A stretch of DNA of 30,240 bases from a virus, in IMG/VR virus record IMGVR_UViG_3300050821_005939, positions 1-30,240 of that record, one strand, 5' to 3'. Shown here in pieces: positions 1 through 30,240 of the stretch. Made by a program: the position numbers and the translations under genes. Numbering within the stretch: the first letter of the stretch is position 1; every line of letters starts with the position of its first letter. The notes under the pieces were generated by a model. The model searched no databases. It saw nothing but the letters and a program-made list of their open reading frames with translations, and was not told the DNA's origin.

Positions 1-174
1 CGTGCTATTAGTGACTATCTAGTTGTTTGTGATACAAGCAATAACACACCAGCAACAATCTCAGCTAGAGAATTGTTTATGGACGTTGCAATTGTTCCAA
101 TTACTGACGTTGAATTCATTTACATTCCTCTTGTAATCGATCAACCAGGAACTACAGCAATATTCCCTGTGTAA
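1..174 (+). CDS. 18: Contractile tail sheath protein, C-terminal end (5' partial)
   Basis: Only the last 57 codons are present; the frame is open from the first base and stops with TAA at 172-174. The segment reads YLVVCDTSNNTPATI, then a hydrophobic ELFMDVAIVPITDVEFIYI stretch. This is the usual ending of phage sheath proteins: a 'VVCDetNNTP' loop, then a strand of alternating hydrophobics beginning 'DIAIKP' and ending 'FIYL'. Sheath subunits polymerise around the tail tube and contract during DNA delivery. A tail tube gene lies a short way downstream, as in T4 (18 then 19), but here two non-tail genes stand between them. The gene is followed at once by a strong terminator. Family assignment is good; the rest of the gene is outside the window. 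Confidence 0.85.
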   Translation, partial: RAISDYLVVCDTSNNTPATISARELFMDVAIVPITDVEFIYIPLVIDQPGTTAIFPV

Positions 175-196
175 TAAGATGTTATGTAATAACATT

Positions 197-219
197 AAAC
201 CGCCTGCGGGCGGTTTTTT
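197..219 (+). terminator. Rho-independent terminator after the sheath gene
   Basis: AAACCGCC, loop TGCG, GGCGGTTT, then a run of T. The stem is a perfect 8 bp with a GC core. It ends the sheath transcript before the tagged genes at 247 and 846. Confidence 0.9.
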
Positions 220-227
220 GTTAAATA
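220..227 (+). promoter_or_regulatory. Possible late promoter upstream of the first ART-like gene
   Basis: GTTAAATA followed by ATTCTATT, directly after the terminator T-run and about 20 bases before the next start codon. It differs from the T4 late element TATAAATA at two positions. The same GTTAAATAATT string occurs at 10435, upstream of the large terminase gene. A gene placed right after a terminator needs its own promoter, which supports the call. Confidence 0.4.
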
Positions 228-246
228 ATTCTATTATGGTATTAAT

Positions 247-849
247 ATGAAAATTAATGAAATAGAAATAGATGATTTAGAACCAGGTGACAAGCAAGAG
301 TTTGTCCCATCAAATACAAATGTATCTCAATCATTCAGTAAATTTTTAGCTAATTGTAGCGAGTCTGTTTCAGAGATGAAAAAGGCTAACCGATTTTTGT
401 ATCGCGGAGTCAATAGGCCGGTTTCTACAATTTTTGTGGGAGCAAGCAGAGGCGATAGACGGAACATGGGAACTCCAGACGATGTTCAAGAAACATTAGA
501 TGATTACTTGTCGGGCAATGATTTTTCTGCATTAAGATCAAATTCTATATTTTGCACTGGAGACAGAATGGATGCAGGCGGCTACGGGGATGAATATTTA
601 ATATTCCCCATTAACGGATTCAATTTTACATGGAATCTTAAAATACATGATTTCACATTGTGGCTAGAAGAAAAAGAAATTTGGTCATTCGAGGAATACT
701 TGGACAATCATCCAAGCTTCATCAATTCATTCAGGCAAACAGATTTGGCTAGTGCAATACGTTCTAAACACGAAATTATGATATCTGGTTCTTACTATGC
801 ATTCAATGCAGAAAAATATGAATCATACCTTAGGAATGCATTACTATGA
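247..849 (+). CDS. ADP-ribosyltransferase-like protein with capsid-targeting-like N-terminus
   Basis: A 200-residue protein starting MKINE|I, with an I-x-E tag like the T4 prohead protease site. It is a paralog of the product of 17625-18350. Both share YRG (R53 here), DRRxxG (residues 70-75), R-(S/K)-N-S-I-F (97-102), a 'fP-x-(N/D)-G' strand (120-124) and EI(M/L)I-x-G-x-x-Y (E176 to Y183). The order R, S, E, with the glutamate heading a hydrophobic strand, matches the R-S-E triad of ADP-ribosyltransferases, which move ADP-ribose from NAD+ to a target. The residue two before the glutamate is K174, so there is no E-x-E pair. T4 Alt is a packaged ADP-ribosyltransferase, so a tagged one makes sense. 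The next gene overlaps by 4 bases (ATGA). The gene is sure; the enzyme call is inferred from motifs only. Confidence 0.5.
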   Translation: MKINEIEIDDLEPGDKQEFVPSNTNVSQSFSKFLANCSESVSEMKKANRFLYRGVNRPVSTIFVGASRGDRRNMGTPDDVQETLDDYLSGNDFSALRSNSIFCTGDRMDAGGYGDEYLIFPINGFNFTWNLKIHDFTLWLEEKEIWSFEEYLDNHPSFINSFRQTDLASAIRSKHEIMISGSYYAFNAEKYESYLRNALL

Positions 850-1565
850 AAATTAATGAAATCGGTAGTATTAGCAGCTATGATTGGGGTCAGGAAGATG
901 TTGACAGAGAAGCTAAAACTATTAAAAAGAATACTTCATCTCGATCAGCACCCGGAAAACCAAAACCTAAGGGTGATTTTGGCAAACACAAACTCGTCCC
1001 TGTTACAGGATTACCTGAGGGATTTTACTTGACATATGAAAAGAAAACCGAGGGCATGGGATATGTTAAACATGAAAAATTCATTGTGGCATTAATAGAT
1101 GCTAGACAAAGTATGGAAAATCCCAACATTGTTTCTTACATGTGGTTCACTCCAGAAACACTATATTTCGGCGCACCAAATTATTCTAGCATTACAGGTC
1201 TCAAAGTTAAATTGTTAGGAACAACATCAGAATATAAAGGACACGGCTATGCAATACAAGTCTATAAGATGCTTGTGAATCACGGGCAAATTTTGTTTAG
1301 TGATACTTCTCAAACTCCAGATGGAACAAAACTTTGGGCGAAACTAACAACTAGTAATGAATTTTCTGCCTGGGGATTGGAAGTGGATGCAGCTAGCAGC
1401 ACATCAGATTTACAAAAAACATTGGGCCCAATCGATACATCAAATTTTGATATAGTCAAGAAAATGGTATTTTCAGGATATTACAATCAATTTGTGTTAA
1501 TTCCGAAGAATGACACACAGACAATAGAATTGTTAAAAACTAAACGTCCGACTTGGTGGAAATAG
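846..1565 (+). CDS. GNAT-like acetyltransferase-fold protein with the same N-terminal tag
   Basis: A 239-residue protein. Its first 17 bases (ATGAAAATTAATGAAAT) are identical to those of the gene before it, giving MKINE|I again. Residues 127-144 read TSEYKGHGYAIQVYKMLV. This fits GNAT motif A (R/Q-x-x-G-x-G/A, then a helix), the acetyl-CoA pyrophosphate loop. A strand follows (ILFSDTSQTPDGTKLWAKL, about 149-167), which resembles the end of GNAT-like domains in other phage proteins. The first 45 residues are polar, with many Lys, Pro and Gly, and are probably disordered. It overlaps the ART-like gene by 4 bases, so the two are likely co-translated. Substrate unknown; the fold call is moderate and the tag is inferred to send it into the head. 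Confidence 0.5.
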   Translation: MKINEIGSISSYDWGQEDVDREAKTIKKNTSSRSAPGKPKPKGDFGKHKLVPVTGLPEGFYLTYEKKTEGMGYVKHEKFIVALIDARQSMENPNIVSYMWFTPETLYFGAPNYSSITGLKVKLLGTTSEYKGHGYAIQVYKMLVNHGQILFSDTSQTPDGTKLWAKLTTSNEFSAWGLEVDAASSTSDLQKTLGPIDTSNFDIVKKMVFSGYYNQFVLIPKNDTQTIELLKTKRPTWWK

Positions 1566-1593
1566 CATGCTATTATGATTTCTTATAGATTTG

Positions 1594-1601
1594 GATAAAT
1601 A
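1594..1601 (+). promoter_or_regulatory. Late promoter upstream of the tail tube gene
   Basis: GATAAATA followed by TTTGAATAG, 29 bases before the tube start codon. One mismatch to the T4 late -10 element TATAAATA. A strong ribosome binding site (AAGGAGA, 1620-1626) sits between it and the ATG. Confidence 0.6.
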
Positions 1602-1630
1602 TTTGAATAGAGCCCGTTAAGGAGAAATTT

Positions 1631-2245
1631 ATGGCCTCAGCATCATTAACTAATTTTACAGTGCCTTTGGCGTCTGACCAAAGCTCCACTACGCAAGGTT
1701 TGCTAATGCCAAAACTGAAGTATCGTTTCCGTGTTACTTTTCAAAACTTTGGTATTAATTCAGATACAACAGAATTGACTAAACAAGTCATTGACTTTAC
1801 ACGTCCAGCGAATAACTTCAATCCTTTCGAAATCCCAGTTTATAACTCAAGAGTATATTTGGTTGGTAAGCCAGAATGGGAAATGGTTACAGTTAATTTG
1901 CGTGACGATGTTCAGGGTAATGTTTCATTGCTAGTTGGTCAGCAAGTTCAACGTCAGTTTGACTTCTTAGAACAGTCTTCAGCAGCTTCAGGTGTTGATT
2001 ACAAGTTTGTTACTTTGCTAGAAATGCTAGACGGTGGTAATGGATCATTTAAGCCAACAGTTCTTGAATCATGGGAACTAGATGGTTGTTTGATCGCATC
2101 ATTGAATTATGGTGATTTGAACTACGAAACAGCAGCTCCTGCTACAATCCAGTTACAACTTCGTTTCGATAATGCACTTCAAGGTGCTGGCGAAGGTATC
2201 GGTGTCAATGTTGGTCGCACAACTGGTTCAGTTATTACTGGCTAA
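1631..2245 (+). CDS. 19: Tail tube protein
   Basis: A 204-residue protein of the T4 gp19 family, which stacks as hexameric rings to form the inner tube of the contractile tail. Family features are plain: 'PKLKYRFRVTFQNFG' near residue 27, an ELTKQV segment, 'RPANNF', 'YNSRVYLVGKPEWE' and 'LRDDV', 'QQVQRQFDFLEQ', 'DYKFVTLLEMLDG', then 'NYGDLNYETAAPATIQLQLRFDNA' near the end. T4 gp19 is about 160 residues; the extra length here is at the N-terminus and in the glycine-rich C-terminus. It has its own late promoter and its own terminator, as expected for a high-copy structural protein that needs its own level of expression. Confidence 0.92.
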   Translation: MASASLTNFTVPLASDQSSTTQGLLMPKLKYRFRVTFQNFGINSDTTELTKQVIDFTRPANNFNPFEIPVYNSRVYLVGKPEWEMVTVNLRDDVQGNVSLLVGQQVQRQFDFLEQSSAASGVDYKFVTLLEMLDGGNGSFKPTVLESWELDGCLIASLNYGDLNYETAAPATIQLQLRFDNALQGAGEGIGVNVGRTTGSVITG

Positions 2246-2264
2246 TTTGTTTTATGCTATACAC

Positions 2265-2289
2265 AAAGCGCTCTTCGGAGCGCTTTTTT
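2265..2289 (+). terminator. Terminator after the tail tube gene
   Basis: AAAGCGCTC, loop TTCG, GAGCGCTTT, then T's. A 9 bp perfect stem closed by a stable UUCG tetraloop. Confidence 0.95.
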
Positions 2290-2294
2290 ACGGC

Positions 2295-2302
2295 TATAAA
2301 TA
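2295..2302 (+). promoter_or_regulatory. Late promoter, exact TATAAATA
   Basis: A perfect T4-type late -10 element (TATAAATA followed by CTAGATAGG), directly after a terminator and 20 bases before the ATG at 2322. This is the clearest late promoter in the window and suggests that a sigma-gp55-type late system is used. Confidence 0.8.
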
Positions 2303-2321
2303 CTAGATAGGATATCCCACA

Positions 2322-3458
2322 ATGGCTAGTATCAATAACATTATATTAAAAGATTATGCACATGCAAGTGATACATTTGTTTCTAATGACTACGCATTAA
2401 TACCGAAGCAAACGTTTCTATTTCATGTATATTTTAATATCAATCAATCTGCGTATGCAATCGGAAATGATAAGCAAACTGAAATAGGCTTGATGGTAAA
2501 GAGTGCTGACCTACCTAAATTTACAATTGATACTAAGACATTAAATTCATACAATCGATGGAATATTATACAAAGTAAAGTAAAATATGAACCCATAGTA
2601 ATTAGAATGCATGATGATAGTGCAGATAGAGTTAGAGATTTTTGGTATAGATATTACAGCTTCTATTACAGAGATAGTGATTATAGTCCTGCATTATATC
2701 AAACACCATATAAGTATGGTGTGATGCCTTCTCAGACTTGGGGTTATTCACCTGCAAATAATTCTACACAACCATTCTTGACTTCTATAAGTTTGTATAG
2801 TCTATACGCAGGGAAATTTACTGAGTATTATTTAATTAATCCTGTTATTGAAGCATGGGAACATGGTGAACATTCATATGCAGAAAATGGGACGTTGCAA
2901 AATACACTAAGAATCGGCTATGAAGCAATTCATTATCGAACAGGGCAAACATCTTCAGATACAGTAAGTGGTTTTGATATTATTCACTATGATGATAGAC
3001 CAAGTCCATGGGATCCTGCAGGTAATCGTTCAGATGTTATCACGGATTTGAATTCACAACTAACAAGTGCGTCATCAGTATTGTCTGGAATTAATACAAT
3101 GACTAACGGTGCATCTAATGCATTGACAAATAAATTGTCAGGGATCGCGGGCGGCGCAATAAATTCCCTGACAGGCGCTGCTATTTCTTCTGGATTGTCT
3201 GGTTTAAGTTCTATTTCTAATTACTTATTTCCAACTGCAAACTTTTCAGCGTCAGCAACTGCACAAGCTGCTGCAAATATCAACTCTGCAAGTATTGTTT
3301 CAGCAGGAGATAGTAGTTTAAGTGCTCTTTCTGGACCTGCCTCCTATGTAAATACAGCAGTTTCTTCAAATGGATCAGGTATCGGGTCCACGGTGGGAAC
3401 TTATAACTTTACTATGAATGATGCTGCTGATAACTCAACTGATAGTAGCTTATTTTAA
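2322..3458 (+). CDS. Second tail-tube-like protein, possibly baseplate tube initiator/cap
   Basis: A 378-residue protein. Residues 1-235 look like a tail-tube-fold domain: an early 'PKQTFLFHVYFNIN' strand, then 'VKSADLPKFTIDTKTLNSYN', 'YEPIVIRMHDDSADRVRDFW' and 'LINPVIEAWEHGEHSY'. This pattern is seen in tube, tube-initiator and cap proteins (T4 gp19, gp54, gp48). The last 140 residues are rich in Ser, Ala, Gly and Asn and of low complexity, unlike the T4 proteins. It begins a run of closely spaced genes (2322-4757) that holds gp4 and the small terminase. Its late promoter is at 2295. It could be a tube initiator, a cap or another tube-fold virion protein; the virion role is likely, the exact one not settled. 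Confidence 0.6.
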   Translation: MASINNIILKDYAHASDTFVSNDYALIPKQTFLFHVYFNINQSAYAIGNDKQTEIGLMVKSADLPKFTIDTKTLNSYNRWNIIQSKVKYEPIVIRMHDDSADRVRDFWYRYYSFYYRDSDYSPALYQTPYKYGVMPSQTWGYSPANNSTQPFLTSISLYSLYAGKFTEYYLINPVIEAWEHGEHSYAENGTLQNTLRIGYEAIHYRTGQTSSDTVSGFDIIHYDDRPSPWDPAGNRSDVITDLNSQLTSASSVLSGINTMTNGASNALTNKLSGIAGGAINSLTGAAISSGLSGLSSISNYLFPTANFSASATAQAAANINSASIVSAGDSSLSALSGPASYVNTAVSSNGSGIGSTVGTYNFTMNDAADNSTDSSLF

Positions 3459-3460
3459 TT

Positions 3461-3826
3461 ATGCCAAATCCAACAAATATACCAGTTCAACAAAACAACA
3501 CACAAGCCTTCTTTGACAATTTAAATTCTCCAGGAACTCAACCTACTGTTAGTGATGGGGAATATGATGCAGTATTGAGTTTCTTTGAAGAAAGAACAAA
3601 TAATGTAGAAGCTGCACAGAGCCTAGCATCTGCATTTTTACAGGCTTGTATTACTCAAAATGTTCTTCCTGTAACTCAGCTTGACTATTTTAAGAAATTG
3701 TCACAACCCAATGTTGATATATACTTAGCAATGTTTTTTAATAATACCCGTTACGGAACAAGTTTGTTAGGAGTGAATGCTAATCAAACAGTTAACTCTT
3801 ACATCTCTAGGACGATTTTACCATAA
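3461..3826 (+). CDS. Small conserved virion-cluster protein, function unknown
   Basis: A 121-residue protein starting 2 bases after the tube-like gene. The first 35 residues are polar and rich in Asn, Pro, Gln and Thr. The rest is helical ('YDAVLSFFEERTNNVEAAQ', 'LASAFLQACITQNVLPV') and ends 'TSLLGVNAN...ISRTILP'. Proteins with this layout, including the 'TSLLGV' segment and a final 'LP', occur in other T4-like phages near structural genes and have no assigned function. Its stop codon overlaps the ATG of the gp4 gene by one base, so the two are translated together. I assign no function beyond a probable part in the virion or its assembly. Confidence 0.6.
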   Translation: MPNPTNIPVQQNNTQAFFDNLNSPGTQPTVSDGEYDAVLSFFEERTNNVEAAQSLASAFLQACITQNVLPVTQLDYFKKLSQPNVDIYLAMFFNNTRYGTSLLGVNANQTVNSYISRTILP

Positions 3827-4248
3827 TGGCAAACAAATGGGCAAAAGGTCAATTTATTCCTAAGAATCCCGAGAAATACGGTGGCAAAGGAAAAATTATA
3901 TATAGAAGTAGTTGGGAATGGAGATTCATGCAATTCTGTGATACCAATCCCGCAGTTCTGACTTGGGCAAGCGAATCTGTTAGAATTCCTTATAAGAATC
4001 CATTGACAGGAAAGAATACAAGTTATGTTCCGGATTTCTTAGTTATGTATGTCGATAAGAATGGTCAGAAACATGCAGAATTAATAGAGATTAAGCCCTC
4101 AGCACAAGCAACAATGGAAGCAGCAGGAAAGAGTATGAGAAACAAAGCGTCAGTAGCAATAAACACTGCAAAATGGATCGCTGCTAAAGCATGGTGCAAA
4201 GCACAAGGTATTACCTTTCGTGTGATTACTGAAAAGGATATGTTTTAA
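3826..4248 (+). CDS. 4: Head completion protein, T4 gp4 family nuclease fold
   Basis: A 140-residue protein of the T4 gp4 (gp50/65) family, needed to finish DNA-filled heads before the tail joins. It begins 'WAKGQFIPKNPEKYGGKGK', then 'IIYRSSWEWRFMQFCDTNP', the family signature. A TnsA/PD-(D/E)xK-like core follows: 'YVPDFLVMY' (PD) and, after a turn, 'ELIEIKP' (E-x-K). The candidate catalytic residues Asp and Glu/Lys are therefore present. The length agrees with the family (about 150). It overlaps both neighbours by one base. Confidence is high for the family; whether it cuts DNA is known only by analogy. Confidence 0.88.
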   Translation: MANKWAKGQFIPKNPEKYGGKGKIIYRSSWEWRFMQFCDTNPAVLTWASESVRIPYKNPLTGKNTSYVPDFLVMYVDKNGQKHAELIEIKPSAQATMEAAGKSMRNKASVAINTAKWIAAKAWCKAQGITFRVITEKDMF

Positions 4249-4757
4249 TGAGTAAAAAATTAGAAGATTTATTTAACTTGTCATCTTCTGAAGAAGCGGG
4301 TGATGAAGTTGAAACAACGAAAGAAATAAAAAAAGTTGATTTGACTCAACTACGAGAAATTGATAAGAATATTGATAAAATCGATATCGCATTGCCATCA
4401 GTAAGAGACTTAGAAGCAAGTGATGAAGAAATGGATGAACTTGCTCAATTGTCTAAACAAGCATTCAACGATTTGCTTGATATGGGATTATCAGTTGATC
4501 CGAGATTTGGTGGTAAGCTGTTAGAAGTTGCATCATCAATGATGACGAATTCGATCAATGCTAAGACAGCTAAAATTGATAAGAAGCTTAGAATGGTTGA
4601 ACTACAACTTAGAAAAGCTGCGCTTGATCAAAAAGAGCGCGCATTAGTATCAAAACAAGGGCCAGATGAAGAAGAATCTACATCTAAAGGTATAGTTATG
4701 GATAGAAATGCTCTTTTGAAAGAACTTTTAGACCAAGCTAAAGACAAAAAGAAATAA
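4248..4757 (+). CDS. 16: Terminase small subunit (T4 gp16-like)
   Basis: A 169-residue protein, highly charged and mostly helical. The central part ('ELAQLSKQAFNDLLDMGLSV', then 'DPRFGGKLLEVASSMM', 'SINAKTAKIDKKLRMVELQL') matches the gp16 core, where long helices form the oligomer that controls the packaging motor. The N-terminus is acidic. The C-terminus has 'VMDRNALLKELL' and a lysine-rich end, as in this family. T4 gp16 is 164 residues. The large subunit gene lies 5.7 kb downstream (10481), split off by the tagged-protein block and the HNH gene, whereas in T4 the two are adjacent. Confidence 0.8.
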   Translation: MSKKLEDLFNLSSSEEAGDEVETTKEIKKVDLTQLREIDKNIDKIDIALPSVRDLEASDEEMDELAQLSKQAFNDLLDMGLSVDPRFGGKLLEVASSMMTNSINAKTAKIDKKLRMVELQLRKAALDQKERALVSKQGPDEEESTSKGIVMDRNALLKELLDQAKDKKK

Positions 4758-4799
4758 TACTTTGAACTAAATATAAGATATATTTGAGGTTATTCCAGA

Positions 4800-5408
4800 A
4801 TGATCAAGTCCCTTCATCAATACATTATAGAGACAAAGAAAACATATCATTTTCGAATCAAGTTTGCAGATTGCAAAGTTGATGATTCTTTTAAAACTAA
4901 GCTAGAAGATGCGTTGAAAACATATGATGTTGTCAGTGTCGATGGTCCTAAGCACGAGCCTATTCAACTAGTGCATCCTGATTTCCCTAAGATGGGTTCA
5001 GTTGATGTATATTCAGTTGATATCGCTATCAATTATCCAGCAAACGATTCTACAATCAGAAATCTTCTGAATCAGAAGATGGGTGTCCCGTTTGATCATA
5101 TGATGGTTCTTAACAAACACCAAGTTGATGCAAATATTGATTATTCTGAAATTGCTCGCAGAAAAACTCCTGCACTTACGGATCCTAATCTAGAACAAGC
5201 TGAAGGTGACGCGCAAGATTTGGTGGGTGAAAAGCGTGTTGATGGTATTAAGAAAAATATTCCAACTCGTGAATATGAATTTGATGCTAGTGACATTCCC
5301 AACAAGAATCGTACACAGACAACTAATGATCTGCCAATGGGAGACACAAGTCCTATAGGAACACATCAAAATGAGATTCCTAATCCATTTAAGAATAGGA
5401 AGAAATAA
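4800..5408 (+). CDS. Conserved phage protein with capsid-targeting-like N-terminus, function unknown
   Basis: A 202-residue protein that starts MIKSLHQYIIE|T, very like the T4 capsid targeting sequence (MKTYQEFIAE type) with an I-x-E site at residue 11. Residues 15-110 read as alternating strands and helices ('YHFRIKFADCKVDD', 'YDVVSVDGP', 'VDVYSVDIAINYP', 'IRNLLNQKMG'). A small ferredoxin-like fold is possible. The last 80 residues are polar, with many Asp, Asn, Pro and Thr, and probably disordered. Its stop codon overlaps the ATG of the giant gene at 5408 by one base. The two are likely translated together and the protein is a candidate internal head protein. No enzyme motif seen. Confidence 0.6.
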   Translation: MIKSLHQYIIETKKTYHFRIKFADCKVDDSFKTKLEDALKTYDVVSVDGPKHEPIQLVHPDFPKMGSVDVYSVDIAINYPANDSTIRNLLNQKMGVPFDHMMVLNKHQVDANIDYSEIARRKTPALTDPNLEQAEGDAQDLVGEKRVDGIKKNIPTREYEFDASDIPNKNRTQTTNDLPMGDTSPIGTHQNEIPNPFKNRKK

Positions 5409-8400
5409 TGTCAGGTGATATCAAAAAATTATTAGAGAGTATTGATTCTATTTCTGAATCACGTTATCGCATTAGAACTAAAGGTGCCAATGCATATGAA
5501 GTTGTTATCAATGGCGGAGAGCACGATGGTAAAGTCATGCTTCTCACTAAAGATTTAGCTAAAGCTGAACGTGCATTGGATAATTTTGAACAAGGTTATA
5601 AAAAATCAAAAGCTGGCCGAGAAGAAGAATGGGCTAAGAGGGACAAAGAAGATTCAAATCAAATCAAATTTGAGTCTGAGTTAGGTGAGCAAAACGATTT
5701 CCCTAGACAAGCGATGGATTACGGCTCAGGTATGAAACCTCGTACTGAAAGCGATCATGCTGCTAAAGATAAATCAAATTTTGAAAATGATCCACGTTGG
5801 TCAGAATATAATAAACTGCAAGCTAGACAAGAATTCTCACAAGCTAGAGAATTGATGAATCGTATGCGTTACGAACATCATATGGACGAATCTGTGAATG
5901 AAGGCATTTTTGACATATTTAAGAAAAAAGATAAAACTGAAATGTTACCTCTTGACGATGCAGATATCGATTTGATCAAAAGTATTGATTCTTCAGCAAC
6001 GAATAGATTTAAGGATCACGGGCTTGATATGGACAAGCCGACATTTAATTTAAATGCAACTCATCGCAACGATTCACATACAGGTGGAGTTGATGTTGTA
6101 TATTTTAAACACCCAACTGAATATGTTATCGGTATTCAACCATACTATAAATCGAATGAAAGAACACCAGGCAATCCGGCAGGCTTGAAATATGGTTCTT
6201 TTATCACTAAAGGATTCAGAAATGCAAATGAATTAAAACAGATTTTTCAAAATCTTGCAAGTAAAATGAATTTAGAAGAATCTGTCAGGGAAAATCATAC
6301 TATGAAAAAACAACAAACAAATGAAAGCATGTGGGACGAAGATGTAGGAACAGATCCAGTGGTGATTTGTATGCATAAAGACGGCCACAAAATGTATTTC
6401 AAAGAGTTTCATGCAAATGGAAACTATTACTGGACTGCGGATAAGGGCGAAGCCCGAGACTTTGAATCAGAAGATGCAGCAAGTGACGCAATCAAAATGA
6501 TTAAAGCACACGATCCAGCAGTATATAAGATGGGATTAGTGGGCAAGACTCACGGTGAAAAGCCATATCCCATCTATGCTGAACCTATGCACGAAATCGG
6601 CGAAGACGTAGATTTCTCTGCTGAAGCAAGCCCATTGACTCACGGTATTGATAATCTTAATGTTGGGCATGAAGTTGATGAAGAGTCCAATGTTGTGTGG
6701 AAAGGTCGCGATCATAATGGTGAAGTTACGATTTGTAAGGAAAATGGGTTCTTTTGTATCTATGATGGTGATGAGTTGGTTAGCAATAACAATCGAACAT
6801 TAAATGGTGCATTAAAAGTTTTATCGTATGAACGACCAGACTTAGAACAAGTCTCTGTTATGGATGAAGATTGGTCAGCGGATGAATACAATCGTCAAAA
6901 GATGATCGATGCCCCAAAGTCTCGCCAACACAACCCCGTTTCTGCTCCTGGAAAACATTCTTATATTCCTCGTTCTCATGAATTAGAAGAAGAAAATGAT
7001 AATGGTCAAGACGAAATCATTCAAGATTTGAGCGGTAAGCTTCAAGGTCCATGGCCTCTAGACGGTGATCGTCATGAAAATGAAATGGAAGACAGTCCAA
7101 TGCAGGCTGATCCAGATTCAGTTATCGATGAATTTTATACTTCAATGCCGTCTAAGCAAGCAGGAAAGAATCCTAAGCAAGTTGGTGAATCTGTGCTGGC
7201 TGAAAAATCAGCACCAGGTCAAGAATCTTGGATTAAAGCTAATAAGAGCAAGTTTGTAAAAGAGTATGGTAAGAAGAAAGGACTTGAAGTTCTTTATGCT
7301 ACAGCTTGGAAGAGAAGTAAAAAGAATGAATCTGTAAATAACGATGAACAAAGTCAAGCATTCGAATCTATGTTTGCTGAAGCAATGGAAGATAAACCTA
7401 TGACTAAAAAAACTAAAAAGATTAATGAAAGCTTTGATTTAACGCAAACAGAAGATACCAAGAAGATTGTTGATAGCTTAGGCTCAATGATGAAACTTGC
7501 TGGATTGCAAAGTCAAAAAGCAGAATACAAACCATACGTTGCAGAAAGCGAAGGTGATGTATTTTCTCGCATGATGGACTACTTCGATATCGAAGCACCT
7601 AAAAGTGAAGAAGGTAGTGGTGAGGATAGCGGAGAAAATTGTGGTGATGACGGTGATACTGAAGTTGTTGCAATGTCAAGTGATGGTGAAGGCCATTTCT
7701 CGGGACTAGCTGACAACATTAAAGCACTTGCAACTGGAAAAGAACCAGGTAAGCACTTCGGCGGTTTAGCGGATAAGCTAAATGCATTGAAGGATGGTGA
7801 AGTAGAAGAAGAAAGAGAAACACCTGATTTTAAAGGAATCGGCGATAAGCTACGTAATCATTTCAAGAAAGATGAATCAGTAACAGAAGGTGATAATTGG
7901 TGGTCTGACACACCATCTGGATTAGGTGGGCCAACTGGCAATTATGCATATGACGAGCAACCACACAAGAGATGGGGGGACGAGGAAGAGCCGTATTTTA
8001 GTCGGATTATCAAAAATAATCTTAAGAAAAAACAGCCCACCAAAGAAATCCCACCAAATAAGAAAGATGAATCAGTTAATGAAGATTTGAGTGCTACATT
8101 GACTATGAGTAAATGTGAAGATGGCAAATCAATGTCTTTGACTATCACAGATCAACATGGTGACGAACTTGATAAGCTTTTATGTTTGTCTGGTATTGCA
8201 CAGCCACAAGCTGTTGCAGTAGTTTCTGCACATATGGAACCCACAAACGGAGAAGCACCCGCACAAGCTGAAGGTGGTTATCAAGGTGCATATGAAATGG
8301 TTGGTGAAGCTGATGAGAAGTATGAAGATCCAGATAGCGAACCTACTGGTGAATACGGCGATACTCATGAATATAGCAATCGTCCCAAGAAAGACGTGTA

Positions 8401-8554
8401 TGATCTAGACACACAGCTCAACAAGGGCTCTGATTTGAACGCACCTAAGGGTCAATATGCTAAAGAATACGATGGTGATAATCGTATGGATACTGCAAAA
8501 CGTGATGCAGCATTTGAATCTAAACTTTGGGCAGAGTATAAAGGCATTAAATGA
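5408..8554 (+). CDS. 1048-residue putative internal-head polyprotein with repeated ES(V/M/F) motifs
   Basis: A very acidic, patchwork protein. The N-terminus (KKLLE|S, SISE|S) holds (I/L)-x-E sites. Motifs E-S-(V/M/F) recur with E at residues 161, 291, 306, 594, 641, 653, 674, 823 and 888. Several continue as ESVNE, ESVRE, ESVTE or ESVLAE, like prohead protease sites. Between them lie compact stretches: about 18-55, 166-290 (related to the product of 9492-9821), 306-480, 600-640 ('SAPGQESWIKANKSKF', 'YATAWKRSKK') and a threefold 'F-x-G-(L/I)-(A/G)-D' repeat near 760-815. It overlaps the next gene by 4 bases. Best reading: a precursor cut in the prohead into several internal proteins, though a long structural or scaffold protein is not excluded. 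Confidence 0.6.
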   Translation: MSGDIKKLLESIDSISESRYRIRTKGANAYEVVINGGEHDGKVMLLTKDLAKAERALDNFEQGYKKSKAGREEEWAKRDKEDSNQIKFESELGEQNDFPRQAMDYGSGMKPRTESDHAAKDKSNFENDPRWSEYNKLQARQEFSQARELMNRMRYEHHMDESVNEGIFDIFKKKDKTEMLPLDDADIDLIKSIDSSATNRFKDHGLDMDKPTFNLNATHRNDSHTGGVDVVYFKHPTEYVIGIQPYYKSNERTPGNPAGLKYGSFITKGFRNANELKQIFQNLASKMNLEESVRENHTMKKQQTNESMWDEDVGTDPVVICMHKDGHKMYFKEFHANGNYYWTADKGEARDFESEDAASDAIKMIKAHDPAVYKMGLVGKTHGEKPYPIYAEPMHEIGEDVDFSAEASPLTHGIDNLNVGHEVDEESNVVWKGRDHNGEVTICKENGFFCIYDGDELVSNNNRTLNGALKVLSYERPDLEQVSVMDEDWSADEYNRQKMIDAPKSRQHNPVSAPGKHSYIPRSHELEEENDNGQDEIIQDLSGKLQGPWPLDGDRHENEMEDSPMQADPDSVIDEFYTSMPSKQAGKNPKQVGESVLAEKSAPGQESWIKANKSKFVKEYGKKKGLEVLYATAWKRSKKNESVNNDEQSQAFESMFAEAMEDKPMTKKTKKINESFDLTQTEDTKKIVDSLGSMMKLAGLQSQKAEYKPYVAESEGDVFSRMMDYFDIEAPKSEEGSGEDSGENCGDDGDTEVVAMSSDGEGHFSGLADNIKALATGKEPGKHFGGLADKLNALKDGEVEEERETPDFKGIGDKLRNHFKKDESVTEGDNWWSDTPSGLGGPTGNYAYDEQPHKRWGDEEEPYFSRIIKNNLKKKQPTKEIPPNKKDESVNEDLSATLTMSKCEDGKSMSLTITDQHGDELDKLLCLSGIAQPQAVAVVSAHMEPTNGEAPAQAEGGYQGAYEMVGEADEKYEDPDSEPTGEYGDTHEYSNRPKKDVYDLDTQLNKGSDLNAPKGQYAKEYDGDNRMDTAKRDAAFESKLWAEYKGIK

Positions 8555-8916
8555 GAGCACATGAGTTTGTCAGGAAGCTAACAGAAGCTGATATGCATCA
8601 TTATCATCATCAGGCCATACCAGGAGCTAAAACATTTCCTGGTATGGGCCAGTCCTACGATATGTATAGATTTTCTATTGCAATGGCTGGTGCGCCAAAT
8701 CATGAACATCCGATAACAGATGGTACTGACGCAACTGACAATCCCGCTACCATTAGTTATTCTCAAGAAGATGAAAATAAAATTAATGCAGCACTGAAAG
8801 CAACAGGAAGAAATAGCGCCCAAGTATCAGGGCGAGGAAGTTTTGAACCAGAAGATACACATAAAGTTAGTCCTATGCTACCATTCGCTGGAGTGAAAAG
8901 GAAGAGTAGTAAGTGA
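8551..8916 (+). CDS. Small conserved tagged protein, function unknown
   Basis: A 121-residue protein starting MRAHEFVRKLTE|A, with a clear L-x-E tag at residues 10-12. The mature part would begin with a histidine-rich stretch ('DMHHYHHQAIPGAKTF'), then 'YDMYRFSIAMAGAPN' and a run with Asp, Thr and Ser. It ends 'VSPMLPFAGVKRKSSK'. This 'HHQAIPGA ... YDMYR-AMAG' layout occurs in other T4-like phages, mostly as unassigned protein; I do not know a function. The six histidines within about 35 residues could bind metal, but that is speculation. It overlaps both neighbours by 4 bases (ATGA at 8551 and GTGA-type at 8913), so it is translated as part of the tagged operon. Confidence 0.6.
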   Translation: MRAHEFVRKLTEADMHHYHHQAIPGAKTFPGMGQSYDMYRFSIAMAGAPNHEHPITDGTDATDNPATISYSQEDENKINAALKATGRNSAQVSGRGSFEPEDTHKVSPMLPFAGVKRKSSK

Positions 8917-9338
8917 AAGCAAAAGAATTCATTATTGAACTATTTGATAAGACAGTTAAATGGTCCACAGATTCGTATGGTGATTCGAGATTTGATGTTA
9001 ATGGAATAGAATTTTATGTTGAATTTACACAAATCGGAAATGATACGCTGTCTATTATATTTTCTGATACTTCAGACGATAGTATAGAAATAACAGGTAA
9101 GATGGGAAACGAATCTCTTGTGGTGCTTTCTACTGTAGCCAAAATTATATTGCAAACAATTTCATCACGAAAACCAGAACATTTTAAATTTACAGCAGAT
9201 CGGAGCGAACCTTCAAGAGTTAGTCTATACAGAAGATTAGCAAAAAAATTACCACAATTATTGCCATATAGCTTAGAGATTGGTGGTGAGTATGGCGAAG
9301 AAACTTTTAAATTTACAAAAAATAATGAAGCAATATAG
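8913..9338 (+). CDS. Small conserved tagged protein, function unknown
   Basis: A 141-residue protein starting at GTG or ATG-type codon 8913, reading MKAKEFIIE|L: an I-x-E tag at residues 7-9. The first part is rich in strands ('SRFDVNGIEFYVEFTQ', 'DTLSIIFSDT', 'SIEITGKMG'). A helix follows ('LVVLSTVAKIILQTIS'), then 'KPEHFKFTADRSEPSRVSLY' and 'RRLAKKLPQLLPYSLEIGG'. Phage proteins with the layout 'VLSTVAKII ... KP-x-x-F-x-A ... RVxLYRRL' are known but unassigned. The start overlaps the previous stop by 4 bases, giving translational coupling. It is a candidate internal head protein on the basis of the tag and its neighbours. Confidence 0.6.
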   Translation: MKAKEFIIELFDKTVKWSTDSYGDSRFDVNGIEFYVEFTQIGNDTLSIIFSDTSDDSIEITGKMGNESLVVLSTVAKIILQTISSRKPEHFKFTADRSEPSRVSLYRRLAKKLPQLLPYSLEIGGEYGEETFKFTKNNEAI

Positions 9339-9495
9339 AATCACCTCAAAAGATATTATGGGGATAGGTGAAATTGGAGTCCCAGACGCTATTCTTCCAC
9401 CAGATGATCCGGCTTGGGATATGATTACTGCTGATAGTGATGCGCCTTCAAGCATCGTTAAATCCATTCAAGATGCACAAAAGGGAAAAGAATGA
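9292..9495 (+). CDS. Small hypothetical protein within the tagged operon
   Basis: A short protein of 67 residues from ATG 9292, overlapping the end of the gene before it. The frame is open upstream to TTG 9280, and a second plausible ATG at 9325 gives MKQYRITSKD and 56 residues with a smaller overlap of 14 bases. I cannot decide between 9292 and 9325 from ribosome binding sites. The readable part is 'IMGIGEIGVPDAILPPDDPAWDM', then 'DAPSSIVKSIQDAQKGKE', acidic and proline-rich. The stop overlaps the next ATG by 4 bases (ATGA), which shows that the frame is real. Unlike its neighbours it has no clear (I/L)-x-E tag at the start. Function unknown. Confidence 0.55.
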   Translation: MAKKLLNLQKIMKQYRITSKDIMGIGEIGVPDAILPPDDPAWDMITADSDAPSSIVKSIQDAQKGKE

Positions 9496-9821
9496 GAGCC
9501 CACGAACTTAATGAAGATTTTAGAGATTGGTTCAATAAAGATAAAAAGGATGCGACTGGTCCGCAACTTATGAATTATGCGGATATTGAGATGATTCAAT
9601 CTGTGGATAGACTTGCTAGAAGCGAAACAGAAGATGTTTATAACTTAAAAAGTAAGCATGGGAAAATGAAATTTGTTTATGTGAAATATCCAAATTCGTA
9701 TGAATTTAGGATTATATTACCTAATAGCGCAGTCAAATCATTTAAATTTAAAACAGCGTCAGAGTTGCACAAAATATTCTATTCAATAATGGATATGTTA
9801 GAAAAGAAAAACGGGACTTAA
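9492..9821 (+). CDS. Tagged protein related to a segment of the 1048-residue protein
   Basis: A 109-residue protein starting MRAHELNE|D. The part after the tag aligns with residues 166-290 of the large protein at 5408: 'DFRDWFNKDKK' against 'GIFDIFKKKDK', 'ADIEMIQSVD' against 'ADIDLIKSID', 'VYVKYPNSYEFRI' against 'VYFKHPTEYVIGI', and 'FKTASELHKIFYSIMDML' against 'FRNANELKQIFQNLASKM'. In both, the domain starts straight after a putative cleavage glutamate. The fold looks like helix, strands, helix. It is a single-domain internal protein if the tag reading is right. It ends the operon; its stop codon lies in the loop of the bidirectional terminator at 9807. Confidence 0.65.
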   Translation: MRAHELNEDFRDWFNKDKKDATGPQLMNYADIEMIQSVDRLARSETEDVYNLKSKHGKMKFVYVKYPNSYEFRIILPNSAVKSFKFKTASELHKIFYSIMDMLEKKNGT

Positions 9822-9832
9822 AGTCCCGTTTT
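9807..9832. terminator. Bidirectional terminator between converging genes
   Basis: AAAA, ACGGGACT, loop TAA, AGTCCCGT, TTTT. The symmetric stem with A's before and T's after ends the + strand tagged operon and the - strand HNH gene. The TAA stop codon of the + gene forms the loop. Confidence 0.85.
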
Positions 9833-9833
9833 G

Positions 9834-10421
9834 TTATTTCATCTTGAATGTCTTACCTTGCTGAGAAACATTCGCCATCGGTTTCTTATTTTCATTATAT
9901 AATGGCTCAATTCCCAAATATTGATACCAAGAAGAGTGTTTGATCTTAATTGGAACTTCCTGCTTCCAATTTTGAACAAGGTGGTAGTAATCAGGCTTGA
10001 AAGGAGGGCGCTTCGGCTTGATAAGCTTGTGACCCTTCTTTGAATTGCAGTGATAGCAAGAAGTTACACAGTTTTCAAACGTAGTCTTACCTCCTAGCTT
10101 ACGCGGGATAACGTGGTCGATTGTAAGATCATCAAAATCAAACACTTCATCACAATATGCACATTGGAATAAGTCCCGCAAGAACAAATTGTATCGTGAA
10201 AACTTGACAGCCTTCTTATATCTGAATTGCTCTGTAGAAACTGCAACTGCAGGTACAGCTAGAGACAAATGTTCAGAACGGATAAACCAATTGTCATACG
10301 TTTCCAATACTTGCAGCTTGTCTAAACACTGCAAACGAATGGCATGCTTCCAGCTGATTACAGATAGAGGAAGTATGGAAATTGGTTGATAGCTTTGATT
10401 TAAGATTAACACGTCCGACAT
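9834..10421 (-). CDS. HNH endonuclease
   Basis: A 195-residue protein, the only clear - strand gene in the window. It carries a zinc-ribbon HNH nuclease: CAYC (C87, C90), then 'LTIDHVIPRKLGGKTTFENC' with D102, H103 and N117, then 'CYHCNSKKGHK' (C122, C125, N126). The pairs of cysteines bind the structural zinc; His103 is the expected general base. Before it lies a 75-residue domain beginning 'VLILNQSYQPISILPL', common to bacterial and phage HNH proteins of this group. Phage HNH proteins next to terminase genes sometimes help packaging; others are homing nucleases. The position just before the large terminase gene, and on the opposite strand, fits either. Expression is independent of the late + strand transcripts. 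Confidence 0.88.
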   Translation of the reverse strand: MSDVLILNQSYQPISILPLSVISWKHAIRLQCLDKLQVLETYDNWFIRSEHLSLAVPAVAVSTEQFRYKKAVKFSRYNLFLRDLFQCAYCDEVFDFDDLTIDHVIPRKLGGKTTFENCVTSCYHCNSKKGHKLIKPKRPPFKPDYYHLVQNWKQEVPIKIKHSSWYQYLGIEPLYNENKKPMANVSQQGKTFKMK

Positions 10422-10434
10422 AATGCACCTTTTG

Positions 10435-10442
10435 GTTAAATA
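10435..10442 (+). promoter_or_regulatory. Possible late promoter upstream of the large terminase
   Basis: GTTAAATA followed by ATTATATAC, 38 bases before the terminase ATG. The same GTTAAATAATT string lies at 220. Two mismatches to TATAAATA. The 59-base gap between the divergent genes must also hold the HNH gene promoter on the other strand, where a TATAAT-like string (within 10442-10452 complement) is visible. Confidence 0.4.
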
Positions 10443-10480
10443 ATTATATACAACTATTTACTATACACTAACTACATGAT

Positions 10481-12064
10481 ATGAGCAATAAAAACGAACA
10501 AACAATTGTAAAAACGCCACACAAAAAGGAAGAATTCACATTCGACCAAATTATAGAATTGCAAAGATGTATGGATCCGGTTTTGGGCCCGCACTATTTC
10601 TTAAGTAATTACTACTATATTCAGCACGCAACGAGGGGTTGTATTCAATATAAACCATTTCCTTATCAAATTGGGCTAATAGACACTTACCATAATAATA
10701 GACATGCTATTGCACTTATGGGCAGACAAATGGGAAAAACAGCCACGGCTGCAGGATACTTACTTTGGTATGCGATGTTTGTACCTGACTCAACGATTTT
10801 AGTTGCAGCCCACAAATACATCGGTGCTCAGGAAATTATGCAGCGTATCAGATTCGGGTATGAACATTGTCCAAACTTTATTCGTGCTGGTGTTCCTAGC
10901 TATAACAAAGGTTCTATAGATTTTGATAATGGCTCTCGCATTATGTCTCAGACAACTACTGAAACAACAGGTCGAGGTATGGCTATTTCTTTATTGTATT
11001 GTGACGAGTTTGCATTCGTCCCACCAAACAAAGCGAAAGAATTCTGGACATCAATTTCTCCTACCCTTGCAACTGGCGGTAAAGCAATTATTACATCAAC
11101 TCCTAACTCAGACGAAGATCAATTCTCTCAAATCTGGAGAACTGCACTTAAGACTATTGACGAATATGGCAATGACATAGGAATAGGTCGTAATGGTTTC
11201 AAAGCATTCAAAGCTGTATGGAATGAACATCCAGAACGCGATCAAGGTTGGGAAAATGAGCAGCGTGCAAGCGTCGGCGACGAACGCTTTGAACGAGAAC
11301 ATAACTGTGAATTCATTATTAATGATGAAACACTCATTTCTCCTATGAAGCTTCCGACATTGATGGGAATTGAACCTGTCGATAAGATTGGCCAAGTCAG
11401 ATGGTATAAACAACCTAAGGCAGGATTTACTTATGCTGTAGCTCTAGATCCGGCAATCGGAACAGGCGGTGACTATGCAACAATTCAAGTCGTTGAACTT
11501 CCTACATTGATTCAAGTGGCAGAATGGCAACATAATAAAACTCCTGTAGAAAAACAAATCTCTATTTTGAATGATATTACAACACATCTTTGTGAAATTG
11601 CTGGGGATGACAAAGTATATTATAGCTTAGAAAATAATACTCTAGGTGAAGCTCATTTAGTTGTTATTCGAGAAATTGGAGAAGAAAATATCAAAGGATA
11701 TTTCTTAAGCGAGCCATATCGTCCAGGACAACAACGACTTTATAGAAAAGGTTACAATACAACGAATAAGAAGAAACTTGTTGCGTGTAACAAATTTAAG
11801 AGTTTAGTTGAGAAAGATAAGCTCACAATAAACAGTAAGAATTTGATATCAGAATTGAAGAATTTCGTGGCAGATGGCACTGGTTATGCAGCAAAACCAG
11901 GCGAAAATGATGACTTAGTTACCGCCATGTTACTTTGTGTGTCTATGATACAACAATTGCAAAATTTTGATGCTGATATCGATACTGCTATCAAAGAAGG
12001 TTTAGATGAGGATATGGAAATGCCATTGCCATTCTATATTGGAAGCACGCCCTTCTCGGTCTAA
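10481..12064 (+). CDS. 17: Terminase large subunit (packaging ATPase/nuclease)
   Basis: A 527-residue protein of the T4 gp17 family. Walker A is GRQMGKTA (residues 81-88), Walker B LLYCDEFAF (D175, E176), and the coupling motif 'TSTPNS' follows (about 206-211). The C-terminal RNase H-like nuclease has 'ALDPAIGTGGDYATIQ' (D323), 'YYSLENNTLG' with an acidic residue, and 'NDDLVTAMLL' as the third acidic site. It is shorter than T4 gp17 (610), with a short N-terminus. It drives DNA into the prohead and cuts the concatemer. The small subunit gene is at 4248. The only spacing oddity is the split between the two. Confidence 0.93.
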   Translation: MSNKNEQTIVKTPHKKEEFTFDQIIELQRCMDPVLGPHYFLSNYYYIQHATRGCIQYKPFPYQIGLIDTYHNNRHAIALMGRQMGKTATAAGYLLWYAMFVPDSTILVAAHKYIGAQEIMQRIRFGYEHCPNFIRAGVPSYNKGSIDFDNGSRIMSQTTTETTGRGMAISLLYCDEFAFVPPNKAKEFWTSISPTLATGGKAIITSTPNSDEDQFSQIWRTALKTIDEYGNDIGIGRNGFKAFKAVWNEHPERDQGWENEQRASVGDERFEREHNCEFIINDETLISPMKLPTLMGIEPVDKIGQVRWYKQPKAGFTYAVALDPAIGTGGDYATIQVVELPTLIQVAEWQHNKTPVEKQISILNDITTHLCEIAGDDKVYYSLENNTLGEAHLVVIREIGEENIKGYFLSEPYRPGQQRLYRKGYNTTNKKKLVACNKFKSLVEKDKLTINSKNLISELKNFVADGTGYAAKPGENDDLVTAMLLCVSMIQQLQNFDADIDTAIKEGLDEDMEMPLPFYIGSTPFSV

Positions 12065-12068
12065 AACT

Positions 12069-12076
12069 AATAAATA
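12069..12076 (+). promoter_or_regulatory. Late promoter upstream of the 580-residue virion protein
   Basis: AATAAATA followed by TAGTATC, just after the terminase stop. One mismatch to TATAAATA. The ribosome binding site AAAGAGA (12085-12091) and the ATG at 12098 follow. Confidence 0.55.
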
Positions 12077-12097
12077 TAGTATCAAAGAGAATTTTTA

Positions 12098-13840
12098 ATG
12101 AAAAATATTGACGACATTGCAGAGAAGCTATTTGGGAAAATCAGATCAAGATTCCCTCGTATCTCATTAGGTAAAGAAGATGCAAAAGCAACCTCTCTGC
12201 CACGAGAAGCAAGATTTATCAACTTCGATTTTGAATTTGATGGCAGTGACTTAGGTAACGTAACAATTTCTTTGAACGATCAAGATTCACTGAAAGTATA
12301 TTACGGCTCAAATGTTACAAAAAATTTGACTGATCCTCACGCAAAAGAAAAATGGTTTGGATTTTTGAAAGAGTTACGGTCTTTCGCAAAGATGAATATG
12401 TTAAGTTTCGATCCACGCGATATCGGGAAAGGTAATATGCAAGTTAATGATATTCGAAATCTTGCAAATACTAAACAAGCGTATACGATGAGAGAGAGTA
12501 TTGAACCTCTCAAGGGAACTTCTAAGACTAGCTATCAAAACTTTGGCCCAATTAAACTTGTAATCAAACATTCAGACAAAGTAGATGAAGGCGTCAAAGG
12601 CGCCAGAACTCGCAAGATTGATTCAATTTACTTAGAAACAGATGAAGGCGAAAGATTCAAAATGCCATTCAAGAAGTTGGGTGGTGCTAGGGCGATGGCT
12701 CGTCATCTTATGAATGGCGGCCAAGTTTATGATGATTTCGGACGTCATATCAACAATATGATTAGCGAAATGAGTGATCTAGCACACTTTGTTAGAAAGA
12801 CAAAAAATACTGTATATGAAGATAGCGAAACGACAGATATTGTTGAAACTGCTATAGATCATTATTATGATATGCATAAGAAGCTTTCAAGCTATAAGGG
12901 GCAAAAAGGATATCAACGTGCATTAGAAGATATCAATGGTTCCCAAGATGGTGGCGCAGCAATGAGTGCAGCAAGATCACCGAATGATTCGGGATCAGCT
13001 ATCGGAACAGTAAAGCCAGATTATGATCGTTTTGCAGAATCATTGAAAGACAAATTTACACGTAAATCATTTGATGACAAATTTGAAGCAGCATTGCCAC
13101 ACATTGCAAGAGCGTATGCAAATAAGAAACATCGTGATACAGCAATGGAAGCAACTATGAAATCATTCATTCGCACTCCAAATATCACTAAAGATCCAGT
13201 GAAGATGGATAAATTTAAGGAAATGAAGGATGTAATGAAGATGGAAAACAAATCTTCATTAGCTACTAGAATTTATGAATTTATTGAAGTCAATGAGGAT
13301 AGCCCAGAAGTTAAAAACTTAGCACGTTCAGCAAAACGTTGGTCGTCAAACTTAGAAGAATCAGAGAGCAGAAAAATATTAGCACTTGAATTTGCAAAAG
13401 CATATATGGGCTCATTGCGAACAAACAAAAATCAGGAAAAAGCAATTCAAGAATTTGCTAAATCTATCGAAAGATTATCAGAAGGCACTTGGGCTATGCC
13501 AGACACTGAAGCTAAGGTGAATGAGCTTCAAACTATATTAGAAAAGCCACTTGAATTTGGAGTGGACGGAAATAATGCGAGTTCGGCACTATACAATGTT
13601 CTTGGCGATGAGGGATTATTTGATGAACTATATTCAGGATCAAAGCATTCTGGGCCTGACGCCGACGCCCGCCCCATGATTGAATGGTGGATTCGTCACA
13701 ACATGCCTGATTTAGTACAGCAGCTAGATTTCAGTCGTATGAAGCAACAAGATCGTAAAAAGAAGAAGGCAACAGAATCAATCCAGACTGAAGAAAAGAC
13801 GGCAGTGATGGAAGATATGAAACGTTTAGCAGGACTATAA
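12098..13840 (+). CDS. Conserved T4-like phage protein with tag-like N-terminus, probable virion protein
   Basis: A 580-residue protein starting MKNIDDIAE|K (I-x-E at 7-9). A first conserved domain (about 35-125) has 'ARFINFDFEFDGSDLGNVT', 'SLKVYYGSNV' and 'FAKMNMLSFDPRDIGKGN'. After 'TMRESIEPLKGTSKTSYQ' comes a second (about 145-225): 'ARTRKIDSIYLETDEGERF' and 'GARAMARHLMNGG'. The rest is helical and charged. The C-terminus is lysine-rich, 'KKKKATESIQTEEK', and ends 'MEDMKRLAGL', close to 'GSMMKLAGL' inside the large protein at 5408. Similar proteins are widespread in T4-like phages without known function. ES(I/V) strings and the tag suggest cleavage by the prohead protease. A strong terminator follows. 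Confidence 0.65.
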   Translation: MKNIDDIAEKLFGKIRSRFPRISLGKEDAKATSLPREARFINFDFEFDGSDLGNVTISLNDQDSLKVYYGSNVTKNLTDPHAKEKWFGFLKELRSFAKMNMLSFDPRDIGKGNMQVNDIRNLANTKQAYTMRESIEPLKGTSKTSYQNFGPIKLVIKHSDKVDEGVKGARTRKIDSIYLETDEGERFKMPFKKLGGARAMARHLMNGGQVYDDFGRHINNMISEMSDLAHFVRKTKNTVYEDSETTDIVETAIDHYYDMHKKLSSYKGQKGYQRALEDINGSQDGGAAMSAARSPNDSGSAIGTVKPDYDRFAESLKDKFTRKSFDDKFEAALPHIARAYANKKHRDTAMEATMKSFIRTPNITKDPVKMDKFKEMKDVMKMENKSSLATRIYEFIEVNEDSPEVKNLARSAKRWSSNLEESESRKILALEFAKAYMGSLRTNKNQEKAIQEFAKSIERLSEGTWAMPDTEAKVNELQTILEKPLEFGVDGNNASSALYNVLGDEGLFDELYSGSKHSGPDADARPMIEWWIRHNMPDLVQQLDFSRMKQQDRKKKKATESIQTEEKTAVMEDMKRLAGL

Positions 13841-13866
13841 ATCTAAATCAGTTGTATGGTAAAATG

Positions 13867-13899
13867 AAACAGCCTTAATGTTATGTTAAGGCTGTTTTT
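13867..13899 (+). terminator. Terminator ending the virion region
   Basis: AAACAGCCTTAA, loop TGTTATG, TTAAGGCTGTTT, then T's. A perfect 12 bp stem. It separates the late structural block from gp32. Confidence 0.92.
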
Positions 13900-13919
13900 C
13901 TTTGTATTTGTGTTGCTAT

Positions 13920-13927
13920 GATAAATA
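13920..13927 (+). promoter_or_regulatory. Late-type promoter upstream of gp32
   Basis: GATAAATA followed by CTATTAG, one mismatch to TATAAATA. It leaves an untranslated leader of about 80 bases before the ATG at 14017. A TATAAT string also lies at about 13937-13942, so an earlier promoter is possible too. Confidence 0.5.
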
Positions 13928-13957
13928 CTATTAGTATATAATACATATACAGTTGAT

Positions 13958-13982
13958 TGATGAGCAATGAGGCTCGCAATCA
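13958..13982 (+). promoter_or_regulatory. Possible structured leader of the gp32 gene
   Basis: TGATGAGC can pair with GCTC and, after a 3-base bulge, ATCA, giving two 4 bp helices around loop AATGAG. T4 gp32 represses its own translation by binding a structured leader, so a leader here has precedent. The pairing seen is weak. Confidence 0.25.
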
Positions 13983-14016
13983 TCCGGAAAATTTAAACAT
14001 ATAAGGAGATTTTTCC

Positions 14017-15021
14017 ATGGGAACATCACTAGCAGAAATCCGTGCCAAGCTAAAAGCGCAACAAGACAAGCTAGGCAATAATCAAAAAAATACAGACACA
14101 ATTCTTTTCGCACACTGGAACATCCAAGAGGGTGATACAGCTTCAGTGCGATTCCTACCAGATGCAGATTCCTCAAATGACTTTTTCTGGGTTGAAAGAC
14201 TTCAGATTAAGCTGCCTTTCGCAGGCGTAAAAGGCAAATCCGATAAACCAGTCGTAGTTACTGTTCCTTGCGTTGAAATGTGGGGAGAACATTGCCCTAT
14301 TTTAGCTGAGGTTCGCACTTGGTTCAAGGACAAGGCTTTAGAAGATATGGGTCGTAAGTATTGGAAAAAGCGCAGTTATATTCTTCAGGGTTTCATTCGT
14401 GAAAACCCAAATAAAGATGATGTTACAGAAAATCCTATTCGTAAATTGTTGCTAACACCTGAGCTATTCAAGCTTGTCCGTGAAGGCATCATGAATCCTG
14501 AAATTGAAGAAATCCCAACTCACTTTGAGCAAGGGCTTGATTTCAGAATTAAGAAGGGATCTAAGGGTGGTTATGCAGACTACAGCACAAGTAATTGGGC
14601 TCGTCGTGAAAGTGCATTGACTAGTGAAGAACATGAAGCAATCGAAAAGCATGGTCTATTTGACTTGAAAACATTCTTGCCAAAGAAGCCAAACGAAGTA
14701 GAATTGCAAGTAATGAAGGAAATGTTCGAAGCAAGTGTCAATGGCGAACCATATGATTTAGAACGCTGGGGTCAATACTTCAAGCCTTTTGGTATGAAGG
14801 ATGATTCTGATACAGCAGGTGCAGAAGCTTATGCAACTCATAATCAGGTTGAAAAAGAATATCACGCACCAAAATCAGACGTTTCTGTGACTACAATCCC
14901 AGCACGTAAAGTTATTGAAAGTCATGATGACGAAGATGTTAAGGCACCAGTCGAAGCATCTGGAAATAATCAAAAAGCGCAAGACATTTTGGCTATGATT
15001 CGTAATCGTAAGAAGGACTAA
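14017..15021 (+). CDS. 32: Single-stranded DNA-binding protein (gp32-like)
   Basis: A 334-residue protein that coats single-stranded DNA at replication forks and works with UvsX. Visible marks: a basic N-terminus ('AEIRAKLKAQQDKL') that would give cooperativity, 'ASVRFLPDAD' and 'FFWVERLQIKLPF', 'VPCVEMWGEHCPI' (C85, H92, C93), and 'GRKYWKKRSYILQGFI'. T4 gp32 holds zinc with one His and three Cys; here only two Cys and one His are seen, so zinc binding is doubtful or different. The C-terminal region (265-320) is acidic, but the last residues 'DILAMIRNRKKD' are basic, as in some marine T4-like phages. Strong ribosome binding site AAGGAGA at 14003. Followed by its own terminator. Confidence 0.9.
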   Translation: MGTSLAEIRAKLKAQQDKLGNNQKNTDTILFAHWNIQEGDTASVRFLPDADSSNDFFWVERLQIKLPFAGVKGKSDKPVVVTVPCVEMWGEHCPILAEVRTWFKDKALEDMGRKYWKKRSYILQGFIRENPNKDDVTENPIRKLLLTPELFKLVREGIMNPEIEEIPTHFEQGLDFRIKKGSKGGYADYSTSNWARRESALTSEEHEAIEKHGLFDLKTFLPKKPNEVELQVMKEMFEASVNGEPYDLERWGQYFKPFGMKDDSDTAGAEAYATHNQVEKEYHAPKSDVSVTTIPARKVIESHDDEDVKAPVEASGNNQKAQDILAMIRNRKKD

Positions 15022-15041
15022 TCAGTAGTTGTGTGCATCAC

Positions 15042-15079
15042 AGAGTGACGACTATCAATAGAGGTTGTCACTCTTTTTT
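15042..15079 (+). terminator. Terminator after gp32
   Basis: AGAGTGACGAC, loop of 11, GTTGTCACTCT, then TTTTT. 11 bp stem with one G-T pair. Confidence 0.85.
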
Positions 15080-15094
15080 ATAGGATAAAATAAT

Positions 15095-15790
15095 ATGGCA
15101 TCAGAATTTATTCCTACCTGGTTGTATATAAAACAGCATAACGTGACTGGATTGAAATATTTCGGAAAGACCACTAAAGATCCATATAATTATAAAGGAT
15201 CCGGACAATACTGGAAGAGGCATTTGAAAGAACACGGAAATGACATTACTACAGTTTGGATTGAATTATTTAGCGACAAAGAACAACTGGTAGAATTTGC
15301 TGAATTTTTTAGTGATTTTAATAATATTGTCAGTGCCACTGACAATGCAGGTAAAAAGATATGGGCGAATTCTGTTCCTGAGAATGGCTTGGATGGTGGC
15401 CAAAATGCGGGATTTCCTAGTCCCTTAAAGGGCCGTCCGACTGGGCGTGACTCAGTATGGAAAGGTAAAAAACGACCTGAGCATTCTGCCATCATGAAAG
15501 GAAGGAAGCAGGATCCTAAGCATAGTGCAAAAATATCAGATGCACTTACAGGCTTAGAAAGAACAGATGACCATTGCAAAGCAATATCTGCTGCTAAGAA
15601 AGGTGTTCCTAATCCTAAGCTTTCTGAAACGTTAAAATCTAGAAAAAATACTACCACTAAAGGTATGAAATTAACACAATATAAATGTATTCACTGTGGC
15701 ACAATGGCCAATGGTGGAAATTTAGTGCGTTGGCATAACGATAACTGCAAATTTAAAGACAAAAAGGATAATCATGACCAAACCATTTGA
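15095..15790 (+). CDS. Free-standing homing endonuclease, GIY-YIG-like with NUMOD3-type repeats
   Basis: A 231-residue protein. The N-terminus reads 'TWLYIKQHNVTGLKYFGKTT', a diverged GIY-YIG start (LYI ... KYFGKT), followed by 'GSGQYWKRHLKEHG' and an 'ENGLDGG' loop. The middle carries three or more short repeats: 'GKKRPEHSAIMKGRKQ', 'DPKHSAKISDALTGLER' and 'TDDHCKAISAAKKGVPNP', like nuclease-associated DNA-binding NUMOD3 units. The end has a C-x-x-C ... H-x-x-x-x-C zinc knuckle ('YKCIHCGTMANGGNLVRWHN'). Such genes sit between essential genes in T-even phages (seg and mob genes) and move by cutting a related phage that lacks them. It overlaps the uvsX start by 17 bases. The nearest cut site would be in gp32 or uvsX of a relative. 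Confidence 0.82.
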   Translation: MASEFIPTWLYIKQHNVTGLKYFGKTTKDPYNYKGSGQYWKRHLKEHGNDITTVWIELFSDKEQLVEFAEFFSDFNNIVSATDNAGKKIWANSVPENGLDGGQNAGFPSPLKGRPTGRDSVWKGKKRPEHSAIMKGRKQDPKHSAKISDALTGLERTDDHCKAISAAKKGVPNPKLSETLKSRKNTTTKGMKLTQYKCIHCGTMANGGNLVRWHNDNCKFKDKKDNHDQTI

Positions 15791-16862
15791 CCCAAGCAAA
15801 TTTAGAAAATCAATAACTAAAAGTATTCCAGGTATTAGTGCTGGATATAATGATCCAAAAGATTGGATTAGTACAGGAAATTTTGCTCTTAACTACTTGA
15901 TAAGTGGCTGCTTTAATAAAGGAATCCCACTCGGAAAAGTTACAGTATTCGCAGGAGATTCTGGAGCAGGTAAGAGTTACATCTGTTCTGGTAATTTGAT
16001 TAGACATGCTCAACAGCAAGGAATTTTTGTTGTCCTGATTGACAGTGAAAATGCACTAGATGAAGCATGGTTGCAAGCACTGGGCGTCGATACAGACGAA
16101 TCTAAGATGCTAAAGCTTAATATGGCGATGATTGATGACGTTGCAAAGACTCTCAGTGATTTTGTTAAGGATTACAAAGAACTGCCAGAAGAAGATCGAC
16201 CAAAGGTTTTATTTGTAGTTGATTCATTGGGCATGTTGCTTACTCCGACTGATGTGAATCAATTTGAAGCAGGTGAAATGAAGGGTGATATGGGTCGTAA
16301 GCCTAAGGCTCTAACTTCATTGGTTCGTAATACTGTTAATATGTTTGGTAGTTTGAATATTGGGCTTGTTGCAACCAACCATACCTATGCCAGTCAGGAC
16401 ATGTTTGATCCAGATGATAAGATTTCTGGCGGCCAAGGATTCATCTATGCAAGTTCTATTGTAGTTGCAATGAAGAAATTGAAACTCAAAGAAGATGAAG
16501 ATGGTAACAAAACATCTGATGTGAATGGTATTCGTGCAGCATGCAAGATTATGAAAACACGATATGCAAAACCATTCGAATCTGTGCAAGTCAAGATTCC
16601 ATATACAACAGGTATGTCTCCGTATTCTGGTTTATTTGACATGTGCGAACAAAGTGGGGTGTTCAAGAAAGAAGGAAATCGGTATTTGTATGTGGATCAC
16701 AACGGTGAAATTCATAAGTATTTCAAGAAAGAATACGAAAGAAATGAAGATGGAATTCTTGATTTGGTTATGAAAGAATGGACTCAACTTCCGACAGAAG
16801 AAGATGATGAGGACGATTTACAAGTTGAATCTAATGTGATACAATCTACTAACAACGAATAA
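15774..16862 (+). CDS. uvsX: UvsX-like RecA-family recombinase
   Basis: A 362-residue protein of the RecA/UvsX family, which loads on gp32-coated DNA and promotes strand exchange, recombination-dependent replication and repair. Walker A GDSGAGKS is at residues 61-68; 'VVLIDSENALDEAW' follows, and the Walker B strand is 'KVLFVVDSLGML'. A 'LVRNTVNMFGSLNIGLVATNH' stretch is the usual helix and strand with the terminal Asn-His of the family, and 'SGGQGFIYASSIVVAMKK' follows. The C-terminus is acidic ('EEDDEDDLQ'). T4 UvsX is about 391 residues. The start lies inside the endonuclease gene (17-base overlap), so the endonuclease appears to have inserted just before it. Confidence 0.93.
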   Translation: MTKPFDPSKFRKSITKSIPGISAGYNDPKDWISTGNFALNYLISGCFNKGIPLGKVTVFAGDSGAGKSYICSGNLIRHAQQQGIFVVLIDSENALDEAWLQALGVDTDESKMLKLNMAMIDDVAKTLSDFVKDYKELPEEDRPKVLFVVDSLGMLLTPTDVNQFEAGEMKGDMGRKPKALTSLVRNTVNMFGSLNIGLVATNHTYASQDMFDPDDKISGGQGFIYASSIVVAMKKLKLKEDEDGNKTSDVNGIRAACKIMKTRYAKPFESVQVKIPYTTGMSPYSGLFDMCEQSGVFKKEGNRYLYVDHNGEIHKYFKKEYERNEDGILDLVMKEWTQLPTEEDDEDDLQVESNVIQSTNNE

Positions 16863-16885
16863 GTTGAAAAATCTCGGGGATATAA

Positions 16886-17116
16886 ATGATTGATATTGAT
16901 GTTATTATTGAGGTGTATCAGACTGTTAAAGAGTATATTCCTGCGAAGGATAGACAAGCAGCCGTGGATCACTTGGTCGGGGTGGTCTGTGATTTTGATG
17001 TTACGGATCACGATATCAAAGCATTAGCAGGTGTGGATTCGTATATGAAACGAGCAATCGAGGAATATATTGGTGAAGAAGTGGATGCTGATGAAGAAGA
17101 TAGCGAAGACTATTAA
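16886..17116 (+). CDS. Small acidic protein downstream of UvsX, function unknown
   Basis: A 76-residue acidic protein beginning 'MIDIDVIIEVYQTVKEYIPAKDR' and ending 'GEEVDADEEDSEDY'. One can see two helical parts, the second 'GVDSYMKRAIEEYIG'. There is no known motif that I recognise. A ribosome binding site (CGGGGAT) lies upstream, and two bases separate it from the next gene, so it belongs to the uvsX transcript. The acidic tail recalls DNA-mimic or gp32-binding tails, but this is not evidence of function. Small proteins of this type next to recombinase genes occur in other phages. Confidence 0.65.
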   Translation: MIDIDVIIEVYQTVKEYIPAKDRQAAVDHLVGVVCDFDVTDHDIKALAGVDSYMKRAIEEYIGEEVDADEEDSEDY

Positions 17117-17118
17117 AA

Positions 17119-17571
17119 ATGTTTTACAATAAAATTGTGCGTGATTTGTCTGCATTGCCAGACTTTATTGACTACTACGAAAAAGAACTAGATGAAGCAA
17201 AGAAAGAATGCGGCATCAAAGGTAGCTTGGAAAAAAGCTTGAGTCAGTTGCCTGGCATCACAGAACACAGATTCAATCAACTTCAAGAAGTGGAGGCTGT
17301 ATTGGAATATCTGAATATTCAATTACGCAAAGTGCATAAGAAGCACTTCAAAACTTATCTGGAAAATTATCCACGTGCATTGACTAGCAGAGATGCTGAG
17401 AAATATGCGGATTCGGAGGATGAAGTTATAGATATACAAGTTTTGATAAACGAAGTTGCATTATTGAGAAATAAGTATCTAGGTGTCCTTAAAGGTATTG
17501 AAACAAAGAACTGGACTCTAGGGCATATTACGAGGCTCAAAGTTGCTGGATTGGATGACGCATCAATATAA
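17119..17571 (+). CDS. Conserved protein in the UvsY position, possible recombination mediator
   Basis: A 150-residue helical protein with 'LPGITEHRFNQLQEVEAVLEYL', 'RKVHKKHFKTYLENYPRALT', 'SRDAEKYADSEDEV' and 'EVALLRNKYLGVLKGIETKN', ending 'GHITRLKVAGLDDASI'. The size (T4 UvsY is 137), the helices and the place two genes after uvsX make a UvsY-like role possible: UvsY helps UvsX displace gp32. The sequence does not match T4 UvsY on sight. The 'RALTSRDAEKY' segment is conserved in other phages. Role unproven; the gene is certain. A terminator and a new promoter follow. Confidence 0.55.
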   Translation: MFYNKIVRDLSALPDFIDYYEKELDEAKKECGIKGSLEKSLSQLPGITEHRFNQLQEVEAVLEYLNIQLRKVHKKHFKTYLENYPRALTSRDAEKYADSEDEVIDIQVLINEVALLRNKYLGVLKGIETKNWTLGHITRLKVAGLDDASI

Positions 17572-17590
17572 TAACTAACTTTTTAAAATT

Positions 17591-17624
17591 AAATCCCGAT
17601 AAATAATACTATCGGGATTTTTTT
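17591..17624 (+). terminator. Terminator hairpin abutting the next start codon
   Basis: AAATCCCGATA, loop AATAATAC, TATCGGGATTT, T's. 11 bp perfect stem. The ATG of the ART-like gene starts right after the T-run, so the only SD-like bases (GGGA, 17614-17617) lie in the 3' arm. Confidence 0.85.
17598..17605 (+). promoter_or_regulatory. Late promoter-like motif inside the terminator
   Basis: GATAAATA followed by ATACTAT, spanning the top of the hairpin's 5' arm and part of its loop. It is one mismatch from TATAAATA and would start RNA about 10 bases before the ATG, past the 5' arm of the stem. Confidence 0.5.
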
Positions 17625-18350
17625 ATGCGAATTTATGAAATAGAGGATTATAATGATCCTAACTCTAAAATGTATTATGAACCTAAGGGATTAGTGGCCC
17701 CAGAACTTGAAAGTATCAAACACCTTGCTGACATTATTAAACAAGATTGCCAACAGATACTTAAAGTTTATTATGATAGCCATCTTAGTTGGATATATCG
17801 AGGCGAACACACAAACGAATCTATTTTTTCGAAAAGGATACGACCAGATCGCCGTCCAGTGGGCGGAGAGAATGACATGGAGAAACATGAAATATTAGCA
17901 AAATGGATGGAATCTAAAGGAGTTCATGCAACACGTAAGAATTCTATTTTTGGTTCTTGCCAACAAGAAGTGGCTGAAGGTTGGGGTTCGAATGTATATG
18001 TAGTATTTCCCAGAGATGGTTGGTGGGCAAGTTGGGTAGAAAATGTCAGTGAAAATAGTTATTCATTCTATCCATATAGTGAGTTATGGTGGAATGCTGA
18101 AACAGCAGCCGGCAGAAGCCAATTTGCACCTGACGGAAAGAAAATAAGTAAAGCTGAAGCATATACAAAATTACTTGATGACTATTTCCCGCAGCATCCT
18201 ATAATTGACACTAATAATATTTCGCAAGTTTCTAAATATTTAAATAAAAAGCCATATGAAATTTTGATTACAGGTGATAGCTATATTGGTATTAATTTGA
18301 AAATTATGAAATCGTCAGTTGGCACTAAATTAACGGAGTTACTATTTTGA
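17625..18350 (+). CDS. ADP-ribosyltransferase-like protein, second paralog, tagged
   Basis: A 241-residue protein starting MRIYE|I (I-x-E). It shares with the product of 247-849 the string YRG (R59), DRRPVGG (76-81), RKNSIFG (104-110, S107), 'VFPRDGWWASW' and 'YEILITGDSYIGIN' (E212). R59, S107 and E212 fit the R-S-E triad of ADP-ribosyltransferases that use NAD+. The residue two before Glu is P210, so it is not an E-x-E enzyme. It overlaps the next tagged gene by 4 bases. It is separated from its paralog by 17 kb and so is a second copy, not a local duplication. Enzyme activity is inferred from motif order only; the C-terminus after 225 looks like a different end. Confidence 0.5.
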   Translation: MRIYEIEDYNDPNSKMYYEPKGLVAPELESIKHLADIIKQDCQQILKVYYDSHLSWIYRGEHTNESIFSKRIRPDRRPVGGENDMEKHEILAKWMESKGVHATRKNSIFGSCQQEVAEGWGSNVYVVFPRDGWWASWVENVSENSYSFYPYSELWWNAETAAGRSQFAPDGKKISKAEAYTKLLDDYFPQHPIIDTNNISQVSKYLNKKPYEILITGDSYIGINLKIMKSSVGTKLTELLF

Positions 18351-19711
18351 GAGCAATTGAACTAACTGAGTCTGTAGGTCTAGCCAACAGAAAGCCCGGA
18401 CAGCAATTCACCAACGAAGCCGGCGAAACACTGACATTCAAGACATTAACATTCTTCCCTGTTGAGGGTCAATTTGACAGTCCTGACGAAAGAGATAATG
18501 CTATCGAAGAACAGCGTGCATCATTACAAGACGAAGATGATGTAGAAGAAATCGAATGGACAAACGACCCGTCGGGACGATTTCTAGCATTTGGTCTGTG
18601 TAAATTTTCTGACGATGATGGCAAGACACGAGTGTTTGGCCGATACTTTAATAAGATTTCAAAGATCCGCACACAGAATAACTGGCCAAACAATACGTTA
18701 CCAGATGGATTTAAATTTGCAAGTGCAGCATCATCAAAATCTCGTAGCGGATTGATGCCGCAAGATGTATTGACTGGTATGGAAGATTTGCTACCAGAAA
18801 GCATCGTAACAGACATTGAAAATAAGTTTGGTGCTGACAGCGGATTAGCTGAAGCAGCGCATCATGTAATGAATGGCATTGGGTTCCCTATTATTATTCC
18901 TAACCCAGACAAATCATTAGAAGTAACGGCTGTTCGTGATTATTTCTGCGAAATGATCCATCCTATCGCATTGATTAAGGGCGTCTATACAGGTAATGCA
19001 GGTGACGCTGCAAGAAAATATTTAGGTGCAGACGGATTTGAATCATGTAATATTTCTTTTTCATCAGGAAAAAATGAGGGTTTGTTTGATAGTTTATTAA
19101 TTGCCCCAGATGGAAAAAAAATCAAGGTAAGTTCTAAGGGTGGTATGGGTGCAACGGCATCTGCTACTAATCTTTATAACAGCATTATAGATTTAGTGGG
19201 CCTGATTGGAACAAAGCCATTCGAAAAATATCGTCAGGACTTAGAAATCATTCGCATCATTGCAGAAAACAGTCAAGTTGAGGGTCCGTTAAAACTTGCC
19301 GAATATTATGGATTGCTCACTGAGAAAGAAACTGATCAATGTAGGATGCTCGCTAAGACACAAGATCCTACTACACTTAACGGACGAATGAAAGCAATGT
19401 ATAATGCAACTCCTGAGACTGAAAAAACAGTCCCATTTTATAAGATGTTAGCTACGATAGCGGCATTAGTAGCTGGATATGTGAATAAGAATACTGGATT
19501 TGCTGCGGCAGCTAGTTTCGTGTTGAATAATGATGCCCTCGTGCAAGTATATACTGAAGCAAAACAATCTGGTGATAATATCGAAATCACAAATTTCAAA
19601 ACCGTATTCCCAGCTGAACTTGCCACAGGAGTTGAATTATCAGCCCAAAAGACATACTATAGTTCAGGCATAAAAGGGCGCATGACATTTAAAATACTTA
19701 AGAGCAAATAA
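18347..19711 (+). CDS. 454-residue tagged protein with a possible nuclease-like motif
   Basis: The start MRAIELTE|S has an L-x-E tag at residues 6-8. The first 170 residues are polar and acidic ('QDEDDVEEIEW') with strands around 'RFLAFGLCKFSDD'. Near 244-270 there is 'GLFDSLLIAPDGKKIKVSSK', then 'GGMGATASATNLYNSI'. D248 and K264, with an S-x-K in place of (D/E)-x-K, loosely resemble the core of PD-(D/E)xK nucleases, a guess only. The middle is helical, and the end has 'GIKGRMTFKIL'. It shares the short spacing (4-base overlap) with the ART-like gene, and a terminator follows. Packaged by analogy with its tag. I do not recognise a named family. Confidence 0.55.
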   Translation: MRAIELTESVGLANRKPGQQFTNEAGETLTFKTLTFFPVEGQFDSPDERDNAIEEQRASLQDEDDVEEIEWTNDPSGRFLAFGLCKFSDDDGKTRVFGRYFNKISKIRTQNNWPNNTLPDGFKFASAASSKSRSGLMPQDVLTGMEDLLPESIVTDIENKFGADSGLAEAAHHVMNGIGFPIIIPNPDKSLEVTAVRDYFCEMIHPIALIKGVYTGNAGDAARKYLGADGFESCNISFSSGKNEGLFDSLLIAPDGKKIKVSSKGGMGATASATNLYNSIIDLVGLIGTKPFEKYRQDLEIIRIIAENSQVEGPLKLAEYYGLLTEKETDQCRMLAKTQDPTTLNGRMKAMYNATPETEKTVPFYKMLATIAALVAGYVNKNTGFAAAASFVLNNDALVQVYTEAKQSGDNIEITNFKTVFPAELATGVELSAQKTYYSSGIKGRMTFKILKSK

Positions 19712-19728
19712 TATTACAATTACCTTAC

Positions 19729-19764
19729 AAAGCCTTTGTTGTATTTTTGCAACAAGGGCTTTTT
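19729..19764 (+). terminator. Terminator after the tagged pair
   Basis: AAAGCCTTTGTTG, loop of 8, CAACAAGGGCTTT, then T's. 13 bp stem with one G-T pair. It closes the tagged ART/454-residue unit and opens the early-type region. Confidence 0.85.
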
Positions 19765-19778
19765 CTTTGGGTAAAATA

Positions 19779-19787
19779 TGCTACAAT
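19779..19787 (+). promoter_or_regulatory. Extended -10 type promoter
   Basis: TGCTACAAT: the extended -10 dinucleotide TG, one base, then TACAAT. No clear -35. It precedes the small membrane protein at 19811, with the ribosome binding site GGAG at 19800-19803. Confidence 0.45.
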
Positions 19788-19810
19788 GCAGCATATTATG
19801 GAGATTTAAT

Positions 19811-20005
19811 ATGCGACAAGGATATCAATTGTTTTTGGCTGCAATGCTAATTGTAACTTCAGCTATGTTAATTCATGCAAAACAACGTGAAATGCAGTAT
19901 GAGAGAATTGCAAATTGCTTGACGGCAGTAAGCGATTCTAGTATTGTAAATAACATCCAAACAACTCCCGCACAAGTCTATGTTTGTTGGATTCAAAATC
20001 AATAA
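19811..20005 (+). CDS. Small exported or membrane-anchored protein, function unknown
   Basis: A 64-residue protein. I place the start at 19811, after the GGAG site; an earlier in-frame ATG at 19778 lies in the promoter. Residues 6-22 ('QLFLAAMLIVTSAMLIH') are a signal peptide or membrane anchor, following a short positive N-terminus (MRQG). The rest is polar with two cysteines, which could form a disulfide outside the cytoplasm. It is the first of a run of tiny membrane genes. No known family. Confidence 0.6.
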   Translation: MRQGYQLFLAAMLIVTSAMLIHAKQREMQYERIANCLTAVSDSSIVNNIQTTPAQVYVCWIQNQ

Positions 20006-20027
20006 TGTTGTAAGAAAACAACGGCTA

Positions 20028-20056
20028 TTGACAAATTTCTCTAGATAATGTAGAAT
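20028..20056 (+). promoter_or_regulatory. Sigma70 promoter, strong match
   Basis: TTGACA (20028-20033), exactly 17 bases, TAGAAT (20051-20056). The -35 is consensus. It drives the small-gene run from 20085. Confidence 0.85.
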
Positions 20057-20084
20057 GTATGTTACATTAACCAGAGGAGTTTTT

Positions 20085-20240
20085 ATGTTCGAGTCAATCG
20101 ACATTAAGCGTGTCAAGAATGGATTTGTTGTGTCAGTAATTGAATCGGACACTGGCGAATTTAGTGAATTTGTATTCTCAAATTCGAATCAAGTAATGAA
20201 ATTTCTTAAAACTCAATTCAAAGTTACTACTGAGGAATAA
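20085..20240 (+). CDS. Small protein, function unknown
   Basis: A 51-residue protein starting at the ATG after AGAGGAG (20073-20079). An upstream ATG at 20055 is in frame but overlaps the -10 element and cannot be used. It reads 'MFESIDIKRVKNGFVVSVIE' with alternating strands, then 'FSEFVFSNSNQVMKFLKTQF'. It looks like a small strand-strand-strand-helix protein. It is the first gene on this sigma70 transcript, and so probably early. No motif. Confidence 0.7.
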   Translation: MFESIDIKRVKNGFVVSVIESDTGEFSEFVFSNSNQVMKFLKTQFKVTTEE

Positions 20241-20241
20241 A

Positions 20242-20325
20242 ATGGCAATGCCTGCGTATAAACTCAAGCATGCTGGATTTATCCCAAATAAACTTCCTCC
20301 ACCTCCTGAATATAAGGATGATTAA
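20242..20325 (+). CDS. Tiny 27-residue proline-rich protein
   Basis: ATG at 20242 follows a GAGGAA ribosome binding site inside the previous stop context. The frame reads MAMPAYKLKHAGFIPNKLPPPPEYKDD and stops just before the next gene. An ORF this short is usually ignored, but it has a good binding site and it fits exactly between its neighbours. The PPPP run and charged end suggest a short peptide without a fold. Function unknown. Confidence 0.5.
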   Translation: MAMPAYKLKHAGFIPNKLPPPPEYKDD

Positions 20326-20326
20326 A

Positions 20327-20551
20327 ATGGATCGCATTGTTACACCAGAAATCAAAGAAAATACGTCGATCGGAACCAAACTCACGAAGTTTGCGCGTTA
20401 TTGGGTATTGCCTACCGTTGTTGGCGTCGCAGGGTTATGGGCACTTAAACTTCAAGTTAGTGGAGACGGCGCAATTATTATCTCCACTGTTCTCAACATG
20501 CTAGGAATTTATCTTATCATTTCAGCAAATGAATTATACAAGAAGGATTGA
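20327..20551 (+). CDS. Small membrane protein, two transmembrane segments
   Basis: A 74-residue protein. The start is taken at ATG 20327, one base after the TAA of the tiny gene, with AAGGA at 20314-20318; an upstream in-frame Met at 20270 is not supported by a site. Two hydrophobic segments: 'YWVLPTVVGVAGLWALKL' and 'AIIISTVLNMLGIYLIIS'. Between them is a short loop with Asp. Likely an inner membrane protein. Function unknown. Confidence 0.7.
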   Translation: MDRIVTPEIKENTSIGTKLTKFARYWVLPTVVGVAGLWALKLQVSGDGAIIISTVLNMLGIYLIISANELYKKD

Positions 20552-20553
20552 AC

Positions 20554-20775
20554 ATGTTTTCTTTTCTTAGAAAAACTTTCAATATACTGAAAGTCGGCTT
20601 TGTGTCTCGCATCTATATGAATGCAATTGCGTGCATGTGCTTAGGACTATCGATAGGCACACCAAGTACAATTTTTAAATTTGTTTTTGTAGTTGCTGGT
20701 GCTTTGATTCTTGCTGAAACATGGTTTCAATTCGGCTTTAGGCGAGCCACTGTTATTAACGCACTCAAAAAATAA
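20554..20775 (+). CDS. Small membrane protein ending in the INAL motif
   Basis: A 73-residue protein; ATG 20554 with AAGGA 6 bases before (a TTG at 20548 is also in frame and overlaps the previous stop). Hydrophobic segments: 'NAIACMCLGLSIGTPST' and 'FKFVFVVAGALILAETWF'. The C-terminus reads 'RRATVINALKK', and the same INAL ending occurs in the membrane proteins at 27768 and 28525. This suggests a family spread over two clusters. Membrane location likely; role unknown. Confidence 0.7.
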   Translation: MFSFLRKTFNILKVGFVSRIYMNAIACMCLGLSIGTPSTIFKFVFVVAGALILAETWFQFGFRRATVINALKK

Positions 20776-20784
20776 GGAAATATC

Positions 20785-20961
20785 ATGAAAGTATTGCAAT
20801 ATGTTGCATCACTGTTTGTTGTCGGTCTCGGAATTTTTATTATTCAACATTCATTGGATAGTAATTTCTTTGTTCAGTGGGGTCTTTCTTTTGCTGGCCT
20901 TATGCTTATCTTGACTGGAATCGATTGGCGTAATAAATTGTGGGTGAAAGATCATGTTTGA
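20785..20961 (+). CDS. Small membrane protein, two transmembrane segments
   Basis: A 58-residue protein (too short for many ORF cut-offs). ATG at 20785 follows AAGGAAA. 'VLQYVASLFVVGLGIFIIQ' and 'WGLSFAGLMLILTGIDW' are membrane segments, with a short polar loop between. It ends 'KLWVKDHV' and overlaps the next gene by 8 bases (ATGTTTGA), so the two are probably coupled. Function unknown. Confidence 0.65.
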   Translation: MKVLQYVASLFVVGLGIFIIQHSLDSNFFVQWGLSFAGLMLILTGIDWRNKLWVKDHV

Positions 20962-21205
20962 AAATTTCAACGGATTTAAGGTTGCATTGTTTATGGTCAG
21001 CGGATTATCCCAATGGGCAATTATCATTGCTGGCTTTGTTTTCTTTATCAAAATGATTGTAGTATTTTCTGGCTTTAATGTTGCAATGCTATTTTTGTGC
21101 ATTGTTAGTTTTTTTCTTACTGTTATATTGCATCCAATTTTTCAGCTATGTGCAATAGGTCGAGAAATGGAAATTAACGAACACCGCAACTTAGAAAATC
21201 AATAA
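20954..21205 (+). CDS. Small membrane protein, three hydrophobic segments
   Basis: An 83-residue protein. Hydrophobic stretches: 'GLSQWAIIIAGFVFFIKMIV', 'FSGFNVAMLFLCIVSFFLT' and 'ILHPIFQLCAIG'. The C-terminal tail is polar. It starts inside the end of the previous gene and is the last of the membrane run before the RNA ligase. The frame and hydrophobicity agree with a real membrane protein. Function unknown. Confidence 0.65.
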   Translation: MFENFNGFKVALFMVSGLSQWAIIIAGFVFFIKMIVVFSGFNVAMLFLCIVSFFLTVILHPIFQLCAIGREMEINEHRNLENQ

Positions 21206-21228
21206 TGTTTTATTTTTAGAGGTTTAAT

Positions 21229-22452
21229 ATGTCTTTCGCTCGCAATATTACTCTTGATATAGTTAAGAAAGCTATTCAAGGAAAAGATGAATTCCGTATC
21301 TTCGAACGGGATGGTTTCGTCGTGGTCGATTATTTGATTACGAAAGCAGATACCTTTATGCATGAAGATCCAGAACTTCAAAAAGTCTTGCGTGAATTGC
21401 GAGGAATTGCATTTTCTGCTGATGGATCGCATGTTATTTCTCGGCCATATGATAAGTTTTTCAATATTGGAGAAAAAGAAGAAACTCTCCTTTCGAATCT
21501 CGACTTTACGCAACATCATGTTGTTTTGAATAAGCTTGATGGATCAATGATTCGCACGATTCCTGTTTATGATGGAAAATCGTTTCGATTGGGAACGCGT
21601 GCTGGATTGACTTCTGTTTCTATGCAGGCAGAAAAGTTTTGGGTTCGGCCAGAAAATTATTCTCGTTATCAAGCACTGTTCAAGTGGTGTGAAGAAATGG
21701 ATGCCACTCCGATTTTTGAATATGTCGGACCTTCGAATCGTATTGTTTTGCATTACGAACAAGAAGATTTGATTTTAACTGCTGTACGTAATCGTATGAC
21801 AGGAGAATATGTTGATTATCAAAATCTAAAAGATTTTGGTCAATATCATGATGAAATCAATGTGGTTCAAGTATTATTTGATTCGTCAGAAAATTTGACT
21901 GATCGTATCGCTAAACTTGAAGGGCTTGAGGGAGCAGTTGTTCGCTTCGAAAATGGCTTACAAGTAAAGTGTAAGGCTGATGATTACGTTGATAAGCATC
22001 GCGCTGTTTCACAATTGAAACTTGAAAAGGATGTGTTGAAACTTATTTTCACAAATGCATTGGATGATGTATTGCCAATATTGAATGAAGATGTGCGTAA
22101 GCAAGTTGAGCAATATCGTTCTAAGGTTGTTGAAAAAGCGGCAGAGTTTGAAGTTCGCTTGTATGAAAAATACAAGGTTATCTGCGATACTATCGACAAG
22201 GAGTTGATGCAAAATTATAATGGTGATGAAAGCGAAAATGATCGTGAGGTGCGTAAACAATTCGCATTAGTAATTCAAGGAAATGAGCGCTATCAACGCG
22301 ATTCAAAATTTTTGTTCAATTTGCTCAAGAATGGTGAAGTGGATGTCCCAGAATTCATCGTATCAAAATGTGGAACTCAAGCAACAGTCGAATCAATCCG
22401 TCATATAATCGGAACTCAGAAGTTGTGGGAAATTTCGAATGACGCTGACTGA
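21229..22452 (+). CDS. rnlA: RNA ligase 1 family (T4 RnlA-like)
   Basis: A 407-residue ATP-dependent RNA ligase; T4 Rnl1 is 374 residues and repairs tRNA cut by host anticodon nucleases. Motif I is K102-L-D-G-S in 'VVLNKLDGSMIRTI', with the AMP-lysine K102. Before it is 'RPYDKFFNIGE', typical of Rnl1. Motif III is 'TPIFEYVGPSNRIVL', motif IV 'EGLEGAVVRFENG', motif V 'LQVKCKADDYV'. The C-terminal 150 residues are helical, as in the Rnl1 domain that binds tRNA. The ribosome binding site is AGAGGT. A host defence by tRNA cleavage is implied, but only by family knowledge. It overlaps the next gene by 14 bases. Confidence 0.9.
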   Translation: MSFARNITLDIVKKAIQGKDEFRIFERDGFVVVDYLITKADTFMHEDPELQKVLRELRGIAFSADGSHVISRPYDKFFNIGEKEETLLSNLDFTQHHVVLNKLDGSMIRTIPVYDGKSFRLGTRAGLTSVSMQAEKFWVRPENYSRYQALFKWCEEMDATPIFEYVGPSNRIVLHYEQEDLILTAVRNRMTGEYVDYQNLKDFGQYHDEINVVQVLFDSSENLTDRIAKLEGLEGAVVRFENGLQVKCKADDYVDKHRAVSQLKLEKDVLKLIFTNALDDVLPILNEDVRKQVEQYRSKVVEKAAEFEVRLYEKYKVICDTIDKELMQNYNGDESENDREVRKQFALVIQGNERYQRDSKFLFNLLKNGEVDVPEFIVSKCGTQATVESIRHIIGTQKLWEISNDAD

Positions 22453-22780
22453 TTGGCTAAAGAAAACGTGGATGAAGTATAGTCCACGTTTTCTTTGTAA
22501 AGAACTAAGACGACAAGAAGAAATTCGTATTGCTGAACTAGCAACAATAGACGAGTATGTTAAAAAACATGAAATGTTCTTCACGTTGAAAGGACTAACA
22601 ATTAGCACGTTTGAGTACAATCCTAAATATCGAGGTACCAAACCTTCAAGGTGGGTGGGTTATGTAGAAGATAATAACGGGCAAATGCTGACTAGTTATT
22701 GTTTGGCAAAAACTGTAATAGAAGCAAAACAAGAAGCAATTTACAAGTATTATAGACAATATGGACCACAAAAAAATTAA
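22439..22780 (+). CDS. Paralog-array member 1 with N-terminal extension
   Basis: A 113-residue protein. Residues 40-113 follow the array pattern: 'FFTLKGLTISTFEYNPKY', a 'W-x-GYVEDNNGQ' strand, then 'VIEAKQEAIYKYYRQYG' as the C-terminal helix. The first 35 residues are extra and basic ('WMKYSPRFLCKELRRQEEIR'). The bases 22459-22496 here form a 14 bp perfect hairpin, so a later start such as the ATG at 22472 (in its loop) is possible. It overlaps rnlA by 14 bases and the next array gene by 20. Function unknown. Confidence 0.6.
   Translation: MTLTDWLKKTWMKYSPRFLCKELRRQEEIRIAELATIDEYVKKHEMFFTLKGLTISTFEYNPKYRGTKPSRWVGYVEDNNGQMLTSYCLAKTVIEAKQEAIYKYYRQYGPQKN
22459..22496. repeat. 14 bp perfect hairpin at the start of gene 22439
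   Basis: AAAGAAAACGTGGA, loop of 10 bases, TCCACGTTTTCTTT. The stem is A-rich on one side and T-rich on the other, like a terminator stem, and it lies just after the rnlA stop. It may limit transcription or translation into the next gene. Confidence 0.8.
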
Positions 22781-23042
22781 ACTCCTTGTTGCGCTACATG
22801 GTTGGAGAGTTCGCTGTAGGGCAACATATCAAGCTAATCTTGAATATCAACACGGAACTATAGGTAATGAGCCATTCATTGATGTGCAATACGCTTGGTT
22901 AGAAAACAGCGAAGGGAAACACTATTATAGCAAGAATTTTTCAGAACAATATCCACTTTGCTTCGGAAAAACTAGAACACAAGCAATAAACAATCTACTC
23001 GATTATTGGTATGAAGTTAACAAACACACTCTGGAGAAATAA
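22761..23042 (+). CDS. Paralog-array member 2
   Basis: A 93-residue protein: 'MDHKKIKLLVALHGWRVRC' at the start, which fits the M-(D/E)-x-x-K-x-K-L-x-x-A-L-x-G pattern, then strands ('FIDVQYAWLENSEGKHYY') and a C-terminal helix after G-K-T ('RTQAINNLLDYWYEVNK'). It starts inside member 1 with a 20-base overlap; the 404-residue gene follows with a one-base overlap. The layout recalls small proteins with a 'G-x-T-x-x-E-A' helix, such as HicB-like folds. No activity is known. Confidence 0.65.
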   Translation: MDHKKIKLLVALHGWRVRCRATYQANLEYQHGTIGNEPFIDVQYAWLENSEGKHYYSKNFSEQYPLCFGKTRTQAINNLLDYWYEVNKHTLEK

Positions 23043-24256
23043 TGTCAGATAAAATCATTACGTTTGCAAAATCACTTACTGTTGGTGTTAGAGGATATAA
23101 AGATTTGAGCATCGAAGATCCTCAATTGTCTTTCATGACCCCAAATACAATCGATTCAGCTTATCAGAAACGTTTAATAACGTTAAAGAGTTGGTGTAAT
23201 GCCGGTAGGACATACAATTATACAACTAAGCAATATGAAGGCACTCAAGACACGAATAATTTGCATGAACTAGATAATAGTCCGACGACTGGTTTTAGAA
23301 TTATGAATGCAACCAGTCGTTATTCTACTGATAACAAATTCTTTAGATTGATTGACCCTAGAGGTTATGTTCTCGAAATCTCAACTGGCAATCTTGAAGT
23401 TATTCTACAAACGAGCGATATCCTTAAAGGTGGCTATATCGCTGAGCCATGTGTTTGGGGTCGTCAAGGAAATAATAACGTATTGGTAGCAGTTTCTTCA
23501 GAAGCATATGCAAAATCTATTAAGTTTGCAGAAAAGAATACTTCAAAATTTAGTGATTTGACTGTTGGCGATATTGTTAAGTTTAAAGACGGATCAGAAG
23601 ATATCTATCTTGGAGAATATGTTGCAATTATTTCTCAACGAAAAGATTTAAATCCCACACGAGGAAATACTTTTTATTCTGGTTTTGGCGGAACACGTAA
23701 TCCGACCAAATATGAACATGCATTGAGTAAGACTGAAAAATATCACGCGTTTAAATCTAGCAAAAGTACTAGTTTTCAACTTGCTAAAAAACTAAAACCA
23801 TGTGTCATTATCGGAAAGACAGAAGAAAAAATCGAAGATTATTACAAGAATGGTCAATCGATTTATATTCGTATGCCGTCAAATGATTATTCGAAATCAG
23901 TTCATGGTATTTTTAAATCGAGTATTGGTATTCAAGATTTCCAATATGTAATGGATTTGACTGAAAAAGAAATCGATTTAAACGATAGCAATGCAAGAAA
24001 TTCAACTCAATATATTGTGCATAATGAAACAATGCAAATTGTTGAAACTTATATTAGCAGAATTCATGCAGATTTAATTAACGATGGATATAATGAAATC
24101 ATTTATAATCCATTTACGCCAACTCAATATAATACCGTCGAATGTAATCTTTCTAGAAAAGAGCCGTTAGAAGTTAAAAAATGCACGTTTGTTACTGGAT
24201 TAAAGATTGTAGCAAATACCGATTTAGGTAAAATTACATTGAAAGAATCTGTGTAA
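23042..24256 (+). CDS. Conserved phage protein of 404 residues, function unknown
   Basis: It starts 'MSDKIITFAKSLTVGVRGYK' and has 'FFRLIDPRGYVLEISTGNLE', 'ILKGGYIAEPCVWGRQGNNN', then 'LVAVSSEAY'. Proteins with this 'DPRG ... LEIS ... CVWGR ... LV-V-SE-Y' signature occur in several phages as unassigned proteins; I know no function. A second half (about 170-260) has 'LTVGDIVKFKDGSEDIYLGE', SH3-like in look. It is soluble, with no signal peptide, and overlaps the paralog gene before it by one base. A terminator and a new promoter follow. Codon use and base content resemble its neighbours. Confidence 0.6.
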   Translation: MSDKIITFAKSLTVGVRGYKDLSIEDPQLSFMTPNTIDSAYQKRLITLKSWCNAGRTYNYTTKQYEGTQDTNNLHELDNSPTTGFRIMNATSRYSTDNKFFRLIDPRGYVLEISTGNLEVILQTSDILKGGYIAEPCVWGRQGNNNVLVAVSSEAYAKSIKFAEKNTSKFSDLTVGDIVKFKDGSEDIYLGEYVAIISQRKDLNPTRGNTFYSGFGGTRNPTKYEHALSKTEKYHAFKSSKSTSFQLAKKLKPCVIIGKTEEKIEDYYKNGQSIYIRMPSNDYSKSVHGIFKSSIGIQDFQYVMDLTEKEIDLNDSNARNSTQYIVHNETMQIVETYISRIHADLINDGYNEIIYNPFTPTQYNTVECNLSRKEPLEVKKCTFVTGLKIVANTDLGKITLKESV

Positions 24257-24286
24257 GGATTGTAATGTTGTAAAAATACAACAATT

Positions 24287-24318
24287 GGGAGATTTTGGGT
24301 GACCAAATCTCCCTTTTT
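24287..24318 (+). terminator. Terminator after the 404-residue gene
   Basis: GGGAGATTTTGG, loop GTGA, CCAAATCTCCC, then TTTTT; a bulged T breaks the 11 bp stem. A smaller 7 bp hairpin TGTTGTA/TACAACA lies just upstream (24266-24283). Confidence 0.85.
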
Positions 24319-24327
24319 GTGTATAAT
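24299..24327 (+). promoter_or_regulatory. Sigma70 promoter overlapping the terminator
   Basis: GTGACC (24299-24304), 17 bases, TATAAT (24322-24327). The -35 lies in the terminator loop and the start of the 3' arm. A perfect -10. Drives 24355. Confidence 0.65.
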
Positions 24328-24350
24328 AGACTTATTCGATAAGGAGATTG
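24321..24350 (+). repeat. Promoter-leader cassette, copy 1
   Basis: The 30-base string from G24321 to G24350 (TATAAT, ACTTATTCGATA, GGAGATTG) recurs at 24942-24970 with one substitution and one missing base. It carries the -10, the 5' leader and the ribosome binding site. Confidence 0.85.
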
Positions 24351-24354
24351 ACAA

Positions 24355-24678
24355 ATGCAAAACATTGACTATATGCAAGTGGTTCCGATGGTTCGTGATA
24401 ATGCTGATTTTGATCAAGCTGCGAGGGATGCAGGTTGGGAAGGAGCTGCTGATTTGCTTGATACAGAATTCAATCTTGATGAACACGATTTTCTTGAAAG
24501 CGCGTTTTTTATGCTCGATTGTTACTATCCTGTCGGCGATGCACTGAGAATCGGTGATATCACTGTAATGAACACGATGGGTAGTGAAAATGAGCGTAAT
24601 CGCTGGTATCCTTGTGATTATGTTGTTTATACTGACAATACTGGTGCTCTTTTTATTGAAAGCGACGGTAGCTTTTAA
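24355..24678 (+). CDS. Small acidic protein, function unknown
   Basis: A 107-residue acidic protein ('MQNIDYMQVVPMVRDNADFD', 'WEGAADLLDTEFNLDEHDFL', 'YPVGDALRIGDITVM'). The first half is helical, the second strand-rich and ends 'DNTGALFIESDGSF'. The ribosome binding site AAGGAG (24341-24346) lies in the repeated leader. It is directly followed (0 bases) by the next array paralog. The acidity is consistent with a DNA mimic or an inhibitor of a host nucleic-acid enzyme, but no evidence chooses between them. Confidence 0.6.
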   Translation: MQNIDYMQVVPMVRDNADFDQAARDAGWEGAADLLDTEFNLDEHDFLESAFFMLDCYYPVGDALRIGDITVMNTMGSENERNRWYPCDYVVYTDNTGALFIESDGSF

Positions 24679-24924
24679 ATGACAAAATCAGATTACAATA
24701 AAATTGAATTAGAATTAATTTTAAAAGGCTATGCGCTTGATTCATTTCATGCTCCAATTGGATACGGTTGCTACTTGATTATTAATAATCAAACTAAAGT
24801 AAAAAATAAGTACGATCAAGAGCAATTATGTACAGCAGTTTTTAAAGAAAAAACAGCGAGAAAACGAATGCTTAAGTGGTATTTGAAAAATCGTGCTGTT
24901 GTTTCTACACAACAATCCCATTGA
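24679..24924 (+). CDS. Paralog-array member 3
   Basis: An 81-residue protein. 'MTKSDYNKIELELILKGYAL' starts in the array pattern (K-x-E-L-x-L-x-L-K-G). The middle has 'GYGCYLIINNQTKVK', and the end has a basic helix ('TARKRMLKWYLKNRAVV'), with W-Y and K-N-R in the place of the usual W-x-x-R-N. It follows the acidic gene without a gap. The stop TGA overlaps the -35 of the next promoter. Function unknown. Confidence 0.6.
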   Translation: MTKSDYNKIELELILKGYALDSFHAPIGYGCYLIINNQTKVKNKYDQEQLCTAVFKEKTARKRMLKWYLKNRAVVSTQQSH

Positions 24925-24948
24925 CTTATTTGTCCAAAAGAGTATAAT
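24921..24948 (+). promoter_or_regulatory. Sigma70 promoter
   Basis: TTGACT (24921-24926), 16 bases, TATAAT (24943-24948). The -35 overlaps the stop codon of the gene before. It starts the transcript of the main array. Confidence 0.8.
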
Positions 24949-24970
24949 ATACTTATTCGATAGGAGATTG
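24942..24970 (+). repeat. Promoter-leader cassette, copy 2
   Basis: Second copy of the 24321 cassette. It is identical apart from G to T at one place and one missing A. Confidence 0.85.
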
Positions 24971-24972
24971 CA

Positions 24973-25140
24973 ATGGTAGTTTCTGATGATGTTCTCAAGG
25001 ATAATGGTTTGACTAAGATCGAGCGAATCGAAGGTACTGGATTTGTTATCGATACTGAAGGTGTATCGCATGTATTCATTACAGATGAATTACTTGCAAT
25101 TCTAACGCAATTTGCAGTTAGTGAAAATCACTCTAACTAA
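24973..25140 (+). CDS. Small protein, function unknown
   Basis: A 55-residue protein; ATG 24973 follows GGAGATTG at the end of the leader cassette. It reads 'MVVSDDVLKDNGLTKIERIE', then 'GTGFVIDTEGVSHVFITDEL'. Acidic, probably strand-rich. It is the first gene after the promoter at 24921, and the next gene follows after 16 bases. No motif recognised. Confidence 0.65.
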   Translation: MVVSDDVLKDNGLTKIERIEGTGFVIDTEGVSHVFITDELLAILTQFAVSENHSN

Positions 25141-25156
25141 ATCTGAGGATTACAAA

Positions 25157-25615
25157 ATGCTAACGAAAGCTGATATTGTGAAGTTGCTCGAAACTAACGA
25201 CAAAGCTATTGCTCGTGCGCTTGTCGTCCTAAACAATAATCAAACTGTCGCTGAACAGCGATCAGAAGCCACGATCAATCGCAATGGCGAAGGTTTTCGT
25301 CCTTGTCATGCTCGTATGGGCACTTCGATGGCAGAATTTTATCAAAAGCGTGGCTTTCTTTCTCCTAAACAAATTGCATATTGGCGTGTAAAAGACAAGA
25401 ATGGTGATATGCGCCTTGCAATTTATTGGCGGCAACTTGCCGAAGCTGCTGAAGCAAAGAAAGCTACACAAGTAGCTAAGCCTGCTGAACCTGTCTCTGA
25501 AGTGCATGATGATATCCGTATGAAAAATTTTGCTGCTGAACAAGAACGCCTTGACGAACAAAAGGCAGAATTTTTTAAGAATATTGCTAAGAACCGTCTT
25601 GAAGGCCGTGTATGA
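25157..25615 (+). CDS. Conserved phage/plasmid-type protein, function unknown
   Basis: A 152-residue protein. The start is ATG 25157 with TGAGGAT upstream; an in-frame Met at 25112 lies in the previous gene. 'KAIARALVVLNNNQTVAEQR', 'NGEGFRPCHARMGTSMAEFY', 'RGFLSPKQIAYWRVKDKNGD' and 'YWRQLAEAAEA' match a small family in phages and plasmids with 'Q-T-x-x-E-Q ... N-G-x-G-F ... L-(S/T)-x-K-Q', unassigned. The last 45 residues are a charged coiled stretch. Its stop overlaps the ATG of the next gene (ATGA). Confidence 0.65.
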   Translation: MLTKADIVKLLETNDKAIARALVVLNNNQTVAEQRSEATINRNGEGFRPCHARMGTSMAEFYQKRGFLSPKQIAYWRVKDKNGDMRLAIYWRQLAEAAEAKKATQVAKPAEPVSEVHDDIRMKNFAAEQERLDEQKAEFFKNIAKNRLEGRV

Positions 25616-25836
25616 TTGATCTTGAAAAAGCGAAAGTTGAGCTTGCTTTGCATGGATTGACGTTTTTGCTCACGACTTGGAAGTTTGCTTTTGATGATTA
25701 CGATTCAGATTCGTATAGTGTAATAATCATTCCGATCGACTCAAGAGAAGGTGATACAAAATATTATGCAATCAATACGAATCTAATGAAAGCTTATGAA
25801 GAATCATTCACATTGTGGAAAAATCGTGGACGTTGA
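25612..25836 (+). CDS. Paralog-array member 4
   Basis: A 74-residue acidic protein: 'MIDLEKAKVELALHGLTFLL' is the array start, then 'DDYDSDSYSVIIIPIDSREG' (a Y-x-V-I-I-P strand with many Asp), and a C-terminal helix 'LMKAYEESFTLWKNRGR' with the W-x-x-R-(N/G) ending. It opens with ATGA overlap on the previous gene. The last 11 bases are also the start of the next array gene in another frame. Function unknown. Confidence 0.7.
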   Translation: MIDLEKAKVELALHGLTFLLTTWKFAFDDYDSDSYSVIIIPIDSREGDTKYYAINTNLMKAYEESFTLWKNRGR

Positions 25837-26026
25837 AAAGAAATTGCTTGTGCTTTCATTGAAAGGATGGTCTTTAGTGAAGTCTAGAAGCGGAGATAGG
25901 TATTGGTTTGAGTGTGACAAGTTTGTGATAAACGAGACTGATGACCTAAAGCTTTTTCAAGCAACATTGTCAGATGCGAAAGAACAATCGATAGAACGTT
26001 TAGAGATATACATTGATGGAAATTGA
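25826..26026 (+). CDS. Paralog-array member 5, GTG start
   Basis: A 66-residue protein. I choose GTG 25826, which reads V/M-D-V-E-K-K-L-L-V-L-S-L-K-G, exactly the array start, over a longer in-frame ATG at 25796 that has no array-like sequence. It overlaps the gene before by 11 bases. Then 'SGDRYWFECDKFVIN' and a helix 'TLSDAKEQSIERLEIYIDGN'. It lacks the W-x-x-R-N end. Confidence 0.6.
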   Translation: MDVEKKLLVLSLKGWSLVKSRSGDRYWFECDKFVINETDDLKLFQATLSDAKEQSIERLEIYIDGN

Positions 26027-26255
26027 TAAAGAAAAATTTAAATTAGTGTTGGCATTGTCTGGTTACATCTTAATAGAAGAACCAAGCTGCTGTTGTGATG
26101 GGGCATATTGCGGTATAATGTATGCTTACGATAACGATGATAGTAATGCTCGATATAATCGAGTAGTTGTAGGAGAACTATACGTCTTTTCTGATAATGA
26201 AGAATCTGCATTTCAAGAGGTATACGAAAAATGGACTTTGAGAAATTCAAATTAG
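26016..26255 (+). CDS. Paralog-array member 6
   Basis: A 79-residue protein from ATG 26016: M-E-I-D-K-E-K-F-K-L-V-L-A-L-S-G-Y. The middle is 'CCCDGAYCGIMYAYDNDDSN', with four Cys within 8 residues and an Asp-rich run; then 'GELYVFSDNEESAFQEVYEK' and W-T-L-R-N-S-N. The four Cys could bind a metal, and no other member has them. Overlaps by 11 bases before and 25 bases after. Confidence 0.7.
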   Translation: MEIDKEKFKLVLALSGYILIEEPSCCCDGAYCGIMYAYDNDDSNARYNRVVVGELYVFSDNEESAFQEVYEKWTLRNSN

Positions 26256-26506
26256 AATTAATCCTTAAAGGCTTTAAGTTAGACCATCAAGCTTATGATT
26301 CTGGAAGTTCTACTAAACAATTTTACGCTAGAATTGTGCCAATGGATCTTGTGTATTATGACGCCGATGAAGAAATTGCTGATAGAAATAAACGGTTAGG
26401 TCTTTTAAGTGAAACAGGACACTGGATTTATTTTTCTTGGGGTCAAACCGAACAAGAAGCAATTAACAATGTATATTTGACATGGACTATGAAAAAGAAA
26501 TCTTAA
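26231..26506 (+). CDS. Paralog-array member 7
   Basis: A 91-residue protein, the longest of the consecutive run: M-D-F-E-K-F-K-L-E-L-I-L-K-G-F-K-L. Then 'QFYARIVPMDLVYYDADEEI', a Y-A-R-I strand and an acidic stretch, 'GHWIYFSWGQTEQEAINNVY' and W-T-M-K-K-K-S. The G-Q-T-E-Q-E-A stretch fits the helix start of HicB-like and related small folds. Its first 25 bases also code for the end of member 6. No activity is known. Confidence 0.7.
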   Translation: MDFEKFKLELILKGFKLDHQAYDSGSSTKQFYARIVPMDLVYYDADEEIADRNKRLGLLSETGHWIYFSWGQTEQEAINNVYLTWTMKKKS

Positions 26507-26721
26507 AGCTTAACTTGATGGGTTTCGAAATTAAGACTATCCGCGCCGGTGTTACAGGACACTGTTATTCTTTAGTGGTAGATATGGATGAGACATGGAA
26601 TATGGATCCTGAATTTAGAGCGACGCCATTTCAATCAAAAGAAGAATCAATCAAAAATGCTGTAGATAATTTCCTTCGTTTTTACAAACCAATGAAAAAA
26701 TATGGATATCTTGAAAATTAA
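26482..26721 (+). CDS. Paralog-array member 8
   Basis: A 79-residue protein: M-D-Y-E-K-E-I-L-K-L-N-L-M-G-F-E-I. Then 'GHCYSLVVDMDETWNMDPEF', and a helix 'EESIKNAVDNFLRFYKPMKK' that departs from the W-x-x-R-N end. Overlap of 25 bases with member 7 and 20 bases with member 9. Diverged; still plainly the same layout. Function unknown. Confidence 0.65.
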   Translation: MDYEKEILKLNLMGFEIKTIRAGVTGHCYSLVVDMDETWNMDPEFRATPFQSKEESIKNAVDNFLRFYKPMKKYGYLEN

Positions 26722-26950
26722 GTTAGCATTGTCTCTGCATGGTCTTCAGATTCATTCTGATGAATCTATAGCTGAGGATTATTATGCTAGAATCGAACCG
26801 ATCGGGTATCATATTGGAATGAAACTCCCAGACTACTTATTGACTGACGCTGGAAATAGATACAAGTATTTTGATTATGGCAACACTAAAGAAGAAGCAT
26901 CATATAAGGTATATCAACAATGGATATCGAGAAATTCAACTTCATCTTAG
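26702..26950 (+). CDS. Paralog-array member 9
   Basis: An 82-residue protein: M-D-I-L-K-I-K-L-A-L-S-L-H-G-L-Q-I. Then 'AEDYYARIEPIGYHIGMKLP' (Y-A-R-I-E-P strand), 'AGNRYKYFDYGNTKEEASYK' and V-Y-Q-Q-W-I-S-R-N-S. It is very close to members 7 and 10 in the strand and helix parts. Overlap of 31 bases with member 10, the largest in the array. Confidence 0.7.
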   Translation: MDILKIKLALSLHGLQIHSDESIAEDYYARIEPIGYHIGMKLPDYLLTDAGNRYKYFDYGNTKEEASYKVYQQWISRNSTSS

Positions 26951-27141
26951 CATTAACGAAACCTAATTATAAATTAGACGTGTTTGTATCATATAATGGT
27001 CCTTGTGCTAGAATTAGGTTCTACGGAATCGGAACCCCAGACGAATTAACTGATGGCTGCCGATTCAGATATTTTTCTTACGGTGACACATTAGAAGATG
27101 CAGCTAACAAAGTGATTGAACAATGGAATTCGAGAAAATAA
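26920..27141 (+). CDS. Paralog-array member 10
   Basis: A 73-residue protein: M-D-I-E-K-F-N-F-I-L-A-L. The usual 'K-G' after it is replaced by 'TKPNYKL'. Then 'NGPCARIRFYGIGTPDEL' (A-R-I strand), 'CRFRYFSYGDTLEDAANKVI' and E-Q-W-N-S-R-K. The Y-G-D-T-x-x-x-A-A helix start is like members 7 and 9. Its start overlaps the end of member 9, and its end the start of member 11. Confidence 0.7.
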   Translation: MDIEKFNFILALTKPNYKLDVFVSYNGPCARIRFYGIGTPDELTDGCRFRYFSYGDTLEDAANKVIEQWNSRK

Positions 27142-27365
27142 AATTAGCGTTAGCGCTCAAAGATTTTGATATAGTTATTTTAGGTAATAATGGGTCTGAT
27201 AGATATTTAGGATATCTTGTGCATGCTGATACTTCGGATGGGCATGGATATAGAGAAAATGTCTTAGACAAAGACGGTAAAAAGATTGTTAGAATCGCTG
27301 GTACAATGGACGAAGTTGCTGATAAACTATACAAATGGGTGGTAGCAAATGTCTCTAAGAAATAG
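27123..27365 (+). CDS. Paralog-array member 11
   Basis: An 80-residue protein: M-E-F-E-K-I-K-L-A-L-A-L-K-D-F-D. Then 'GSDRYLGYLVHADTSDGHGY', 'GKKIVRIAGTMDEVADKLYK' and W-V-V-A-N-V-S-K-K. The G-T-x-D-E-V-A helix matches the array. It ends the array and overlaps the next gene (27349) by 17 bases. Confidence 0.7.
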   Translation: MEFEKIKLALALKDFDIVILGNNGSDRYLGYLVHADTSDGHGYRENVLDKDGKKIVRIAGTMDEVADKLYKWVVANVSKK

Positions 27366-27771
27366 GAATAATAGGCAGATTAAAAAGCTTGCTAAGAAGA
27401 AAGTGTTTTATTATAAAAGTGATAAAATTTTTAGGGTTGTCCCTGCTCATACATTGGATGTCCACTGGTGGGATGCATTTGAAGGAGACAATGTAAAACA
27501 GTTTATGTCGTTAGATAATGCTGAAACAGCATTGAATAAGCTACCAGTAGGTAGTTACATTATATTTTATGAATACGATAAAGAAAATAAAGACGACATG
27601 TGGCAATATTTTATGAAAAGCCGTTGTTCGAATTGTGACAGGAAATGCGGTGATCGAAAATTTAAAATGAAGAGGAAATTCGGAAAAAATTTCACTATCA
27701 AGTTTAAACAACCGACACAATGTGAATTGAAAAATAAATTTAAGGGAATTACTCATTGGGGGAAAGTATGA
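27349..27771 (+). CDS. Small basic protein with cysteine cluster, function unknown
   Basis: A 140-residue protein, very basic. The start 'MSLRNRNNRQIKKLAKKKVF' is lysine- and arginine-rich, then 'VVPAHTLDVHWWDAFEGDNV' and a strand. The second half has 'MKSRCSNCDRKCGDRKFKMK' (C-x-x-C-x-x-x-C), then a further Cys (QCELK) about 35 residues on, which may make a zinc site. It could bind nucleic acid. It overlaps the array end by 17 bases and the next gene by 4. No known family. Confidence 0.6.
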   Translation: MSLRNRNNRQIKKLAKKKVFYYKSDKIFRVVPAHTLDVHWWDAFEGDNVKQFMSLDNAETALNKLPVGSYIIFYEYDKENKDDMWQYFMKSRCSNCDRKCGDRKFKMKRKFGKNFTIKFKQPTQCELKNKFKGITHWGKV

Positions 27772-28076
27772 GTATCAGAGTCTTGAAAGAACATAAACAA
27801 GGGGAAGTTTGGACTTGGGGAGAAGTAGTGATTTATACTTTTCTTTTAGTATTCACGATGGGATTTGCATTTGAAGAATATAGACGCGAAATGGCTAGAG
27901 AATTTTCATGGAGTTTCATGGGCGGATTCTGGATATTTGTTTTAGTAAATTTGTTATTCTTTATTCCGATGCTTGTGTGCTGCCCTATTACAGTCCCGGC
28001 ATATATTGCATATCTGCATTGGAGACAAGAAACTGATGCAAAAAAACTAGTTATTAACGCATTGAGAGAAAAATGA
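27768..28076 (+). CDS. Membrane protein with INAL C-terminus, member A
   Basis: A 102-residue protein from ATG 27768, preceded by GGGGGAAAG; an in-frame ATG at 27756 has no site. Hydrophobic segments 'VVIYTFLLVFTMGFAF', 'FWIFVLVNLLFFIPMLVC' and 'PITVPAYIAYLHW'. The end is 'KKLVINALREK', as in 20554 and 28525. It overlaps the gene before by 4 bases. Inner membrane protein; function unknown. Confidence 0.68.
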   Translation: MSIRVLKEHKQGEVWTWGEVVIYTFLLVFTMGFAFEEYRREMAREFSWSFMGGFWIFVLVNLLFFIPMLVCCPITVPAYIAYLHWRQETDAKKLVINALREK

Positions 28077-28525
28077 TCGAAAAAACTAATGTTGATTATA
28101 CATTTGAAATGGTATTCATGCTTTTCTATCTGGACTTCTGGGAAGAAATTGTGCATAGAACTACATCTGATCTTGGTGAAAGATTGTTTATGTTATTTTT
28201 TGCTGTAGTGGCAGTAGCATTGTTTCCTATTTCTCTGCCGATTATTTTTATGATACTTAATTTGAAAGATATTGTTGATGAGCGAGAAATTAATATTTAC
28301 GGTCTCTCTAAAAAAGAAATTCTAAAAGAACAAGCTAAGGTTTGGTTCTTGCATAAATTTTATGAATATTGGCTAGCAAATGTTTTAGATAACATTAGGT
28401 GGACAATCACGGTCGGAATGTTGTATATTTCTGCGCCAATTATGTTTCCTGTGATTTATATTTTCTTTATTTCGACACAAAAACATTTCGCAAAGAAAGA
28501 AATTATCAAAGCATTGAGGGCGTAA
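28073..28525 (+). CDS. Membrane protein, member B of the same family
   Basis: A 150-residue protein. 'ERLFMLFFAVVAVALFPISL' and 'PIIFMILNL' give one membrane pass, and 'ITVGMLYISAPIMFPVIYIF' a second. The C-terminus is 'KKEIIKALRA', a relative of the INAL ending. The 'PI-x-FPVIY' stretch is like 'TPILFPIVFLV' of the next protein. ATGA overlap before and one-base overlap after. Function unknown. Confidence 0.68.
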   Translation: MIEKTNVDYTFEMVFMLFYLDFWEEIVHRTTSDLGERLFMLFFAVVAVALFPISLPIIFMILNLKDIVDEREINIYGLSKKEILKEQAKVWFLHKFYEYWLANVLDNIRWTITVGMLYISAPIMFPVIYIFFISTQKHFAKKEIIKALRA

Positions 28526-28803
28526 TGAAAACAAATTGGTATGGACTCACGACATTGCAGCATCTGTCTAAGATGGCACAACTTTGGTTTTTCACACCAT
28601 TTACGAAATATTTTTGGAACGCATTGTTTGAAGATCAACCAGGATTGGGATATATCGGTTTTGGTGTGTTTTTTATGTTTGTGGGGTTTACGATACTTTG
28701 GATAAGCACCCCGATTTTGTTTCCGATCGTATTTTTAGTATCAAGACTCTATTGTTACAAAAAATCACGAAAAATGGTAATAAATGCCTTGCGTTCGAAG
28801 TAA
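28525..28803 (+). CDS. Membrane protein, member C of the same family
   Basis: A 92-residue protein from ATG 28525, chosen because it overlaps the previous stop by one base (TAATG); the longer in-frame ATG at 28399 lies deep in the previous gene. 'GLGYIGFGVFFMFVGFTILW' and 'STPILFPIVFLVSRLYCY' are membrane segments. The end 'RKMVINALRSK' matches A. It ends the small-gene run. Function unknown. Confidence 0.68.
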   Translation: MKTNWYGLTTLQHLSKMAQLWFFTPFTKYFWNALFEDQPGLGYIGFGVFFMFVGFTILWISTPILFPIVFLVSRLYCYKKSRKMVINALRSK

Positions 28804-28816
28804 GTCAGTGCTAATA

Positions 28817-28824
28817 TATAAATA
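28817..28824 (+). promoter_or_regulatory. TATAAATA element (late-type promoter)
   Basis: An exact TATAAATA, followed by TATCAG, 59 bases before the ATG at 28876. It could be a late promoter, or a sigma70 -10 read in another register (TATAAA). Which one matters for the timing of the NAD genes. Confidence 0.5.
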
Positions 28825-28858
28825 TATCAGAGAACTACAGAAGTTCTCAAACCAATCT

Positions 28859-28875
28859 AACAAAGGAGCTTTGTT
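28859..28875 (+). promoter_or_regulatory. Hairpin over the ribosome binding site of gene 28876
   Basis: AACAAAG, loop GAG, CTTTGTT, immediately before ATG 28876. The binding site AAGGAG (28863-28868) is in the stem and loop, so it is hidden when folded. A second hairpin, GAGAACT/AGTTCTC, lies upstream (28830-28848). Confidence 0.6.
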
Positions 28876-29289
28876 ATGTCTCAAAATTCAAAAAACGAAC
28901 GTGTGCTAGCAGGCGAATTGCAGTATCACAAATTTATCAATACTTATTCTGGTGGAGAGTTACTGAAGAAGCATTCTCTTGACGAAGAAGGACTTTGGCA
29001 AATTAAGGGAGAAGACCCAAACTGTGATTGGGGAGGTTCTCATCATCAACCTAACTTAGGTATTGTCGATGGTAAATTGGTCGATGTCATTAAGTATGCG
29101 GTTGAATTGTCAGGATTCTGGTCTTGGGGTGCTGGTGGCAACATTGTTAAAATTGATAATATCAAAAAAGTAGATAGTCAATCAGCGCGGCGCAGGAAAG
29201 ACCTTGAAGTGCAAAAATTTGCACTTCAAAAGCAACTCGATGCTATTGACGAGGAACTTAACGATTTTGGTGGTGACGCATATGTCTAA
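28876..29289 (+). CDS. Conserved phage protein, function unknown
   Basis: A 137-residue protein. 'YHKFINTYSGGELLKKHSL', 'WQIKGEDPNCDWGGSHHQPN', 'LGIVDGKLVDVIKYAVELSG' and 'WSWGAGGNIVKI' are a layout known from phage and enterobacterial unassigned proteins ('GEDPNCD-GG-HH-P-LG'). The invariant-looking Cys and two His could hold a metal. The C-terminus is a charged helix ('LEVQKFALQKQLDAIDEELN'). The stop overlaps the start of the next gene by 8 bases (ATGTCTAA), so it is made together with the NAD enzyme. Function unknown. Confidence 0.65.
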   Translation: MSQNSKNERVLAGELQYHKFINTYSGGELLKKHSLDEEGLWQIKGEDPNCDWGGSHHQPNLGIVDGKLVDVIKYAVELSGFWSWGAGGNIVKIDNIKKVDSQSARRRKDLEVQKFALQKQLDAIDEELNDFGGDAYV

Positions 29290-30240
29290 GAAATATAAAT
29301 TAGCTGCTGTTATTGGTCGCTTCGAGCCAATGCATAATCAACACATTAAGCTATTTGAAAAAGCAGTAAGTATTGCTGACTATTCATTGGTATTGTTGGG
29401 AGGAGATCATCGACCGCGCACGATTAAGAATCCACTAACAGTAGTAGAACGGCAAACAATTCTATGTGATTGGGCATATGACAATGATATTGGAGAAGGT
29501 TTTGGGTCGATGGGCGTAAATGACTATGTTTATAGTGATTCGGCTTGGGTAACAGAGGTTCAACAAAAGGTTACAGATACATTTAAAAGTCTGTATGGTC
29601 GCACCCCGAAGAAAGGTGAGATTTGTCTAGTGGGTTGTGAAAAAGATTCATCTTCATATTATTTGAAAATGTTCCCTCAATGGGATTTGATTGCACTCCC
29701 ATTGGGTGATACACTTGATTCAACCCAAATTCGACAATTGCTGTTTGAAGGTAAATCACTGAGTTATGTTGCTGGTGCAGTTCCTGAGCAAACATTGAAA
29801 TTTTTGTCTGAGTTTAGAAATACTTCAAATTTTGAACAACTTGTTAGAGAATATGAATTTATTCAGAAGTATAAACTTGCCTGGGCGTCAGCGCCATATG
29901 ATCCAGTATTTGTTACAACTGATGCTTGGGTAGTTCAAAGTGGTCATGTCTTGCTTATTCAACGAAAGAAAGAACCTGGGCATGGACTTTGGGCAGCAGC
30001 TGGCGGATTTTTGGGTATGAAAGAAACATTGATTCAATCCATGCTTCGTGAATTGCGCGAAGAAACGAAGATTAAAGTTCCTGCAGCAGTACTTGAAGGT
30101 AGTATCATTGATTCACACGTATTCGATTCACCAACTCGTAGCATGCGTGGCAGAACTATCACTCACAGTTATCTTATCAAGCTGAAAGATGATAAAGAAC
30201 TTGCTCATGTTAAAGCAGCAGATGATGCAATGGCGGTAGA
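29282..30240 (+). CDS. Bifunctional NMN adenylyltransferase/Nudix hydrolase (3' partial)
   Basis: 319 codons are visible before the edge. The N-terminal nucleotidyltransferase domain has G12-R-F-E-P-M-H18-N-Q-H21, the family's H-x-x-H (here GRFEPMHNQH), and S147-T-Q-I-R151, the second substrate motif. This makes NAD+ from NMN and ATP. From about 205 a Nudix domain begins; its box is G242-x5-E248-x7-R256-E257-x2-E260-E261, with K263 in place of the usual Gly. The domain normally splits ADP-ribose. Phage KVP40 has such a bifunctional enzyme, next to an NMN-making gene (NadV), as do many T4-like phages. The gene may supply NAD for the ART-like proteins and for ligases, or counter defence by NAD depletion. 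The start is ATG 29282 inside the previous gene's end. Confidence 0.9.
   Translation, partial: MSKKYKLAAVIGRFEPMHNQHIKLFEKAVSIADYSLVLLGGDHRPRTIKNPLTVVERQTILCDWAYDNDIGEGFGSMGVNDYVYSDSAWVTEVQQKVTDTFKSLYGRTPKKGEICLVGCEKDSSSYYLKMFPQWDLIALPLGDTLDSTQIRQLLFEGKSLSYVAGAVPEQTLKFLSEFRNTSNFEQLVREYEFIQKYKLAWASAPYDPVFVTTDAWVVQSGHVLLIQRKKEPGHGLWAAAGGFLGMKETLIQSMLRELREETKIKVPAAVLEGSIIDSHVFDSPTRSMRGRTITHSYLIKLKDDKELAHVKAADDAMAV

Follow-up and report, generated by a model that had tools for sequence, protein, structure and literature searches.

Overlapping small genes of one paralogous family, with start codons embedded in the preceding copy, in a probable jumbo phage fragment

Tandem amplification of small accessory genes has been described in T4-like phages, in which recombination amplifies counter-defence genes via homologies of 2–10 bp (PMC9391042) and a homing endonuclease promotes the segmental amplification of counter-defence genes (PMC13096335). 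The array of eleven small genes described here resembles those loci (tifA; the SegB-driven loci) in its tandem copies of small accessory genes, which are consistent with short-homology recombination (PMC9391042, PMC13096335). The T4-like copies, however, formed recently in the laboratory, whereas the copies in the array are old, have mostly diverged to 20–40% identity, and are under purifying selection. By sequence comparison, the array represents an orphan family restricted to one lineage, and its arrangement is of a known kind.

The DNA analyzed, hereafter the window, is the 30,240-base virus record IMGVR_UViG_3300050821_005939, which derives from an uncultured bacterial virus. The terminase shows 55% identity to that of Pseudomonas phage PA5oct (287 kb) and 50% identity to that of Sinorhizobium phage Phosso (469 kb). 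For the UvsX-like recombinase, at least 600 relatives occur in IMG/VR, and the top 80 of these are 74–97% identical to it. Because of these relationships, the window is most likely part of the genome of a large myophage (jumbo phage) that is distantly akin to PA5oct and Phosso. The same region is present in a closely related contig, IMGVR_UViG_3300050821_007648 (loci L002 and L003), which is called the relative below. Otherwise dissimilar proteins encoded at positions 247, 846, 8551, 8913, 9492, 17625, and 18347 of the window open with M(R/K)(A/I)xE(F/I/L), which may represent a common leader or targeting sequence.

All eleven ORFs named in an initial annotation, made from the sequence of the window, are present at the positions given there; they are lettered A to K in positional order, all on the plus strand, and an additional paralog in the relative is designated X. 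The shared N-terminal motif, M-(D/E)-x-E-K and following residues, opens ten of the eleven ORFs as had been claimed, the exception being A (22439..22780; 113 amino acids), a marginal member in which the motif is internal (approximately residues 37–52) and is preceded by an N-terminal extension of approximately 36 residues. The ortholog of A in the relative (L003:7566-7904) is 55% identical, and that of B (22761..23042; 93 amino acids), whose start codon lies within the last helix of A, is 90% identical. The following gene (23042-24256) encodes a 404-amino-acid protein that is 97% conserved in the relative and has distant partial-length matches (26–35% identity) in 247 phage records. C (24679..24924; 81 amino acids) is isolated and is absent from the relative, and D (25612..25836; 74 amino acids) opens an uninterrupted block of eight genes, D to K (25612-27365), which are consecutive, as had been noted, and each overlap the next by 11–31 nucleotides: E (25826..26026; 66 amino acids), which starts with GTG, F (26016..26255; 79 amino acids), G (26231..26506; 91 amino acids), H (26482..26721; 79 amino acids), I (26702..26950; 82 amino acids), J (26920..27141; 73 amino acids), and K (27123..27365; 80 amino acids). 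K, the last member, overlaps an unrelated gene for a 140-amino-acid protein by 17 nucleotides.

Homology among these proteins was recovered by leave-one-out profiles for all eleven members, each of which scored above 200 shuffles of itself (12.5–41 bits, compared with 5.5–9.3 bits for the best shuffle), although the signal is unevenly distributed along the length. A gave the weakest score of the eleven (12.5 bits versus 8.7 for its best shuffle); K scored 15.6 bits, C 16.4 bits, E 17.0 bits (carried by the N-terminus), and D 22.1 bits. When the first 20 residues were removed, F, G, I, and J were still recognized (the tails of F and G scored 18 and 23 bits, respectively, with 0/500 shuffles reaching either score), B, C, and A were marginal, and D, E, H, and K did not exceed shuffles. 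Two sub-groups can be distinguished: a main group ending in W, which includes F, G, I, and J, all four homologous over their full length (J is 39% identical to I; BLASTP E 4e-9 at a small database size), and sub-group 2, which comprises E, H, and the E2 and X proteins of the relative, with E and H ending in S-I-x(n)-Y; in E, H, and X only the first ~20 residues are in common with the family. In profile-profile comparison with hhalign, B joined the core family across 71 columns (P 8e-6), sub-group 2 across 20 columns (P 5e-5), and C across 19 columns (E 1.2e-4); the alignment of A to the family was not significant, and the negative controls, four further small proteins encoded in the region, failed to join. 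The final-helix motif G-x-T-x-E-(E/D)-A...W, which the initial annotation had attributed to the whole set, is evident in F, G, I, and J, is supported in A (reached by 1/1000 shuffles), B (7/1000), and, via its ortholog, K (0/1000), is weak in C and D (36–42/1000), and was undetected in E and H. Because the tails and the hhalign spans are limited in this way, the sequence evidence for several members consists of the first 20 residues; the eleven ORFs nonetheless form a real family by sequence criteria, with uneven support across members. In a control scan, five small-ORF paralog pairs were counted in the window, whereas none of 79 loci and two stretches of genome from related phages had more than two, indicating that the array is unusual within its phage group.

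At all eight paralog–paralog junctions (A/B and the seven junctions from D to K), the downstream start, (A/G)TGGA, lies within the sequence encoding the last helix of the upstream protein. This start box is read in the upstream frame as a conserved Trp codon at F/G, where the ATGGA of G sits in the Trp codon of F, and likewise at G/H, I/J, and J/K; at A/B, D/E, E/F, and H/I, it is read as an x-Gly pair. The embedded-start junctions are repeated in the relative, including that of X. At the Trp-type junctions, one stretch of DNA thus encodes in two frames the tail of the upstream protein (e.g., W-T-L-R-N or W-N-S-R-K) and the M-(D/E)-x-E-K of the downstream protein. The Trp residue is also retained in B, C, D, and K despite the absence of such an overlap, which indicates that it is constrained as protein and that the start box was built on it. 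Neighboring start boxes have exact runs of approximately 9 nucleotides in common, for example ATGGATATC at I and J, a length that falls within the 2–10 bp range reported for T4 (PMC9391042). The embedded starts suggest in-frame duplication of a cassette, and both duplication and exchange would proceed through the start boxes. It is conceivable, if doubtful, that the conserved Trp codon of each copy also supplies the start box for its downstream neighbor, forming a self-propagating overlapping cassette; unequal recombination would then insert or exchange units that stay in frame and translationally coupled, generating modular binders against different host targets. The T4-type late promoter TATAAATA was not enriched in the window, and sigma-70-like sites were no more frequent there than in shuffles.

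Comparison with the relative revealed near one-to-one orthology, with a gain of X (L002:5316-5540), the absence of C, and a diverged protein in slot E (39% identity). An unrelated gene for a 101-amino-acid protein lies within the paralog block of the relative, a gene for an HNH-like endonuclease (L002:3030-3836; assigned from a motif seen by eye, with no Pfam match above the cut-off) replaces C together with a 107-amino-acid and a 55-amino-acid gene, and an FAD-dependent oxidoreductase gene of the DAO family (L003:7867-9240), absent from the window, is inserted between A and B. The dN/dS values of the ortholog pairs range from 0.1 to 0.5, the ortholog of D being 96% identical with a dN/dS of 0.10, indicating that the genes are translated and constrained. 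The orthologs are under purifying selection, and positive selection was rejected for these pairs. The dS between the window and the relative is approximately 0.2–0.3 for D, H, I, and J and exceeds 1 for E, F, G, and K, and these several-fold jumps between neighboring genes indicate mosaic exchange. Four change-points in divergence were identified within the array, 15–32 nucleotides from gene starts (permutation p ~0.03, a modest value). Similar jumps occur elsewhere in the region, even inside the RNA ligase gene, so the mosaicism is not specific to the array; this T4 RnlA-like RNA ligase (21229-22452) is sharply mosaic relative to its counterpart, with blocks of 58–96% identity within the gene. 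Low dN/dS together with near one-to-one orthology argues against an active arms race since the two phages split. Of the two processes invoked in the initial annotation, repeated duplication is therefore well founded in profile homology, a common predicted fold of the main group, and starts embedded at corresponding positions of the upstream paralog; rapid change is upheld only in part, as regards the old divergence of the paralogs, mosaic replacement, and gene gain and loss, but no sign of positive selection accompanies it.

The same comparison bears on the possibility that the paralogs are subunits of one hetero-oligomer, each copy in a fixed position and kept equimolar by the overlaps, so that the locus would encode a machine rather than an arsenal. 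Eight overlapping genes, each under purifying selection and with their order kept in both phages, would fit such a complex, as would the predicted two-layer fold, which would leave one face of the sheet free to pair. The copy number, however, varies through the gain of X, the absence of C, and the replacement in slot E, and a complex of fixed stoichiometry would not easily tolerate the unrelated genes that break the block in the relative; we consider this explanation unlikely.

An alpha-beta-beta-beta-alpha fold is predicted at high confidence for the main-group representative I, which was modeled by AlphaFold2 with 20 family members (mean pLDDT 89.8; H3-11, E15-21, E27-33, E57-60, and H63-81 by DSSP). 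A fold search with this model gave no significant match. The top PDB matches were TTHA0281 (2dsy; E 0.23), which we take to be HicB-like, double-stranded RNA-binding domains (dsRBDs; E 0.75 and up), and T7 Gp1.2, an inhibitor of the Escherichia coli dGTPase (7u65_G; E 0.75), and the best viral match was an uncharacterized 78-amino-acid protein of Escherichia phage tuntematon (E 0.09, probability 0.94). The sole match of the sequence profile against the PDB, a lipocalin, was taken as chance. These matches, and a last helix with the lead G-x-T-x-E-E-A that is reminiscent of HicB, could be read as signs that the products are HicB-like or other antitoxin-like decoys neutralizing host toxins, or else nucleic-acid binders of the dsRBD type. 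TTHA0281 was the best PDB match over the whole domain and has a similar last helix with a G-x-T-x-x-E-A-like lead, which agrees with the HicB resemblance sensed in the initial annotation; the match is not significant, however (probability 0.69, TM about 0.45, 14% identity), dsRBDs and T7 Gp1.2 follow closely, and the resemblance amounts to a weak lead. Chain 4p78_C of the HicA3–HicB3 complex matched the model of I at E 6.3, the array members differ from HicB proteins in having no HTH or RHH domain, the HicB profiles of Pfam and NCBIfam matched none of 20 members at E up to 1, and no HicA toxin gene was found by Pfam among the neighboring genes scanned (the small ORFs being covered in part). 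dsRBDs, several of which are among the top ten matches, and HicA, which has the dsRBD fold, share the order of secondary structure elements of the model of I. In dsRBDs, the last helix is led by a basic K-K-x-A-K, whereas in the array proteins this position is an acidic T-x-E-E; D to K are acidic or neutral (pI 4.3–6.7), and no Pfam dsRBD profile matched the family. Canonical dsRNA binding is disfavored by this charge. T7 Gp1.2, among the top three PDB matches, is likewise a small phage protein of similar length; its fold alignment with I gave a probability of 0.30 and 13% identity. Among the members, J alone weakly matched the profile of the Lar restriction alleviation protein (PF14354), over its last 22 positions around A-x(7)-W-N-x-R (E 0.12; 13.1 bits against a cut-off of 28.6), and the zinc-ribbon cysteine pattern was absent. 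Matches to Pfam, PHROGs, NCBIfam, and PADLOC were all sub-threshold, none being significant or at the curated cut-off. With neither the fold matches nor the profiles reaching significance, an antitoxin-like or nucleic-acid-binding role is improbable.

It is equally improbable that the set shares no more than a short N-terminal start cassette, carried by recombination to small ORFs with no other kinship. Since D, E, H, and K have tails that went unrecognized by sequence, part of the set could share only the N-terminal segment, and sub-group 2 and C align over 19–20 columns only, but the C-terminal motif also occurs in F, G, I, and J and, less strongly, in A, B, and the K ortholog, the conserved L8, L10, L12, and G14 lie mostly outside the overlaps, and H, modeled by AlphaFold2 from five sub-group 2 sequences with no main-group sequence, repeats the order of elements seen in I, albeit at low confidence and with the third strand unformed (pLDDT 60; H3-12, E15-22, E26-33, and H53-73).

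The family was found in two contigs in total, the window and the relative. A tblastn search of 50,697 phage records with A, G, and I yielded nothing credible, and a profile search of 37 related virus records and the PA5oct and Phosso genomes was empty, with the relative detected as a positive control. A pattern scan of bacterial genomes revealed no homologs, and degenerate DNA patterns for M-D-x-E-K and following residues retrieved 11 and 9 stretches from IMG/VR, the one genuine match being the known relative; very distant relatives would escape such scans, whose matches are confirmed by tblastn.

No sequence-profile or fold search tied the array significantly to a family whose function is known. 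An NMN adenylyltransferase-Nudix-like gene (29204..30238, plus strand) runs past the end of the window, and in the relative an NMNAT-Nudix fusion is followed by NAMPT (L002:8494-11087), such that the NMNAT-Nudix and NAMPT genes lie 2–4 kb downstream of the array. NAD+ reconstitution counters NAD+-depleting defences (PMC12774641), and in other large phages, homologs under the name NARP2 are classed as counter-defence (PMC12028318); from their family names, NAMPT and NMNAT may form an NAD+ salvage pathway of the counter-defence kind here. Small, apparently membrane proteins (20554-20775, 27768-28076, 28073-28525, and 28525-28803) flank the array on both sides and end in a common tail resembling (V/I)I(N/K)AL(R/K)xK, possibly constituting a second paralog family.

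The explanation we favor is that an overlapping gene cassette has duplicated in tandem, with each start codon lying among the codons for the last helix of the copy before it. Translation would be coupled along a single polycistronic message, and short stretches of identical DNA at the start boxes would allow recombination to insert, delete, or exchange units without loss of frame. The products may be binders for host takeover or counter-defence, the variable loops of each copy being fitted to a different host protein; this assignment is prompted by genes that are accessory, lineage-restricted, duplicated, prone to turnover, and located beside the NMNAT-Nudix and NAMPT genes. The evolutionary and structural part of this explanation is very probable, the host-directed part falls slightly short of an even chance, and the explanation as a whole, a duplicated overlapping cassette family directed at the host, is evenly balanced. 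The array looks like a repeatedly duplicated, slowly specializing tool kit for dealings with the host. If its products are host-directed, a single locus would provide about ten related specialized inhibitors, a natural collection with which to look for new defence systems or host targets. The embedded-start layout offers a concrete, testable way for overlapping phage genes to be duplicated with both reading frames intact.
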